Origin: Oryzomicrobium terrae
GTDB lineage: Bacteria; Pseudomonadota; Gammaproteobacteria; Burkholderiales; Rhodocyclaceae
DNA: 64,000 nucleotides
Reading direction: 5' to 3'
NCBI RefSeq assembly: GCF_008274805.1
Contig: NZ_CP022579.1
Location: forward strand, 496,001 to 560,000
Position numbers and translations under genes: made by a program
Shown here: positions 1-64,000 of the stretch, piece after piece
How positions within the stretch are numbered: position 1 is the stretch's first letter
Layout: each line of letters opens with the position of its first letter
Notes under the pieces: generated by a model
Seen by the model: the letters and a program-made list of their open reading frames with translations, nothing else
What the model was told of the DNA's origin: nothing
Databases searched by the model: none

Positions 1-534
1 ATAGGGAATATCGGTTCCCGGGAAGTGACCGTGCTCAATCCCCGCTTCCGCCGCAATGTCAAGGAGACCGGTACAGTAGCCGAGCTGTAGCCCATCTGTT
101 CCCGGGGCACCATACAACGGATGAGGATGAGCAATTGGCCAAAGGGGGTACTGCTCCCGGAGATCATGAATCCCCAGCCATAGGAGTAAGAGCGCGATCT
201 GATATTCCCCTCGGGAAAAGAAATATCCTGGTCGATGCAGCGGATGAAGGTGTGCTGCAACTTGATTGGATTCACGAGACGAATTTTTGCGACGGAGGGT
301 CAGCCATGGCTGATAGTCAGCACCATGTCCCATGCCGTATCCCTGCTGGATACGTGTGTTGAGCTTGTCCCACGTCATTACACGTCGACGCTTTTTCAAC
401 GTGCTAGTTGGCGTGTCGATGGTGGCCAGCCAGTGCAGCAGCGTTTCTTTTCTGGACGGACTTTCGAGTGCGGCACGTCGATGCTTGTCGACCAATGTGC
501 CGATATCCCGCTCGATCTGCTCAGCAAGTTCCAT
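1..534 (-). CDS. tnsA: TnsA-like transposon endonuclease, N-terminal part, runs off the left edge
   Basis: An uninterrupted minus-strand frame of 178 codons starts at ATG 534-532 and continues past base 1. A GGAGG ribosome site lies 7 bases before this ATG (plus 542-546), which fixes the start. Residues 61-80 read RIQQGYGMGHGADYQPWLTL, the N-terminal signature of TnsA of Tn7 (RIKEGRGQGHGKDYIPWLTV, quoted from memory). It is followed by FSRGEYQIALLLLWLGIHDLREQYPL (residues 106-131), matching the Tn7 stretch that holds the first catalytic acid. E110 is the expected equivalent of Glu63. The later catalytic Asp and Lys lie outside the window. TnsA cuts the 5' ends of the element and works with TnsB and TnsC. 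The first 50 or so residues are an extension not present in Tn7 TnsA. Family assignment is confident; intactness is unknown. Confidence 0.85.
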   Translation of the reverse strand, partial: MELAEQIERDIGTLVDKHRRAALESPSRKETLLHWLATIDTPTSTLKKRRRVMTWDKLNTRIQQGYGMGHGADYQPWLTLRRKNSSRESNQVAAHLHPLHRPGYFFSRGEYQIALLLLWLGIHDLREQYPLWPIAHPHPLYGAPGTDGLQLGYCTGLLDIAAEAGIEHGHFPGTDIPY

Positions 535-579
535 TGGCACGCCTCCGAGTATTCGGTTCGGCTGTTCATGCCGCGATGA

Positions 580-605
580 ACGTCCAATTTCGGACGTAGC
601 TACGT
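580..605. promoter_or_regulatory. Overlapping palindromes upstream of tnsA
   Basis: ACGTCC (580-585) pairs with GGACGT (592-597), and a perfect 12-base palindrome ACGTAGCTACGT occupies 594-605. They sit about 45-70 bp upstream of the tnsA start, between it and the XRE gene. This fits an operator, or part of a transposase-binding transposon end. Neither role can be decided from one copy. Confidence 0.35.
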
Positions 606-728
606 CATCAAAATGGCTTAATCCCTAGCGCCATCGAGCCTGAGAACGAAACAGCGTTGAAACCCTCAGGGGGGGGCATAGTCGCTCCGAGAGTGGCCAC
701 GGTGTAGCTTTACTACTACAAAACAAAA

Positions 729-757
729 ACGGGACAGGTTCACAAGGCCTGTCCCGT
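729..757 (-). terminator. Rho-independent terminator after the XRE gene
   Basis: A perfect 10-bp stem (ACGGGACAGG / CCTGTCCCGT, 9-base loop) starts directly after the stop of the minus-strand XRE gene. It is followed on that strand by a T-rich run (complement of 721-729). It separates the XRE gene from tnsA, so tnsA probably has its own promoter between 535 and 728. Confidence 0.75.
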
Positions 758-758
758 T

Positions 759-1193
759 TCAATTTTTACCTTCTTCTTTTCGGTCCTTATTGCTCATGCG
801 CCGACGAAGGCGCTCTGTGGATGCCGGCTCAACGGCGATTGCCTGCGTGAAATTCAGGGCAACTCGGATCAGTTCGATTTGCGCCGGATGCAGCCGATCT
901 ATCTGCTGTCTCAGTTCATTCACCATCCGATAGACGCTTTCCGGGGCATCAGCGGGAATCACGATGCGACGTTGAGATGCGACGTGCGCCTCTCGGAGTC
1001 GCTTCTCCCACGCCTCGTCCAGATCGAACACGCGTACGGCGCGTTCAAGAAAAACTTCAGGTGGAGGGCCCTTGATCCCGACCTCCAAAGCCGAGATGTA
1101 GGTTTGTTCATAGCCGAGCAGTTCCGCAACTTCGGACTGGCGCAATCTTTTCGTCGCGCGCAGCTCACGTAGCGTCATTGCAAATGGACTCAT
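759..1193 (-). CDS. XRE-family helix-turn-helix regulator
   Basis: 144 residues. Residues 7-60 form an XRE/Cro HTH (LRELRATKRLRQSEVAELLG followed by YEQTYISALEVGIKGP). The rest is a charged helical tail with no recognised domain. The start at 1193 is chosen because AAGGTGGG lies just upstream and the HTH begins a few residues later; the frame also extends upstream to 1262. The gene reads toward tnsA in the same orientation, with a terminator between them. That position suggests a regulator of the transposon genes or of its own operator. The target is inference. No metal-binding motif is seen, so a role in the neighbouring metal cluster is less likely. Confidence 0.75.
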   Translation of the reverse strand: MSPFAMTLRELRATKRLRQSEVAELLGYEQTYISALEVGIKGPPPEVFLERAVRVFDLDEAWEKRLREAHVASQRRIVIPADAPESVYRMVNELRQQIDRLHPAQIELIRVALNFTQAIAVEPASTERLRRRMSNKDRKEEGKN

Positions 1194-1245
1194 CAACCCA
1201 CCTTGGTCGTAATAACATATGACTATAAGTAGGGTAGTAACTTTA

Positions 1246-1258
1246 TTGACATTGTCAA
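1246..1258. promoter_or_regulatory. Inverted repeat TTGACattGTCAA upstream of the XRE gene
   Basis: A 13-base inverted repeat with 5-base arms lies 53-65 bp before the XRE start. On the minus strand its left half reads TTGACA, a perfect -35 hexamer. A -10 candidate (TACCCT, 16-base spacing) is poor. The layout would fit an autoregulatory operator overlapping the promoter. Confidence 0.35.
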
Positions 1259-1425
1259 ACACGCGAGCTGATGCATATTAGGTGCAAGACGAGCCAGATC
1301 GTGGACCGACAGCTACGGTCGAACAGATGCCTCAAGTAGAAGGCAGCGGGCAACGGCAAAGGTCGCTTTATGAACGGCCTTTGTCGTATCTGTATAGGTA
1401 GAGAGGGTAATTGTGGCTGGCACCG

Positions 1426-2826
1426 TCATGACTTTGTGTGGGGTGGAAACGTTAGATCAAACCTAGTAAGGCCGTTTTCTGACGCCACCGTGGCATCTCC
1501 CCCATGGGCGTGCATAATCGACTGAGTTATTGCCAACCCTAGGCCTGTTCCATCTCCTGTGCGTTGCCTTGCCGCATCCCCCCGATAGAAGCGATCGAAA
1601 AGGCGGGGGCGTTGCTCGGGAGGAATGGTGGGGCCGGTGTTCTCAACAGATAGCATCACTCCATCCCCCCCCCATTTGATGCGGACTACCACCGTCCCGC
1701 GCTCGGGGGTATGGCGGATAGCGTTGGACAAGAGGTTGCTAACTGCTCTTCTAAGCATCAACGGATCGCCGATGACAATGCCATCCCCTTCGAGGGAAAG
1801 TTCAATATCCTTCTCCTCGGCGAGGATGTTGTAGAACTCCAATAGAGCCTGAACCTCGACTGCCAAATTTACTTCCTTGCTGTTAAGTGAGATCAAGTCG
1901 TTGTCGGATTTCGCTAGAAAAAGCATGTCTCCGATCATGCGTGAGAGGCGCTCTAACTCTTCCGAATTGGATGCAAGCACGTCCTGATATTTATTGAGCG
2001 TCCTAGTCTTGCTCAGCGTTACCTGAGTCTGCGTAAGCAGATTGCTGACAGGGGTGCGGAGCTCGTGAGCAAGATCGGATGAAAAGTCTGAGAGCCGGCG
2101 GAAAGAGCTTTCCAATCGGGCCAGCATGGCATTCAGGGTTTCTGCCACCTCTGCCAGTTCGAGTGGAAAATCATTTGCCGCAAGCCGCTGATTCAGGCGG
2201 TCGGCGGTAATGGCAGCCGCACTACGCCGGATATCCTGAAGGGGGGCCAATCCTCTCCATGCGGCCAGCCAACCCAAAAAGCCGGTAAGCAATGCAGCCA
2301 ACGCCATGACGGTCCAAAGCGTAGTCCGGAATGACTCCATGAAATGCTCATGCATACGCAGCGAGGTGGCTACTACAGCGATGATGGGGGGAGCATCCGC
2401 AATGCTGGTCTGGATATCTGCCGAAATACCCCGGTATGACATGTTCGCCTCATCCACCCACAGGTAGGGCTGTTGGTGTGCACGTTGCTCAGGGGTCAAG
2501 AGTGCATCAGGTAGCATGGTGCCGCTGGTTAGATAGAGCGGTTTCTTCTCCCCTAGGTAGAGAGCCACCTCAAGACCTGAATGCCCATTCAGTACGTCAT
2601 TGAGTTTGTGCGGAAGCTCGTTGAGCTCTTTCTGGGTTTTGATGTCACTTAGCGCATGTTTGAGAAACTCTAATTTCCCCGTAAGGACCTCCGTATCCAT
2701 CTCCTCGAAGTGTTTCTCCACCAGGGTGCCAATGAGCAATCCTAGAAGCAGGAGAACGATCGTTGAGACGGTGGCAAAGAGCAGCGTCAGGCGAAAGGTG
2801 AGAGATTTTGGCGCGAGGAAGATCAC
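1426..2826 (-). CDS. cusS: Heavy-metal sensor histidine kinase (CusS/CopS type)
   Basis: 466 residues, the usual CusS length. TM1 is at about residues 12-35, a periplasmic sensor loop at 36-165, TM2 at 168-190, then a HAMP linker and a HisKA domain with the phosphorylated His in DLAHELRTP (H254). The ATPase domain has the N box ([10 protein letters not shown]) and the G box ([10 protein letters not shown]). It starts with GTG at 2826-2824, overlapping the cusR stop by four bases (GTGA), so the pair is translationally coupled. By family it senses periplasmic Cu(I) or Ag(I) and phosphorylates CusR. The exact metal cannot be read from the sequence. A periplasmic loop with several His and Met residues (around 117-165) is consistent with this. 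Confidence 0.9.
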
Positions 2827-3500
2827 TCGACGCTCTCCAGAACGTAGCCCATGCCGCGCACTGTCCGGATCAGCTTCAGAGGGAAATCGTCATCTACCTT
2901 GGCCCGGAGGCGCCGTACAGCAACCTCGATCACGTTGGTGTCGCTGTCGAAATTCATGTCCCACACCTGGGAGGCGATCAGAGATCGACTTAGTACTTCC
3001 CCCTGCCGGCGCAGCAGCAATTCAAGGAGCGCAAATTCCTTGGCCGTCAGATCGATCTTCTGCCCACCCCGGACCACGCGTCGGCGTATCAAATCCAATT
3101 CCAGATCGGCGGCTTTGAGTATTTCCGCCTCCCTGTTCTTACTCCCACGCCGGAGCAGGGTTCGAACTCGGGCCAGCAGTTCAGAGAAGGCAAAAGGCTT
3201 CACCAAGTAGTCATCAGCACCTAGCTCCAGACCCTTGACCCGGTCGGCGATCTCATCGCGGGCAGTCAGGAACAATACCGGCATTTCCTTGTTTGCACGG
3301 CGGGCCCCTTGCAAGATTTGCCATCCGTCAATCCCAGGCAGCATGACGTCAAGAATGATCAAGTCATACGTCCCCGTCAGCACCAGGTGCAAACCATCAA
3401 GACCGTCACGCGCCAAGTCCACGATAAACCCTGCCTCCACCAGACCTTGGCGGAGATAGTCACCGGTCTTCAACTCGTCTTCGACCACTAGCACTTTCAT
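2823..3500 (-). CDS. cusR: Heavy-metal response regulator (CusR/CopR type)
   Basis: 225 residues, OmpR/PhoB family. The receiver domain (1-120) has acidic residues in VVEDE, the phospho-acceptor D51 in [10 protein letters not shown] and the conserved Lys in DDYLVKPF. The C-terminal winged helix ends in the typical [11 protein letters not shown]. It is transcribed divergently from the cytochrome c gene at 3650, and a symmetric 18-base box lies in the 149-bp gap. Similar boxes occur before the CusF gene and before the small-peptide gene at 13659, so this protein probably controls the whole island. It is the first gene of the cusRS operon. Confidence 0.93.
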
Positions 3501-3564
3501 AGCCGCACTGCCTTCACTGAACCCAAAGCCTCATTGTCCGTTTTCATATCCGCGCTAGGGACTA

Positions 3565-3582
3565 GATTACGTAAATGTAATC
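3565..3582. promoter_or_regulatory. Putative CusR/CopR box 1 (cusR / cytochrome c divergent region)
   Basis: GATTACGTAAATGTAATC: arms GATTAC and GTAATC form an exact inverted repeat around a 6-base centre. It lies 65 bp before cusR and 68 bp before the cytochrome gene, where it could serve both promoters. Nearly the same 18 bases recur at 4301 and 13543. Confidence 0.7.
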
Positions 3583-3649
3583 CTGCGGTCAGTTCTCCGT
3601 TAATCCCCCTACGGACAATACCCAGGCTTAGGTAAAACGAGAGGTTGCG

Positions 3650-4279
3650 ATGCGGCAGGTGATCGTGGGGATAGTGCTGGGGCTGGGATTGGTATTGGCA
3701 GCGGTTATCGGCGTCGTATGGAGTGGGAGGCTCAACGTGTCAGCGGACGAACCGCACCCATATCCCGTGCTTCGTTTTATTACCTGGGCACGTGAGCGCT
3801 CCATCGCAAAGCATGCTGCCGACATCGTTCTGCCTGAGGATTTGTCGGACCATGAGCGCATACGGCGTGGTGCCGGCAACTATGATGCGATGTGTGTGGA
3901 GTGTCACCTTCGACCGGGGATGGCATCCAGTGAAATCCGTCGGGGTTTATCCCCCCAGCCCCCGGAACTGGGCTCGCTTGCGCAGGTCGCAACTGGTGAT
4001 TCCGGAGTTCAGCGCCAGTTTTGGATCATCAAACACGGCATCGTGGGGTCGGCGATGCCCGCCTGGTCTAAGGGAGGTATTGGTGATGAGTCGATCTGGG
4101 ATCTCGTGGCGTTCCTCAACGCCTTGCCCACACTCAGCCCCTTCCAGTATCGGCAGCTGGTCTCGGCCAGTGATGGGCACACCCACTCAGGTGCAGATGC
4201 GCATCAGCATGCCCCCCTCGCCCCAGAGGACCATGGCCGCCATGACCCCCCCCACCCCAACGCTCATCACGCGCATTAG
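3650..4279 (+). CDS. Membrane-anchored c-type cytochrome with His-rich tail
   Basis: 209 residues. An N-terminal hydrophobic segment (4-24) serves as signal or anchor. The single haem site is CVECH (C82-H86), and M136 in GSAMPAW is the likely distal ligand. The last 35 residues contain about ten His plus Asp/Glu, a plausible periplasmic metal-binding tail. It is the first gene of the plus-strand metal cluster, directly behind the CusR box. Cytochromes are not part of the classical cus/sil operons, so its role here is unknown. Electron transfer linked to copper redox state is only a guess. The haem fold is certain; function is not. Confidence 0.85.
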   Translation: MRQVIVGIVLGLGLVLAAVIGVVWSGRLNVSADEPHPYPVLRFITWARERSIAKHAADIVLPEDLSDHERIRRGAGNYDAMCVECHLRPGMASSEIRRGLSPQPPELGSLAQVATGDSGVQRQFWIIKHGIVGSAMPAWSKGGIGDESIWDLVAFLNALPTLSPFQYRQLVSASDGHTHSGADAHQHAPLAPEDHGRHDPPHPNAHHAH

Positions 4280-4300
4280 GGCCAATTCAATCAGGGCGAA

Positions 4301-4318
4301 GATTACAGAAATGTAATC
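4301..4318. promoter_or_regulatory. Putative CusR/CopR box 2 (before cusF)
   Basis: GATTACAGAAATGTAATC, arms GATTAC/GTAATC, lies 70 bp before the CusF start and 22 bp after the cytochrome stop. It differs from box 1 only at two central positions. It implies a second CusR-dependent promoter for cusF-cusCBA rather than simple readthrough from the cytochrome gene. Confidence 0.72.
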
Positions 4319-4388
4319 CATGCGTCAGCCTGTTGTTTGGATGCCGCCTCCAGAATTCGTGGACCCTTTTCTCATCCTGGAGTTGTCC

Positions 4389-4724
4389 ATGAAGCGCCTC
4401 TTCGCTACCTCCCTTTTCGCATTGGCGTCGGTCGCCGCATTTAACCCCGCACTTGCAGCTGAGCATGGCGATCACGGGATGATGCACTCCCAAGGTACGG
4501 GACAAACCCTGGCTGACGCCACGGTAAAGAAGGTCGACCAGGCCGCAGGGAAGATCACCTTGTCTCATGGCCCGCTACCCAACGGCATGCCGGCGATGAC
4601 TATGTCGTTCCGTTTGAAAGATCCCTCCTGGGCCAACAAGGTGAAAGAAGGGCAAAAAGTCCGCTTTGCCTCGGCTCAGATCGATGGCGCCATGACGGTT
4701 ACTCGGCTGGAACCCGCTAACTAA
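4389..4724 (+). CDS. cusF: Periplasmic copper/silver chaperone, CusF type
   Basis: 111 residues: a signal peptide cut after AALA (about residue 24), a His/Met-rich linker (EHGDHGMMHS) and the CusF OB-fold. Metal ligands are visible as H60, M70 and M72 (LSHG and MPAMTM). The position of the E. coli capping Trp44 carries M67 in a loop one residue shorter. The start is chosen at the ATG with TGGAG 8 bases upstream and a signal peptide right behind it. By family it hands Cu(I)/Ag(I) to the CusCBA efflux complex encoded next. A CusF domain that keeps the Trp is also fused to CusB downstream. Confidence 0.88.
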   Translation: MKRLFATSLFALASVAAFNPALAAEHGDHGMMHSQGTGQTLADATVKKVDQAAGKITLSHGPLPNGMPAMTMSFRLKDPSWANKVKEGQKVRFASAQIDGAMTVTRLEPAN

Positions 4725-4759
4725 TGTTCCCGCGCTGCCCGGTGATTCAAGGAAGAAAA

Positions 4760-6028
4760 ATGAAAACCACTGTTCGTCCCCTGGCTCTGGCTGTACTGGT
4801 GAGTTTCTGGTGGGCTGCCGCCCAGGCAGAAAGCCAGCCGCCGGGTGCTAGTGTCGATAGCCTGCTGGCCATCGCGAAGGAACAGAACCCTGAATACGCC
4901 GGGTTCCGCTATGAGGCGGAGGCTGCGACAGAGCGAGTGGTACCGGCAGGGGCCTTGCCGGATCCCAAGCTGCGGAGCGAGTTTCGGGATATCACCCGGA
5001 TGGGTGAGCAAAATGCCACGCTTGCACCGACCCGGGTTGGCAGTACCCGGTACCTCCTGATGCAGGATGTCCCCTGGTTCGGTAAGCGCGATCTGAGGCG
5101 GGAAATTGCCGAGCTTGAGGCACAAGGAGCCCAAGGGCGTGCGCTCGGTAGCTGGACGGAAATATCGACTAAGGTCAAAACGCTATACGCCCAGTTGTAC
5201 TACCTCAGCCGCAACGAGCGACTGACTCGGGAAATCCTGGATTTGATGGTCCGTCTGGAGAAAGTAGCCCAGGTTCGATATGCCGGAGGACTTGCGGCCC
5301 AGCAGGATGTCGTCCGGGCTCAGGTCGAACAGACGGGTATGCGCAACGAACTGGTAGCGCTGGCTAGTGAACGCCGCCAGCTTCAAGCTCGCCTAAACGC
5401 CCTACTTGGCCGGCCAGCCATTGCTCCGCTGGCCGAACCGGAGGCTCTGCGCAAGCTTCCCGCACCAGCCAAGCTTGAATACGCCGCTCTGGAAGATCGG
5501 GTAAGGGGGAGGAATCCTTTGCTCTATGCCGCTAATTCGCAGGTCCAGGCGGCTGAAAAATCCCGAGAGTTGACCTACAAGAACCGCTACCCGGACTTCA
5601 CCCTGGGGGTATCGCCCATCCAATATCAGAACGCGGTCAAGGAATGGGAGGTTATGGTCGAACTCAACATCCCCCTGCAGCAATCGTCCCGACGTGCCCA
5701 GGAGCGGGAAGCAGAGGCCATGCTGACCTCGGCCAAGCTGAAACGGGACGCCACTGCCAACCAGGTGCTTGCCGACCTGGCTGAAAACTTATCGGGTATC
5801 GACGCAGCCCGCCAAACGGAAACCCTAGTCAACGACAGCCTGTTGCCACAAGCCCAGCTGACCTATCAAGCCGCACTTGCCGGGTACGAGACCGGGAAAG
5901 TCGATTTCGCCACGCTCCTCGACGCACAGCGACAGATTCGCGTGGCGAAACAGAATCAGATCAAGGCCCAAGCGGACGGCCAAGTCCGCCTGGCAGAAAT
6001 CGAGCGTCTTTTGGGAGAGGGGTTATGA
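4760..6028 (+). CDS. cusC: Outer-membrane efflux channel, TolC/CusC family
   Basis: 422 residues with a signal peptide (to about AAAQA, residue 24) and two OEP repeats with long alpha-helical stretches. QDVPWFGKRD is typical of metal-type TolC proteins. The start at 4760 follows AAGGAAG; an earlier in-frame ATG at 4724 overlaps the cusF stop and lacks a leader. No lipobox is seen, unlike E. coli CusC. It forms the outer-membrane duct of the tripartite pump and overlaps cusB by four bases (ATGA). Confidence 0.9.
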   Translation: MKTTVRPLALAVLVSFWWAAAQAESQPPGASVDSLLAIAKEQNPEYAGFRYEAEAATERVVPAGALPDPKLRSEFRDITRMGEQNATLAPTRVGSTRYLLMQDVPWFGKRDLRREIAELEAQGAQGRALGSWTEISTKVKTLYAQLYYLSRNERLTREILDLMVRLEKVAQVRYAGGLAAQQDVVRAQVEQTGMRNELVALASERRQLQARLNALLGRPAIAPLAEPEALRKLPAPAKLEYAALEDRVRGRNPLLYAANSQVQAAEKSRELTYKNRYPDFTLGVSPIQYQNAVKEWEVMVELNIPLQQSSRRAQEREAEAMLTSAKLKRDATANQVLADLAENLSGIDAARQTETLVNDSLLPQAQLTYQAALAGYETGKVDFATLLDAQRQIRVAKQNQIKAQADGQVRLAEIERLLGEGL

Positions 6029-7632
6029 AGCAAGGGGGCAAGCTGGTTGCCGGCGTGCTTACAGTTGCCGTATTGGCTGCTGCGACCGGCTATTGGGTTG
6101 GTGCACGCAACATGACTGACCACGAAATCGCCGCCGTTGGCCAAGCAGGGGGTGCTGCCGGAGAGTCCAAATCACGCAAGGTCCTCTATTACCGCAATCC
6201 CATGGGACTGCCAGATACCTCGCCTGTGCCGAAAAAAGACCCCATGGGGATGGACTACATCCCGGTCTATGAAGGTGAGCAGGATGAGGAACCCTCTGGT
6301 GCCAACCAGATACGGATCAGTACGGAGAAGATCCAGAAGCTGGGCGTGCGCACCGAGCCGGCGACATTGCGCACCCTGGAACGCTCGATCCGGGCAGCCG
6401 GACGCATCGAGCCGGATGAGCGACGTCTTTATGCCATAACCCCAAAATTCGAAGGTTATGTCGAGCGCCTCCATGTCAGCACGACGGGGCAGCCGGTCGC
6501 CAAAGGCCAGCCCCTGTTCGAGGTCTACAGCCCTGAGCTCGTCTCGGCACAACGGGAATATGCCATTGCCGCGCAAGGCGTTCAGGCGCTGAAGGAGGCA
6601 AGTGCGGAGACGCAGGCCGGAATGAAACAGCTGGCGGAATCGAGCTTGCTACGCCTTCGCAACTGGGATGTCTCGGAAGAGCAGATCAAGGCCCTGAGCA
6701 AATCCGGCGAGGTACGACGGACGCTTACTTTTCGTGCGCCAGTCGGCGGAATCGTGACAGAAAAGAAAGCTGTGCAAGGCATGCGTTTCATGCCGGGCGA
6801 GGCTCTCTATCAGGTCGCCGATCTGTCGTCGGTCTGGGTCGTGGCCGACGTGTTCGAGCAGGATATTGGACAAATCACGCAAGGTGCAAAAGCGAAGGTT
6901 CGGATTAATTCCTATCCGGACAAAACCTTCGAAGGCTCCATCACCTACGTTTATCCCACTCTCAAGGCGGAAACCCGCACAGTACCGGTACGGATTGAGT
7001 TGCCCAACCCGGGCATCCTGCTCAAGCCCGGTATGTTCGCGCAGGTTGAATTGCCGGCTGCTGGCAACTCAGCCAAAACAGCGGTGGTGACAGTCCCACT
7101 CTCTGCCGTGATTGACAGCGGTGTGCGCCAGATCGTCCTGGTTGAAGCCAAGGAAGGGCGTTTTGAACCACGCGAGGTCAAGCTTGGCAATCGTGGTAAC
7201 GATTTTGTCGAGGTTCGCGAAGGCGTTAAGGAAGGGGAGCGCGTTGTCGTTGCCGCCAACTTCCTGATCGATGCAGAAAGCAACCTGAAGGCGGCGGTCG
7301 GCAACTTCGGTCACGCGAGCCATGGCGATGCAGGCAAATCCCAAGGTGCTGCATCAACGGGCCATCACGCTACGGGCACCGTAGAAGAGATCGATATGAA
7401 GGCTGGAACGGCCAGTGTTAGCCACGGTCCGGTCGAGTCGCTCAAGTGGCCAGCCATGACCATGGAGTTCAAAGTGGCCAATGACGCCCTGCTCCAAACG
7501 CTACGTCCTGGCGCAAACATCATCTTCGAGTTTGTCGAGCGGGGGCCAGGCGAATGGGTCATCACCTCAGCCAAGCCGGCAGGCAGCAATACGGTTGGAA
7601 CTGCTCCCGCCTCTGCCCATCGCGGCCACTGA
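6025..7632 (+). CDS. cusB: RND periplasmic adaptor with HMBD and fused CusF domain
   Basis: 535 residues, longer than the roughly 400 of E. coli CusB. An N-terminal anchor (6-26) is followed by a heavy-metal-binding domain at about 52-85 (YYRNPMGLPDTS, KKDPMGMDYIPVY), then the barrel, hairpin and lipoyl parts of a membrane-fusion protein. A His-rich linker (NFGHASHGDAG, TGHHATG) precedes a C-terminal CusF domain at about 451-517. The CusF domain has the full ligand set H467, W475, M478 and M480, at the same spacing as E. coli CusF. It links CusA to CusC and passes metal to the pump. It overlaps the cusC stop (ATGA). Confidence 0.92.
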   Translation: MKQGGKLVAGVLTVAVLAAATGYWVGARNMTDHEIAAVGQAGGAAGESKSRKVLYYRNPMGLPDTSPVPKKDPMGMDYIPVYEGEQDEEPSGANQIRISTEKIQKLGVRTEPATLRTLERSIRAAGRIEPDERRLYAITPKFEGYVERLHVSTTGQPVAKGQPLFEVYSPELVSAQREYAIAAQGVQALKEASAETQAGMKQLAESSLLRLRNWDVSEEQIKALSKSGEVRRTLTFRAPVGGIVTEKKAVQGMRFMPGEALYQVADLSSVWVVADVFEQDIGQITQGAKAKVRINSYPDKTFEGSITYVYPTLKAETRTVPVRIELPNPGILLKPGMFAQVELPAAGNSAKTAVVTVPLSAVIDSGVRQIVLVEAKEGRFEPREVKLGNRGNDFVEVREGVKEGERVVVAANFLIDAESNLKAAVGNFGHASHGDAGKSQGAASTGHHATGTVEEIDMKAGTASVSHGPVESLKWPAMTMEFKVANDALLQTLRPGANIIFEFVERGPGEWVITSAKPAGSNTVGTAPASAHRGH

Positions 7633-7644
7633 CGGGAATCCGCC

Positions 7645-10600
7645 ATGCTTGCCAAAATCATCGACTGGTCCGGGCGGAACCGTTTCCTGGTTCTACTCGC
7701 GGCGCTCTTCATCGTCATCGCAGGCATTGTTGCCGTCCTGCGCACGCCCCTGGATGCCTTGCCTGATCTATCGGACGTCCAGGTCATCGTCTACACGGAG
7801 TATCCAGGCCAGGCGCCCCAGGTGGTAGAGGACCAGGTCACCTATCCCCTGACGACAGCCATGCTGTCGGTACCGAAGTCCAAGGTGGTGCGGGGCTTCT
7901 CCTTCTTTGGCGCCTCCTTTGTCTACATCATTTTCGAGGACGGCACCGATATCTACTGGGCCCGATCCCGGGTGCTCGAGTACCTGAATTTCGCCTCAGG
8001 CCGCATGCCCAAGGGAGTCACACCACAGATTGGTCCCGATGCTACGGGGGTAGGCTGGGTCTACCAGTACGCCCTGCTGGCTAAGGACAAGAATCTGGCT
8101 GAATTGCGTACCCTGCAAGACTGGTACGTCCGCTACCAACTCACCAAAGCGCACGGTGTGGCCGAGGTGGCCTCCATTGGCGGCTTTGTACAGACCTACC
8201 AGGTCACCGTGGATCCGGTGAAATTACGCGCCTATGGCATTCCCCTGGCCAAGGTGACCCAGGTCATTCGCGACTCGAATCGTGACGTTGGCGGACGTGT
8301 CGTTGAAATGGCCGAGACCGAGTACATGGTCCGTGGCAAAGGTTACCTGCGCGGTGCCAGTGACATTGAGAACCTTGTCGTCAAAAGCGATAAGGGCACC
8401 CCCGTCTTGATTCGGGATATCGCTCGGGTTGAACTGGCCCCGGACGAGCGGCGCGGCCTGACCGAACTCAACGGTGAAGGCGAAGTAGTGTCTGGGATCG
8501 CCATGGCGCGCTACGGCCAGAATGCTCTGGAGGTGATCCACAACCTCAAGGAGAAAATCGGTGAAATCTCCTCTGGGTTGCCCGACGGCGTCAGCATCCA
8601 GACGGTCTACGACCGCTCCGACCTTATCCATCGCGCCATCGAGACCCTGAAGCACACTCTGCTTGAGGAAAGCCTGATCGTCGCACTGGTATGCATAGTC
8701 TTCCTGTTGCACGTCCGCAGTGCCCTGGTGGCCATCCTGATGCTCCCGGTGGGCGTGCTGATTGCTTTCATCGCCATGCGCTTGCTGGGCATGAATTCCA
8801 ACCTGATGAGCCTGGGGGGGATCGCCATCGCTATCGGTGCCATGGTCGATGCGGCCATCGTCATGATCGAGAACGCGCACAAGCACCTGGAGCGCCTCAA
8901 GGAGGGGGAGTCACGCACTGAGGCGATGATTTCGGCATGCAAGGAAGTGGGCCCCGCCTTGTTCTTCTCGCTGCTGATCATCACTGTCTCATTCCTGCCG
9001 GTGTTCACCCTGGAATCTCAGGAGGGTCGCCTGTTCTCGCCGCTGGCCTATACCAAGACCTTCGCCATGGCCGGCGCGGCCTTCCTCTCGGTCACCCTGG
9101 TGCCTGTCCTGATGCTGCTGTTCATCCGCGGGCGGATCATGCCGGAGGCCAAGAATCCGGTGAATCGCTTCCTGATCTGGCTGTACCGACCGATCATCGC
9201 CGGGGTGATGCAGTGGAAGAAAACCACCATCGCTGTGGCTGTAGGAATCCTGGCATTGTCGATCTACCCGGCGTCCCGCCTGGGCTCTGAGTTCATGCCG
9301 ACCTTGAATGAGGGCTCGCTCCTTTATATGCCGGCCTCCCTGCCGGGGATGTCGATCACAAAAGCCGCCGAGTTGCTGCAGACTCAGAACAAGCTGATCA
9401 AGAGCTTCCCCGAAGTGGAATCGGTCTACGGCAAGGCTGGACGGGCAAATACCGCCACGGACCCCGCGCCGACGGAGATGTTCGAGACTGTGATCAACCT
9501 GAAGCCGGAATCGGAATGGCGTAAGGGCATGACCACCGACAAGCTCATCGCGGAAATGGACAAAGCGCTCCAATTCCCCGGCGTCTCCAACGCCTGGACC
9601 ATGCCGATCAAAGCGCGGATCGATATGCTGTCCACCGGTATCCGCACACCCATTGGCATCAAGGTGTTCGGTAAAGATCTTGCCGAGATGGAGCGTCTGG
9701 CTAAGGAAATCGAGGCCGTAGTAAAGACGGTCCCGGGGACTAGCTCCGCGTTTGCCGAGCGGATCACCGGTGGGTACTACCTGAACATCGAACCGGACCG
9801 CGAGCAACTGGCCCGCTACGGCCTCGGTGTCGGTGAATTGCAGGACGTGATCGGCACTGCGCTTGGTGGGGAAATGGTCACCACGACGGTCGAAGGCCGG
9901 GAGCGTTTCGGGGTGAATGTTCGCTACCCGCGGGAACTACGCTCCGATCCTCAGCAGATCGCCCGGGAAGTGCTGGTGCCAACACCGGATGGCGCCATGG
10001 TGCCGTTGGGGCAACTGGCGCGAGTCGAGGTTGCCCAGGGCGCCCCCGGCATTCGGACTGAGAATGCCCTGCTTTCCGCTTACATCTACGTAGATATCCG
10101 GGACCGGGATATCGGTAGCTATGTGGCGGAAGCCAGGCGTGTCGTCAATGAACAGGTCAAGTTTCCCGCTGGCTACTACGCGACCTGGAGCGGCCAATTT
10201 GAATCCATGGAGCGCGCCATCGAAAAGATGAAGATCGTGGTGCCGGTCACTCTCTTGATCATCTTCCTGCTCCTCTACCTGAACTTCAAACGCCTCACCG
10301 AAACCCTGATCGTCATGCTGTCGGTGCCCTTCGCCTTGGTTGGCGGTGTCTGGCTGATGTGGCTGCTTGGCTACAACCTGTCAGTGGCTGTCGCCGTGGG
10401 CTTCATCGCCCTGGCGGGGGTTGCCGCCGAAACCGGTGTGGTGATGCTGATCTACCTGGACCACGCCTGGGAAGGGATCAAGGAGCGGAGCCGTCTGGCT
10501 GGCCGCACACCAAGTGTTGCCGATCTCTACGAGGCTGTTATGGAAGGTGCCGTGGAGCGGGTCCGCCCTAAGATGATGACGGTGGTCGCCATCATGGCAG

Positions 10601-10770
10601 GCTTGCTTCCGATCATGTGGAGCACCGGCACGGGATCCGAGGTCATGAGCCGCATTGCAGCCCCCATGGTTGGGGGGATGATTTCCTCCACGGTACTGAC
10701 CCTGGCCGTAATTCCTGCGTTGTATGCCCTCATTAAGCAGTGGCGCCTGAATCGAGGTATTGAGCAATGA
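7645..10770 (+). CDS. cusA: Heavy-metal RND efflux pump, CusA/SilA type
   Basis: 1041 residues, full length for HME-RND pumps: 12 predicted TM helices and two large periplasmic loops. The TM4 motif GAMVDAAIVMIENAHK (about residues 400-415) is the monovalent-metal (Cu/Ag, HME4) version. Zn/Co pumps of the CzcA type carry an acidic DFG..DGA motif instead. Met residues in the porter region (for example FMPTLNEGSLLYMP) fit a methionine relay. It is the proton-driven inner-membrane part of the CusCBA complex. It starts 12 bases after cusB and overlaps the next cytochrome gene by four bases. Confidence 0.95.
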   Translation: MLAKIIDWSGRNRFLVLLAALFIVIAGIVAVLRTPLDALPDLSDVQVIVYTEYPGQAPQVVEDQVTYPLTTAMLSVPKSKVVRGFSFFGASFVYIIFEDGTDIYWARSRVLEYLNFASGRMPKGVTPQIGPDATGVGWVYQYALLAKDKNLAELRTLQDWYVRYQLTKAHGVAEVASIGGFVQTYQVTVDPVKLRAYGIPLAKVTQVIRDSNRDVGGRVVEMAETEYMVRGKGYLRGASDIENLVVKSDKGTPVLIRDIARVELAPDERRGLTELNGEGEVVSGIAMARYGQNALEVIHNLKEKIGEISSGLPDGVSIQTVYDRSDLIHRAIETLKHTLLEESLIVALVCIVFLLHVRSALVAILMLPVGVLIAFIAMRLLGMNSNLMSLGGIAIAIGAMVDAAIVMIENAHKHLERLKEGESRTEAMISACKEVGPALFFSLLIITVSFLPVFTLESQEGRLFSPLAYTKTFAMAGAAFLSVTLVPVLMLLFIRGRIMPEAKNPVNRFLIWLYRPIIAGVMQWKKTTIAVAVGILALSIYPASRLGSEFMPTLNEGSLLYMPASLPGMSITKAAELLQTQNKLIKSFPEVESVYGKAGRANTATDPAPTEMFETVINLKPESEWRKGMTTDKLIAEMDKALQFPGVSNAWTMPIKARIDMLSTGIRTPIGIKVFGKDLAEMERLAKEIEAVVKTVPGTSSAFAERITGGYYLNIEPDREQLARYGLGVGELQDVIGTALGGEMVTTTVEGRERFGVNVRYPRELRSDPQQIAREVLVPTPDGAMVPLGQLARVEVAQGAPGIRTENALLSAYIYVDIRDRDIGSYVAEARRVVNEQVKFPAGYYATWSGQFESMERAIEKMKIVVPVTLLIIFLLLYLNFKRLTETLIVMLSVPFALVGGVWLMWLLGYNLSVAVAVGFIALAGVAAETGVVMLIYLDHAWEGIKERSRLAGRTPSVADLYEAVMEGAVERVRPKMMTVVAIMAGLLPIMWSTGTGSEVMSRIAAPMVGGMISSTVLTLAVIPALYALIKQWRLNRGIEQ

Positions 10771-11174
10771 CACAGCAACAACATTCCCTCCGCCGGCTAC
10801 GCTGGTTCAGGCTCGGCCTCCTTCTGATGGCGATGCTGGGACAAGGGGCCTGGGCGCAGTCGTATGCCGTGCCCAAACCTAGCCCAGGATTGATGCCGAA
10901 CCCCGGAGTGGGGAAAGGGCTTTATGGAAAATTCTGCGCCAGTTGCCATGGCGTCGATTTGCAGGGATCCGCCAAGGGCCCACCGTTTCTGCACAAGATC
11001 TACGAGCCCGCGCACCACGGCGATGCAGCGTTCCAACTGGCGGCGAAGAATGGGGTCCGTGCCCATCACTGGACATTTGGTGACATGGCGCCGATCCCTC
11101 TAGTTTCTCCAGATGAGGTGGCCCATATCACCGCCTATGTTCGCGTGGAGCAACGCAAGGTAGGTATCCAGTAA
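10767..11174 (+). CDS. Periplasmic c-type cytochrome
   Basis: 135 residues: a signal peptide ending GAWA (residue 30), one haem site CASCH (57-61) and a likely distal ligand M107 in FGDMAPIP. A HH pair at 83-84 and another at 100-101 are exposed metal-ligand candidates. The fold is a short class I cytochrome c (cytochrome_CBB3/c-type domain). ATGA coupling to cusA and a 9-base gap to the ATPase gene place it inside the efflux operon. Its job is unknown. It is the second cytochrome in this cluster and is unrelated to the first outside the haem site. Confidence 0.87.
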   Translation: MTQQQHSLRRLRWFRLGLLLMAMLGQGAWAQSYAVPKPSPGLMPNPGVGKGLYGKFCASCHGVDLQGSAKGPPFLHKIYEPAHHGDAAFQLAAKNGVRAHHWTFGDMAPIPLVSPDEVAHITAYVRVEQRKVGIQ

Positions 11175-11183
11175 GGAGCAGTC

Positions 11184-13511
11184 ATGAGCGCAGACCATGT
11201 ACACCACGAGGGGCGGCATCATTCACCCCTTCCGTCGAAAGCGGTGATTGATCCGGTTTGCGGCATGACGGTGAAGCCGGAATCGCCTCATGAGTCCTGG
11301 TTGGACGGCACGTTGCACCGCTTCTGCAGCAGCAAGTGCAAGGGTAAGTTCGATGCGGACCCCGGGCATTATCTCCACCCGGTGCCGGATGTGGCGGTAG
11401 AGAATCTTCCGGCAGGAACCGAGTACGTCTGTCCGATGCACCCGGAGGTCCGCCAGCCGGGACCGGGCACTTGCCCGAAGTGCGGTATGACCTTAGAGCC
11501 AGTCCTTCCCAACCTTGAGGAAGGAGAAGACAACGCCGAATACCATGACTTCCGTCGGCGCTTCTGGGCCACCTTGCCCCTGTCCATCATCGTGGTGGCG
11601 CTCGCAATGGCCGGGCACCGCCTCGAAATGCTCCCGGTCACCCTAAGGACCTGGGCAGAACTGATCCTCAGCCTCCCCATTGTCCTCTGGGCAGGTAACC
11701 CATTCTTCGTCCGTGGTTGGCAGTCCGTTGTTCAGCGCAGCCCAAACATGTGGACCTTGATTGGCCTGGGGACCGGCGCCGCCTTCCTCTACAGCGTGGT
11801 GGCCACCTTTGCTCCGGGCATTTTCCCAGAATCATTCCGTGCCCATGGCCGGATTGGCGTTTATTTCGAAGCAGCCGCGGTAATCATCTCCCTCACCCTG
11901 CTGGGCCAGATGCTGGAATTGCGAGCTCGCTCGCAGACCTCTGCGGCCATCAAGTCCTTGCTCGGCCTCGCGCCGAAGACGGCGCGGCGGATCAATTCTG
12001 ATGGCGGAGAAGAAGACATCCCGCTCACGCATGTTCATGTTGGGGATCTCCTGCGTATCCGTCCCGGGGAGAAGGTGCCGGTGGATGGGGTAGTTACCGA
12101 AGGCTCCAGCGCCATTGACGAATCGATGCTGACGGGGGAGCCTCTGCCGGTCACCAAACGCCCAGGGGACAAGGTTATCGGCGCCACCATCAACACCTCG
12201 GGCAGCCTGGTGATGCGCTCGGAAAAAATCGGCGCCCAAACCATGCTGGCCCAGATTGTCCAGATGGTCGCCCAGGCCCAGCGTTCCAAGGCTCCCATGC
12301 AGCGCCTGGCCGACGTGGTGGCGGGCTACTTTGTCGTGGTGGTGGTACTGATCGCCCTAGCGAGCTTCTTGGCCTGGGGGTTGTTGGGCGGTCCGCAGGG
12401 CTGGGTGTTCGGCCTGATCAACGGGGTGGCCGTGCTGATCATCGCCTGTCCCTGCGCCTTGGGGTTGGCCACTCCTATGTCGATCATGGTGTCCACGGGC
12501 AAAGCCGCCACCCAGGGGGTACTGTTTCGTGACGCCGCCGCCATCGAGCGTCTGCGTGACATCGACACCCTGATCGTGGACAAGACCGGCACCTTGACCG
12601 AAGGGCGCCCTGCCTTCCAGACCGCCATCCCAGTCCCGGGCATCGACCGGGACGAGGTACTCCGCCTTGCTGCCAGTCTGGATCAAGGCAGTGAGCATCC
12701 CCTGGCCGATGCCATCGTGCGAGCGGCACGAGGGCAAGGGCTCGCCCTCGACAAGGTCGAGGGATTCGAGTCTGCGACAGGAATTGGTGTCCGAGGGGTG
12801 GTTGCTGGAAAGCGCTTGGCTCTAGGGAATGGTGCCTTGATGGCACAGGACGGCGTGGTGGTCGAATCGTTGCGGGACGAGGCGGAAACCCTTCGGCGCT
12901 CGGGTGCGAGCGTCATGCACCTGGCCGCCGACGGTGTGCTGATGGGGTTGCTTGCCGTTGCTGACCCGGTCAAGTCCAGCACGCCGGAGGCGCTGGCCGT
13001 CTTGCGCCAGAGCGGCCTGCGGGTCGTCATGGCAACGGGAGACGGCCTTACCACCGCCCGCGCCGTCGGCGATCAATTGGGCATTGACGAGGTTCACGGC
13101 GAAGTGAAGCCTGCAGACAAGCTGGCGCTGGTTGAGCGCCTCCAGGCAGAGGGCCGGGTGGTGGCGATGGCCGGTGATGGCATCAACGACGCTCCGGCCT
13201 TGGCCAAGGCTGATGTTGGGATTGCAATGGGAACCGGGACAGATGTGGCGATGAACAGCGCCCAGGTCACCCTGGTGAAGGGGGATTTGCGCGGCATCGC
13301 TCGGGCACGCCAACTGTCGACGGCGACAGTGCGCAACATGCGACAAAACCTGGCATTCGCCTTTCTCTATAACGCACTGGGGGTGCCAATCGCGGCGGGC
13401 ATCCTGTACCCCTCATTCGGTTTGGTGCTTTCTCCCATTATCGCCGCCGCTGCGATGAGCCTTTCTTCGGTGAGTGTCGTGGGAAACGCGTTACGTCTGC
13501 GAGGTGTCTGA
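11184..13511 (+). CDS. copA: Copper/silver P1B-type ATPase with YHS and HMBD domains
   Basis: 775 residues. The N-terminus has no CxxC HMA domain. It carries a YHS domain (about 19-66: [10 protein letters not shown] and [13 protein letters not shown]) and a heavy-metal-binding domain (80-106: [10 protein letters not shown] and [12 protein letters not shown]). Then come the membrane helices, the actuator loop (LTGEP), the CPC ion site in [13 protein letters not shown] (about residue 420), DKTGT (about 466), the HP site in SEHPLADA and [10 protein letters not shown]. This layout is that of SilP/CopB-like pumps, and export of Cu(I)/Ag(I) from the cytoplasm is expected. It follows AAGGAG and is the last gene of the cusF-C-B-A unit. 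Confidence 0.93.
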
Positions 13512-13542
13512 TTATTTCGGGACCCGGACGGTACCGAATTCG

Positions 13543-13560
13543 TCTGACAGAAATGTAATC
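13543..13560. promoter_or_regulatory. Putative CusR/CopR box 3 (before the small secreted peptide)
   Basis: TCTGACAGAAATGTAATC matches box 2 at its last 12 bases and keeps the GTAATC arm, while the left arm is degenerate (TCTGAC). It lies 99 bp before the gene at 13659 and after the ATPase stop. It marks a third unit probably under CusR. Confidence 0.6.
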
Positions 13561-13658
13561 GTTGCGTCATGTTTGTGACGGTCAGACGTAACCATGCTTA
13601 GTGTGTCTGCCCCTCTTTTACAGAAGGTCAGCGCTCAACTCACCTTGGGAGATCCGTC

Positions 13659-13919
13659 ATGAAACTGTCTGCTACCCTCGCCACTGCTGCCTTTCTTGCT
13701 ACCTCTGCCATCGCCTTGGGGGCGCACGCCGCCGAAGGCGACAAACCCATGGGAGCCGACGCGCCCATGATGTCTCCAGACAAGGGAATGGACATGAAGC
13801 ACCACTCCCATGTCGAAGATAAGACGGGTGTGCCGCAGAAGCCGGTCCCCAAACCTGAGGAGCAAAAGCGCAAGACGCCGGCGAAAGACAAGCACTACCA
13901 CCCGCGCGACGGCAAGTAA
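13659..13919 (+). CDS. Small secreted Met/His-rich protein
   Basis: 86 residues: a signal peptide to about residue 24 (GAHA), then a mature part of about 62 residues with clustered Met and His (MGADAPMMSPDKGMDMKHHSH) and a basic Pro/Lys tail. There is no fold to predict and the protein is probably disordered. Soft Met and His ligands suggest binding of Cu or Ag in the periplasm, comparable in role (not in sequence) to SilE/PcoE. It is preceded by a CusR-like box and is the first gene of the 13.6-14.9 kb group. Confidence 0.75.
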   Translation: MKLSATLATAAFLATSAIALGAHAAEGDKPMGADAPMMSPDKGMDMKHHSHVEDKTGVPQKPVPKPEEQKRKTPAKDKHYHPRDGK

Positions 13920-14000
13920 TGCCTCGAGAGGGGGCTCTGGTATTGCTAGCCCCCTTCCCTGATGCAGACGGCCTCCCGCGTTTATGTACCAGGAGTAGTC

Positions 14001-14252
14001 ATGTCCGGTGAACATGAGTCTCAGCCCAATGGCGATCAGAAGCACGACCATCGGGGAGTCGTATGGGTCTGGTGGGTCTTTGCGGCTATTGCTGCCTTTT
14101 ACCTATTCACGGAACACCACGCCCATCTTTTCGGCATCTTGCCCTATTTGCTCTTTCTGGCCTGTCCGCTGATGCACTTCTTCATGCATCGCCACCATGG
14201 ACACCACCCACAAGACTCTCAGAGTTCGAAGAGAGATGATCATGAGCACTGA
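14001..14252 (+). CDS. DUF2933-type small membrane protein
   Basis: 83 residues: a charged His-containing N-terminus, two hydrophobic segments (about 21-36 and 44-60) and a C-terminus packed with His ([11 protein letters not shown]). The ATG at 14001 follows AGGAG at 5 bases. DUF2933 proteins are often found beside copper/silver resistance genes, but no function is established. It overlaps the following ICMT-like gene by 11 bases, so the two are co-translated. Confidence 0.8.
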
Positions 14253-14898
14253 GACGGGAGACTATGGCTTGTGGGCCCTGGTGGCATTGAATTCGGCGTT
14301 TTTTATCTTTTTTGCCGCCAGCTTCTTTAAGCCACGCACGAGCCAGGATTGGCGCACGTTTGGCTTGTTTTCGGCTTTTATCGTGGCGCTCTTTACCGAG
14401 ATGTACGGTTTCCCGCTGACCATCTATCTGCTGTCAGGTTGGCTGTCCAAGCACTTTCCCGGCATCAACCCATTTTCACATGATGCCGGTCACCTTCTCG
14501 AACTGATGTTTGGATGGAAGTCTAACCCCCACTGGGGGCCTTTCCATCTCCTGTCGACACTTTTTATCTTCGGCGGATTCTGGCTACTCGTTAAGGCCTG
14601 GCCAGTGCTTTACAGTGCCCAGCGTCACCATTGCATGGCTAATCAGGGACCCTATGCCCGGGTTCGGCACCCTCAATATTTGGCTTTTATTATCATCATG
14701 GTGGGGTTTCTCTTGCAATGGCCTACCCTTCTGACACTCATCCTATTTCCAATTCTAGTAATCACATATATGCGCTTGGCAAAAAAGGAAGAGGATGAAG
14801 CGTTGAAAGAATTTGGAGAGGAGTATAGGAGTTACATGCAATCCACTCCAGCTTGGTTCCCAAGAAAAGGGCGGCCTCCTTCTGTCGGAATGCAATAA
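14242..14898 (+). CDS. Isoprenylcysteine carboxyl methyltransferase-like membrane protein
   Basis: 218 residues with about five hydrophobic segments. The C-terminal PEMT/ICMT signature is clear: [15 protein letters not shown], then [21 protein letters not shown]. These form the SAM-binding site in the family. Bacterial members have no prenylated protein substrate known, and lipid or small-molecule methylation is possible. The start could be 14236 or 14242. It ends the island's plus-strand genes, with a strong terminator directly after. Such genes recur in metal islands, so a link to metal stress is plausible but unproven. Confidence 0.8.
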
Positions 14899-14910
14899 AT
14901 AAAGATAAAA

Positions 14911-14941
14911 CAATGGGCCTCGTCGGGGCCCATTGTTTTTA
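14911..14941 (+). terminator. Strong rho-independent terminator after the ICMT-like gene
   Basis: Stem CAATGGGCC / GGCCCATTG (9 bp, 7-base loop) followed by TTTTT, 12 bases after the stop codon. On the other strand an A/T-rich flank could also serve the converging CzcE-like gene. Confidence 0.88.
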
Positions 14942-14967
14942 TACATTCTTGGATTTTTTGAAACCCA

Positions 14968-15360
14968 TTAGCCGCCTTGATAGGCAGGGTTCTCAGCCAC
15001 ATAGACCATAATGTTCTCTGCGCCAGGGATGATTTTGGACAGCGGGAAAACTTGAAGTCCAAGAGTGTCGAAGAACCAGGTCACAGATTTGTCGCCGACC
15101 TTGATTTCAACCGTCTCCAAGCGAGTTACGTTCAGGTATTTCGTTTCATCCGTCACCGTCACAGCTCGGTGTGCAGGGGCAGAAACGGCGTAACCCTCGG
15201 GTTGTTGCTGGTTAGCTGGGGCTTGGGCGCTCTGCTCGCCGACATGAGATAGCCAATGGAAGGTACTAGCCTCAGAACTATCTTCATGTGCAAGAGCATT
15301 GGTGGCCCCCCCAATGGCGAAGATTGCGGTAACTAAATATTTCATTGTTTGAGCTTTCAT
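14968..15360 (-). CDS. CzcE-like periplasmic metal-binding protein
   Basis: 130 residues: a signal peptide to NALA (about residue 24), then a beta-rich domain with TKYLNVTRLETVEIKVGDKS and WFFDTLGLQVFPLSKI. This is the CzcE family pattern, and CzcE binds Cu(II) in the periplasm. GGAG six bases before ATG 15360 supports this start over 15372 or 15345. It is the only non-regulatory gene of the metal cluster on the minus strand and converges on the ICMT-like gene. No CusR-like box is seen upstream, so its control may differ. Confidence 0.8.
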   Translation of the reverse strand: MKAQTMKYLVTAIFAIGGATNALAHEDSSEASTFHWLSHVGEQSAQAPANQQQPEGYAVSAPAHRAVTVTDETKYLNVTRLETVEIKVGDKSVTWFFDTLGLQVFPLSKIIPGAENIMVYVAENPAYQGG

Positions 15361-15687
15361 GGGGGTCTCCATATGAAGTAAGCGTGTGTATGTGAAATTG
15401 AATCAACTTGTCACGCACAAATCATAGAAGCCAGCGCCCCACAAAAACATTGCTTAAAAATTACAGTTTGGAAAAAAACAATTGAATCCTAACGGTGGTG
15501 TAAGAATTGAATTAACTATTCCATCTTGGCGCAGATTTGATAATGACTTGAATTCCTCGCTTAGATTTACGGCATAGCTATGAATCCAAGCGACAAAAGC
15601 TACTGAGCAAGGATCTGCGCTACTTTACAAAGCTGGCGACTACCGGTGGAGACAACGAAGACCACTCAATGAGTGCCCTTCGTCTTG
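15361..15687. other. AT-rich non-coding border of the metal island
   Basis: No credible gene in 327 bp. It holds the CzcE-like gene's leader (15361-15430, with GGAGACCCCC) and a distinctly AT-rich stretch (15450-15560). A sharp return to GC-rich sequence follows at about 15690. No tRNA, integrase site or clear repeat of the tnsA-side sequences is recognisable. The composition break suggests that the island ends here. Confidence 0.5.
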
Positions 15688-15689
15688 TC
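15651..15689 (-). terminator. Hairpin directly after the chrA fragment
   Basis: Nested arms ACGAAG/CTTCGT (15655-15660, 15678-15683) and CACTCA/TGAGTG (15663-15668, 15670-15675) start at the chrA stop. There is no T-run after it, so it is a weak terminator, probably the original chrA one. Confidence 0.5.
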
Positions 15690-16029
15690 AGTGGTGCATC
15701 AGCGGATACAGAGCCAGCCCGATGGCGGCGGCCGCTATAACGATGACCGGCTCCTGGAGCTTCTTGAACTTCCACAGCAGGGCCGTGGTGCCGATGGCCA
15801 GCAGGGCCGTGGGGAGGTCGGTAATCGAGCGCTGGGCGATGACGATCACGGAGCCCGTGATGGCGCCGACCGCCGCCGCCGTGATGCCATCGACGAAGGC
15901 GACGATGCCAGGCCGCTTACCGTACTTCTTGAAATAGGGCGCCGGGATGATGGTGAACAGGTAACACGGCAGGAAGGTTCCCAAGGCCGCCACGCAGGCC
16001 CCGGGCAGCCCCGCCACCAGGTACTCCAT
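15688..16029 (-). pseudogene. chrA: C-terminal fragment of a chromate transporter (ChrA)
   Basis: 113 residues beginning EYLVAGLPGACVAALGTFLP and containing IPAPYFKKYGKRPGIVAFVD, typical of the last third of one CHR domain. Short-chain ChrA proteins have about 180-200 residues and long ones about 400. The N-terminal helices with the GPG motif are absent. The frame opens at an ATG that seems newly created, and only 74 bp separate it from amtB. The 5' part was therefore lost on the amtB side by deletion. It is probably non-functional. A CTCCAT/ATGGAG hairpin covers the first codon. Confidence 0.8.
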
Positions 16030-16103
16030 TGTTTTGATGGAGTTTCAAGACTTTTTGTGTCATTTCAAGAAACTATTGTCCGGAAACATTCCTATCACCG
16101 ATA

Positions 16104-17306
16104 TCACCATAGGCTTTCCCGTTCCGGGGTGGCGGTGATGTTGTGGATCGACAGGTCGGCGCCGTTATATTCGTCTTCCGGGTCGAGGCGTAGGCCGAGA
16201 ATGGCGCGCAGGGTGCCATACACGATGGCGGAGCCGGCCAGGGCGACGGCGATGGCGAGCAGGGTCATCAGCAGCTGGGGCAGGAAGGCCACGCCACCGG
16301 AGCCGCCCAGGGCATGGCTGCCGAAGATGCCGCAGGCCAGGCCGCCCCAGGCGCCGCACAGGCCGTGCAGGGGCCACACGCCGAGCACGTCGTCGATCTT
16401 CCAGCGGTTCTGGGTGAGGGTGAACATGTAGACGAACAGGGCGCCGGCGACCACGCCGGTGACCAGTGCCCCCATCGGGTGCATCACGTCGGAGCCGGCG
16501 CAGACGGCCACCAGCCCGGCCAGGGGGCCGTTATGGATGAAGCCCGGGTCATTCTTGCCCACCACCAGGGCGGCGAGAATGCCGCCGACCATGGCCATCA
16601 GGGAGTTGATTGCCACCAGGCCGGAAATCTTGTCCAGGGTCTGAGCGCTCATGACGTTGAAGCCGAACCAGCCCACCGCCAGGATCCAGGCGCCCAGGGC
16701 GAGGAAGGGGATGGAGGAGGGCGGGTGGGCGGCAATGGCGCCGTCCTTGCTGTAGCGGCCGCGCCGGGCGCCGAGCAGCAGCACCGCCGGCAGGGCCAGC
16801 CAGCCGCCCATGGCGTGCACCACCACCGAGCCGGCGAAGTCGTGGAACTCGGCGCCGAAGCTGGCTTTCAGCCATTCCTGAATGCCGAAGGCCTGGTTCC
16901 AGGCGATGCCTTCATAGAACGGGTAGACAAAGCCCACCAGGCAGAAGGTGGCGGCCAGCTGGGGGTTGAACTTGGCCCGCTCGGCGATGCCGCCGGAGAT
17001 GATCGCTGGAATGGCCGCAGCGAAGGTGAGCAGGAAGAAAAATTTGGTCAGTTCGAAGCCGTGGTTGGCCGAGAGCACGTCGGCGCCATGGAAGAAGTGG
17101 GTACCGTAGGCGACGCCGTAGCCGATGAAGAAATAGGCGATGGTCGATACGGCGAAGTCGGACAGGATTTTGACCAGGGCATTGACCTGGTTCTTCTTGC
17201 GGACGGTGCCCAGTTCGAGAAAGGCGAAGCCGGCGTGCATGGCCAGCACCATGATGGCGCCGAGCAAGACGAAAAGGGTGTCCGAAGCGGACTGATGGTT
17301 CTCCAT
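16104..17306 (-). CDS. amtB: Ammonium transporter
   Basis: 400 residues with 11 predicted TM helices. The conserved pore His pair is present in VVVHAMGGW and WPLHGLCGAWGG, and FAFLELGTVRKKNQ is a hallmark near the N-terminus. The start is at ATG 17306 with AGGAGG five bases upstream; an upstream in-frame codon at 17330 lacks this. It conducts NH3/NH4+ across the inner membrane. No glnK lies beside it, which is unusual; GlnK/GlnB must be elsewhere. A sigma-54-like element 31-46 bp upstream suggests NtrC control together with glnA. Confidence 0.95.
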   Translation of the reverse strand: MENHQSASDTLFVLLGAIMVLAMHAGFAFLELGTVRKKNQVNALVKILSDFAVSTIAYFFIGYGVAYGTHFFHGADVLSANHGFELTKFFFLLTFAAAIPAIISGGIAERAKFNPQLAATFCLVGFVYPFYEGIAWNQAFGIQEWLKASFGAEFHDFAGSVVVHAMGGWLALPAVLLLGARRGRYSKDGAIAAHPPSSIPFLALGAWILAVGWFGFNVMSAQTLDKISGLVAINSLMAMVGGILAALVVGKNDPGFIHNGPLAGLVAVCAGSDVMHPMGALVTGVVAGALFVYMFTLTQNRWKIDDVLGVWPLHGLCGAWGGLACGIFGSHALGGSGGVAFLPQLLMTLLAIAVALAGSAIVYGTLRAILGLRLDPEDEYNGADLSIHNITATPERESLW

Positions 17307-17336
17307 GGTGCCTCCTGAAAACGGATGCACCGCAAT

Positions 17337-17352
17337 TGCAATAGTCGTTCCA
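17337..17352 (-). promoter_or_regulatory. Sigma-54-type promoter for amtB
   Basis: On the minus strand TGGAAC-GACTA-TTGCA matches the -24/-12 consensus TGGCAC-N5-TTGCA with one mismatch, and its start point would fall about 19 bp before the amtB ATG. A TGCACC half-site of NtrC lies at 17425-17430, about 100 bp further up. Confidence 0.6.
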
Positions 17353-17446
17353 GCTTGATGCTGGAAAAAACATTCAACAAATCAGACGATTATGAGTTTG
17401 ACGCGAGGCTGACAGCCCTAAAGCGGTGCATGCGCCGCATAGGAGA

Positions 17447-17477
17447 ACCAAATCGGTGCGTCCGGCACCGATTTGGT
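17447..17477 (-). terminator. Perfect 13-bp hairpin after mltA
   Basis: ACCAAATCGGTGC / GCACCGATTTGGT with a 5-base loop starts 27 bases after the mltA stop. There is no long T-run, so termination efficiency is uncertain. A role as a binding site upstream of amtB is an alternative. Confidence 0.55.
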
Positions 17478-17503
17478 GAGCGTGTCGGCGACAGTTGCGC
17501 CGC

Positions 17504-18724
17504 TCAGCGCGGCCCCACGCCCGGGGGCAACAGCACCCACATGCGGCCCTTTTGCTTCATCCGTCCGGCCAGACTGCCGGCGTCCGGGCCGAAGCCCCAG
17601 AAGAAGTCGGCCCGCACCACGCCCTTGATGGCGCCGCCCGTGTCCTGGGCCAGCATCAGGCGGTTGAGGGGGCGCTCCTCGTTGGGCCAGGTGGTGGCGA
17701 GGAACACCGGTGCGCCGAGCGGCGTGGTGCGCGGGTCCACCGCCAGGCTGCGGGTGTCGCTCAGGGGCACGCCGAGGGCGCCGATGGGGCCACCCTCGGC
17801 GTTCTTCAGTTCACGGAAGAACACGTAGCTGGGGTTCTCGTTGAGCAGGGCCTGGACCTTGGTCGGATTGGCCCGGGCCCAGCCCTGGATGCCCTGCATG
17901 CTCGCCTGCTCCGGCTTCAGCTCGCCCCGCTCGATCAACACCCGGCCGATGGACTGGTAGGGGTGGCCGTTCTGGTCGGCGTAGCCGACGCGCAGGAGCG
18001 AGCCGTCCGGCAGCTTGACCCGGCCCGAGCCCTGGATTTGCAGGAAAAACAGCTCGATCGGGTCGTCCACCCAGGCGATCGCCTTTTCGCCCAGCTTGGC
18101 TTCCCGGGGCGCCAGCTCGGCCCGGGACCAGTAGGGCACCACCTTGTTGCCCTGCAGGCGGCCGCGTAGGCGCAGGTTCTTCAGCTCGGGGAAGAGGTCG
18201 GAAAGCTCGATGGTGAGCAGGTCGGCGGGCACCGGCAGCACCGGGTGCTGGGTTGGATTGAGCCGTTGCCGGCTGCCGCTGAGCAGGGGTTCGTAGTAGC
18301 CGGTGATCAGGCCGTTGTCGGCGCCGTCCGGATTGACGAGGCGCCAGGGGATCAGGCGGGATTCGAAGAAGCGCCGTGCGGTGGTGCTGTCCGGCGTGCC
18401 CAGGGTCGCCGCCTCTTCACAGGTGCCGCGCCACAGGGGCCAGTCGCGGCGCGATTTCATGCCGCGGCAGGAATTGAGAAAGCCCGGCCAGGCAGCGGCG
18501 AGATCGTCGTCCTGCCAGCCCGGCAGTTCGTCGAAGCGGGCCGGTTGCAGCGGCGGCGCGGCGGGGGCGGTGGGCGCGGCCGGCTTTTCACCGGGGCAGA
18601 CCGGACAGGGGGCGGGGGGCCGGGTGGCGCAGCCGGCAGTCACCAGGGCGAGGGCCAGCGCGGCGGCCCCGGCCAGGCGTTGGAGGCGTTGGTGGGGGGC
18701 AGGGATTCGGCTAAGGTGTCGCAT
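17504..18724 (-). CDS. mltA: Membrane-bound lytic murein transglycosylase A
   Basis: 406 residues. A lipobox (LVTAGC, C32) makes it an outer-membrane lipoprotein. The MltA domain covers the middle (GLITGYYEPLLSGSR), and the C-terminal 3D domain has AQDTGGAIKGVVRADFFWG with the catalytic Asp region. It cleaves the glycan backbone of murein to 1,6-anhydro products. The start is the ATG at 18724, since the frame's upstream TTG has no support. The gene is divergent from the DUF815 ATPase gene, 70 bp apart. Confidence 0.93.
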   Translation of the reverse strand: MRHLSRIPAPHQRLQRLAGAAALALALVTAGCATRPPAPCPVCPGEKPAAPTAPAAPPLQPARFDELPGWQDDDLAAAWPGFLNSCRGMKSRRDWPLWRGTCEEAATLGTPDSTTARRFFESRLIPWRLVNPDGADNGLITGYYEPLLSGSRQRLNPTQHPVLPVPADLLTIELSDLFPELKNLRLRGRLQGNKVVPYWSRAELAPREAKLGEKAIAWVDDPIELFFLQIQGSGRVKLPDGSLLRVGYADQNGHPYQSIGRVLIERGELKPEQASMQGIQGWARANPTKVQALLNENPSYVFFRELKNAEGGPIGALGVPLSDTRSLAVDPRTTPLGAPVFLATTWPNEERPLNRLMLAQDTGGAIKGVVRADFFWGFGPDAGSLAGRMKQKGRMWVLLPPGVGPR

Positions 18725-18794
18725 TCGCAAAGTATACCCCGGGCGAAAAGCTGCCTTCGCCCGGCACCGTCCACCTTACTTGTGTGTTTCTGCC

Positions 18795-19991
18795 ATGGCC
18801 CGACTTCCCGCTGCCTCCAAGAAATCCGCTGCACCGGCCCAGCCGGTGTCCCCCGTCGTTGCTGCTGATGCCGCCGATCCCCTGCTGGTCTTCCTTGCCC
18901 GGGCCGAAAGCGTTCTGGCCCGGCTGGAGCCCCTGCTGCCGCCGGTGCCCGCTGAGCCCGACTGGGCCGCCCCCGCCTTCCGCTGGGTCAAGACCGGCGG
19001 TTTGGGCAACGTGGGCCACACCGGTCGCCTGGTGGCGGTACAACGCCTGGCGCCGATGCGCCTGGCCGACTTGCGCGACATCGACGAGCAGAAGGCCCGG
19101 GTGGTCGCCAACACCCGCCAGTTCCTCGCCGGCAAGCCGGCCAACAACGTGCTGATGACCGGCACCCGGGGGTGCGGCAAGTCGTCCCTGGTACGCGCCC
19201 TGCTCAACGAGTTTTCCGGCCGCGGCCTGCGTGGCATCGAGGTGGACAAGGCCGACCTGGTGGATCTTCCGGAAATCGTCGCCCGGGTGGCCCACCGCCC
19301 CGAGAAGTTCCTGGTGTTCTGCGACGACCTGTCCTTCGAAACCGGCGAAGTCGCCTACAAGGCGCTGAAGTCGGTGCTCGACGGGTCCCTCGCCGACGTG
19401 CCGCCCAACGTGCTGATCTATGCCACTTCCAACCGCCGCCATCTGATGCCCGAGTACTTCTCGGAAAACGCCGAAACCAAGGTGGTGGACGGCGAGATCC
19501 ATCCCGGCGAGGCGGTGGAGGAAAAGGTATCCCTGTCCGAGCGCTTCGGCCTGTGGGTGTCCTTCTACCCCTTCGACCAGGACGCCTACCTGAACATCGT
19601 CAACCACTGGCTCGCCCACTTCGGCCTGACCCCGGCGGAAATCGCCGCCGCCGAGCGGGATGCCCTCAACTGGGCCCTGGGCCGCGGCTCCCGCTCCGGC
19701 CGGGTGGGCTGGCAGTTCGCCAAGGACTACGCCGCCCAGCGCAAGGCCCCGGTCCCGGCCAAGGCGAAGGTTGCCGCGACGAAGCCGAGCTCCGCGACGA
19801 CGGCGATCGCAAAGCCGGCAGCCAAGCCTGCTGCGAAGCCCGCTGCCAAGTCTGCGGCAAAGACATCGGCCAAGGCGCCGGCCAAAACCGGTGCAAAGGC
19901 TGTGGCCAAGCCGGTGGCGAGCGCACCGTCCACCACCAAGGCGGCTCCGCGCAAGACGGCCACGGCCCGCACCGCCGGGGGGCGCAAGTGA
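18795..19991 (+). CDS. DUF815-family AAA+ ATPase with Lys/Ala-rich tail
   Basis: 398 residues. Walker A GTRGCGKSS (about 123-131) and Walker B FLVFCDDLSF (about 175-184) belong to the DUF815 P-loop family, whose function is unknown. NVLIYATSNRRHLMPEYF is the family's sensor-1 region. Residues from about 320 to the end are an Ala/Lys/Pro-rich, histone H1-like tail with repeated AKPAAK units, probably binding nucleic acid or another polyanion. It starts at ATG 18795; longer upstream frames lie antisense to mltA. Its stop overlaps the GTG of the MutT-ThiE gene by four bases, so the two are coupled. Confidence 0.88.
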   Translation: MARLPAASKKSAAPAQPVSPVVAADAADPLLVFLARAESVLARLEPLLPPVPAEPDWAAPAFRWVKTGGLGNVGHTGRLVAVQRLAPMRLADLRDIDEQKARVVANTRQFLAGKPANNVLMTGTRGCGKSSLVRALLNEFSGRGLRGIEVDKADLVDLPEIVARVAHRPEKFLVFCDDLSFETGEVAYKALKSVLDGSLADVPPNVLIYATSNRRHLMPEYFSENAETKVVDGEIHPGEAVEEKVSLSERFGLWVSFYPFDQDAYLNIVNHWLAHFGLTPAEIAAAERDALNWALGRGSRSGRVGWQFAKDYAAQRKAPVPAKAKVAATKPSSATTAIAKPAAKPAAKPAAKSAAKTSAKAPAKTGAKAVAKPVASAPSTTKAAPRKTATARTAGGRK

Positions 19992-20995
19992 GCGACAACG
20001 CCGCAACCACCGCTTGCGCCGATACTGCCGCGCCGCGTCCGGTCACCCACGTGGCGGCGGCGGTGCTGCTGCGCCAGGGGCCGGCCGGCACCGAGTTCCT
20101 GCTCGCCCGGCGCCCCGAGGGCAAGGTCTACGCCGGCTGGTGGGAGTTTCCCGGCGGCAAGGTGGAACGGGGCGAAACCGATGCCCAGTGCCTGGTACGG
20201 GAGCTGCAGGAGGAGATGGCCATCACCGTCACCGCCGCCACCCCCTGGATCACCCGCCGCTTCGAATATCCCCACGCCTCGGTACGCCTCAAGTTCTTCA
20301 AGGTGACCGCCTGGGAGGGGGGCGCCGCCGACGGCGACATCCACGCGGTGGAGCACGACGCGGTGGCCTGGACGCCCCTGGGCGCTCCGGCCGCGGTGGC
20401 GCCGGTGCTCCCCGCCAACGGGCCGATCCTGGAGGCCCTGGGACTGCCCGAGGTCTATGCCGTCACCGATGCCGGCGCCCATGGCGTGGCGGCCGAACTG
20501 GCCCGCCTCGACGCTGCCTTGGCCGGCGGCCTGCGCCTGGTCCAGGTGCGGGAGAAGGGTGATGGCCTGGATGGCGCGGCGCGGCGCGATTTCGCCGCTG
20601 CCGTGGTGGCCCGGGTCCATGCCGTCGGCGGCCGGGTGCTGGTCAACGACGATGTGGAACTGGCCCGGGCGGTGGGGGCCGACGGGGTGCATCTATCCTC
20701 GTCCGCCCTGCGCGCTGCCGCCGTCCGGCCGGACATGCCCCTGGTGGCTGCGTCCTGCCACGACGCGGCGGAACTGGATGCGGCCATCGCCCTGGGTTGC
20801 CAGTTCGCCGTACTGGGGCCGGTGGCCCCCACTGCCAGCCATCCGGGGACGGCGCCCCTGGGCTGGGGGCGCTTTGCCGAGCTGGTGGAGGAAAGCCCGA
20901 TCCCGGTCTATGGGTTGGGCGGCTTGAGCGCCGCCGACCTGCCGGCGGCCCGGGCCGCCAACGCCCACGGCGTGGCCGCCCTGCGCGGCTGGTGA
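19988..20995 (+). CDS. Nudix hydrolase fused to a thiamine-phosphate-synthase-like domain (MutT-ThiE)
   Basis: 335 residues, GTG start inside the upstream stop (GTGA). Residues 10-140 form a MutT-type Nudix domain with box GGKVERGETDAQCLVRELQEE. The last Gly of the classical REUXEEXGU is Met here. Residues about 155-335 form a TIM-barrel like ThiE/TenI (RLVQVREKG, VNDDVELARAVGADGVHL, GLGGLSAADL). The Nudix half is expected to clean 8-oxo-dGTP. The ThiE-like half may be catalytic or regulatory. The fusion is known from proteobacteria, but its combined role is not settled. A terminator follows. Confidence 0.9.
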   Translation: MSDNAATTACADTAAPRPVTHVAAAVLLRQGPAGTEFLLARRPEGKVYAGWWEFPGGKVERGETDAQCLVRELQEEMAITVTAATPWITRRFEYPHASVRLKFFKVTAWEGGAADGDIHAVEHDAVAWTPLGAPAAVAPVLPANGPILEALGLPEVYAVTDAGAHGVAAELARLDAALAGGLRLVQVREKGDGLDGAARRDFAAAVVARVHAVGGRVLVNDDVELARAVGADGVHLSSSALRAAAVRPDMPLVAASCHDAAELDAAIALGCQFAVLGPVAPTASHPGTAPLGWGRFAELVEESPIPVYGLGGLSAADLPAARAANAHGVAALRGW

Positions 20996-21016
20996 GGCGT
21001 CGCTCAGGAGGAAGAA

Positions 21017-21045
21017 GGGCCGCGCTGTCGCGGCCCTTTTCTTTT
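21017..21045 (+). terminator. Rho-independent terminator after mutT-thiE
   Basis: Stem GGGCCGCG / CGCGGCCC (4-base loop) followed by TTTTCTTTT, 22 bases after the stop. Confidence 0.9.
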
Positions 21046-21124
21046 GTCTGCCGGTACTGCCACCCGAAGGAGCGCAGGCACCGCGCTTTGCGCGCTGTGC
21101 GTCGCGGTGAATGCGGGGTGTCGC

Positions 21125-21706
21125 CTACCGGCTTCCGGTCGGCGCGTCGGCCTGCCATTGCCGGCGCGGCAGACGGTACAGGCAGTGACGCTGCAGGGGA
21201 TGACCGGCGGGCAGGTCGGGGTGGTCGAAGTCCCCCGCGTCGTCCCGGGCCATGCCCAGCCGCGCCATCAGCGCCCGGGAGCGGGCGTTGGCCAGGGTGG
21301 TGAAGGCCACGATCTCGTCCAGGCTGAGTGCGTCGAAGCCGAACCCCAGGGCGGCCCGGGCCCCTTCGCAGGCCAGGCCCTGGCCCCACCAGGCCCGGGC
21401 CAGTCGCCAGCTGATCTCGACGCCGGGGGAGAAGGGCAGGGCGGCGGCCGGCACGTGCAGCCCGATCAGGCCGATACAGGTGCCGGCGGCCTTGGCTTCC
21501 ACCGCCCACAGGCCCCAGCCCCGCGCGGCGATCAGGCTGGTGCAGCGCTCCACGATGGCGTCGCTCTCGGCCCGGGCCAGGGGGGCGGGAAAGCAGGCCA
21601 TCACCTCGGGGTCGGCGCACAGGGCGGCAAAGGGCGCCCGGTCGGCCTCCCGCCACTGGCGCAGGATCAGGCGGTCGGTTTCGAGGATGGGGAGGGATGG
21701 GGTCAT
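21125..21706 (-). CDS. GNAT acetyltransferase, RimJ/RimL type
   Basis: 193 residues. It opens with LETDRLILRQWREADRAPF, the RimJ/RimL-like start. The acetyl-CoA region is the stretch WWGQGLACEGARAALGFGF, followed by FTTLANARSRALMARLGM. It may acetylate a ribosomal or other N-terminus or a small molecule; the substrate cannot be told. It ends 26 bases from the MgtC gene upstream and may be co-transcribed with it. Confidence 0.85.
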   Translation of the reverse strand: MTPSLPILETDRLILRQWREADRAPFAALCADPEVMACFPAPLARAESDAIVERCTSLIAARGWGLWAVEAKAAGTCIGLIGLHVPAAALPFSPGVEISWRLARAWWGQGLACEGARAALGFGFDALSLDEIVAFTTLANARSRALMARLGMARDDAGDFDHPDLPAGHPLQRHCLYRLPRRQWQADAPTGSR

Positions 21707-21731
21707 GTCGTGGCTGTGGGCACGGTTGGTC

Positions 21732-22424
21732 TTAGTCGCCGGTGGGCGAGATGCGGAAGGCGCGCACCTGGGGGAGCCGGCGCAGGGCGTCGGCGAGGCG
21801 CGAGGTGTTGGTCGGGTCGATGGTGCGAATGACCATGCGGTACTCGAAGGACAGTCCGTCGTCGGATACCCGGTAGCTCATGTTGGCGATGGTGAAGCCG
21901 TGGCTTACCAGCAGCGCGCGTACCTCCGCTTCGGGCATGGCCGCGTCCCGGTCGAAGCGCAGGGCGTGGTGGGCGTAGGAATGGGACGGCAGGCGGGCCT
22001 CGATCCAGCGGAAGGCGGAGAGGATGCCCAGGGTGAGCAGGGTCGCCAGGATCGCCGGGAAGTAGAAGCCGACGCCGATCAGGATGCCGATGGCGGCGGT
22101 GATCCAGATCGAAGCGGCGGTGGTCAGGCCGCGCACGCTTAGGCCTTCCTTGAAGATCACGCCGGCGCCGAGAAAGCCGATGCCGGTCATGATGCCCTGG
22201 GCCATCCGGGTCGGGTCGGTGCGCACCGTGTCCAGGGGCACGCCGGGCAGCCACTTCCACTGGTAGAGGGTCACCAGCATCAGCAGGCTGGAGGCGAGGC
22301 AGACCAGGGTGTGGGTGCGAAAGCCGGCGGGGCGGGCGTGAAAGCTGCGCTCCAGCCCGATGATGCCGCCGGCGACCAGGGCGCCGATGAGATGGATGGC
22401 GATTTCGGGGATGTCCGTGTCCAT
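21732..22424 (-). CDS. MgtC/SapB-family membrane protein
   Basis: 230 residues. It has about five N-terminal TM segments with the family signature GGIIGLERSFHARPAGFRTH, MAQGIMTGIGFLGAGVIF and GLTTAASIWITAAIGI, then an ACT-like cytoplasmic tail (about 150-230) as in long MgtC proteins. MgtC family members affect Mg2+ homeostasis and the F-ATPase in pathogens; the role in this organism is unknown. AGGAGG lies five bases before the ATG. No leader peptide or Mg2+-riboswitch could be recognised in the 276 bp upstream. Confidence 0.88.
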   Translation of the reverse strand: MDTDIPEIAIHLIGALVAGGIIGLERSFHARPAGFRTHTLVCLASSLLMLVTLYQWKWLPGVPLDTVRTDPTRMAQGIMTGIGFLGAGVIFKEGLSVRGLTTAASIWITAAIGILIGVGFYFPAILATLLTLGILSAFRWIEARLPSHSYAHHALRFDRDAAMPEAEVRALLVSHGFTIANMSYRVSDDGLSFEYRMVIRTIDPTNTSRLADALRRLPQVRAFRISPTGD

Positions 22425-22626
22425 GGAGCCTCCTGGAAAAACGGGGGGATGTCGCCGCCGCCACGGGAAAGAGCGGCCGCGGCGCGGCGAGCGAGCAATG
22501 CCGATGGCATTGGTCGATTGTCCCGACGGGCTGCCGCCCCGGTCAAGGTTCGCAGCAGCATCGGGCAGAAAACGGCGGTGCCTTCACCGGCATGCCGGAA
22601 GTCCGCGCCCCTGGCCGAAAAGCAAC

Positions 22627-22648
22627 GGGCCGCTGCGAAGAGCGGCCC
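22627..22648 (-). terminator. Terminator after yacG
   Basis: Perfect stem GGGCCGCT / AGCGGCCC with a 6-base loop. The minus strand continues GTTGCTTTTC. It lies 53 bases past the yacG stop. Confidence 0.65.
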
Positions 22649-22700
22649 TGGGTGCGGAGTTCCAAGGGGGCTGGCTGGAGAGCCGCGCCCCGCTTAGGGT

Positions 22701-22907
22701 TTAGGCCGACGGTTCGTCGAGCCCCCCGTCGTTTTCGGCCAGCGGCACCCGGTAGCTTTCGGTCGCCCAGGCCCCCAGGTCGATCAGCTTGCAGCGTTCC
22801 GAACAGAACGGCCGCCACGGATTTTCCGGGGACCAGGGTTGTTCCTTGCCGCAGGTGGGGCAGGGAACCTTGGGGGCGGTGGACGGTGCGGGGGCGGGCG
22901 TGCTCAT
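22701..22907 (-). CDS. yacG: DNA gyrase inhibitor YacG (zinc protein)
   Basis: 68 residues. Zinc ligands CPTC (16-19) and FCSERC, followed by KLIDLGAWA, are the YacG signature. In E. coli it binds GyrB and blocks DNA binding. The ATG at 22907 is followed directly by the zinc domain, and the longer upstream frame is antisense to the chemoreceptor end. It usually sits beside zapD and coaE; here a chemoreceptor gene intervenes. Confidence 0.9.
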
Positions 22908-22920
22908 GGCGCGGATTTTC

Positions 22921-24552
22921 TCACGCCAGCTTGAAGCGAGCCACCGAGGAACGCAGGGCGTCGGCCAGTTGTTCGAGGGACTGGGCGGTCTGGGCGGTTT
23001 CCTTGACCGAACGGTTGTTGTCCTCGGCCATCTGGGCGATGCGTTCCACGTTGCCGGCCACGTCGTTGGCGGCACTGCTCTGCTCCTTGAGCGCCGAGGA
23101 GATTTCCTGGACGTGGGAGAGCACCGCCTCGGAGCCTTCGCGGATGCGGGTGATGGCCGAGCCGGCTTCGGCGGCCAGGTCGCGGCCTTCGGTCACCTGG
23201 GCCAGGCTGGCCTGCATGTTGGCCACCGCCTGGCGGGTGCCGTTCTGGATCTGGCCGATCATGTCGGCGATCTCGCGGGTCGAGGTGGCGGTGCGTTCGG
23301 CCAGCTTGCGCACTTCATCGGCAACCACGGCGAAGCCGCGCCCCTGCTCGCCGGCCCGGGCCGCCTCGATGGCGGCATTGAGCGCCAGCAGATTGGTCTG
23401 CTCGGCGATTTCCTGGATCACGCCGACGATCGACGAAATCTCGCCGGAGCGGCGCTCCAGTTCGACGATGTCCTGGGAGGTGGCGGTCACCGTGTCGGCA
23501 ATCTGCTGAATGCGGCTGACGGTGCGTTCGATCACCGCGCTGCCGGTCTGGGCGATGTTGCCGGATTCGTGGGCGATGGCGGCGGACTCGCCGGCACTGC
23601 TGGCGACGTGGTTCACGCTCACAGTGAGCTGCTCCATGCCGGCGGCCATGGCCGAGGAGGCCTCGCTCTGGTTGGCCGAGGACTGTTCCAGGTCGCCGGC
23701 GGCGGCGCAGATCTGGCGCGCCGAACTGGCCACCGTAGCGGCGTTGGCGGCGATGTCGGTGAGCATGGTGCGCAGCTGTTGCTGCATGGTGGCGATGGCC
23801 TGGAGCAGGGCGCCGATCTCGTCGCCGCCCTCCCGCTGCACCACCATGGTCAGGTCGCCCCGGGCGGTAGCCTCGGCGGCCTGCACGGCGCGGCGCAGGC
23901 GTTTGACGATGCTGGCCGACAGGGTCATGGCGACCACGACCGCGATCGCGGCAGCGAGCAGGCCGCTGCCCATCAGGGACCAGTTGGTCAGCTTGCGCAG
24001 TTGTTCGAGTTCGGCGGTCTGGTCGGCCAGGCGGCCCCGTTCTTCGTCGGCGATTTCCAGGAGCAGGCTACGCATCGCTTCCAGGCGCTCGCGGCCGCGG
24101 CCGGAGGCCACCAGGGCTTCCAGATCGGTCAGCTTGCCGTAGCCCGAGCTGATGTCGTCGCGCATTTCCACCATCGGCGCCACCGCCAGGTTGGACCACT
24201 TGATTGCCGAGACCTCCAGGCTGGCCAGGCGGTCCTGCTGCGCGGGATTGTCCTCGGTGAGCTTCTTGGTCTCGTCGATCAGGGTCTTGAAGCGTTCGCG
24301 GCCGTGGTTGAGCGGCGTCAGGAACTCCGGCTGGCCGGCCAGGGCGTACCCCTGGGCGCCGGCCTCCATGCTGACCAGGGCTTCCTTGATGCCCTCGACG
24401 TTCACGATCACGTTGTAGGTGTGCTCGGTGACCCGGTTGGCCTCTTCGAGGCGGGCCAGGTTGCGCCCGGTGAGGGCGATGATGACGATGAAAATGGCGA
24501 GAATGACGCCGAAACCGAGAAAGAGCTTGGTCTTTACGGCCAATTTGCCCAT
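22921..24552 (-). CDS. Methyl-accepting chemotaxis protein with CHASE3-like sensor
   Basis: 543 residues: TM1 (about 9-29), a helical periplasmic CHASE3-type domain (about 35-180), TM2 (about 190-212), HAMP, then the signalling domain. The signalling domain holds the invariant hairpin [20 protein letters not shown] and [18 protein letters not shown]. It signals to CheA/CheW; the ligand is unknown. No CheR/CheB-binding pentapeptide is at the C-terminus (it ends RFKLA). It is inserted between yacG and zapD. Confidence 0.93.
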
Positions 24553-24646
24553 GGTGCAGTCCTCCTTGGGGGATGGAAGAGGTGGAAAGGTTGGTGAATT
24601 GTTGTGTGCCCGCCAGGGGGCTTCCGACCTCGGTGCGACCGATGGT

Positions 24647-24667
24647 AAAGGCCTTTCGGCCTTTTTT
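24647..24667 (+). terminator. Terminator-like hairpin in the chemoreceptor leader
   Basis: AAAGGCC / GGCCTTT with a TTTC loop, then TTT. It faces the plus strand, where no gene precedes it. On the minus strand it lies 95 bp before the chemoreceptor ATG, so it may be a relic or an attenuator. Confidence 0.45.
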
Positions 24668-24839
24668 CCAGCCTCTTCAACTAGTGGAAATCACTGATAT
24701 TCCAGAAGAATTTAACCGTTTTTTTGATAGGGGAATGGGGGCTGCCTGCCCACGGTTGGCATAACCAGCCTGGCCGTGCGTCAGGGACCCCGCCCCGGGC
24801 CGTGACCCGAACCTCGGCGGCATGGCGATGCCGCAAACG

Positions 24840-24863
24840 AAAAGCCCCGCGAGGGGCGGGGCT
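24840..24863 (-). terminator. Terminator after zapD
   Basis: AGCCCCGC / GCGGGGCT (5-base loop) followed on the minus strand by TTTTC, 31 bases after the zapD stop. Confidence 0.85.
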
Positions 24864-24893
24864 GTGTCGGGGGGCCTGGGAAAGCGGCGAGGC

Positions 24894-25649
24894 TCAGAGA
24901 TTGCAGAAGGTCATCTCGAAATCCACGTCCTGGTCGGTGTGCCGGGGACGCAGGCTGCCGTCGGGGCAGGCGAAGCGGACGTTGAGGGCGTACTTGTTGG
25001 CGCTGATCTCGGGAATCACCGCCACGGCCAGGGGGAGGCGCAAGCGCACCATCTGGGCCGAACTGCCGCCGAGCATGAGCTGGAAGGCGCCGGACTTGGC
25101 GACGAAGTGATCGGGGCGGCCGGAGGCGCGCAGCAGGCGCAGCACGATGGTGAGCGCGTCGCGCAGGGGCAGGAACGGCCGGGTCCAGCCTTCCAGGGCA
25201 GCACGCCGGGTTTCCGCCGGGTGATGCAGCCAGAAGTGGTAGGAGGGCACGTCGAACTCACACACCCCACCGGGGATGGCGGCGCGGCTCTTGATGCCCA
25301 TCAGCCATTCGTTGTCGCGCAGGTGCTGGCCGATGCGGCCGGTCATGGCCAGCAGCGCCGCCGAAGCCTGCTCGATTTCGTAGAGGGCTCCGGACAGGGC
25401 CTCTTCGGAAATTTCCGGGTTGTTGCGGAAGGACAGCAGGGTCTGGCGTTGCCGTTCCAGTTCCTGGATCAGGTCGAGCTTGAGGTCGGCCCGGGAGGCG
25501 GTTTCCAGGATGTCGAACAGGGTGACCAACGCGACGTGGTGTTCGAGGGGGCCGTCGTGTCCACTGAAGTGGGCGGTTTTCTCGAACAGGTCTTCCAGGC
25601 GCAGCAGGGTGCGGATCCGCTCGTTGAAGGGGTATTCGTAGGTGATCAC
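24894..25649 (-). CDS. zapD: Cell division protein ZapD (FtsZ-associated)
   Basis: 251 residues, the family length, starting YEYPFNERIRTLLRLEDLFE, the strongly conserved ZapD N-terminus. The helical N-terminal half is followed by a beta-rich C-terminal half. It bundles FtsZ protofilaments at midcell. GTG start at 25649; no good Shine-Dalgarno is visible. It is downstream of coaE with a 168-bp gap, in the usual coaE-zapD order. Confidence 0.93.
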   Translation of the reverse strand: MITYEYPFNERIRTLLRLEDLFEKTAHFSGHDGPLEHHVALVTLFDILETASRADLKLDLIQELERQRQTLLSFRNNPEISEEALSGALYEIEQASAALLAMTGRIGQHLRDNEWLMGIKSRAAIPGGVCEFDVPSYHFWLHHPAETRRAALEGWTRPFLPLRDALTIVLRLLRASGRPDHFVAKSGAFQLMLGGSSAQMVRLRLPLAVAVIPEISANKYALNVRFACPDGSLRPRHTDQDVDFEMTFCNL

Positions 25650-25817
25650 GACCGGAACGGAGCCTGGGAGAGAGTTATCGCTGGTTTTATGCCGAAGAAT
25701 TCGGGAGGAGGATGGCGCCGCTGGCGCCGGGCCGTTACTCGACGCGGCAGGTTGGTCGAGGAAAAAGTTCCTGAATTCTGGCCCAGTTACGAGGAAATCT
25801 CAACACATCGCGCGAAG

Positions 25818-26474
25818 TTATGCGATGGAAGCCGGTGGTGGGGCTGACGGGAGGTCGGAACCGGCGAGCTCGCGGTAGCGCTGGTCGAGCGCGGCGACCT
25901 GCCCATCGAGCTGTTCCAGACGGCCGTCATTGGTGATTACATCGTCGGCGGCAGCCAGCCGTTCCGCCCGGCTGGCCTGGGCGGCGAGGATGGCGCGGAC
26001 TTCGTCTTCGCTGAGCTGGTTGCGTGCCATCACCCGGGTGATCTGCAGCGCTTCGGGGCAATCCACCACCAGGATGCGCCGGCAGCGTTCCCGGTAACTG
26101 CCCGATTCGATCAGTAGAGGCACGGCGAGCAGCACGTACGGATGGCCGGCTGCGGCGGCTTCAGTCTGGCGGGCGCTCTCGGTGCGGATCAGGGGGTGCA
26201 GGATGGCTTCCAGGCGTTGCCGCGCCGCCGGATCGGAAAAGGCCAGGCGGCGCATGGCCGGCCGGTCCAGGGCTCCGTCGCCGCGCATCACGCCAGGGCC
26301 GAAAGCCGCCGCGATGGCCGCCATGGCGGCGCCGCCGGGGCCGGTCAGGGCGTGGGCGATGGCGTCCGTGTCCACGATTGCCGCGCCCCGGGCGGCAAAG
26401 CGCTCGGCCACGGCGCTCTTGCCGCTGCCGATGCCGCCGGTGAGTCCCACGACGAAGGGGGGGGGCATGGTCAT
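25818..26474 (-). CDS. coaE: Dephospho-CoA kinase
   Basis: 218 residues. P-loop GLTGGIGSGKSAVAE lies at the N-terminus, followed by DTDAIAHALTGPGG. The CoA-binding lid region carries AVPLLIESGSYRERC. It phosphorylates the ribose 3'-OH of dephospho-CoA, the last step of CoA synthesis. The start is ATG 26474 (MTMPPP), four bases after the SPOR stop; 26468 is an alternative. CoaX, the first enzyme of the pathway, is encoded two genes upstream on the same strand. Confidence 0.93.
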   Translation of the reverse strand: MTMPPPFVVGLTGGIGSGKSAVAERFAARGAAIVDTDAIAHALTGPGGAAMAAIAAAFGPGVMRGDGALDRPAMRRLAFSDPAARQRLEAILHPLIRTESARQTEAAAAGHPYVLLAVPLLIESGSYRERCRRILVVDCPEALQITRVMARNQLSEDEVRAILAAQASRAERLAAADDVITNDGRLEQLDGQVAALDQRYRELAGSDLPSAPPPASIA

Positions 26475-26478
26475 GGGG

Positions 26479-27285
26479 TCAGCCGCAGCTGCCGCTCTGG
26501 ACCTTGGGCAGGATCTTGGCGGCACTGCCCTTGGCGGCACCGATGGCATCCTGGTCGCCCCGGGCTTGCAGGCTCACCACTTCACCCTTGCCGGCCCGGG
26601 GGCCGACCTTGGCGGAGCGCACGCCCTGCGCCCTGAGGTTTTCCAGGTGGTCCTTGGCGCCGTTTTCCGAGGAGAACACGCCAAGGGAAATGGCAAAGTG
26701 GTTGGCGCCACTTTCCTGGACGATGAAGAACTCGCTAATGCCCATCTGCTTCAGTTCGCCGGCCTTGCGGTCCACGTCGGCCTTGCTCGGCAGGGGCGGG
26801 ATGAACACCCACCACTGGCTCACCTCGGCCGGTTGGCTGCGCCGGGTGAGCTTGAGCGGACGGTCCTTGAACAGCCCGGTCAGCCGGTCCGCCTCGGCGA
26901 CACTGAGGCCGTTCCAGGCCAGACAGACCTCGGGCTTGGCGGAGGCCTTCGCTTCGGCCGGCTTGGGCTCGGCCTTGGTCCCGCTGGCCTTGGCAGGCGC
27001 TGCCTTGGCCGGCGCTTCGCTGTCCCGTTCCGGCGGCTGGGCCGGAGCGGGGGCTTTGGCCTCGGCGGCGGCCTTGTTCTCGCTGCTGTCCTTGTCGTTG
27101 CCGCTGTTTTCCTTGGCGCTGGCGGGAGGCGCTGGCGGGGTGTCGCCCCGGCCCACCACCCGCAGCTGCTCCGGCGCGACCGGCCGGGGCGGAGGCGTGG
27201 TCGAGGCGCTGTTGCCGAAGAAGCCCTGGGTAAAGGCCAGGAAGAGCAGGTTGGCGAGGATCAGCAGGAAAACGGCGATGGGCAC
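26479..27285 (-). CDS. SPOR-domain inner-membrane protein
   Basis: 268 residues: an N-terminal TM (PIAVFLLILANLLFLAF), a long low-complexity Ala/Pro/Lys/Glu linker (about 30-150) and a C-terminal SPOR-like domain (about 185-262). SPOR domains bind denuded peptidoglycan at the division septum. GTG start. It lies between the TrpB2-like gene and coaE; in related bacteria a similar gene follows coaX. Confidence 0.8.
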   Translation of the reverse strand: MPIAVFLLILANLLFLAFTQGFFGNSASTTPPPRPVAPEQLRVVGRGDTPPAPPASAKENSGNDKDSSENKAAAEAKAPAPAQPPERDSEAPAKAAPAKASGTKAEPKPAEAKASAKPEVCLAWNGLSVAEADRLTGLFKDRPLKLTRRSQPAEVSQWWVFIPPLPSKADVDRKAGELKQMGISEFFIVQESGANHFAISLGVFSSENGAKDHLENLRAQGVRSAKVGPRAGKGEVVSLQARGDQDAIGAAKGSAAKILPKVQSGSCG

Positions 27286-27312
27286 GGTGGGGACCTTGGC
27301 GGTGAGCGGGGG

Positions 27313-28686
27313 TTAGCCGACCTTGGGCAGGTGTTCCAGGGAGGCCCGGATGGCATCCGCGGGATAGGCGAAGTCCTCCAGCTGGCCGCTGAAGTAGCGG
27401 TCGTAGGAGGTCATGTCGAAATGGCCGTGGCCGGTGAGGTTGAACAGGATCACCTTGGGCTCGCCGCTGGCCTTGGCCGCCAGGGCTTCGTCGATGGCGG
27501 CACGGATGGCGTGGCAGGACTCGGGGGCGGGGATGATGCCCTCGCTGCGGGCGAACTGCACCCCGGCGTCGAAGGTGGCCAGCTGGGGCACGGCCAGGGG
27601 CTCCACCAGCCCCTCGTGGGTCAGCTGCGACACCAGGGACGAGGCGCCGTGGTAGCGCAGCCCGCCGGCATGAATGCCCGGGGGCATGAAGTCGTGGCCC
27701 AGGGTGTACATCTTCATCAGCGGGGTGAAACCGGAGGCGTCGCCGAAGTCGTAGGCGTAGGCGCCCTGGGTCAGGGTCGGGCAGGAGGTGGGTTCCACCG
27801 CCACGCAGCGCAGGCGCTCGGCCCGCTTCTCGCCGGCGGCCTTGTCGGCGAGGAAGGGAAAGGCGATGCCGCCGAAGGACGAGCCGCCGCCGCAGGGGCC
27901 GACGATCACATCCGGGTAGAGGCCGATCTTGTCGAACTGCGTCTTCGCTTCCAGGCCGATGATGCTCTGGTGCAGCAGCACGTGGTTGAGCACCGAGCCC
28001 AGGGTGTAGTTAGTGTCGGCGCGGGAGGCGGCTTCTTCCACCGCTTCCGAGATGGCCAGGCCCAGGGAGCCCGGGTTGTTGGCGTCCTTGGCCAGGGCGT
28101 CACGGCCGGTCTGGGTCAACTCGGACGGGCTGGCGAACACCTCGGCCCCCCAGGTCTGCATCATCAGGCGCCGATAGGGCTTCTGGTGGTAGCTGACGTT
28201 GACCATGTACACCCGCACGTCCAGGCCGAACATCTGGCCGGCGAAGGAGATGGAGGAGCCCCACTGGCCGGCGCCGGTCTCGGTGGTCAGGCGCTTGATG
28301 CCGGCCTGCTTGTTGTAGAAGGCCTGGGGCACGGCGGAGTTGGGCTTGTGGGAGCCGGCGGGGGAGACGCCTTCGTACTTGTAGAAAATTTTGGCCGGGG
28401 TGCCCAGGGCCGCTTCCAGGCGGTGGGCGCGCACCAGGGGGCTGGGCCGCCACAGGCGGTAGATGTCGCGAACTTCCTCGGGGATTTCGATCCAGCGCTG
28501 GGCGCTCATCTCCTGCTCGATGATCGCATCGGGGAAGATGGCCTGCATCTGCTCGGGCTTGACCACCTCGCCGTCCGGGCCCAGGGGCGGGGCGGGCGGG
28601 GTAGGCAGGTCGGCGGCGACGTTGTACCAGTGGGTCGGCATTTCCGCCGGGTCGAGGTAGATGCGGCTGGGTTCGAGGCTGCTCAT
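27313..28686 (-). CDS. TrpB2-like PLP-dependent enzyme
   Basis: 457 residues, about 60 longer than TrpB1. The PLP lysine lies in [11 protein letters not shown]. The phosphate-binding loop [11 protein letters not shown] and [10 protein letters not shown] are present. It belongs to the TrpB2 class that works without TrpA and converts indole (or a related nucleophile) plus serine or phosphoserine. There is no trp operon around it, so a salvage or other beta-substitution role is likely. It lies between coaX and the SPOR gene. Confidence 0.9.
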
Positions 28687-28739
28687 TGGAAGGTCTCCCT
28701 GATTGTGGTTATGTCGTGCGACTAGGGGCGGCGAGGGCG

Positions 28740-30368
28740 CTACGGTAGCGCAAGCGCCGAATCGGGTCGAGCCGGCGGACTGGTTTCAGCAATGTGGGCC
28801 AGGCCGTCGAGCACCAGGCCATGGGCGAGCACTGCCGGCAGATGGCCGAGCAGTGGCGCCAGCCGGTCGGCGTCGCCGCCGGCCAGCAGCACCGGACTGC
28901 CGGCGGGCAACTGGCGGGCCATGCGTTCGATGGCGCCGGCCTGGGCGGAGAGGCAGCCGGTGGCGATGGCGTCTTCGGTGAGCCGCGGCAGGGGGGTGAA
29001 CTGGCCGCCTTCCCCCGGGAGTTGCGCCGTGCCCTGGCCCAGGGCGCGCCGCATGAGGGCATAGCCGGGCAGGATCATGCCGCCGGCGAAGATGCCTTCC
29101 CCGTCGCCGGCCTGGAGCACGTCCACGGTGGTGGCGGTGCCGGCACAAACCACCAGGCAGGCGCGCTGCTCCCGGTGCCAGGCGCCGATCAGGGCGGCCC
29201 AGCGGTCGGCGCCGAGACGTTCCGGGTGTTGGTAGCTGTTACGCACCCCGTGCGCCTGGGCCGAGGGCTGCAGCCAGCACAGCGGAATGGCGGCCGCGTC
29301 GAGGAGGGCCTGGAGCGGGGCGATCTGGGCATCCCCGGCGACCCGGCAGCCAAGGGCCGTGTCGATGCCCGGATGCTGGCGCAGCAGCGCCGCCAGGGCG
29401 CCGGCAGCTTCCGCCCAGGGCCAGGCGCCGTAGGCCAGCCAGTGGCCGTGGTCGCGTAGACCCCACTTGAGGCGGCTGTTGCCGGCATCGAGGATCAGCC
29501 GGGGGCCGTTGCGCGAGGCGACGGCCGGGCGCAGGGACAGGTCGCCGACCAGGTGGCGCTCTGTTCCGGCGCCGGTTTCGATGAGTAGGGCGCCGCTGTC
29601 GTCCACGCCCAGGCAACAGCCTTCCTGGCGGCTGTGCTCGCCGGTCAGGCAGACCCGCTGCTGCTGGTAGGCATGGCGGGCTTCCCAGGCCGGGCGCAAC
29701 GCCGCGAAGCCGTCCCGGGCGAACGTGTCGAGCACTTGGGCCAGTTCGCTGAGGACGGCGGCCAGTACGGTGTGGCGGTCGGGGGGCGCCGTCCCGGCAG
29801 CACGGCAGGCGTCGGCCAGGGCGGCCACGGGCTGGCCGGGATCGGGCGGGGCCTCCAGATTGAGGCCGATGCCGATGATGGCGGCGGCACCGCTACGCTC
29901 CAGGCTGGTTTCCACCAGGATGCCGCCGAGCTTGGCCAGGGGCGCGTCGGTGCTTTGCAACAGGATGTCGTTGGGCCATTTCAGGCGCACCCCGGCGATG
30001 CCCAGGGATTCCAGGGCTTGGGCGACGGCCAGGCCGACGGCCAGGGATAGCCCGCTGAGCCGTTCCGGCCGGCCGGCTGGACCATTGAATCGCCACAACA
30101 GGGAAAACGTCAGGCCGGCACCCGGGGGCGATACCCAGGTCCGGCCACGGCGCCCCCGGCCCGCCGACTGGGCGTCGGCAACCACCACCGTGCCCGATGG
30201 CGCCTGGGGGCGCCGCGCTAGCTCCAGGTTGGTCGAGTCACAGTGGTCCAGGGCGTCGACGTCGAAGCGTCCGGCCGCCGGGCCGAGGCAGGCCTTGAGG
30301 CGGGTCAGGTCGATTAGGGGAGCGGCCGGGGCGTCCGGCGACAGGGATGGCGGGGGGCGGAGGCTCAC
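28740..30368 (-). CDS. birA-coaX: Bifunctional biotin-protein ligase / type III pantothenate kinase
   Basis: 542 residues. The first half (to about 265) is a BirA ligase without an HTH, with [13 protein letters not shown] and LKWPNDI, so it cannot repress bio genes as E. coli BirA does. The second half (about 288-542) is Coa[33 protein letters not shown] and [11 protein letters not shown]. It joins biotinylation of acetyl-CoA carboxylase with the first CoA step. Such fusions are known in beta-proteobacteria such as Neisseria. GTG start at 30368. Confidence 0.92.
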
Positions 30369-30511
30369 GGGTGGAAAGGGCCGGGGGCGGAACGGCCAAA
30401 ACGGTTAGCCCGTAATTATGACCGATTTGCCCTCGTCCTTTCTGCGCGGCTGGCGTGGCGGCCCATGACCGCTGGTTCCCGCTCGTTCCCGCGATTCTTG
30501 CAGATGCTGGC

Positions 30512-31942
30512 TCAGTCGCCGCTGGCCGCCGCTTCCCGCGGGTTGTCCAGGCCCAGTTCCTGGATCTTGCGGGTGATGGTGTTGCGACCGATGCCCAGGG
30601 CGGTGGCGGCCTCGATGCGCCGGCCGGCGGTGTGGGCCAGGGCCCGGTTGATCAGGATGCGCTCGAAGATGCGGGTGAGCTTGTCGTGCACATCGCCACC
30701 GCTGCGCGTGAGCAACCGGTCCACCTCGGCGGCCAGGGCTGTTTCCCAGTCGCCGTAGGCACCGCCACTCCCGCTGCTGGCGGCTTCCTCGCGGATTTCC
30801 GGGGGAAGGTCGGTGAGCTCCACGGTCTGGCCCGGGGCCATCACGGTCAGCCAGTGGCAGAGGTTTTCCAGCTGGCGCACGTTGCCGGGGAAGTCCAACC
30901 CCATCAGGTGCTTGAGAGCGCTGTCGGAGAGGCGCTTGGCCTCCACGCCGAGCTCTTGGGCGCTCTTGGCCAGGAAGTGGCGGGCTAGCAGGGGGATGTC
31001 CTCGCGCCGTTCCTTGAGGGACGGCAGGCGGATGCGGATGACGTTGAGGCGGTGGAACAGGTCTTCCCGGAACAACCCTTCCTTGACCCGGGTTTCCAGG
31101 TTCTGGTGGGTGGCGGCGATGACCCGCACGTTGGCCTTGAGCGGCTGGTGGCCGCCGACCCGGTAATAGTGGCCGTCGGACAGCACCCGCAGCAGGCGGG
31201 TTTGCAGTTCCGGGGGCATGTCGCCGATCTCGTCGAGGAACAGGGTGCCACCGGCGGCTTCCTCGAAGCGGCCGCGACGCTGGGCGGTGGCCCCGGTAAA
31301 GGCGCCGCGCTCGTGACCGAACAACTCGGATTCGAGCAGGTCCTTGGGGATGGCGGCGGTGTTGAGGGCGATGAACGGCTTGTCGGCCCTGGGGCTGTGG
31401 CGGTGCAGGGCGCGGGCCACCAGCTCCTTGCCGGCGCCGGACTCCCCGGTGATCAGCACCGTGGCGTGGGAATGGGACAGGCGGCCGATGGCGCGGAACA
31501 CTTCCTGCATCGACGGGGCGGTACCGAGTATCTCCGGCGTCAGGCTGGGTTCCTCGTCTGCACCGCTTTGGTGCATCGACTCATCCACGGCCCGGCGGAT
31601 CAGTTCGATCGCCTGGTCCACGTCGAAGGGCTTGGGCAGGTATTCGAAGGCGCCGCCCTGAAAGGCTGCCACTGCCGACTCCAGGTCCGAGTAGGCCGTC
31701 ATGATGATCACCGGCAGGCCAGGCCAGGTGTCCTTGATGCGGGTCAGCAGGTCCAGGCCCGAGGCCCCAGGCATGCGGATGTCGGAGAGCAGCACCTGGG
31801 GCGGTTCGGCACCCCGGTCGAGTTCGGTGAGTACTTCGTTGGCCGAAGCGAAGCTGCGGAAGGCGATAGATTCCCGGGCCAGGGCCTTTTCCAGCACCCA
31901 GCGGATGGAACGGTCGTCGTCGACGATCCAGACAGGTTTCAT
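30512..31942 (-). CDS. glnG: Nitrogen regulation response regulator NtrC
   Basis: 476 residues: receiver domain (Asp in LLSDIRMPG), AAA+ domain with [14 protein letters not shown] (sigma-54 contact) and [12 protein letters not shown], and a Fis-type HTH at the end ([18 protein letters not shown]). Phosphorylated by NtrB, it activates sigma-54 promoters under nitrogen limitation. The start at 31942 ([10 protein letters not shown]) is the conserved N-terminus. It lies 76 bases downstream of glnL. Targets visible here are glnA and probably amtB. Confidence 0.96.
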
Positions 31943-32018
31943 GGGGTCTTCCCTGATTTTGTTAGAGGTCCATGGCTGCAATGCAAGGAGCTTGCCAGGG
32001 GCCGCGTCGCGCCGTCGT

Positions 32019-33140
32019 TCAGGCTTCTTCCACCGGCAGGCACAGGGTGAAGCGGGTCTGGCCGGGGCGGCTGTCGCATTCGATGGTGCCTTGGTGCTGC
32101 TGGATGAAGCTTTGCGCCAGGGTCAGGCCCAGGCCCGAGCCACCTTCCCGGCCCGAGACCAGGGGGTAGAACATCTTTTCGCGGATGGCGTCGGGAATGC
32201 CCGGACCGTTGTCGATGATCTGTACTTCAATGGCCAGGCGGTAGCGCTTCTTGGCCAGGGTGACCTGGCGGATCGCCCGGGTGCGCAGCACGATCTCGCC
32301 CTGGCCATCCATGGCCTGGGCGGCATTGCGGGCGATGTTGAGGTGGGCCTGGATCAGCTGTTCCCGGTCGGCCACCACCTCCGGCAGGCTGGTGTCGTAG
32401 TCGCGCCGAACCGTCAGGCCGCCCGGGTACTCGGCCAGCAGCAGGCTGCGCACCCGTTCCAGGATTTCGTGGATGTTGGTCGGCCCCGGCTGCATCGGCC
32501 GGTGGGGCGAGAGCAGGCGCTGCATCAGATCCTGGAGGCGGTCCGCCTCCTTGATGATGACCTGGGTGTATTCCTTGAGGGCCGGGGCGTTGGGCAGGTC
32601 CACCAGTTCCCGTTCGAGCAGCTGGGCGGCGCCGCGGATGCCGCCCAGGGGGTTCTTGATCTCGTGGGCCAGGTTACGGATCAACTCCCGGTTGGCGATC
32701 TGCTGCTCGATCAAGCGTTCTTCCCGGTGCGCCTTGAGCTGCTGGTCGATGGGGCGCAATTCCACGAGCAGGCGGGCGGGGGGGAGGTTGGCGGGGGGCT
32801 CCACCGGGGTGACGGTACAGTCCACGTGCAGGGTTTCCCGACCCTCGCGCTTCACCTCGATGTTCTGCCCGGTATAGCCCCAGTTGTTGGCGATGGCGTT
32901 GGCGAAGGCTGCCTGCAGGCCGGCGCCGAATTGCAATGCGGAGCCCAGGGGGCGCCCGAGCAGGGCGCGGTGGGAGAGGGCGAGCAGGTTTTCCGCCGCC
33001 GGGTTGGCGTAGCAAACCCGGCACTCGCCGTCGAGGACGAGGACGGCGGCCGACAGCAGGTCGAGGCCGGGAAAGGTGGGGAGAGGTTCGATGGCGTTGA
33101 GTGCCGCGGCGGCGGTGGAGGGCGTCGTGGTGGAGGTCAT
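32019..33140 (-). CDS. glnL: Nitrogen sensor kinase NtrB
   Basis: 373 residues: PAS domain (about 25-130), HisKA with NLAHEIKNPLGGIRGAA and an ATPase domain with NAAQAMDGQG, DNGPGIPD and GREGGSGLGL. It is soluble (no TM), as expected, and its kinase/phosphatase balance is set by PII. ATG 33140 is chosen; the frame extends upstream but overlaps the DUF4124 gene without family similarity. Order glnA-DUF4124-glnL-glnG. Confidence 0.95.
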   Translation of the reverse strand: MTSTTTPSTAAAALNAIEPLPTFPGLDLLSAAVLVLDGECRVCYANPAAENLLALSHRALLGRPLGSALQFGAGLQAAFANAIANNWGYTGQNIEVKREGRETLHVDCTVTPVEPPANLPPARLLVELRPIDQQLKAHREERLIEQQIANRELIRNLAHEIKNPLGGIRGAAQLLERELVDLPNAPALKEYTQVIIKEADRLQDLMQRLLSPHRPMQPGPTNIHEILERVRSLLLAEYPGGLTVRRDYDTSLPEVVADREQLIQAHLNIARNAAQAMDGQGEIVLRTRAIRQVTLAKKRYRLAIEVQIIDNGPGIPDAIREKMFYPLVSGREGGSGLGLTLAQSFIQQHQGTIECDSRPGQTRFTLCLPVEEA

Positions 33141-33178
33141 GTCCCGAGCCGGAGCAAGGAGCGCGCCACCCGTGCGCC

Positions 33179-33652
33179 TTAGCGCAGGTTGGCCGTTTCC
33201 TTGCGAATGGCCTCGATGTTGCGCTCGTGCAGTTGCACCTTGTCCTTGTAGGGCTGCAGGCGGTCGAGCACCTTCTGGTAGTTGCGTTCGTCGCCGTTGC
33301 GGATGCCTTCCTGTTCGGCCAGCTCCTTGCGCGCTTCTTCCAGGCTCTTTTGCTCGCTGGCCAGTTCCTGTTCGAGGATGCGGCGACGGTCCCCGTCCCG
33401 GGATTTTTGCGTGGCGTCGTCGACCCGGGGGAAGCCGGCCGGGGAGGGCGTGCGCGGGGCGGCGGCGCTCGGCTTGGGCGGCGCGGGCAGGGTGGACACC
33501 GGGTCGGTGGCCACTTTCTTGCAATTCTTGCCTTGCTGCACGTTGGAGATGACGGTGTTTCCCTCCGTATCGGTGCAGCGGAAGATCTGGGCCTGGGCGC
33601 TGCCGGCGGCAAGCAGCAGGGCGGCGGAAAGGAGCAGGGACGCAGATTTCAT
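33179..33652 (-). CDS. DUF4124-domain secreted protein
   Basis: 157 residues: a signal peptide to SAQAQ (about residue 21), then DUF4124 (IFRCTDTEGNTVISNVQQGK), a Pro-rich linker and a charged coiled-coil C-terminal half (about 95-157). The function of DUF4124 is unknown. It is located between glnA and glnL, as in many betaproteobacteria. ATG 33652 is preferred because the signal peptide starts there. Confidence 0.85.
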   Translation of the reverse strand: MKSASLLLSAALLLAAGSAQAQIFRCTDTEGNTVISNVQQGKNCKKVATDPVSTLPAPPKPSAAAPRTPSPAGFPRVDDATQKSRDGDRRRILEQELASEQKSLEEARKELAEQEGIRNGDERNYQKVLDRLQPYKDKVQLHERNIEAIRKETANLR

Positions 33653-33773
33653 GGGGGCCTCGTTACGCATGGGGCAAGTGTAGGGGCGATGCGGAGCGGG
33701 GGCAACCGGGAGCCGGTGCGGATCGATGGTAGGCCATGTACTCCGGCGTGTCATGAGCGCAGCGCCCGCCCAA

Positions 33774-33800
33774 GAAAAAAGGGACGGGTTGCCCCGTCCC
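33774..33800 (-). terminator. Terminator after glnA
   Basis: Stem GGGACGGG / CCCCGTCCC around a short loop, followed on the minus strand by TTTTTTC, 28 bases after the glnA stop. It isolates glnA from the DUF4124-glnL-glnG genes. Confidence 0.88.
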
Positions 33801-33827
33801 TTCTTCATTCTGCGGTCGCGCGATCGC

Positions 33828-35240
33828 TTAGATGGAGTAGTACAGCTCGAACTCCAGGGGGTGGACCGCCATGCGCAGCTTGGTCACTTCTTCCATCTTC
33901 AGGGCGATGTAAGCATCGATCCAGTCGTTGGAGAACACACCGCCGCGGGTCAGGAACTCGCGGTCCTGGTCCAGGGCTTCCAGCGCCTGATCCAGGCTGT
34001 GGCAGACGGTCGGGATCTTGGCGTCTTCTTCCGGCGGCAGATCGTACAGGTTCTTGTCCGCAGGCTCGCCCGGGTGGATCTTGTTCTGGATACCGTCCAG
34101 ACCGGCCATCAGCAGGGCAGCGAAGCACAGGTAGGGGTTGGCACCCGGATCCGGGAAGCGGGTTTCGATACGGCGGGCCTTGGTGGAGGCCACGTGGGGC
34201 ACGCGGATCGAGGCGGAGCGGTTCTTGGCGGAGTAGGCCAGCTTCACCGGGGCTTCGAAGTGGGGCACCAGGCGCTTGTAGGAGTTGATCAGCGGGTTGG
34301 TGATCGCGTTCAGGGCACGGGCGTGCTTGATGATGCCGCCGATGTAGTACAGGGCCATTTCGGACAGGCCGGCGTAGCCGTTACCGGCGAACAGGTTCTG
34401 GCCGTCCTTCCAGATGGACTGGTGCACGTGCATGCCGGAACCATTGTCGCCAACCAGGGGCTTGGGCATGAAGGTGGCGGTCTTGCCGTACTGGTAGGCC
34501 ACGTTGTGGATCACGTACTTCTGGATTTGGGTCCAGTCGGCGCGCTTCACCAGGGTGGAGAACTTGGTGCCGATTTCGCACTGACCGGCGGTGGCCACTT
34601 CGTGGTGGTGCACTTCCACGGGCACGCCCAGGGATTCCAGAGCCAGGCACATGGCGGCGCGGATGTCGTTGAGACGGTCAACCGGGGGAACCGGGAAGTA
34701 GCCGCCCTTCACCGCGGGGCGGTGGCCGGCGTTGCCGCCTTCGGACTTGTCGTCGGAGGACCAGGGGGCCTCTTCGGAGGAAATCTTGCAGTAGGTGCCG
34801 GACATGTCGGTCTTCCACTCGATCGAGTCGAAGATGAAGAACTCGGGTTCCGGGCCGAAGAAGGCGGTGTCGCCGATGCCGGAGGACTTCAGGTAGGCCT
34901 CGGCGCGCTTGGCGATGGAGCGGGGGTCGCGGTCGTAGCCCTTGCCGTCGGCCGGTTCCACCACGTCACAGGTCAGCACCAGGGTGGTTTCGTCGAAGAA
35001 GGGGTCGATGTAGGCGGTGTCGGCGTCCGGCATCAGCAGCATGTCGGAAGCCTGGATGCCTTTCCAGCCAGCGATGGAGGAGCCGTCGAAGGCGTGGCCT
35101 TCTTCGAACTTGCTCTCGTCGAAGTGGCTGATGGGCACGCCGACGTGCTGTTCCTTGCCACGGGTATCGGTGAAGCGGAAATCGACGAATTTAACGTCGT
35201 TTTCCTTGACCATCTTGATCACGTCCTGGGGGGTCGTCAT
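33828..35240 (-). CDS. glnA: Glutamine synthetase, type I
   Basis: 470 residues, the size of the dodecameric GSI-beta enzyme. Visible motifs are [17 protein letters not shown], the ATP-site [16 protein letters not shown] and the adenylylation site NLYDLPPE (Tyr near 400). It makes glutamine from glutamate, NH4+ and ATP. AGGAGA lies nine bases before ATG 35240. Upstream are a sigma-54 element and an NtrC site. Control by adenylylation (GlnE) and by NtrC is expected. Confidence 0.97.
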
Positions 35241-35316
35241 GTGCTACATCTCCTAAGCAAGGTGCCGGTGGCCGGCAGAATACAGGAATCCGGGATTTCG
35301 TTTGCGGGGCGTAACG

Positions 35317-35332
35317 AGCACTTTTTGTGCCA
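35317..35332 (-). promoter_or_regulatory. Sigma-54 promoter of glnA
   Basis: Minus strand TGGCAC-AAAAA-GTGCT: perfect -24 box and a -12 box with GC at the right place (consensus TTGCA). The start point would be near 35307, 67 bp before the ATG. A weaker second copy (TGGCAC) is at 35349-35354. Confidence 0.7.
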
Positions 35333-35427
35333 GTGCGGCCGGCTAAGCCACGCCATTGTGCCATAACAGAAACCCCACGCAGGGGCTTGCAGATCGCGCA
35401 CTACAACGGTGCGGCGTTTGGTTTTGG

Positions 35428-35444
35428 TGCACCAAAATGGTGCA
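35428..35444. promoter_or_regulatory. NtrC binding site (enhancer) of glnA
   Basis: TGCACCAAAATGGTGCA is a perfect palindromic match to the NtrC consensus TGCACC-N5-GGTGCA. It is about 120 bp upstream of the proposed sigma-54 start, the classical enhancer distance. Confidence 0.85.
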
Positions 35445-35466
35445 AAAGCGATTGGCGCGCGCATTC

Positions 35467-35483
35467 TGCACCAAATCGCACCA
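35467..35483. promoter_or_regulatory. Second, imperfect NtrC site of glnA
   Basis: TGCACCAAATCGCACCA has one exact TGCACC half and a degenerate partner, 39 bp from the first site, close to four helical turns. The spacing would allow cooperative NtrC oligomers on one DNA face. Confidence 0.5.
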
Positions 35484-35608
35484 TGGGGCAGTATCGCGGC
35501 CCGGGATGCCGGGGCCGCACGGACGAGGTGCTGATTTATACTTGCCTCCCCCTTGTTCGCTTGCCGTGGCGCCCTCATCTAGGGAAAACCGGCAGGCAGA
35601 ACGGTAGC

Positions 35609-35666
35609 GGACCGGGCCCGATGGGTTTGCCCCGGGTGGCGCAACCACCCGGACGCGGGCCGGTCC
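35609..35666 (+). other. Strong nested hairpin leader before the rhodanese-nadA unit
   Basis: The outer arms (35609-35620 and 35656-35666) pair with one bulge; the inner arm is a perfect CCGGGTGG/CCACCCGG stem (632-639, 645-652). It ends 35 bp before the rhodanese ATG. It has no T-run, so it is not a plain terminator. It may be a structured 5' leader, and no known riboswitch class was recognised. Confidence 0.45.
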
Positions 35667-35701
35667 CACTTCCATGACTTTCACTGAACCGCGAGGTTGC
35701 C

Positions 35702-36154
35702 ATGGGTCGTTTGAACGAATTGCTGGCGCTGGCCAAGACCCGCGCCCAGGATCAGAATTTTCCCTACGCCGGCTCCCTGACCCCGGCGGAAGCCCACGAG
35801 GTGTGGAAGCTGGCTCCCGGGGCGGTGTTGGTGGATGTGCGCACCAAGGCCGAGTGGGACTGGGTGGGGCGGGTTCCCGGTGCGGTGGAGATCGAGTGGA
35901 ACCTCTACCCGGACGGGGGGCGCAACCCCCATTTTCTCGATCGCCTGAAACGGGAAGTGGATCGGGAAGCCCTGGTGCTTTTCCTCTGCCGCAGCGGCGG
36001 CCGCTCCCATGCGGCGGCCACGGCGGCGGCCAACGCGGGCTACACCAGCGCGTGCAACATCCTGGAGGGCTTCGAAGGCGACAAGAACGCCGACGGCCGG
36101 CGCAATACCGTCGGCGGCTGGCGCCACGCCGGACTCCCCTGGGTACAGAGCTAA
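35702..36154 (+). CDS. Rhodanese-domain protein
   Basis: 150 residues in a single rhodanese domain: VLVDVRTKAEWDWVGRVPGA and the active loop LFLCRSGGRS with catalytic Cys near residue 97. It carries sulfane sulfur as a Cys persulfide. GAGG lies six bases before the ATG. It ends 20 bp before nadA, so the pair is likely one operon, which suggests a link to NadA's iron-sulfur cluster. Confidence 0.9.
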   Translation: MGRLNELLALAKTRAQDQNFPYAGSLTPAEAHEVWKLAPGAVLVDVRTKAEWDWVGRVPGAVEIEWNLYPDGGRNPHFLDRLKREVDREALVLFLCRSGGRSHAAATAAANAGYTSACNILEGFEGDKNADGRRNTVGGWRHAGLPWVQS

Positions 36155-36174
36155 TCCAAGAAGCGACAGTTCAC

Positions 36175-37284
36175 ATGCAAACCATTGCCTTCAACCCCTC
36201 CTTCGACCGTTACAACACCCTGTCCGACGCCGAGTGCGAAGAGCGCATCCGCGCCGCTCGGGCCAAGCTGGGCAAGAAGGCGGTGCTGCTGTGCCACCAC
36301 TACCAGCGGGCCGACGTGTACCAGCACGCCGACCTGACCGGCGATTCCCTCAAGCTGTCGCGCCTGGCCGCCCAGGCCGAGAGCGACTACATCGTCTTCT
36401 GCGGTGTGCACTTCATGGCCGAAGTGGCGGACATCATGTCCAAGCCCAACCAGATCGCCATCCTGCCCGACCTGGCCGCCGGCTGTTCCATGGCCGACAT
36501 GGCCAATCTGGCCAAGGTCACCCGGGCCTGGCGCGAACTGGGCGAGGTGCTCGGCGAGGACCCGGCCAACCAGGTCACCCCGGTCACCTACATCAACTCG
36601 GCGGCCGACCTGAAGGCCTTCTGCGGCGAGCGCGGCGGCATCGTGTGCACCTCGTCGAACGCCCGCACCATCGCCGAATGGGCCTTCGCCCGCCGGCCCA
36701 AGGTGCTGTTCTTCCCCGACCAGCACCTGGGCCGCTGGACCGGCCACCAGCTGGGGATGCCCCTCATCGACATGGTGGTGTGGGATCCGGACCTGGAGTA
36801 CGGCGGCCTCACCCCGGAGCAGATCAAGAACGCCAAGATCCTGCTGTGGAAGGGCCACTGCTCGGTGCACCAGATGTTCCAGAAGAGCCACATCGACGCT
36901 TTCCGCGCCAAGCACCCGGAGGGTATCGTCATCGCCCACCCGGAGTGCAACTTCGAGGTGTGCGCCGCTTCCGACCACGTCGGCTCCACCGAGCACATCG
37001 TCAAGACCATCAAGGAAGCGCCCAAGGGCACCCGCTGGCTGGTGGGCACCGAGCTCAACCTGGTGGAGCGGCTGGCCCGGGAAGTGGCGCCGGACGACAA
37101 GATCGTCCAGTTCATGGCCACCACCATCTGCATGTGCTCGACCATGCAGCGCATCGACCCCCAGCACCTGGCCTGGACCCTGGAAAACCTGGTGGAAGGC
37201 AAGGTGGTCAACCGCATTTCAGTGCCGGCCCACGAAGCCGAACTGGCGCGCCTGGCCCTGGACCGCATGCTGGCGGTGTCCTGA
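36175..37284 (+). CDS. nadA: Quinolinate synthase A
   Basis: 369 residues, NadA class with three cluster cysteines in the expected places: VFCGVHFMAE, HPECNFEVCAASDH and TTICMCSTMQRI. LLCHHYQRADVYQHAD is the conserved start. It condenses iminoaspartate with dihydroxyacetone phosphate to quinolinate using a [4Fe-4S] cluster. Start at ATG 36175; the same frame continues upstream only as an out-of-frame overlap of the rhodanese gene. nadB and nadC are not in the window. Confidence 0.95.
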   Translation: MQTIAFNPSFDRYNTLSDAECEERIRAARAKLGKKAVLLCHHYQRADVYQHADLTGDSLKLSRLAAQAESDYIVFCGVHFMAEVADIMSKPNQIAILPDLAAGCSMADMANLAKVTRAWRELGEVLGEDPANQVTPVTYINSAADLKAFCGERGGIVCTSSNARTIAEWAFARRPKVLFFPDQHLGRWTGHQLGMPLIDMVVWDPDLEYGGLTPEQIKNAKILLWKGHCSVHQMFQKSHIDAFRAKHPEGIVIAHPECNFEVCAASDHVGSTEHIVKTIKEAPKGTRWLVGTELNLVERLAREVAPDDKIVQFMATTICMCSTMQRIDPQHLAWTLENLVEGKVVNRISVPAHEAELARLALDRMLAVS

Positions 37285-37328
37285 GTCCTGAGCGACCCGA
37301 CAGCTCTCCATCGTTGCCTGCGACCCCC

Positions 37329-38147
37329 ATGCGCCCGCTGCCTGCCGCCGATCGTGCCGTGACCCCCACGCCCGCCGGCGCGGGCGGGCGCCTGGCGCCG
37401 ATTTCGATCGCCACCTACAACATCCACAAGGGCTTTTCCCAGTTCAACCGGCGCATGATGGTCCACGAGTTGCGCCAGGAACTGCGCGGCCTGGCGCCGG
37501 ACATCCTGTTCCTGCAGGAGGTGCAGGGCCAGCACCGCCATCACGAGGCGCGTCACGATGCCTGGCCGGCGGCGCCCCAGCACGAGTTCCTGGCCGAGGA
37601 TATGTGGCAGGAAGCGGCCTACGGGCGCAACGTGGTCTATGACCACGGCCACCACGGCAACGCCGTGCTGTCCCGCTTTCCCATCGTGCACACCCACAAC
37701 CAGGACGTGACCCATCACCGCTTCGAGCGGCGCGGCTTGCTCCACTGCGAGATCGCCGTGCCCGCCTGGGAGGGGCGCTCGCTGCACTGCGTATGCGTGC
37801 ACCTCTCGCTGCTCGGCCACTCGCGCCGCCGCCAGCTCGACCTGCTGGCCGGGCGTCTCGAAGAACTGGTGCCGCCCGACGCTCCCCTGATCATCGCCGG
37901 CGATTTCAACGACTGGCGCAACCGGGCCAACACCCTGCTGGCCGAGCGCCTCGGTCTGCACGAGGCCTTCGACCAGGGGCGGGGCAAACCGTCGCGCAGC
38001 TTCCCGGCGGCCCTGCCCCTGTTCCGCCTCGACCGCATCTACGTGCGCGGTTTCCAGGTGGCCGATGCCCGGGTCCATGCCGGCCGGCCCTGGTCGCGCA
38101 TTTCCGACCACGCCCTGCTCGCCGCGCGGCTCCAGCCCAACGGGTAG
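37329..38147 (+). CDS. Endonuclease/exonuclease/phosphatase family protein
   Basis: 272 residues with the EEP fold: SIATYNIHKGF, ILFLQEVQGQHR (catalytic Glu), HLSLLGHSRRRQ, IIAGDFNDWRN and the final ISDHALLAARL (Asp-His). It is a Mg-dependent phosphodiesterase; bacterial members next to cardiolipin synthase are common but their substrate is not known. It ends five bases before clsB, so the two form an operon. Confidence 0.88.
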   Translation: MRPLPAADRAVTPTPAGAGGRLAPISIATYNIHKGFSQFNRRMMVHELRQELRGLAPDILFLQEVQGQHRHHEARHDAWPAAPQHEFLAEDMWQEAAYGRNVVYDHGHHGNAVLSRFPIVHTHNQDVTHHRFERRGLLHCEIAVPAWEGRSLHCVCVHLSLLGHSRRRQLDLLAGRLEELVPPDAPLIIAGDFNDWRNRANTLLAERLGLHEAFDQGRGKPSRSFPAALPLFRLDRIYVRGFQVADARVHAGRPWSRISDHALLAARLQPNG

Positions 38148-38152
38148 CCGCG

Positions 38153-39340
38153 GTGCCGATCGAGTTTCAACCCGACAACCGGCTGAAGCTCCTCCAATGC
38201 GGGGTGGAATACTTCCCCGCGCTGCTCGCCGCCATCGACGCGGCGGAGCGGGAAATCTTCCTCGAAAGCTACATCTTCGCCGACGACGACGTGGGCCGGG
38301 CCGTGGCTGCCGCCCTGGCCCGGGCGGCGCAACGCGGGGTGCTGGTGCAGGTGCTGGTGGATGGCTTCGGCGGCGGCGAATTCCCCCGCACCTTGGCGCC
38401 GGAAATGCAGGCCGACGGTGTGCGCGTGCTCATCTATCGGCCCGAGATCGCCAGCCTGCGCGGCCGCTTCCGCCTCAAGCGCCACCGCTTGCGCCGCCTG
38501 CACCGCAAGCTGGCGGTGATCGACTGCCAGGTGGCCTTCGTCGGCGGCATCAACATCGAGAGTGACTTCAATGTGCCAGGCCACACCGCGCCGCGCTACG
38601 ACTTCGCCGTGCAGGTCGAGGGGCCTCTGGTCGCGGCGGTGCGCGGCACCATGGTGCGGGTGTGGGAAATCGTCGTCTGGGCCAACTTCCGCCACCGCTA
38701 CCGGGTCGGCCAGTTGGATACGCCCGCGCCCGTTGCGTCCACGGCGGCGCCGGGGCAGGGCCAGCGGGCGGCGCTGCTGATCCGCGACAACCTGCGCCAT
38801 CGCCGCGACATTCCCGAGGCCTACCTGGAGGCCATCGCCGCGGCGCAGCAGGAGGTGGTCATCGCCAACGCCTATTTCCTGCCCGGCCGGCGCTTGCGCC
38901 ATGCCTTGATGGATGCGGCGCAGCGCGGCGTCAGCGTGATCGTGCTGCTCCAGGGGCGGGTCGAATATCGTCTGCAGCACTATGCCACCCAGGCCCTGTA
39001 CGGCGCCCTGCTGGCGGCCGGGGTGCGCATCTTCGAATACCGGGCCAGCTTTCTCCACGCCAAGGTCGGCGTGGTGGACGGCGTTTGGGCCACGGTCGGT
39101 TCGGCCAACATGGACCCCTTCAGTCTGCTGCTCGCCCGGGAGGCCAACGTGGTGGCGCACGACCGCCCGTTCGCCGCGGAGCTGCGCGAGCGTCTGGGCG
39201 AAGCCCTCGGTGAGGACGCCCGGGAGGTGCGGGCCAACGATTGGCGCCGCCTCGGCCTGGTGGCCCGGGGGCTGCGCTGGACGGCCTACTACATGGTGCG
39301 CATCGGCCTCTCCCTGGTTGGCTTGGGCGACCGCTACTGA
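38153..39340 (+). CDS. clsB: Cardiolipin synthase B-type phospholipase D protein
   Basis: 395 residues with two HKD motifs: LHRKLAVIDCQVAFVGGIN (about 120-140) and FLHAKVGVVDG followed by GSANMDPFS (about 300-325). No TM helices are at the N-terminus, as in ClsB. It joins phosphatidyl groups to make cardiolipin at the inner membrane. GTG start at 38153, in the same unit as the EEP protein. Confidence 0.93.
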   Translation: MPIEFQPDNRLKLLQCGVEYFPALLAAIDAAEREIFLESYIFADDDVGRAVAAALARAAQRGVLVQVLVDGFGGGEFPRTLAPEMQADGVRVLIYRPEIASLRGRFRLKRHRLRRLHRKLAVIDCQVAFVGGINIESDFNVPGHTAPRYDFAVQVEGPLVAAVRGTMVRVWEIVVWANFRHRYRVGQLDTPAPVASTAAPGQGQRAALLIRDNLRHRRDIPEAYLEAIAAAQQEVVIANAYFLPGRRLRHALMDAAQRGVSVIVLLQGRVEYRLQHYATQALYGALLAAGVRIFEYRASFLHAKVGVVDGVWATVGSANMDPFSLLLAREANVVAHDRPFAAELRERLGEALGEDAREVRANDWRRLGLVARGLRWTAYYMVRIGLSLVGLGDRY

Positions 39341-39360
39341 CCCCGCGAAACCCTAGGCAG

Positions 39361-39385
39361 GACGGGCATCTTCACGATGCCTGTC
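39361..39385. terminator. Hairpin between converging clsB and gluQRS
   Basis: GACGGGCAT / ATGCCTGTC with a 7-base loop and one G-T pair, placed between the two stops. There is no T-run on either side, so its strength is uncertain. Confidence 0.4.
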
Positions 39386-39394
39386 TGGAGCGCC

Positions 39395-40450
39395 TTATTC
39401 CGCGCGCCTTTCCGCGGGTATGTTGTGGAGATTGCCTTCTGGCGCGGGGGTCGGGTCGGTGCCCGTCAATTCTTCCGTCAAGACGAGGTGCCGCCGGGCC
39501 GGCACGCGAGCCACCGACCAGTGGCGCCGCGCCCATTGCCAGAGTTCGTCCAGGCGGGCCTCGGCCAGTTCGGCGGGGGGCTGCTGGCCGAGAAAGGCCA
39601 GAGCGCGAACCAGTTCGCGGCAACGCTGATCGATGGCCAGGGCCGGGGCCAGGGTCTGCTTGGAGAGCTTTTCCCCGGCGGCGTTGGCTGCCACCGGCAG
39701 GTGCAGGTAGGCCGGTGTGGGCAGCCCCAGCGCCCGTTGCAGGGCCACCTGGCGCGGTGTCGAGTCGATCAGGTCGGCGCCGCGCACCACGTCGGTGACC
39801 CCCTGGTCGGCATCGTCCACCACCACGGCCAGCTGGTAGGTGTATACCCCGTCGGCCCGCTTCAGCACGAAGTCGCCCACATCCCGGGAGAGGCGCTGGG
39901 TGATGGCGCCCTGCAGGCGGTCGAGCACCGTGACCGTATCGGCCGGATCGCCGCTGGCGGGGAGGCGAAAGCGCCAGGCCGCCGGACCGGGGGGCGGCGG
40001 GGCATGGCGACAGGTGCCGGGATAGACCGGCGCTCCGTCCACCGACGTGTGCTGCGCGGCGGCGGCGATGGCGCGGCGCGTGCAGCGGCAGGGGTAGGCG
40101 CGGCCGGCGGCGATCAGGGCGTCGAGGGCCGCCTGGTAGGCCGCCACCTGGGATGGCGCGCTTTGCCAGCGCACCTCCCCATCCCAGGCGAAGCCGAAGG
40201 CTTCCAGGGTGCGCACGATGCCTTCCGCCGCGCCGGGCACGATGCGCGGCGTGTCCACGTCCTCGACGCGCAGCAACCAACGGCCGCCTTGGCTTCGGGC
40301 GTCCAGGTAGCTGCCCACGGCCGCCACCAGGGAGCCGAAATGCAGGGGGCCGGTGGGCGATGGGGCAAAGCGCCCGACGTAGGGGCGGGGAGGGGGCGCG
40401 GGCGCGATGGGGGCGTCGGCAGTGTCGACGGGAGGGCAGGCGGACGGCAT
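39395..40450 (-). CDS. gluQ: Glutamyl-Q tRNA(Asp) synthetase
   Basis: 351 residues, about 50 more than E. coli GluQRS because of a Pro/Ala-rich N-terminus. The HIGH-like FAPSPTGPLHFGSL, zinc ligands YPCRCTRRAI and YPGTCRH, and the KMSKS-like GEKLSKQTL are present. The anticodon-binding half of GluRS is missing, as expected. It attaches glutamate to the queuosine of tRNA(Asp). The true start may be closer to RPYVGRFAPSP. Confidence 0.93.
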   Translation of the reverse strand: MPSACPPVDTADAPIAPAPPPRPYVGRFAPSPTGPLHFGSLVAAVGSYLDARSQGGRWLLRVEDVDTPRIVPGAAEGIVRTLEAFGFAWDGEVRWQSAPSQVAAYQAALDALIAAGRAYPCRCTRRAIAAAAQHTSVDGAPVYPGTCRHAPPPPGPAAWRFRLPASGDPADTVTVLDRLQGAITQRLSRDVGDFVLKRADGVYTYQLAVVVDDADQGVTDVVRGADLIDSTPRQVALQRALGLPTPAYLHLPVAANAAGEKLSKQTLAPALAIDQRCRELVRALAFLGQQPPAELAEARLDELWQWARRHWSVARVPARRHLVLTEELTGTDPTPAPEGNLHNIPAERRAE

Positions 40451-40534
40451 GGGGCGATTTTAGCGCGGCCCCCGGCTTGCCAGGCGCCCCGGCCCGGGGC
40501 AGTCTAGGGCGTCGCCCTTGCCTGGAGTGCCCCC

Positions 40535-40858
40535 ATGCGTCCCTTTGCCTTGCGGCTTTGCCCCCTGATGTGCGCGCTGATGCTGGCGGCCTGCGCCGCC
40601 GAACCCAACGATGAGGACATCCGCCTCGCCTACGAGCACAGCCTGCAGTCCGCCACCGGCCGTTTCGTCGGCGACCAGCTGGCGCAGAACATCAAGGTGC
40701 TGGCGGCCAAGAAGGTGGCCTGCCAGAAGAGCGCCGAGGCGCCGGGTTACGTCTGCGACTTTACCTACCGCAGCGAGTTGCCAGTGGTGGGACAGCGCGA
40801 CGGTTCGGCCAAGGGGCGCTTCGTCAAAGGCGAGCAGGGCTGGCTGCTGGCCGAGTAG
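40535..40858 (+). CDS. Small lipoprotein of unknown function
   Basis: 107 residues: signal and lipobox MLAACA (C20), then an 87-residue domain with two Cys (AKKVACQKS and PGYVCDF) likely disulfide-bonded. No known family recognised. Single gene between gluQRS (divergent) and the TRAP transporter genes (convergent). Confidence 0.75.
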   Translation: MRPFALRLCPLMCALMLAACAAEPNDEDIRLAYEHSLQSATGRFVGDQLAQNIKVLAAKKVACQKSAEAPGYVCDFTYRSELPVVGQRDGSAKGRFVKGEQGWLLAE

Positions 40859-40916
40859 CCGGTTGGGCATGGCTGCCGGTGGTCGGTCCTTGCCGTGGTG
40901 GCCGGGCGGCAGCCAT

Positions 40917-40942
40917 GAAAAAGCCCGCGCAGGGCGCGGGCT
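40917..40942 (-). terminator. Terminator after dctM
   Basis: AGCCCGCGC / GCGCGGGCT, 3-base loop, followed on the minus strand by TTTTTC, 24 bases past the dctM stop. Confidence 0.88.
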
Positions 40943-40965
40943 GGGAAGGTGCTGCGGTGACGGCG

Positions 40966-42447
40966 TTATTTGCTCTCGCCGTCCTTGCTGTCGCCGCCCT
41001 GTAGCTGCTTGAGCAGGGCATTGTCGTCCTGCTGGCCGCCCTGGGCGTTGGGGTCGTCCTCCAGGTTGAGCTGCAGTTCCAGCGGCGCCTCTTCGGTCTG
41101 CTTGCTGTGGAACACGTCGTGGCCCTCGCCGTAGCTGGCGATGTTGGGGAAGACGATGATCAGCGCCACCATGATGATCTGGATCAGCACGAAGGGTACG
41201 GCACCCCAGTAGATGTCGGTGGTCTTGACCGACTTCGGCGCCACCGAACGCAGGTAGAACAGGGCGAAGCCGAAGGGCGGGTGCATGAACGAGGTCTGCA
41301 TGTTCACCCCGAGCAGCACGCCGAACCAGATCAGGTCGATGCCCAGCTTTTCCGCCACCGGGCCGAGCAGCGGCACGACGATGAAGGCCAGCTCGAAGAA
41401 GTCGAGGAAGAAGGCCAGGAAGAAGACCAGCACGTTCACCACGATCAGGAAGCCGATCTGGCCGCCGGGCAGGTCGGTGAGCAGGTGCTCGACCCAGATG
41501 TGGCCATCGACGCCGTAGAAGGTCAGGGAGAACACCCGGGCGCCGACCAGGATGAACACCACGAAGGTGGTCAGGCGGGCGGTGGCTTCCATGGCCTGCT
41601 TGAGCAGGGCCCAGGACAGGCGCTTGCGTAGCATGGCCATGATCAGGGCGCCGGCGGCCCCCATGGCGCCGCCCTCGGTGGGGGTGGCGATGCCGAGGAA
41701 GATCGTGCCGAGCACCAGGAAGATCAGCAGCAGCGGCGGCACCATCACCAGCATGGCATGCACGAACAGCTTCATGCCGTGCTTGGTGCGGGCTTCCGCC
41801 GGCAGGGCCGGGGCGGCGCTGGGCTTGATCAGGGTGACGATCAGCACGTAGCTCACATACAGGCCGGTGAGGACCAGACCCGGGATCAGGGCGGCTTCGT
41901 ACATGTCGCCCACCGAGCGGCCGAGGGCATCGGCCATCACGATCAGCACCAGGGACGGCGGGATGATCTGAGCCAGGGTGCCCGAGGCGGCGATCACGCC
42001 GGAGGCCAGACGGGTGTCGTAGCCGTAGCGCATCATGATCGGCAGGGAGATCAGGCCCATGGAGATCACCGAGGCCGCCACCACGCCGGTGGTCGCCGCC
42101 AGCAGGGCGCCGACGAAGATCACCGCGTAGGCCAGGCCGCCGCGGATCGGGCCGAACAGCTGGCCGATGGTGTCGAGCAGATCCTCGGCCATCCCCGAAC
42201 GCTCCAGGATGAGGCCCATGAAGGTGAAGAACGGGATGGCGAGCAACGTGTCGTTGTTCATGATGCCGAAGATGCGCTCCGGCATGGCTTGGAACAGGGC
42301 CGGGTGGAGCAGGCCGAGTTCGATGCCGATCCAGCCGAAGATGATGCCGTTGGCGGCCAGGGCGAAGGCCACCGGGTAGCCGAACAGCATGAACAGCACC
42401 AGGCAGCCGAACATGATCGGCGCCATGTTTTGGGCGATGAAGTCCAT
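40966..42447 (-). CDS. dctM: TRAP transporter large permease
   Basis: 493 residues, about 60 more than the usual 425-435. It has 12 or so TM segments with family motifs such as FTFMGLILERSGMAEDLLD, GVVAASVISMG and LGTIFLGIATPTEGGAMGA. The extra length is a hydrophilic Gln/Asp-rich C-terminal tail (about 440-493) of unknown use. It uses a Na+ gradient to import organic acids. Stop/start overlap TGATG with dctQ. Confidence 0.93.
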   Translation of the reverse strand: MDFIAQNMAPIMFGCLVLFMLFGYPVAFALAANGIIFGWIGIELGLLHPALFQAMPERIFGIMNNDTLLAIPFFTFMGLILERSGMAEDLLDTIGQLFGPIRGGLAYAVIFVGALLAATTGVVAASVISMGLISLPIMMRYGYDTRLASGVIAASGTLAQIIPPSLVLIVMADALGRSVGDMYEAALIPGLVLTGLYVSYVLIVTLIKPSAAPALPAEARTKHGMKLFVHAMLVMVPPLLLIFLVLGTIFLGIATPTEGGAMGAAGALIMAMLRKRLSWALLKQAMEATARLTTFVVFILVGARVFSLTFYGVDGHIWVEHLLTDLPGGQIGFLIVVNVLVFFLAFFLDFFELAFIVVPLLGPVAEKLGIDLIWFGVLLGVNMQTSFMHPPFGFALFYLRSVAPKSVKTTDIYWGAVPFVLIQIIMVALIIVFPNIASYGEGHDVFHSKQTEEAPLELQLNLEDDPNAQGGQQDDNALLKQLQGGDSKDGESK

Positions 42448-43037
42448 CAGACGACCTCCCCTTTGGTGGCCTTGATGTGGGCGGCCAATTGTTCTTCGGC
42501 GCTGGGGCCTTCATCCTTGGCGTAGGGGTCGTCGACCAGGCCCTGGAGGTAGCCGATGCGCTTGATCAGTTCCGAGACGCCTTGCAGGACCAGGAGGGCG
42601 AAACCGAGGGGGACGAGCATCTTCACCGGCCAGCGGATCAGGCCGCCCGGGTTGGACGACATTTCGCCGGTATTGAGCGCAAGCAGGAAGAAGGGCCAGG
42701 ACAGCCACAGGGTGATCAGTGCCATCGGCATCAGGAAGACGATGGTGCCAATGATGTCGATCCAGGCCTGGGAACGGTGCGAAAAACGCCCGGCGATGAC
42801 GTCGATACGCACGTGGGCGTTGTGCTTGAGGGCGTAGCCGGCGCAGAGCAGGAACACCGCCGCGAACATGTACCACTGGATTTCCAGCAGCCAGTTCGAG
42901 CTGTAGTTGAAGGCCTTGCGGACCACGGCGTTGCCGGCGCTGATGATGACCGAGAGCAGAATCAGCCAGATCATGCTCCGGCCGACACGCTCATTGAGCG
43001 CGTCGATCAGACGCGACAGCTTGAGCAGGACGTTCAC
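42447..43037 (-). CDS. dctQ: TRAP transporter small permease
   Basis: 196 residues, four TM helices. The central motif SSNWLLEIQWYMFAAVFLLC and the KHNAHVRIDV segment are typical of DctQ. A cytoplasmic tail of about 30 residues follows TM4. GTG start with GGAGGAG seven bases upstream. The periplasmic binding protein DctP is not encoded next to it, so the substrate cannot be inferred. Confidence 0.92.
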   Translation of the reverse strand: MNVLLKLSRLIDALNERVGRSMIWLILLSVIISAGNAVVRKAFNYSSNWLLEIQWYMFAAVFLLCAGYALKHNAHVRIDVIAGRFSHRSQAWIDIIGTIVFLMPMALITLWLSWPFFLLALNTGEMSSNPGGLIRWPVKMLVPLGFALLVLQGVSELIKRIGYLQGLVDDPYAKDEGPSAEEQLAAHIKATKGEVV

Positions 43038-43133
43038 AGATTTCTCCTCCTAGGGTCTGGGTAGTCTTAGAATATTGGGCTTCTTGGGCCCACTGGATCG
43101 GCCTGGCTTGTGGCCGGTTTTTATGTGCGCGGC

Positions 43134-43148
43134 ATGCCAAAATGGCAT
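43134..43148. promoter_or_regulatory. Inverted repeat upstream of dctQ
   Basis: ATGCCA-AAA-TGGCAT is a perfect 15-base inverted repeat, 97 bp before the dctQ start, and a plausible regulator site. It lies in the 290-bp gap shared with the divergent histidine-phosphatase gene. Confidence 0.4.
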
Positions 43149-43327
43149 TGGCTGCTGCTCTCCAAAAAAGCGTGGCCATTATTGCATAAGTTGCTCTAGC
43201 CATAATCGCTGTTTCTTATCCGTAATCCCTTGTTCCTGCGTGGCTTGCGCGGGTTTTCCGTCTCTTTTTCGGCGTCTCGAAAAATCGACTTGTCTATGTT
43301 TTTAGACGTCAGGCCAAAAACCTCTGG

Positions 43328-44011
43328 ATGAGTTGCATGGTTGCTCCTTTTTTCACTGAGATCTGTGTCGTGCGTCACGGCGAAACCACCTGGAATACGC
43401 AAAAGCGTCTCCAGGGCCATCGCGACATTCCCCTCAATGCCACCGGGGAGCAGCAGGCCCGGGCGGCAGGCCGCCATCTGGCGCGCCTGCACGGGGATCG
43501 GCCGTTTACCCAATTGATTTCCAGCGACCTGGGGCGTGCGGCGCGCACCGCCGCCCTGATCGGCGAAGCCTTGCCGGGGTTGCCCCAACAGCGCCATGCC
43601 GCCCTGCGCGAGCGCTGCTACGGTGCCTTTGAAGGGCTGACCTACGACGAGGCGCGGCTGGCCTATCCGGAGGCCTACCGGGCGTTCGAGCAGCGCCTCC
43701 CCGAGGTGGCGATGCCCCAGGGCGGGGAGAGCCTGGTGGACTTCCAGCGGCGGGTGGTGGCCTGCCTGGAACGGCTGGCGGTGGCCCATGCCGGCGAGCG
43801 GCTGATCCTGGTCACCCACGGCGGCGTGCTCGACATCCTCAACCGTTTCGCCCGGGGGCTGCCGTTGTCGTCGCCCCGGGATTTCCTCATTCCCAACGCC
43901 GGTCTGAACTGGCTGGGCCGCGAGGGGGGCGAAGCAGGGCAATGGCGCATCGGACCGTGGGGCGAGACGGCCCACCTGGCGGCGGTCAGTCTCGACGAAC
44001 TGCCGGGCTGA
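43328..44011 (+). CDS. Histidine phosphatase family protein (GpmB/CobC-like)
   Basis: 227 residues: catalytic VVRHGETTWNTQKRLQGHRD, the second Arg in SSDLGRAARTA and the second His in LVTHGGVLD. It is a cofactor-independent phosphatase; candidates are alpha-ribazole phosphatase or a general phosphomonoesterase. The start is 43328 or the second ATG at 43337. It lies before glyA, which has its own promoter. Confidence 0.88.
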   Translation: MSCMVAPFFTEICVVRHGETTWNTQKRLQGHRDIPLNATGEQQARAAGRHLARLHGDRPFTQLISSDLGRAARTAALIGEALPGLPQQRHAALRERCYGAFEGLTYDEARLAYPEAYRAFEQRLPEVAMPQGGESLVDFQRRVVACLERLAVAHAGERLILVTHGGVLDILNRFARGLPLSSPRDFLIPNAGLNWLGREGGEAGQWRIGPWGETAHLAAVSLDELPG

Positions 44012-44037
44012 AGCCCTTGCGTGCCGGGGCGGCGTGG

Positions 44038-44043
44038 TACAAT
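44038..44043 (+). promoter_or_regulatory. Promoter -10 element of glyA
   Basis: TGGTACAAT is an extended -10 (TG-N-TACAAT). A TTGCGT 15 bases upstream is a weak -35. The start point is about 28 bp before the glyA ATG. Confidence 0.5.
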
Positions 44044-44077
44044 TCGTCCCTTTTCTCAATGGTTTGAGGGCTATTCG

Positions 44078-45328
44078 ATGTTCTCCGCGCACGACACCCT
44101 GGCGAAAGTGGATCCCGAACTCTGGCAGGCGATTGAAGCTGAAAATCGCCGTCAACAGGACCACATCGAGCTGATTGCTTCTGAAAACTACGTTTCCCAC
44201 GCGGTGATGGAAGCCCAGGGCTCCCAGCTCACCAACAAGTATGCCGAAGGTTATCCCGGCAAGCGCTACTACGGCGGCTGTGAGTACGTGGACGTGGCCG
44301 AGCAGCTCGCCATCGACCGCCTGAAGAAGCTGTTCGGCGCCGAAGCCGCCAACGTGCAGCCCAATTCCGGCTCCCAGGCCAACCAGGCCGTGCTGATGGC
44401 CTTCGCCAAGCCCGGCGACACCATCATGGGCATGAGCCTGGCCGAAGGCGGACACCTCACCCACGGCATGGCCCTCAACATGTCCGGCAAGTGGTTCAAC
44501 GTCGTCTCCTACGGTCTCAACGAGAAGGAAGAGATCGACTACGACAAGATGGAAGCCCTGGCCCGCGAGCACAAGCCGCGCATCATCGTCGCCGGTGCCT
44601 CCGCCTACGCCCTGCGCATCGACTTCGAGCGCTTCGCCAAGATCGCCAAGGAAGTCGGCGCCATCTTCTGGGTGGACATGGCCCACTACGCCGGCCTGAT
44701 CGCCGCCGGCTACTACCCGAACCCGGTGCCCTTCGCCGACGTGGTCACCTCCACCACCCACAAGACCCTGCGCGGTCCCCGTGGCGGTGTGATCCTGATG
44801 AAGGCCGAGCACGAAAAGGCCCTCAACTCCGCCATCTTCCCCGGCCTGCAAGGCGGCCCCCTGATGCACGTCATCGCCGCCAAGGCCGTGGCCTTCAAGG
44901 AAGCCGCTTCCCCCGAGTTCAAGAAGTACCAGGAGCAGGTGATCAACAACGCCCGCGTCATGGCCAAGGTGCTGGGTGAAGAGCGCGGCCTGCGCATCGT
45001 CTCCGGCCGTACCGAGTCCCACGTCTTCCTGATCGACCTGCGCGCCAAGAAGATCACCGGCAAGGAAGCCGAAGCCGCCTTGGGCAAGGCTCACATCACG
45101 GTCAACAAGAACGGCATCCCCAACGATCCGGAAAAGCCCTTCGTCACCTCCGGTATCCGCATTGGTTCCCCGGCCATGACCACCCGTGGCTTCACCGAGA
45201 TCGAAGCCGAGCAGATCGCCCACCTGGTGGCCGACGTGCTCGACGCGCCGAACGACGAAGCGGTGCTGGAGCGGGTGCGCGGCGACGTGGCCAAGCTCTG
45301 CGGCAAGTTCCCGGTCTACAGCGCCTGA
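44078..45328 (+). CDS. glyA: Serine hydroxymethyltransferase
   Basis: 416 residues, the standard length. The PLP lysine lies in [14 protein letters not shown] and the N-terminal [12 protein letters not shown] is invariant. It interconverts serine and glycine with tetrahydrofolate. TGAGGG precedes ATG 44078; upstream in-frame codons lack conservation. Codon use is strongly C-ending, as expected for a highly expressed gene. No glycine riboswitch is seen. The order glyA-nrdR-ribD is conserved. Confidence 0.97.
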
Positions 45329-45374
45329 TAGGGCTCTGGGCGGGGAGCGGTGCTTCCCGCCCGGCTGAATCCCG

Positions 45375-45890
45375 ATGAAGTGTCCCTTCTGCGGAGCGCC
45401 GGAAACGGCGGTGGTCGATACCCGTCTCAATGAGGACGGGGATCAGGTGCGCCGCCGCCGCCGCTGCCTGACCTGCGACAAGCGTTTCACCACCTTCGAG
45501 CGGGCGGATATCCGCATGCCCCAGGTGGTCAAGCGCAACGGCACCCGGGTCGACTACGACCGGGAAAAGCTGGTGGCGAGCATGGCCCTGGCCCTGCGCA
45601 AGCGGCCGGTGACCGCCGCCTCGGTGGATGAGGCCATCGCCCGCATCGAAACCCGCCTGCTCGCCTTCGGCGACCGGGAGGTGACCGCCGAGCAACTCGG
45701 TGAGATGGTCATGCACGAACTGAAGAAGCTCGACAAGGTGGCCTACATCCGCTTCGCTTCGGTTTATCGTAACTTCGAGGATCTGGGCGAGTTTTCCCGG
45801 GTCATCCGCGAAGTCTCCAAGGCCGACCCCAACAACGGCCTGGCCGGCGCCAAGGACGGCGCGCCCAAGCGCACCCGCGAGAACAGCTGA
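45375..45890 (+). CDS. nrdR: Transcriptional repressor NrdR
   Basis: 171 residues: a zinc ribbon ([18 protein letters not shown]) with the DNA-binding RRRRRCLTC, then an ATP cone (about 49-139, [16 protein letters not shown]). It represses ribonucleotide reductase genes according to dATP/ATP level. A short Lys/Arg-containing tail (PKRTRENS) ends it. It is downstream of glyA by 46 bp. Confidence 0.96.
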
Positions 45891-46068
45891 GGGACAGCCG
45901 CTGCTAGCGGCGGGCGGCCACCGGTGGCCCGGGTTCGGCTGGTTCGGCGGCGCAGGGCCCATGCGCGGCGCTGCCGCTGGCTGTAGCGCTGGACGCCTGC
46001 ACGTTCTGGCGCCAGCGCTTAGCCGTCCTCCCCTTCTCTTCCTTTTTCGCGACGCACCACCTGCGCTC

Positions 46069-47193
46069 ATGACGATGCCACCCCCGACGCCCGCTTCCGC
46101 CTTTTCCGCCGCCGACCACGCCTACATGGCCCGGGCCTTGCGCTTGGCTGAGCAGGGGCTGTGGACCACCTCGCCCAATCCCCGGGTGGGGTGCGTATTG
46201 GTGCGTGACGGTCGCGTGGTGGGCGAAGGCTGGCATCAGCGGGCCGGCGAGCCCCATGCCGAAGTCCATGCCTTGCGCGCCGCCGGGGCCCAGGCCCGGG
46301 GCGCCACGGCCTACGTCACCCTGGAGCCCTGTTCCCACCACGGCCGCACCCCGCCCTGTGCCGATGCCCTGGTGGCCGCCGGCGTGGTCCGGGTGGTGGC
46401 GGCGATGCGCGACCCCAATCCCCTGGTGGCCGGTCGCGGCCTGCTCCGTTTGCAGGAGGCGGGTATCGCCACCGCGGCCGGCTTGCTCGATGCGGCGGCG
46501 CGGGAACTGAACATCGGCTTCGTCGCGCGCATGGAGCGGGGCCGGCCCTGGGTGCGGGTCAAACTGGCGTCCAGCCTGGACGGGCGCACCGCCCTGGCCA
46601 ATGGCAAAAGCCAGTGGATCACCGGCCCGGAGGCCCGCCGCGACGGCCACCGCTACCGCGCCCGGGCCTGCGCCGTGCTCACCGGCATCGGCACGGTCAA
46701 GGACGACGACCCGCGCCTGTCGGTGCGCGACGTGGCCACCTCCCGCCAGCCATGGAAGGTAGTGGTGGACAGTCGCCTGGAGATTTCCCCCCAGGCGGCC
46801 CTGTTCGACGGCGGCCCGGTGCTGGTGGCGTGCGCCGTGGATCTGGCGGCCCGCCCCGAAGCGGTGGCGGCGTTGGCGGCAGCGGGCGGCGAGGTGCTCA
46901 GCCTGCCCAACGCCGCCGGCAAGGTGGACTTGGCGGCGCTGCTGGACGAACTGGGTCGGCGCGGCGTCAATGAGTTGCACGTGGAATCCGGCTTCAAGCT
47001 GGCCGGCTCCTTCGTGCGCGAGGGGCTGGCCGACGAACTGCTCCTCTACCAGGCCCCGACCCTGCTCGGCGACACTGCCAGCGGCCTGCTGACCCTGCCC
47101 GAACTCGCCGATCTGGCCGGCCAACGCCGCCTGACGGTGGTGGATCGGCGCCAGGTGGGCGTCGACACGCGCATCCTCGCCCGCTTCGCCTGA
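46069..47193 (+). CDS. ribD: Bifunctional riboflavin biosynthesis deaminase/reductase
   Basis: 374 residues. The deaminase half has PHAEVHALRAAG and EPCSHHGRTPPC (zinc), and the reductase half has VRVKLASSLDGRTAL and ELHVESGFKLAGSF. It performs the second and third steps from GTP to riboflavin. Start at ATG 46069 or 46075. ribE/ribBA/ribH are not downstream and no FMN riboswitch is found here. Confidence 0.95.
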   Translation: MTMPPPTPASAFSAADHAYMARALRLAEQGLWTTSPNPRVGCVLVRDGRVVGEGWHQRAGEPHAEVHALRAAGAQARGATAYVTLEPCSHHGRTPPCADALVAAGVVRVVAAMRDPNPLVAGRGLLRLQEAGIATAAGLLDAAARELNIGFVARMERGRPWVRVKLASSLDGRTALANGKSQWITGPEARRDGHRYRARACAVLTGIGTVKDDDPRLSVRDVATSRQPWKVVVDSRLEISPQAALFDGGPVLVACAVDLAARPEAVAALAAAGGEVLSLPNAAGKVDLAALLDELGRRGVNELHVESGFKLAGSFVREGLADELLLYQAPTLLGDTASGLLTLPELADLAGQRRLTVVDRRQVGVDTRILARFA

Positions 47194-47636
47194 GCCGGGG
47201 TTGCCCGCCGCCGGTTGAGGCTGGCGCAAGCGTTTTGCCGTGCGGTCGCATCCCCTGGGGGCGGGCCGTGTGTTCGCGGGGCGGGAAAATTTGGAAGCAA
47301 TGCCGAAGCGGGGGCAACGCCGAAGCGGTGTGACCGGACTGGTGGGTCGGAGCGGCACGATTTCAACCCATGCACCCCGAAGCGCCGCGCCCAGAGCCAA
47401 TCTTCACTGGGCATGCCTGGAGAGCAAGCATTGGCGCGGGTCTTCAGGTCGATATCGTGAAGATCGTTTGCTGGCGCGCCTTTTCAGGCGGTGCCCGTCA
47501 AGGTTATTCCCCGTGCCGGCCGGTGCCGGTGGGTCATCCGCCGCCGGCAGGACTGCGACGCTTGCGGTGCGAATGGCTGGGGGACTCGTATGGTGGGGGC
47601 GCCGAAGCGCTGAGGCGGCAGAGGGGCTGGGCGCCC
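47194..47636. other. 443-bp gene-free region with short repeats
   Basis: The space lies between converging ribD and moeB. Four copies of CCGAAGCG occur at 47303, 47320, 47377 and 47602, some inside small hairpins (for example GCGCcgaaGCGC at 47599-47610). Short open frames cross it but have no family features and overlap moeB. No RNA gene was recognised. Confidence 0.5.
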
Positions 47637-48392
47637 TCAGCGCCCCCGCGGTCCGCACACCGGGCACGCCGGGTCCCGGGGGACGCGCACGGTGCGCCAT
47701 TGTGAGGTCAGCCCGTCGAAGAGCTGTAATTTACCTACCAGCGGTTCGCCGCAGCCGGCCAGCAGCTTGAGGGCCTCGGCGGCCTGCAGGGTGCCGATGA
47801 TGCCGGTCAGGGGGGCGAACACCCCCATCACCGCGCAACGTACTTCTTCCACGTCCTCGCCCTCGGGGAACAGGCAGTGATAACAGGGGCTCGCGTCCTG
47901 GCGCGGGTCGAACACGCTCAGTTGGCCGTCGAAGCGCACCGCCGCGCCCGAGACCAGCGGCACGCCGGCGGCGACGCAGGCGCGATTGACGGCATGGCGG
48001 GTGGCGAAGTTGTCGCAGCAATCGAGCACCACGTCGGCCCGGGCCACTTCGGCGTCCAGAGCTTCGCCGACCAGGCGCTGGTTGAGGGCGCGCAACGCCA
48101 CGTCCGGGTTGAGGGCGGCCAGGGTCTGCCGGCCGGATTCGGCCTTGGCCTGGCCGACCCGGTCCTCCCGGTGCAGGATCTGGCGCTGCAGGTTGGTCAG
48201 GTCCACCGTATCGCCGTCGGCCAGGGTCAGGGTGCCGACACCGGCGGCAGCCAGGTAGAGAGAGGCCGGGCTGCCCAGCCCGCCGGCGCCGACGATCAGC
48301 ACCTGCCCCTGGCGGATGCGTTCCTGGCCTTCGACGCCGATTTCGTTGAGGAGGATGTGGCGGCTGTAGCGAACGAGTTCGGCGTCGGTCAT
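47637..48392 (-). CDS. moeB: MoeB/ThiF-family adenylyltransferase
   Basis: 251 residues, family E1-like: IVGAGGLGSPASLYLAAAG (nucleotide site), LQRQILHR and two CxxC zinc pairs (CYHCLFP and CPVCG at the C-terminus). It adenylates the C-terminal Gly of MoaD or ThiS for molybdopterin or thiamine sulfur transfer. There is no rhodanese domain. moa genes are absent nearby. It is the end of the gpmA-envC-ctpA strand. Confidence 0.93.
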   Translation of the reverse strand: MTDAELVRYSRHILLNEIGVEGQERIRQGQVLIVGAGGLGSPASLYLAAAGVGTLTLADGDTVDLTNLQRQILHREDRVGQAKAESGRQTLAALNPDVALRALNQRLVGEALDAEVARADVVLDCCDNFATRHAVNRACVAAGVPLVSGAAVRFDGQLSVFDPRQDASPCYHCLFPEGEDVEEVRCAVMGVFAPLTGIIGTLQAAEALKLLAGCGEPLVGKLQLFDGLTSQWRTVRVPRDPACPVCGPRGR

Positions 48393-48399
48393 TGCGGGG

Positions 48400-48810
48400 T
48401 TATTTGTAGTCCCGCCATTCCGGCGGGGTGTCGTCGTGGTCGCCGTGGGCGTGTTGTTCCCAGGCGCGCATGTAGGCCTCGTTGGAGCGTTTGAGCCGCT
48501 TTTCCGGTACGCCCAGGTTGTGCAGCTGGGTTTCTTCCACGTAGTAGATCAAGGCCCGCATCAGCTTGCTGAAGAGGGTGTTGTCCAGGTGGAAGCCGCG
48601 ATCGGCCAGGTCGTCCTCCAACTCACGCAGGGTGTGGTCGGTGAGCTGGTAGCGCACCGCCACGGCGCGCTGCGCCAGGCGGGCTTCGGCGGCCAGGGCG
48701 GGCTGGCGGGCCAGGTGGTCCGCCGCCTCGGGTACCTGGCCCGGCGGGAACTTGGCGAACAGGATGTCCCGTTCCTTGTTGAGATCCGGATGTGCGCGGT
48801 GCGTGACCAT
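48400..48810 (-). CDS. Conserved hypothetical protein
   Basis: 136 residues, soluble, largely helical and charged. It ends in HAHGDHDDTPPEWRDYK. No known domain recognised. AAGGAGG lies five bases before the ATG, so it is clearly translated. It is wedged between ctpA and moeB with 7 bases to moeB, so it probably shares their transcript. Confidence 0.75.
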   Translation of the reverse strand: MVTHRAHPDLNKERDILFAKFPPGQVPEAADHLARQPALAAEARLAQRAVAVRYQLTDHTLRELEDDLADRGFHLDNTLFSKLMRALIYYVEETQLHNLGVPEKRLKRSNEAYMRAWEQHAHGDHDDTPPEWRDYK

Positions 48811-48863
48811 CGTTCCCTCCTTGGCCGTCGTTCCCGGCCCGTTGGCCCCTGGCGGGGCCGTAC

Positions 48864-50309
48864 TTACTGCGTTGCGGTGACGGTGGTGGCCGCCTTGGGC
48901 TGCATGATCGCCAGGCCTTTGAGCAGGTTCACCGCCTGGGTCAGCTGCCAGTCGTTCTTACCGCCGAACTCGGACGGGGCCAGGCTCGGTGCATCCTTTT
49001 CCTTGGCCGCGTCCTTGCTGTCCTTGGCCTTGGCGGCTTCCTTGGGCGCTTCCTTTTCCTTGTCGTTGATCAGGTGACGCTCCAGGTCGGCCTCGCGGAT
49101 GCGGTCATGGGATTCGCCGTTGGGCGTTTCCTCGACGATGATGTCCGGCACGATGCCCTTGGCCTGGATCGAGCGGCCCGACGGCGTGTAGTAGCGCGCC
49201 GTGGTCAGCTTGATGGCGGCGCCCTGGGGCAGGGGCAGCACGGTCTGGACCGAGCCCTTGCCGAAGGTCTGGGTGCCCATCACCACCGCCCGTTTGTGGT
49301 CCTGCAGGGCGCCGGCGACGATTTCCGAGGCCGAGGCCGAGCCGCTGTTGACCAGCACCACCATCGGCACGGTCTTGGCGGCGGCGGGCAGGCCCTTCAG
49401 GGCGTCGTCCTTGGTGCCCCGGTTGTAGTCCTCGGAGGCGGCGTAATACTTGTGCTTGGCATCCTCGACCCGGCCATCGGTGGACACCACCAGGGCCTTG
49501 GGCGGCAGGAAGGCGGCGGAGACGCCGACGGCGCTGTTGAGCAGGCCGCCCGGGTCGTTGCGCAGGTCGAGCACCAGGCCCTTCAGGTCGCCGGACTTGT
49601 TCAGTTCGGCCAGTTGCTTGGCCACCGACTGGGTGGTGTTTTCCTGGAACTGGGTGACGCGGATGTAGCCGTAGCCGTTATCTAGGGCCTTGGCCTTGAC
49701 GCTCTGCACCTTGATCACTTCGCGGGTCAGGGTGACGACGATCGGCTTCTGCTCACCCTTGCGCACCACGGTCAGGGTGATCGGGGTCTTGGGCTTGCCG
49801 CGCATGCGCTTGACCGCCTCGTTCAGGGTCAGGCCCTTCACCGGGGTGTCGTCGAGCTTGACGATCAGGTCGCCGGCGCGCAGCCCGGCACGGGCGGCGG
49901 GGGTGTCCTCGATCGGCGAGACGACCTTGACGAAGCCGTCTTCCATGCCGACCTCGATACCCAGGCCGCCGAACTCGCCCTGGGTGCCTACCTGCAATTC
50001 CTTGAAGGCTTCTGTATCCAGGTAGGTGGAGTGGGGGTCCAGGTTGGAGAGCATGCCGGAGATGGCATTGGTGATGAGTTTCTTGTCCTCCACCGGCTCG
50101 ACGTAGCCCTGCTTGATCGCCGAGTACACCTCGGCAAAGGTGCGCAGCTCCTCGACGGGCAGGCCTTCCTTGCCCGACTTGTCGGCCAGGGCGGAGAGAT
50201 TGAGGCTCAGCAGCGCGCCGGCAACGAAGCCGCCCGCGACCAGTCCCGCCGTTTTCCACCGCTTGCCGCGGACCTGACGGTTGCCATTTGCCTGGGGGAT
50301 GCCGTTCAC
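48864..50309 (-). CDS. ctpA: Carboxyl-terminal processing protease (S41)
   Basis: 481 residues: N-terminal signal/anchor (AGLVAGGFVAGALLSLNLSA), PDZ domain (about 95-180) and the S41 core with catalytic Ser in NSGSASASEIVAGAL and Lys in GTQTFGKGSVQ. The C-terminus has a Lys/Ala/Asp-rich insert (about 415-445). It trims periplasmic or lipid-anchored proteins and often acts with LytM-type hydrolases. GTG start preceded by AGGAGAAG. It lies 9 bases after envC. Confidence 0.95.
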   Translation of the reverse strand: MNGIPQANGNRQVRGKRWKTAGLVAGGFVAGALLSLNLSALADKSGKEGLPVEELRTFAEVYSAIKQGYVEPVEDKKLITNAISGMLSNLDPHSTYLDTEAFKELQVGTQGEFGGLGIEVGMEDGFVKVVSPIEDTPAARAGLRAGDLIVKLDDTPVKGLTLNEAVKRMRGKPKTPITLTVVRKGEQKPIVVTLTREVIKVQSVKAKALDNGYGYIRVTQFQENTTQSVAKQLAELNKSGDLKGLVLDLRNDPGGLLNSAVGVSAAFLPPKALVVSTDGRVEDAKHKYYAASEDYNRGTKDDALKGLPAAAKTVPMVVLVNSGSASASEIVAGALQDHKRAVVMGTQTFGKGSVQTVLPLPQGAAIKLTTARYYTPSGRSIQAKGIVPDIIVEETPNGESHDRIREADLERHLINDKEKEAPKEAAKAKDSKDAAKEKDAPSLAPSEFGGKNDWQLTQAVNLLKGLAIMQPKAATTVTATQ

Positions 50310-50318
50310 CTGCTTCTC

Positions 50319-51725
50319 CTAACGAAGATTGACCCAGCGCAGCGGGTCCTGGGGTTGCCCCTGATAACGGAGCTCAAAGTATAAACCGGTTTCCGGATTG
50401 CCCCCGCTGTTGCCCACGGTGGCGACCGGGTCGCCGCTTTTCACGGCGTCGCCGACCTTTTTCAGGAGGGCTTCGTTGTTGCCATAAATCGTCAGATAGG
50501 TGCCGCCGTGATCCACGATCAGCAGGTTGCCGAAGCCGCGCATCCAGTCGGCGAACACTACCCGGCCGGGGGCCACGGCCTTTACCTCGCTACCGCCGCC
50601 GGCGCGGATGAACAGGCCTTTCCACGAACCGCCTTCGGGCCGGCTGGCGCCGTAGCGGTTGACCACCGAGCCCCGCACCGGCAGGCGCAGGCTGCCGCGC
50701 AGGCTGGCGAAGCTGCCGCTGCCGCCCAGGGCTTCCGGTTCCCGGGTGTTGGCCAGTTCGGCGGCCCGGCGGGGCGGCTTTTCCTCGCTGCTGCCACGGG
50801 GGGGGCGGCCAGGGGCGGCGTTGTTCGCCTTGGCGCTGGCGGCGGCCTTGGCCTGCTCGCGCTTGCGCGCTTCTTCCTCGGCCTTGCGCCGCGCCGCTTC
50901 CTGGGCGGCCTGCTGGGCGATCACCCGGTTCAGACCGGTGACGAGGCGCGAGAGTTGCTGCTCGTCCCGGGCCAGGCTGCCCAGTTCCTTGCGCCGCGCC
51001 GAAACCTTTTGCGCCAGGGCATCCAGCTTGGCCTGCCGTGCCTGCCGTTCCTTGGCCAGCTTGGCTTGCTCTTCCCTTTGGCTGTCTTCGAGCTTGGCAA
51101 GTTCCGCCGCCCGCTCGCGGGTGTCGTCGGCCAGGGATTTCTTGCGCTGCAGGGTGCTTTCCATCTGCCCCAGCCAGTCGCGCCGGGCCTGGGCCAGGGC
51201 GCCGAGGTAATGGAAATCGCGGGAGAGCTGGTTCGGGTCTTCGCCCCGCAACAACAGGCGCAGCGCGTCGTCGTCGGCCTGCAGCCGGCCGGCCTGATAT
51301 TCCCGTTGCAGCAAGGTGGCCAGGGCGGCCTGCTGGCGGGTCAAGACGCCTTCCAGATCACGGGATTCCCGCGATAGCGCGGCCAGTTCGCCCTCGACTC
51401 GGCTGCGCTGGCTGGCGAGGTCGCGCAGCCGGGCCGACAGCTTGGAGATTTCCTGCTCGGAGGCTTTCAGCTGGTCGGCCACGTCGGCCCGGGATTCTTC
51501 GGTCCGGGCCAGGTCCTTTTTCAACCCGTCGATCTTGCCGCGCAAGTCGGAGAGGTCGGCCTGTTTGGCTTCGAGTTCCTTCTGGGGCGCCGCGGCCTTG
51601 GCCTTGGTGGCAGGAGCGGCCCCGGCGTCCGGGGCGAGGCCCAGCCCGGTCGCCAGCAGGGCGGCGGCCAGGGAGGGCAGAAATGCGGCCGCCCGCGGGC
51701 GCGGGCGGTGGGCGGCGGGGCTCAC
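50319..51725 (-). CDS. envC: EnvC-like murein hydrolase activator
   Basis: 468 residues: a signal peptide (to about 36), a long coiled coil (about 45-285), a Lys/Ala/Arg-rich linker and a C-terminal LytM domain (about 345-468). The LytM domain lacks the zinc ligands (the first His-x3-Asp is replaced around NRYGASRPEGGSWKGLFI), as in E. coli EnvC, so it should activate amidases rather than cut. It works at the septum with FtsEX and AmiA/B. It is translated with ctpA and gpmA. GTG start. Confidence 0.9.
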   Translation of the reverse strand: MSPAAHRPRPRAAAFLPSLAAALLATGLGLAPDAGAAPATKAKAAAPQKELEAKQADLSDLRGKIDGLKKDLARTEESRADVADQLKASEQEISKLSARLRDLASQRSRVEGELAALSRESRDLEGVLTRQQAALATLLQREYQAGRLQADDDALRLLLRGEDPNQLSRDFHYLGALAQARRDWLGQMESTLQRKKSLADDTRERAAELAKLEDSQREEQAKLAKERQARQAKLDALAQKVSARRKELGSLARDEQQLSRLVTGLNRVIAQQAAQEAARRKAEEEARKREQAKAAASAKANNAAPGRPPRGSSEEKPPRRAAELANTREPEALGGSGSFASLRGSLRLPVRGSVVNRYGASRPEGGSWKGLFIRAGGGSEVKAVAPGRVVFADWMRGFGNLLIVDHGGTYLTIYGNNEALLKKVGDAVKSGDPVATVGNSGGNPETGLYFELRYQGQPQDPLRWVNLR

Positions 51726-51733
51726 GGAGTGGC

Positions 51734-52495
51734 TTACTTGCCCTTGGCCTGATTGGCCACGGCGGCGGCGGCGGCCGCGGCAGCTTCGGCGTCGCCCAGG
51801 TAGTAGGAGCGGATCGGCTTCAGGGTGTCGTCGTCCAGTTCATACACGAGGGGAATGCCGGTGGGGATGTTCAACTCGACGATGTCGGCGTCGGAGATGT
51901 TGTCCAGGTACTTCACCAGGGCGCGGATGCTGTTGCCGTGGGCGGCGACGATGACGCTCTTGCCGCTCTTGACCACCGGGGCGATGGTGTCTTCCCAGTA
52001 GGGGACGAAGCGCGCCACGGTGTCCTTGAGGCACTCGGTCAGCGGCAGGTGCTCCGGCGACATGCCGGAATACTGGGGGGCGTAGCGGGCGTCGAAGCGC
52101 GGGTGGCGGGGATCGTCGAATTCCAGGGCCGGGGGCGGCGTGTCGTAGCTGCGGCGCCACACCAGCACCTGGTCGTCGCCGTACTTGGCGGCGGTCTCGG
52201 CCTTGTTGAGGCCCTGCAGGGCGCCGTAGTGGCGCTCGTTGAGGCGCCAGGAACGCTGCACCGGAATCCACAGCCGGTCCATCTCTTCCAGGGACAGCCA
52301 CAGGGTGCGCATGGCGCGCTTGAGCACGGAGGAGAAGGCGATGTCGAAGGCGAAACCGGCTTCCTTCATCAGGCGCCCGGCGTTCTTGGCTTCCTCGATG
52401 CCTTTCTCGGTGAGGTCCACGTCGGTCCAGCCGGTGAAGCGGTTTTCCTTGTTCCAGGCGGATTCGCCGTGGCGCAGCAGCACGATTTTTTTCAT
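51734..52495 (-). CDS. gpmA: 2,3-bisphosphoglycerate-dependent phosphoglycerate mutase
   Basis: 253 residues. The phospho-His loop is [18 protein letters not shown], with the second His in [19 protein letters not shown] short Ala-rich tail ([17 protein letters not shown]) extends the C-terminus. It interconverts 3- and 2-phosphoglycerate. ATG 52495; the first of a gpmA-envC-ctpA set, and divergent from the ArsR-family gene. Confidence 0.96.
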
Positions 52496-52600
52496 GGAAG
52501 TCCTAAATCGGGTCGAAGGTGAAAATTTGCTGCGTCGGCGCGGTTGTGCCGCGGGAAAACCCGGCGGTGCAAATGCGGTACGGCGCAAAAACGGTTATTT

Positions 52601-52606
52601 TATAAT
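52601..52606 (+). promoter_or_regulatory. -10 element before the ArsR-family gene
   Basis: A perfect TATAAT lies 50 bases before the GTG start. No clear -35 stands at 16-18 bases, so it may need an activator or be repressed by the ArsR protein itself. Confidence 0.5.
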
Positions 52607-52655
52607 GCTTCCCTATTCCGCCGCATCTGCGGCACCTTTCCGGAGAGCGTGTCGA

Positions 52656-52994
52656 GTGGCCACCGTGTTGAGCGTGATCGACAAGGAAGAGCATATCCAG
52701 CAGGCGGCGCGCGCCCTGAAGGCCATGTCGCACCCGCTGCGCCTGAAGATTCTGTGCGTCGTCGGCGACAGCGAAGTCTGCGTCCAGGACATCGTCGAGG
52801 CCGTGGGAACGTCCCAGAGCAACATCTCCCAGCACCTGGCGATCCTGCGCGAAAAGGGCGTGCTGCTTACCCGCAAGGACGCCAACCGGGTCTATTACCG
52901 CATCGGCGATGCCCGTACCCTCCAGCTCATCGACATGATGCGCGAAGTCTTTTGCGGCGAAGCGCCGGCCAAGGGCCGCGCCCGTTCGGCCTGA
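52656..52994 (+). CDS. ArsR-family regulator
   Basis: 112 residues. Winged HTH: SHPLRLKILCVVGDSEVCVQ, then GTSQSNISQHLAILREKGVL. The metal-site sequence CxC of arsenic sensors is reduced to one Cys (SEVCVQDI), so metal sensing is not obvious; a thiol/persulfide response would suit its neighbours. GTG start with GGAGAG nine bases upstream. First gene before a rhodanese and a glutaredoxin. Confidence 0.87.
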   Translation: MATVLSVIDKEEHIQQAARALKAMSHPLRLKILCVVGDSEVCVQDIVEAVGTSQSNISQHLAILREKGVLLTRKDANRVYYRIGDARTLQLIDMMREVFCGEAPAKGRARSA

Positions 52995-53057
52995 GTCGGT
53001 CCGGCGTTCGCCGTTCTCCCCTTCTGTTTTCTTCACCCCTGTTTTCCGGGAGTTTTC

Positions 53058-53474
53058 GTGGATCCGTTTTTCAAAGACCCTTACAACCTGGCCATGATGG
53101 TGACCGCGGCCGTGGCCGGCGGCATGCTGTTGTCTTCGTTTCTGCGCAAGAGCGGCAGCGAAGTGTCGGCCACCGACGCCACCCTGCTGATCAACCGTGA
53201 GGACGCCATCGTCCTCGACGTGCGCGACCCGGCCGAGTTCGCCCAGGGCCATATTCCCAATGCGCGCAACATCCCGGTGGACAAGCTGGCCGAGCGCCTC
53301 GGCGAGCTGGACAAGTTCAAGGAACGCACCGTCGTGGCGGTATGCGCCTCTGGCGTACGTTCGGGCAAGGCCTGCGGCGAACTGAAGAAGGCCGGCTTCG
53401 CCAAGGTGGTGAACCTGGCCGGCGGCATCGGCGCCTGGACCCAGGCCGGCCTGCCGGTTTCCCGTAAAAAATAA
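53058..53474 (+). CDS. Membrane-anchored rhodanese
   Basis: 138 residues: an N-terminal TM (about 7-26), then a rhodanese domain with VLDVRDPAEFAQGHIPNARN and the active Cys in VAVCASGVRSGKA. It faces the cytoplasm or periplasm depending on topology (not resolved). GTG start after GGGAG. This rhodanese-grxC-secB order is common in beta-proteobacteria. Confidence 0.9.
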   Translation: MDPFFKDPYNLAMMVTAAVAGGMLLSSFLRKSGSEVSATDATLLINREDAIVLDVRDPAEFAQGHIPNARNIPVDKLAERLGELDKFKERTVVAVCASGVRSGKACGELKKAGFAKVVNLAGGIGAWTQAGLPVSRKK

Positions 53475-53538
53475 CGACTCGCCCCCGGGCGCTGCGGCGC
53501 ACCGGGTCGGCCTCCCCCGACTGTGAAAGGAATGCCGC

Positions 53539-53805
53539 ATGGCTAAACCCCGTGTGCTGATGTACTCCACCGCCGTTTGTCCCTACTGCGTGCGTGCCGA
53601 GCAGCTGCTCACGCAAAAGGGCGTGGTTGATATTGAAAAGGTGCGCGTCGATCTCGAACCGGCCCGGCGCGAGGAAATGATGCAGAAAACCGGCCGGCGC
53701 ACCGTGCCGCAGATTTACATTGGCGACTTTCACGTCGGCGGTTGCGACGACCTCTATGCCCTTGAGCGGGATGGACGTCTCGACCCGCTGCTGGCGGGTG
53801 CCTGA
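53539..53805 (+). CDS. grxC: Glutaredoxin 3
   Basis: 88 residues, dithiol active site CPYC at 13-16 and the GSH-site TVPQIYIGDFHVGGCDDL. It reduces disulfides and mixed glutathione disulfides in the cytosol. It is followed 50 bases later by secB. Confidence 0.95.
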   Translation: MAKPRVLMYSTAVCPYCVRAEQLLTQKGVVDIEKVRVDLEPARREEMMQKTGRRTVPQIYIGDFHVGGCDDLYALERDGRLDPLLAGA

Positions 53806-53855
53806 CGCTTCGGCGTCGTTCCCTCTTTTACCCATTCCCGTTTCAGGAAAAAATC

Positions 53856-54311
53856 ATGTCCGAACAAGTCCAACCGTCCTTCGCCATCGAAAAACTGTAC
53901 GTCAAGGACCTCTCCGTCGAGGTGCCCGGCGCGCCCGAAGTGTTCCTCGCCGAGGAAGGCCCCGAGGTCGAAATCAAGCTGCATTCCGAAGGCCGCGGCC
54001 TGGGCAACAACTTCTTCGACGTGGCCCTGACCGTCACCGTCACCGCCCGCCGCGACGACAAGACCGCCTTCCTGGTGGAAGTGACCCAGGCCGGCATCTT
54101 CCGCATCGAAGGCGTGCCCGAAGACCAGCTGGAGCCCCTGCTGGCCGTGGCCTGCCCGAACATCCTGTTCCCCTACGCCCGGGAAGTGATGTCGGACGCC
54201 ACCACTCGTGCCGGTTTTGCCCCGGTGATCCTCTCCCCGGTCAACTTCGAAGCCCTCTACATGTCCCGCCTGCAGGAGCAGGCCGAGCAGGGCGAAGGTT
54301 CCCTGCAGTAA
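53856..54311 (+). CDS. secB: Export chaperone SecB
   Basis: 151 residues, full length. Family motifs are EVEIKLHSEGRGLGNNFFDV and CPNILFPYAREVMSDATTRA followed by GFAPVILSPVNFEALY. It holds preproteins unfolded for SecA. Neighbours grxC and gpsA as in many proteobacteria. Confidence 0.97.
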   Translation: MSEQVQPSFAIEKLYVKDLSVEVPGAPEVFLAEEGPEVEIKLHSEGRGLGNNFFDVALTVTVTARRDDKTAFLVEVTQAGIFRIEGVPEDQLEPLLAVACPNILFPYAREVMSDATTRAGFAPVILSPVNFEALYMSRLQEQAEQGEGSLQ

Positions 54312-54336
54312 CCGTCGCCTTTCGCGGAGCCCGCTC

Positions 54337-54828
54337 ATGACTACTTCCACCTCTCGTTTCCTGCCGCTGCTGCGCCGTGTTTGCGGCGCTGCGGCCTTGC
54401 TGGGCATCGCGGCCGGGCTGGGGGCGCCGGTCATGTCCGCGGCCTCCGCCGCCGAGTTCCGCTCGGTGAGCGAGGCCGGCGTGCTTTACGACGCCCCCTC
54501 CGCCAAGGGCAAGCGCTTGTTCGTCATCCGCCGCTACACCCCGGTGGAAGTGGTGGTGAACCTGGAAGGCTGGTCCAAGGTGCGCGACGCCGACGGCGGC
54601 CTGGCCTGGATCGAGCGCAAGAACCTGGTGGAGAAGCGCACCGTGCAGGTCACCGCCGACCGGGCCGACGTGCGTGCCGAGGCGGATGCCTCCGCCGCCC
54701 TGGTGTTTTCCGCCGAAAAGAAAGTGGCTCTGGAGCTGATTTCCGTCGGCCCCGCCGGCTGGGCCAAGGTGCGCCACCGCGACGGCCAGGAAGGCTTCAT
54801 CCGCGCCAACCAGGTGTGGGGCCTGTGA
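54337..54828 (+). CDS. Secreted SH3-domain protein
   Basis: 163 residues: a long signal peptide (to AASAAEF, about 42) and two bacterial SH3 repeats (about 43-100 and 101-163, each with DAPS/RAEAD followed by VVVNLEGWSKVRDADGGLAW and ISVGPAGWAKVRHRDGQEGF). It is likely periplasmic and binds peptidoglycan or protein partners. Its stop lies 26 bp before the gpsA ATG. Confidence 0.85.
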   Translation: MTTSTSRFLPLLRRVCGAAALLGIAAGLGAPVMSAASAAEFRSVSEAGVLYDAPSAKGKRLFVIRRYTPVEVVVNLEGWSKVRDADGGLAWIERKNLVEKRTVQVTADRADVRAEADASAALVFSAEKKVALELISVGPAGWAKVRHRDGQEGFIRANQVWGL

Positions 54829-54854
54829 GCCCCGGCACCGCCGACTTCGCCGCA

Positions 54855-55868
54855 ATGACTCAAGCAACCAAGATCGCCGTGCTCGGCGCCGGCGCCTGGG
54901 GCACCGCCCTGGCCGTGGCCTTCGCCGAGCGCCATGCCGTCTCCCTGTGGGGGCGGGAAACCGACCTGCTGGGCGAAATGGCCCAGTGCCGTGAGAACCG
55001 GCGTTTTCTCCCCGGCGTGACCTTGCCCGCCGGGGTTGCGCCGCACATTGATTTCGACCAGGCCCTGGCCGGCGCCGACATCGTCGTGGTGGCCACGCCG
55101 GTGGCCGGCTTGCGGCCCACCACGGCGCGCCTGGCCGAGTACTTCGCCGCCCACGGCGCGGCCTGCCCGGTGGTCTGGGTGTGCAAGGGTTTCGAGGCCG
55201 GCAGCGGCTTGCTGCCGCACCAGGTGGTGGGGGAAACCCTCGGCCATGCGGCGCCCTGCGCCGTCCTGTCGGGCCCGTCGTTCGCCGACGAGGTGGGCCG
55301 CGGCCTGCCCACGGCGGTGGCCCTGGCCAGCAGCGACGAAGCCCTGGCAGCCTACCTGGCCCGGGAGCTGCACGGTTCCCGCTTCCGTATCTACGCCAAC
55401 GCCGACATGGTCGGGGTGGAGGTGGGGGGCGCAGTGAAGAACGTGCTGGCCATCGCCACCGGCATCAGCGACGGCCTGCACCTGGGCCACAACGCCCGGG
55501 CCGCCCTGGTCACCCGCGGGCTGGCCGAGATCACCCGCCTGGGGGCAGCCCTGGGCGCCCAGCGCGACACCTTCATGGGCCTGGCCGGCATGGGCGACAT
55601 CCTGCTCACCTGCACCGGTGACCTGTCGCGCAACCGCCGCGTCGGCCTGGCGCTCGGCGCCGGCAAGCCCCTGGAAACCATCCTGGCCGAACTGGGCCAC
55701 GTCGCCGAGGGGGTGCTCACCGCCGCCGAGGTGGCGCGCACCGCCCGTCGCCTGGGCGTGGATATGCCGATCACCTTCGCCGTGGATGCGGTGCTGCGCG
55801 GCGAACTGGCGCCGGCCCAGGCCGCCGAAACGCTCCTGGCGCGGGACCCGAAACCGGAAACGCTATAA
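54855..55868 (+). CDS. gpsA: Glycerol-3-phosphate dehydrogenase (NAD(P)+)
   Basis: 337 residues: nucleotide site VLGAGAWGTALAVAFAE, catalytic Lys in GGAVKNVLAIATGISDGL and FMGLAGMGDILLTCTGDLSRN. It makes sn-glycerol-3-phosphate for phospholipids. ATG 54855 is chosen; a GTG at 54825 overlapping the previous stop is possible but lies before the conserved start. Confidence 0.95.
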   Translation: MTQATKIAVLGAGAWGTALAVAFAERHAVSLWGRETDLLGEMAQCRENRRFLPGVTLPAGVAPHIDFDQALAGADIVVVATPVAGLRPTTARLAEYFAAHGAACPVVWVCKGFEAGSGLLPHQVVGETLGHAAPCAVLSGPSFADEVGRGLPTAVALASSDEALAAYLARELHGSRFRIYANADMVGVEVGGAVKNVLAIATGISDGLHLGHNARAALVTRGLAEITRLGAALGAQRDTFMGLAGMGDILLTCTGDLSRNRRVGLALGAGKPLETILAELGHVAEGVLTAAEVARTARRLGVDMPITFAVDAVLRGELAPAQAAETLLARDPKPETL

Positions 55869-55897
55869 ACGGCCGCTCCCCGGAGCGCCTTTATCCA

Positions 55898-55932
55898 CGC
55901 GGGGTTTCAGGGGGTATGCCTGAAGCCCCGCG
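55898..55932. terminator. Bidirectional terminator between gpsA and trmL
   Basis: CGCGGGGTTTCAGG / CCTGAAGCCCCGCG, 14-bp stem with one wobble and a 7-base loop, between the two converging genes. A smaller hairpin (GCTCC/GGAGC followed by GCCTTT) precedes it at 55875-55891. Confidence 0.7.
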
Positions 55933-55967
55933 CCGTTTCTAGGGATTGAAAGGGGCGTTGTTCCGGG

Positions 55968-56486
55968 TCAGGCGCCCTCGGGAAAGCCGAGTTGCCGCCA
56001 GGCCTCGAACAGCATCACCGCCGCCGTGTTGGCCAGGTTCATGCTGCGACTGGTGGCGCGCATGGGCAGGCGCAGGCGCGCCTCGGCGGGGAATTCCGCG
56101 AGGATTTCGGCGGGCAGTCCGGCCGATTCGCGGCCGAAGACGAATACGTCCCCCGGGGCGAAAGTCGGCGCATCGTAGCGGCGGCTGCCCTTGGTGGTCA
56201 GGGCGAACAGGCGGCGGCCGGCCAGGGCGGCCTTGCACGCAGCCCAGTCCGGGTGGCGTTGCACCCGGGCGTGCTCGTGATAGTCGAGGCCAGCCCGTTG
56301 CAGGTCCTTGTCGTTCCAGCGGAAGCCGAGGGGTTCCACCAGGTGCAGCTCGGCACCGGTATTGGCGCACAGGCGGATGATGTTGCCGGTGTTGGGCGGT
56401 ATTTCCGGCTGGACCAGCACCAGGGCCAGGGGCGCCGCCGGGATCGCCGTGGACGGGTCGGCCGCCGCTTGGGTGATTTTTTTCAT
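55968..56486 (-). CDS. trmL: tRNA (cytidine/uridine-34-2'-O)-methyltransferase
   Basis: 172 residues, SPOUT fold. Motif 1 is VLVQPEIPPNTGNIIRLCAN, motif 2 FVFGRESAGLP and motif 3 LPMRATSRSMNLANTAAVM. It methylates the wobble base of tRNA-Leu. ATG 56486; divergent from the msh operon with 78 bp between. Confidence 0.94.
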   Translation of the reverse strand: MKKITQAAADPSTAIPAAPLALVLVQPEIPPNTGNIIRLCANTGAELHLVEPLGFRWNDKDLQRAGLDYHEHARVQRHPDWAACKAALAGRRLFALTTKGSRRYDAPTFAPGDVFVFGRESAGLPAEILAEFPAEARLRLPMRATSRSMNLANTAAVMLFEAWRQLGFPEGA

Positions 56487-56564
56487 AGGGGCGGACTATT
56501 ACATAGGCAATAATGGCCGCCAAGGTAGGCGTTATGCCGCCGTCACGAACGCGAGAGAGCACGC

Positions 56565-58304
<1,740 letters not shown>

Positions 58305-58318
58305 GGTAGCGCCGCATC

Positions 58319-59539
58319 ATGGCCAAGTTTGCCTATAAAGCCCGGGCCGCCGGCGGCGAGTTGGTGGAGGGCGTGCTCGAAGCCGCCAGCCCCGCTGCCG
58401 TGGCCGACGCCATTGCCGCCGCCGGGCGCATCCCCCTGGAAATCCGTGAATCCGCCGCCGAGGCCCTGGCCTTCAAGCTGCCCAGCCTGTCCTTCGGGCC
58501 GAAGGTACGCACCGTCGATCTGCTGCTCTTTTCCCGCCAGATGAACGCCCTGCTCAAGGCCGGCGTGCCGATCATGCGCGCCCTGGCCGGGCTGCAGGAA
58601 TCGTCCACCAATCCGGCGATGAAGACGGTGCTCCAGGAAGTGCGCGAAAGCCTCGATTCGGGACGCGAACTGTCGGTTTCCCTGGCCCGCCATCCCAAGG
58701 CCTTCTCGCCCTTCTACCTGTCGATGATCCGGGTCGGCGAACTGACCGGCCTGCTCGAGGAAATCTTCCAGCGCCTCTACCACCACCTGGATTTCGAGCA
58801 GTTCATGCGCCAGCAGGTCAAGTCGGCCCTGCGCTACCCGATGTTCGTGGTCAGCGCCATGGCCGTGGCCATCGTCGTCATCAACCTGTTCGTCATCCCC
58901 GCCTTCGCCAAGGTGTTCAAGGGCTTCGGCGCCGAACTGCCGCTGATGACCCGGCTGCTGATCGGCTTTTCCGAGTTCATGGTGCACTGGTGGTGGGCCC
59001 TGGCCGCCGCCGCGGTGGGGGGCGTATTCGCCTTCCGCGGCTGGGTCGCCAGCGACGACGGGCGTTTCAAGTGGGATCGCTGGAAACTGCGCATCCCCAT
59101 CGCCGGCAAGATCGTCCTCAAGGCCACCCTGGCCCGCTTCGCCCGCAGTCTGGCCCTGGCCCTGCGCAGCGGCGTGCCGGTCGTGCAGGCCCTGGGCGTG
59201 ACTGCCCAGACCGTGGAAAACCGTTTCGTCGCCCACTGCGCCGAACGCATGCGCGATGGTGTGGAGCGCGGCGAAAGCCTGCTGCGCACCGCTTCCGCTG
59301 TCGGCGTGTTCACCCCGGTGGTGTTGCAGATGGTCGCCGTCGGTGAAGAATCCGGCTCCCTGGACGACATGCTCCAGGACGTGGCCGAGATGTACCAGAA
59401 AGAGGTCGAGTACGAACTCAAGACCCTGTCCCAGCAGATCGAGCCGATCCTGATCGTCTTCCTCGGCATCATGGTGCTGATCCTCGCCCTGGGGGTGTTC
59501 CTGCCCATGTGGGACCTGGGCAAGGTCGCGATCAAATGA
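58319..59539 (+). CDS. mshG: MSHA platform protein MshG (GspF/PilC family)
   Basis: 406 residues: two T2SSF domains (about 70-190 and 270-395) with three TM helices, TVDLLLFSRQMNALLKAGVP and LYHHLDFEQFMRQQVKSALR. It is the inner-membrane platform coupling MshE to pilin assembly. It follows mshE by 14 bases; its last codons overlap an alternative start of the next gene. Confidence 0.92.
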   Translation: MAKFAYKARAAGGELVEGVLEAASPAAVADAIAAAGRIPLEIRESAAEALAFKLPSLSFGPKVRTVDLLLFSRQMNALLKAGVPIMRALAGLQESSTNPAMKTVLQEVRESLDSGRELSVSLARHPKAFSPFYLSMIRVGELTGLLEEIFQRLYHHLDFEQFMRQQVKSALRYPMFVVSAMAVAIVVINLFVIPAFAKVFKGFGAELPLMTRLLIGFSEFMVHWWWALAAAAVGGVFAFRGWVASDDGRFKWDRWKLRIPIAGKIVLKATLARFARSLALALRSGVPVVQALGVTAQTVENRFVAHCAERMRDGVERGESLLRTASAVGVFTPVVLQMVAVGEESGSLDDMLQDVAEMYQKEVEYELKTLSQQIEPILIVFLGIMVLILALGVFLPMWDLGKVAIK

Positions 59540-59547
59540 GGTGGGAA

Positions 59548-60075
59548 ATGAGGCGGGTTGTACCCCTTCGTCCGGCGCGGGGTTTCACCCTGCTCGAACT
59601 GCTGGTGGTGGTGGCCATCGTCGCCGTGCTCGGCAGCGTCGGCCTGGACCGCTTCTGGCACCTGCAGGAACAGGCCGAGCGCGCCGCCATGGAGCAGAGC
59701 CTGCTCGGCCTCAAGTTCGCCCTGCGCATCCAGATGGCCGCCGCCAGCGCCGCCCAGGACCCGGCCCGGCTGCGTCGGGTGGCGGACGGCAATCCCTTCG
59801 ACTGGCTCGAAGAACGTCCCGCCAACTACGCTGGTGAAGTTTCCCCGGCCGTGCCGGAGGTTCCACCCGGCAGCTGGATGTTCGACCGGGGCCACGCCGA
59901 GGTGCTTTATCGGGCCCGCCGCCATGCCAGCCTGGAGGGGGCGGACGGCGCCGTGCTGCGTTTTCAGTTGCGCCCCCTGGATGCCGCCGGCCGTCCGGTC
60001 GCCCAGGGAGCAGGTTTTGCCTCGATGGTCCTGGCGCCCCAGGGGGCCTACCGCTGGTTCGAGCGGAGTTTTTGA
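59548..60075 (+). CDS. Prepilin-like minor pilin in the mshF position
   Basis: 175 residues: a class III leader of 12 residues, then GFTLLELLVVVAIVAVLGSV as pilin N-terminal helix. The remainder is poorly conserved, with few Cys. The start at 59548 has GAGGTGG before it; a longer form from 59536 overlaps mshG by ATGA. Classical MshF proteins in Vibrio are not prepilins, so the name is left open. Confidence 0.75.
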   Translation: MRRVVPLRPARGFTLLELLVVVAIVAVLGSVGLDRFWHLQEQAERAAMEQSLLGLKFALRIQMAAASAAQDPARLRRVADGNPFDWLEERPANYAGEVSPAVPEVPPGSWMFDRGHAEVLYRARRHASLEGADGAVLRFQLRPLDAAGRPVAQGAGFASMVLAPQGAYRWFERSF

Positions 60076-60244
60076 GAAAAAAACTGACCTAGATCAGTGA
60101 AACCCCTGAAACCGGCATTTGGTCACGGTCTCCGGCTGATTCTTGGGTCATAATCGCAGAACGATTTTTACCGTTGGTCGTGTTGATGACGCCGATTGTC
60201 GGTAGTCGTTTGATATGACGCAGGCCAACTCCCCCGGAGCCCTC

Positions 60245-60802
60245 ATGACGAAATCCTCCCTGTCCCGGCGTACCCGCCAACACGGCTTCACCCTGATCGA
60301 ACTGATCGTGGTGATCATCATCCTCGGCATCCTGGCGGCGGTGGCGCTGCCGCGCTTCATCGACCTGCAGGTCCAGGCGCGCCAGGCCAAGCTCAATGCG
60401 GCCATTGGTGCGGTGCGTTCCGGCTCCGTGTTGTTCCATGCCCAGTGTCTGGCGCAAGCGGCGGCCAATCCGCCAGTGGCTTGCCCGGCAACCAACGCCA
60501 ACGCCACCGTGACTATGGAAGGCGTGGCCGTCAACGGCATCGCCCAGTACCCCGAGGCCACTTTGGCCGGCATCGTTACCGCCGCAGGCCTCCGTGCCGG
60601 CACCCAGGCCCAGTACAACGCCAATCCGGGCAATTACGACTACTACTACACCGGTGGTGGCGGTGGCGCCAATGCGGTCTTGACGCTCAACGTGCCGTCG
60701 CCGACGGCTGGCTCCTGCGCCTTCACGTACACCGCCGGCAGCGCCGCCGCCGGCGTGATTACCGCCCCGGTGGTAACCACCACTGCCACGGCCTGCAACT
60801 GA
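60245..60802 (+). CDS. mshB: MshB-like prepilin
   Basis: 185 residues: leader MTKSSLSRRTRQHG then GFTLIELIVVIIILGILAAV. The globular part has three Cys-containing segments (AQCLAQ, VACPATN, GSCAF) and a Gly-rich stretch (YYYTGGGGGANA). A GGAG stands 5 bases before ATG 60245, which is preferred to 60215. It is the minor pilin next to mshA. The 169-bp upstream gap may hold a separate promoter (-10-like CATAAT at 60150). Confidence 0.85.
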   Translation: MTKSSLSRRTRQHGFTLIELIVVIIILGILAAVALPRFIDLQVQARQAKLNAAIGAVRSGSVLFHAQCLAQAAANPPVACPATNANATVTMEGVAVNGIAQYPEATLAGIVTAAGLRAGTQAQYNANPGNYDYYYTGGGGGANAVLTLNVPSPTAGSCAFTYTAGSAAAGVITAPVVTTTATACN

Positions 60803-60833
60803 TTTAATCCTTCACTCTAGGAGACTGCTTCCC

Positions 60834-61304
60834 ATGAAACGCATGCAATCCGGCTTCACCCTGGTCGAGCTGATCGTCGTCATCGTGATTCTCGGCATCC
60901 TGGCCGCCACGGCGCTGCCGCGGTTTATCAACGTTTCCGCCGATGCACGTATTGCGGCTATGAATGGCATGGTTGGCGCCATGCGTTCAGCGGTTGCCTT
61001 GGCACAATCCCGTTATGTGGCGGCAGGTGATTTCACGGCATCCTCGGTGAAAATGGATATGGATGGCGGTAAAACCGTCACTGTGGCTAAGACCACTGGC
61101 ATTCCAACCGCAGACGATGCTGGCATTGTGGCGGCGCTGCAAGCCACCGATGGGTTTAAGTTTACCCATGCCTCTGGGGTGACCACCGTGACCCGTGCAG
61201 ATTCCAGTGGCAATGCCGTTGATACCTCCTGCAAAATCACCTACGCAGCAGCTACTGGCACCGTTGATGCTTCAGCTCTGACCGCTGCGAACTGTGGCGG
61301 CTAA
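60834..61304 (+). CDS. mshA: MshA major pilin
   Basis: 156 residues, the shortest leader of the set (MKRMQSG), then FTLVELIVVIVILGILAATA. The C-terminal disulfide pair (DTSCKITY and AANCGG) is typical of MSHA/type IV pilin D loops. GGAG 10 bases before the ATG. The gene has clearly more A/T at third positions than its neighbours. Cleaved by a PilD-type peptidase not encoded here. Confidence 0.88.
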   Translation: MKRMQSGFTLVELIVVIVILGILAATALPRFINVSADARIAAMNGMVGAMRSAVALAQSRYVAAGDFTASSVKMDMDGGKTVTVAKTTGIPTADDAGIVAALQATDGFKFTHASGVTTVTRADSSGNAVDTSCKITYAAATGTVDASALTAANCGG

Positions 61305-61319
61305 CACTTTCTGCGACTA

Positions 61320-61862
61320 ATGTTCCGCCGCCTTCAACGGCAAACGCTGTGCCACAAAGCCGCCCCGGTGCTTCGCCCCGCGGGCGGCTTTACGCTGGTG
61401 GAGCTGGTGATCACCCTGATCCTGGTCGGCATCCTGGCCGCAGTGGCGATCCCGCGCTTCGTCGGCCCCGGCGCCTTCGAATCCCGCAGCGTTTTCGAGC
61501 AGACCCGGGCCGCCTTGCAGCTGGCTCAGAAGCTGGCGGTGGCGCGCCGCGGGCAGGTGTTCGTCTGCCTCTCGGGGCCCGGGGCGGTGTATTCCCTGAC
61601 GGTGGCCAGCGATGCCGCCTGTGCCGCGCCCCTGGCCGATCCGGTGAGTGGCGGGGCGATGGTCTACGCCGGCCAGGCTGGGCGCAGCAGCGTCACCTAC
61701 GCGACCAATCCGGCGACGCAGGGCTTCTCCTTCAATGGCCTGGGTCAGCCCGTCGGGCTGGCCGGCAGAGTGGCCCTCACGGTGAGCGGCGGCGAGGCCG
61801 GGGATGTGGCGCGGACCTTGTTTGTCGAAGCGGAAACCGGCTATGTGCACTCGACGCCTTGA
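61320..61862 (+). CDS. mshC: MshC-like minor prepilin
   Basis: 180 residues: leader to PAGG then FTLVELVITLILVGILAAVA. Two Cys (FVCLSG, DAACAAP). Starts 15 bases after mshA without a good ribosome site, so probably coupled. Overlaps mshD by 20 bases. Confidence 0.82.
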   Translation: MFRRLQRQTLCHKAAPVLRPAGGFTLVELVITLILVGILAAVAIPRFVGPGAFESRSVFEQTRAALQLAQKLAVARRGQVFVCLSGPGAVYSLTVASDAACAAPLADPVSGGAMVYAGQAGRSSVTYATNPATQGFSFNGLGQPVGLAGRVALTVSGGEAGDVARTLFVEAETGYVHSTP

Positions 61863-62430
61863 GGGGCGCGCCACGCCGGCGTGGGGCCAGCGCGGCCTGA
61901 CCCTGGTGGAGTTGATCGTCGCCATGGTCATCATCGCCGTGGCGGTGGGCGGAGTGTTGCTGGCCATCAACCAGGGGGCCTTCGCCAGCGCCGACCCGCT
62001 GGTACGCAAACAGGCCCTGGCCATCGCCGAATCCCTGCTCGAAGAAGTGGAGTCGATGCCCTTCACCTACTGCGATCCCGACGATGCGGATGCGGCAACG
62101 GCCACCAGCGCGATTGTCGGGGCCGGAGGCTGCCGCACCACGGTGGAGGCCATGGGGCCCGAGGCCGGTGAAGGTCGGGGCAATGCCGGTTCGCCCTTCG
62201 ACAACGTCAATGATTACAACAATTACCAGACGCCTGCCGCTGGCATCACCGACATCTTCGGTGCTCCGGTGGCCGGACTCGCGGCCTACCAGGCGTCGGT
62301 GCGGGTCGCCGATGCCGGCGCTCCCTTCAATGCGGGCGAGGCACTGCGCATCGTCGTGACGGTGAGCGGCCCGGCCAACACCACCGTCACCCTCACCGGC
62401 CTGCGCGCCCGTTACGCCCCGAATCCATGA
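61843..62430 (+). CDS. mshD: MshD-like minor prepilin
   Basis: 195 residues: leader MCTRRLEGRATPAWGQRG, then LTLVELIVAMVIIAVAVGGV. Pilin residue 1 is Leu rather than Phe and the Glu at +5 is kept. Two Cys (FTYCDPDD, GGCRTT). Overlaps mshC by 20 bases and mshO by four (ATGA). The start could be further upstream (61804), but that form lies inside mshC. Confidence 0.82.
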   Translation: MCTRRLEGRATPAWGQRGLTLVELIVAMVIIAVAVGGVLLAINQGAFASADPLVRKQALAIAESLLEEVESMPFTYCDPDDADAATATSAIVGAGGCRTTVEAMGPEAGEGRGNAGSPFDNVNDYNNYQTPAAGITDIFGAPVAGLAAYQASVRVADAGAPFNAGEALRIVVTVSGPANTTVTLTGLRARYAPNP

Positions 62431-63335
62431 GCGTCATGAACCCCATGCGCGGCCCGCACCCTGTGGGCGGCTTCACCCTGGTGGAGATGGTGGTGGTCAT
62501 CGCCATCGCCGGGGTCATTGCTGCCGGTGTGGCTATGTTCATCCGCCAGCCGGTCGTCAGCGCCATGGATACGATGCGTCGTGCCGAGTACAGCGACATC
62601 GCCGACACGGCCCTGCGCCGCATGGCCCGCGACATCCGCCGGGCCGTGCCGAACAGCGTGCGGGTCAGTCTGGTGGGCAGTACCTACTACCTGGAATTTC
62701 TGCAAACCCGCAGCGGCGGGCGCTACCGTCGGGCGCCGGACCCGTCGGTCACCTGCGCCGGGGCCGATGACAGCAAGGCCGGCTGCAACAGCCTGGAGTT
62801 CACCCGGGCGGATGCCTCCTTCGAAGTGCTGGGCGGCAGTGTGGCGGTGCGGGGGGGCGACAGCGTCGTGATCTACAACTTGGGCATCGCGGGTGCCGAT
62901 GCCTACAACGGCGATACCCGGCGGGCGGTCAACTGCGCGGCGACCCCGGGTTGCCCGGGCAACGTCACGGCGCTGGCGCTGACGACCACCGCCCCGTTCC
63001 CGCTGGAATCGCCCGATGGCCGCTTCCTGATAGTCGATACCCCGGTGACCTATGTCTGTGCGCCAGGGGCGAACGGCACCCTGACTCGCTATTGGGGCTA
63101 TGGCATCGCCCTTGCCCAACCTACGGATGCCACTGCCGCGCCCCTGGCCAATGCCAGCCAGGCCCGCCTGGCCGACCGGGTGACGGCCTGCCAGATCACC
63201 TATGCCACCGGGACAGAGGCCCAGCGCCATGGTTTGGTCACCCTGCGGCTGACCATTGGCAGCCCCGGCGGCAATGGCGATGCCCCGGTCAACGTCAGCC
63301 TCTACCATGCCGTACAGGTGTCCAATGTGCCTTGA
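62427..63335 (+). CDS. mshO: MshO-like prepilin
   Basis: 302 residues: leader to HPVGG, then FTLVEMVVVIAIAGVIAAG (Glu+5). A large extracytoplasmic domain has two Cys pairs (VTCAGADDSKAGC; NCAATPGC), typical of GspJ/MshO-like minor pilins. ATGA overlap with mshD and 11-base overlap with mshP. Confidence 0.85.
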   Translation: MSVMNPMRGPHPVGGFTLVEMVVVIAIAGVIAAGVAMFIRQPVVSAMDTMRRAEYSDIADTALRRMARDIRRAVPNSVRVSLVGSTYYLEFLQTRSGGRYRRAPDPSVTCAGADDSKAGCNSLEFTRADASFEVLGGSVAVRGGDSVVIYNLGIAGADAYNGDTRRAVNCAATPGCPGNVTALALTTTAPFPLESPDGRFLIVDTPVTYVCAPGANGTLTRYWGYGIALAQPTDATAAPLANASQARLADRVTACQITYATGTEAQRHGLVTLRLTIGSPGGNGDAPVNVSLYHAVQVSNVP

Positions 63336-63771
63336 CCGTTTGCATCGTCCGGGCCGGGGCTTCGCCCTGCCGGCGGCCATCTTCCTGCTAGTGGTGCTGG
63401 CACTGCTCGGCGCCTTCGTCATCCGCATAGTCGGGATGCAGCAGCAGGGTTCCCGCCTCGATGTCGAGGGGGCGCGCGCCTATCAGGCGGCCCGGGCCGG
63501 GATCGAATGGGGGTTGTTTCGCGTCCTCAGCCCGGCCGCGACGGCGCCCTGCCCGTTTGCCACGAGCAACCAGGCGTTTGGTACGGGGTTCGAAGCTTAT
63601 ACGGTGACGGTGACCTGCAGCAGCGGCGCGGTCACCGAAGGCGGCACAGCCACGACCCTGTACAGCCTGGTGGCGACGGCCTGCAACCAGCCGGCCAATG
63701 GCGCCTGCCCGAATCCGAATCCAACGGACGGTTATGTGATGCGGCAGATCGAAGCGGGGACGTCGCGATGA
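63325..63771 (+). CDS. mshP: MshP-like pilus biogenesis protein
   Basis: 148 residues: leader MCLDRLHRPGRG, then FALPAAIFLLVVLALLGAFV with an atypical prepilin start, as MshP (PilX-like). It has Cys pairs (APCPF and TVTCSS; TACNQP and GACPN). ATG 63325 overlaps the mshO stop. ATGA overlap with mshQ. Confidence 0.8.
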   Translation: MCLDRLHRPGRGFALPAAIFLLVVLALLGAFVIRIVGMQQQGSRLDVEGARAYQAARAGIEWGLFRVLSPAATAPCPFATSNQAFGTGFEAYTVTVTCSSGAVTEGGTATTLYSLVATACNQPANGACPNPNPTDGYVMRQIEAGTSR

Positions 63772-64000
63772 GCGTGCTGCAAACGATGGGAGCTGCCATG
63801 GGGCGTCATCTCAACCACATGAAACGACTGCTGTGGGGCGCGGTGGCCCTCTTGGGTCTGGCGGCAGGCCATGCCCAAGGCGCTGCCTGCCAATCGGCCC
63901 AGGCGGGCAATTGGAGCGCGCCGGCTACCTGGACGTCATGCAATAACGGCATCCCGCAGAACGGCGATTCGGCGACGATCAATCATGCGGTCACGGTCGA
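63768..64000 (+). CDS. mshQ: MshQ-like adhesin, N-terminal part
   Basis: 77 codons up to the right edge: an N-terminal extension, a hydrophobic signal (LLWGAVALLGLAAGHAQ) with cleavage near AQG, then NWSAPATWTSCNNGIPQNGD and SATINHAVTV, which resemble the start of a G8-type domain found in MshQ/adhesin proteins. By position (after mshP) it is the large MshQ protein proposed at the pilus tip or surface. Length and intactness cannot be seen. Confidence 0.75.
   Translation, partial: MSVLQTMGAAMGRHLNHMKRLLWGAVALLGLAAGHAQGAACQSAQAGNWSAPATWTSCNNGIPQNGDSATINHAVTV

What the first reader, a model, noticed from the sequence alone, without database searches (positions are those of the whole stretch)
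4389..7632. Two CusF domains with different metal sites: free one lacks the capping Trp, fused one keeps it
The free CusF has Met (M67) where E. coli CusF has Trp44, in a shorter loop. The C-terminal domain of CusB has H, W, M, M at exact E. coli spacing. Trp44 limits Cu(I) access and oxidation, so the two domains may differ in affinity and form a relay from free chaperone to pump-bound domain.
Basis: partly seen in the sequence, partly recalled or inferred. Interest (0 to 1): 0.52.

Follow-up and report, generated by a model that had tools for sequence, protein, structure and literature searches.

The report
Met-capped and Trp-capped CusF copper domains
This copper-efflux operon carries a small free copper carrier whose metal site is capped by methionine and a second copy of the same domain, fused to the pump, capped by tryptophan; the contrast is real and common in related bacteria, but both site types were already known and nothing yet shows that metal passes between them.

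Summary
The free CusF (window 4389-4724) has H60, M67, M70, M72, with Met at the E. coli Trp44 position and a loop one residue shorter. The C-terminal domain of CusB (6025-7632) has H467, W475, M478, M480 at exact E. coli spacing. No aromatic residue lies between H60 and M70.

It is not special to this operon. Of 376 CusF domains, free ones are Met-capped 162, Trp-capped 45, other 4; fused ones Trp-capped 148, Met-capped 9, other 8. In a tree built without the cap column, one clade holds 146 of 167 Met-capped rows, no Trp-capped row and no fused row. So the contrast reflects two old subfamilies.

Both motifs, HWMM and HMMM, were already in print (PMC5552934, citing Kim et al. 2010), and CusB with a C-terminal CusF domain is known from SilB. 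The relay is untested. Its affinity argument may run backwards: a review states that Trp44-to-Met raises E. coli CusF's Cu(I) affinity. Charge complementarity failed its control. Cupriavidus metallidurans CH34 carries the same pair, so the idea can be tested there.

The parts
4389..4724 (+). Free periplasmic CusF, Met-capped (HMMM) type; 111 aa with a probable Sec signal peptide (about residues 1-24, by eye)
   Evidence: PF11604 85.5 bits; residues and coordinates; AlphaFold2 mean pLDDT 95.0 for the domain, nearest PDB folds are SilF and CusF
4566..4604 (+). Metal-site segment of the free protein: H60 ... M67 (cap) ... M70-T-M72, loop one residue short
   Evidence: spacing census
4724..6028 (+). 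CusC-type outer-membrane factor (mechanical start; the true start may lie at 4760)
   Evidence: PF02321 OEP, 132.6 bits
6025..7632 (+). CusB adaptor with a C-terminal CusF domain
   Evidence: PF16576 276.5 bits and PF11604 86 bits at residues 447-517
6202..6252 (+). N-terminal segment of CusB holding M60, M74, M76, in the arrangement recalled for the E. coli CusB Met triad
   Evidence: Met positions read; the match to the E. coli triad is from recall, not from a call
7354..7590 (+). Fused CusF domain, Trp-capped (HWMM) type: H467, W475, M478, M480
   Evidence: AlphaFold2 mean pLDDT 94.9; matches CusF, SilF and SilB 2L55 folds
7645..10770 (+). CusA RND pump
   Evidence: ORF 1041 aa; position in the operon and resemblance across loci; not scanned against Pfam here
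11184..13511 (+). P-type metal ATPase with YHS and HMBD domains, a possible Cu(I) source for the free CusF
   Evidence: PF00122, PF04945, PF19335; role inferred
1426..3500 (-). Divergent two-component system (sensor 1426-2826, regulator 2823-3500)
   Evidence: ORFs; resemblance to heavy-metal sensor/regulator pairs beside related operons

Best explanation
The free protein is a Met-capped (HMMM) CusF and the CusB tail is a Trp-capped (HWMM) CusF domain of the SilB kind. Shown here: their ligand residues, their folds by prediction, and that they belong to two different parts of the CusF family. One part is a clade of free Met-capped proteins that is never fused; the other is a Trp-capped part that occurs both free and fused. 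Inferred: both serve one Cu(I)/Ag(I) efflux pump. The free carrier takes Cu(I) in the periplasm, perhaps from the P-type ATPase encoded at 11184-13511, holds it with His and up to three Met sulphurs, and gives it to CusB. The fused Trp-capped domain is a pump-bound holding or gating site. The difference between the two sites was inherited with the two subfamilies and was not tuned inside this operon. The free site is predicted to bind Cu(I) at least as tightly as the fused one, so export by CusA, not a simple affinity gradient from free to fused, would have to pull the metal outward. Whether metal goes directly from free to fused domain, or to the N-terminal Met sites of CusB first, is not decided.
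For: Family membership. Cap census, free M 162 / W 45 / other 4 and fused W 148 / M 9 / other 8 of 376. Complete class listing: free M 17, W 17; fused W 47, M 6, other 4, out of 91 domains in 63 of 274 genomes. Family sample: free M 68, W 7, other 2; fused W 61, M 2, out of 140 domains. The cap changes 9 times on the tree against about 119 in shuffles, and one clade has 146 M, 0 W, 0 fused, support 90. Operon pairs: M free with W fused in 71 of 93. SilB C-terminal domain 2L55 is Trp-capped. Met at the cap raises E. coli CusF affinity according to PMC7558416.
Against: No metal binding, transfer or structure with metal was examined. The tree rests on 68 short columns (FastTree), and 21 of 167 Met-capped rows, 8 of them fused, fall outside the main clade, so the Met cap arose or was kept more than once. 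The short loop could change the geometry so that the E. coli W44M result does not carry over. W81 or another group might cap the free site; predicted coordinates could not be inspected.
Confidence: 0.6

Rival explanations
1. One reading: the free Met-capped chaperone collects Cu(I) and hands it directly to the Trp-capped domain on CusB, driven by different affinities.
For: The Met/Trp pairing in one operon is the commonest arrangement (71 of 93 pairs). Opposite net charge of the two domains in the window (+4, -4) and free more positive in 66 of 71 M/W pairs. CusF-to-CusB transfer with shared ligands is shown for E. coli, to the CusB N-terminus (PMC6235853 passages).
Against: Fused domains are more acidic still in genomes without any free CusF. 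The window CusB also has the N-terminal Met residues that serve as acceptor in E. coli. The reported effect of Trp-to-Met is a tighter site (PMC7558416). Trp/Trp pairs occur in 18 of 93.
Confidence: 0.2
2. The cap difference has no functional consequence: Met and Trp are interchangeable caps, and the pattern is only shared descent.
For: Cap state follows the tree closely and gives only one supported independent contrast. Both cap states occur in free proteins beside the same pump genes.
Against: The cap column is otherwise nearly fixed to two residues (M or W in 364 of 376), other positions change with it (E. coli 41, 50, 72), and mutating it changes affinity in E. coli (PMC7558416).
Confidence: 0.2
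3. Met-capped CusFs are made for open exchange with partners other than the pump, above all periplasmic multicopper oxidases; the window's copy is one that works beside a Cus pump.
For: Pfam Cu-oxidase within 2.5 kb: 5 of 17 Met-capped against 0 of 17 Trp-capped free CusFs in the class sample, Fisher p = 0.044; 19 of 26 Met-capped in 25 further genomes; 0 of 27 Trp-capped in another 25. Annotated operons TolC - copper oxidase - CusF - CopC in Burkholderia multivorans pTGL1 and Paraburkholderia fungorum pBIL, both Met-capped.
Against: The window's own genome has no Cu-oxidase_3 match. Within 5 kb Trp-capped free CusFs reach 3 of 17 and 2 of 27. The 25 Met-capped genomes came from a score-ranked, truncated list, so 19 of 26 is biased. 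Shared descent accounts for the contrast.
Confidence: 0.2

Closest known systems
E. coli CusF / Salmonella SilF (free, HWMM)
   Same: Same Pfam family and fold; His and two Met ligands; soluble periplasmic protein in a Cus/Sil operon
   Different: The window's free protein has Met instead of Trp at the cap and a loop one residue shorter
HMMM-type CusF homologues (Kim, Rensing and McEvoy 2010, known here only through PMC5552934)
   Same: Met at the cap position; this is the type the free protein belongs to
   Different: The short-loop form is a minority: 27 of 162 free Met-capped domains
SilB of Cupriavidus metallidurans, C-terminal domain (PDB 2L55; Bersch et al. 2011, known through PMC4446572)
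   Same: CusF domain at the C-terminus of the CusB-type adaptor, Trp-capped
   Different: The window's operon also has a free Met-capped CusF upstream of CusC
cus cluster on the CH34 megaplasmid of C. metallidurans (NC_007974.2)
   Same: Trp-capped domain on CusB plus free Met-capped CusF in one cluster
   Different: There the free gene follows CusA and its loop has the usual length

Membership tests
CusF_Ec (PF11604) | Score over the family cut-off of 27 bits | tested here: met
   85.5 and 86 bits
CusF_Ec (PF11604) | His and two Met ligands (E. coli H36, M47, M49) | tested here: met
   Free H60, M70, M72; fused H467, M478, M480
Trp-capped (HWMM) CusF, free protein | Trp at E. coli position 44 | tested here: not met
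   M67
Trp-capped (HWMM) CusF, fused domain | Trp at E. coli position 44 with E. coli spacing | tested here: met
   W475, spacings 8, 11, 13
Met-capped (HMMM) CusF, free protein | Met at E. coli position 44; place among Met-capped relatives in the tree | tested here: met
   M67; nested with Met-capped rows at successive nodes
SilB-type CusB | CusB adaptor domains followed by a CusF domain in one reading frame | tested here: met
   PF16576 at 118-339 and PF11604 at 447-517 of one 535-aa protein
Functional Cu(I)/Ag(I) chaperone | Binds Cu(I) and transfers it to a partner | not testable with these tools
   Needs purified protein
Oxidase-linked CusF | Multicopper oxidase gene next to it | tested here: not met
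   No Cu-oxidase_3 match in the window's genome

The most novel reading that the evidence does not exclude
CusF is two functional families. Trp-capped domains are closed, oxidation-shielded sites dedicated to the efflux pump, which is why only they are commonly built into CusB. Met-capped proteins are open, freely exchanging Cu(I) carriers that always stay soluble in their main clade and feed either multicopper oxidases or pumps. Operons such as this one carry one of each on purpose: an open collector and a closed pump-bound site.
Probability: 0.2. Interest if true: 0.6.

Novelty: new member of a known kind. Interest (0 to 1): 0.36.

Why it matters
The role of the CusF capping Trp is described in the literature as not fully understood (PMC6235853, PMC7558416), and one paper calls the four site residues of SilF strictly conserved (PMC10656224). 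Free CusFs with Met at that place are the majority in this census, and many bacteria carry one site of each type, often in one operon (71 of 93 pairs). That gives natural pairs for testing what the cap does. It also bears on a statement that the E. coli copper site is absent from the C. metallidurans CusF (PMC10304878): in the CH34 sequence read here the His and both Met are present and only the Trp is replaced by Met.

Tried and rejected
Charge complementarity as evidence of docking between free and fused domain: striking at first, rejected by the control that fused domains are more acidic in genomes lacking a free CusF.

Multicopper-oxidase linkage: the first measurement used one oxidase from a Met-capped operon as query and gave 61 of 162 against 0 of 45. 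One of eight proteins in a Pfam scan, L204:1-396, counted as oxidase at 135 bits, had no Pfam match. A whole-genome search with Pfam PF07732 then showed that some Trp-capped free CusFs also have an oxidase 3.6-4.0 kb away. I kept only the weaker, Pfam-based statement.

Gene order as the predictor of the cap: upstream of fused CusB, M 62, W 8, L 1; downstream, W 12, M 7; opposite strand, M 3. A tendency, not a rule.

Fusion of CusF to other proteins: 24 rows called free lie far inside long stop-to-stop frames. I scanned 10 of the 24 with Pfam and all 10 showed only the CusF domain, so these look like read-through of the frame upstream of the true start. The other 14 were not scanned.

A second aromatic replacing the Trp: Trp at E. 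coli position 58 (window W81) occurs in 39 of 162 Met-capped free domains, 0 of 45 Trp-capped free and 1 of 148 Trp-capped fused. Aromatic residues inside the loop itself: 7 of 162.

Independent-contrast test of cap against oxidase neighbour or fusion: only one supported pair, no power.

Limits of the counts: the match listings were truncated by score; only those were complete. Of the 150 matches in the genome table, not all were fetched (140 domains from that sample). Some named loci are the same contigs as unnamed ones (L032 and G1060:C8 have equal contig length, L034 and G1028:C81 likewise), so a few domains are counted twice in the total of 376; the class and family counts are not affected.
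Full report
What was claimed and what is there. Both statements are right. The free protein (4389-4724) and the end of CusB (6025-7632) each match Pfam CusF_Ec well above its cut-off, and the window's 3.5-Mb genome has no third copy. The free site is H60-x6-M67-x2-M70-x-M72; the fused one is H467-x7-W475-x2-M478-x-M480. E. coli has the fused spacing. The nearest named relative of the free gene found in the genome collection is a stretch with 100% protein identity in an Oryzomicrobium MAG.

Structure. AlphaFold2 models of both domains, made with 41-row alignments of relatives, have mean pLDDT 95.0 and 94.9. Foldseek finds SilF, CusF and, for the fused domain with E = 6e-5, the SilB C-terminal domain 2L55. 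For the free model 2L55 is further down (E = 0.0045).

Surroundings. The order is sensor and regulator (minus strand), a c-type cytochrome, free CusF, CusC, CusB with CusF domain, CusA, a second c-type cytochrome, and a P-type ATPase with YHS and HMBD domains. CusB also carries M60, M74 and M76 near its N-terminus; from recall these match the E. coli Met triad that accepts Cu(I) from CusF. So this pump has at least two candidate acceptor sites on CusB.

How general it is. I searched for PF11604 in 274 genomes of the class (91 places, all listed, 63 genomes), 399 of the order and 398 of the phylum (listings truncated) and 101 of the family (150 matches, 70 genomes), fetched stretches, and read the cap residue from a profile alignment. 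Of 376 domains, free ones have Met 162, Trp 45, other 4, and fused ones Trp 148, Met 9, other 8. In the fully listed class sample: free Met 17, Trp 17; fused Trp 47, Met 6, other 4, Fisher p = 1.2e-4 for M/W against free/fused. In the family sample: free Met 68, Trp 7, other 2; fused Trp 61, Met 2. Of 93 free proteins within 12 kb of a fused domain, the free/fused caps are M/W 71, W/W 18, W/M 2, M/M 1, L/W 1. So the window shows the usual state for its family. Exceptions exist in every direction.

Origin of the contrast. A FastTree tree of 367 rows built without the cap column needs 9 changes of cap against a mean of 119 in shuffles, and 15 changes between free and fused. One clade (support 90) holds 146 Met-capped rows, no Trp-capped row and no fused row; the remaining 21 Met-capped rows, 8 of them fused, lie outside it. 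Because the cap follows descent, only one well-supported independent contrast remains, and p-values that treat rows as independent overstate the case. Other positions change with the cap: E. coli 41 (Asn against Ser/Ala), 50 (Val/Ser against Asp/Glu), 72 (Ala against Phe/Leu) and 58, where Trp occurs in 39 of 162 Met-capped free domains, 0 of 45 Trp-capped free and 1 of 148 Trp-capped fused domains. The one-residue-short loop occurs in 27 free Met-capped domains only; in the clade of 28 (support 88) around the window's protein it occurs in 16.

Is a relay supported? Transfer between CusF and the CusB N-terminus is established for E. coli (passages of PMC6235853). For the fused domain I found no transfer data in the held library. 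The review PMC7558416 states that replacing the E. coli Trp by Met increases Cu(I) affinity (passage). If that holds here, the free protein is the tighter site and an affinity gradient from free to fused is not expected. Net charge looked favourable for docking but failed its control. The relay stays possible and untested.

Other partners of the Met-capped type. Counted with Pfam PF07732 on whole genomes, a multicopper oxidase lies within 2.5 kb of 5 of 17 Met-capped and 0 of 17 Trp-capped free CusFs in the class sample; of 26 Met-capped in 25 further genomes, 19; of 27 Trp-capped in another 25 genomes, 0. Those other 25 genomes also hold 5 Met-capped free CusFs, 1 of them within 2.5 kb. Within 5 kb Trp-capped ones reach 3 of 17 and 2 of 27. 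The 25 Met-capped genomes were 25 of the 47 listed and came from a score-ranked search list, so that fraction is not representative. Annotated examples are the TolC - copper oxidase - CusF - CopC operons of B. multivorans pTGL1 and P. fungorum pBIL, both Met-capped. The window's genome has no such oxidase. PMC6769254 notes that cusF occurs in beta-proteobacteria without heavy-metal RND pumps and must have another role there (passage), which fits a wider role for free CusFs.

What is known already. PMC5552934 reports that HWMM and HMMM motifs were used to search for CusF proteins by Kim et al. 2010, and that rhizobial CusFs keep H36, M47 and M49 (passages). The C-terminal CusF domain of an adaptor is known from SilB (passages of PMC4446572), and its sequence in 2L55 is Trp-capped. 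I found no statement that fused domains are nearly always Trp-capped while a Met-capped clade is never fused, in these searches of the held open-access library. Kim et al. 2010 was not read; whether it was held was not looked up. Loftin et al. 2009 and Bersch et al. 2011 were not held. So the association may be in print elsewhere. PMC10304878 says that the E. coli copper site is not present in the C. metallidurans CusF (passage). On the CH34 megaplasmid I read a free CusF with His, Met, Met, Met in the CusF pattern beside a CusB-fused Trp-capped domain; I take it to be that cus cluster from its gene order, as the record carries no annotation there. All papers named here were seen as passages found by search terms, not as whole texts.

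Verdict. A correct and well-read observation of a common, inherited difference between two known CusF types. The proposed relay is unproven, and its affinity argument is probably the wrong way round. Worth a modest score because the pairs are natural experiments on the unsettled role of the capping Trp.

Noticed in passing
L093, L110, L102, L106, L131, L145 (CusB C-termini in other genomes): Some CusB proteins end in two CusF domains in tandem; in these six the second domain has lost ligands (Arg for His, Ala for the first Met, Arg or Lys at the cap) while the first is intact.
   Followed up: partly
window 4629-4631 (W81 of the free CusF): A Trp in the short helix after strand 3 occurs almost only together with the Met cap (39 of 162 against 1 of 193 Trp-capped domains); it could be a relocated aromatic cap or a packing residue.
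   Followed up: partly
window 3650-4279 and 10767-11174: Two c-type cytochrome genes bracket the efflux operon; a relative of the first also lies upstream of CusF in L032.
   Followed up: no
window 13659-13919: Small His- and Met-rich predicted exported protein without a Pfam match downstream of the P-type ATPase.
   Followed up: no
L281 and L282 (plasmids pTGL1 and pBIL): Operon of TolC, copper oxidase, Met-capped CusF and CopC (CopD also follows in L281) behind a heavy-metal two-component system, on plasmids.
   Followed up: partly
L144 (G026:C3): Three free Trp-capped CusF domains in one stretch, about 3.4 and 1.2 kb apart.
   Followed up: no
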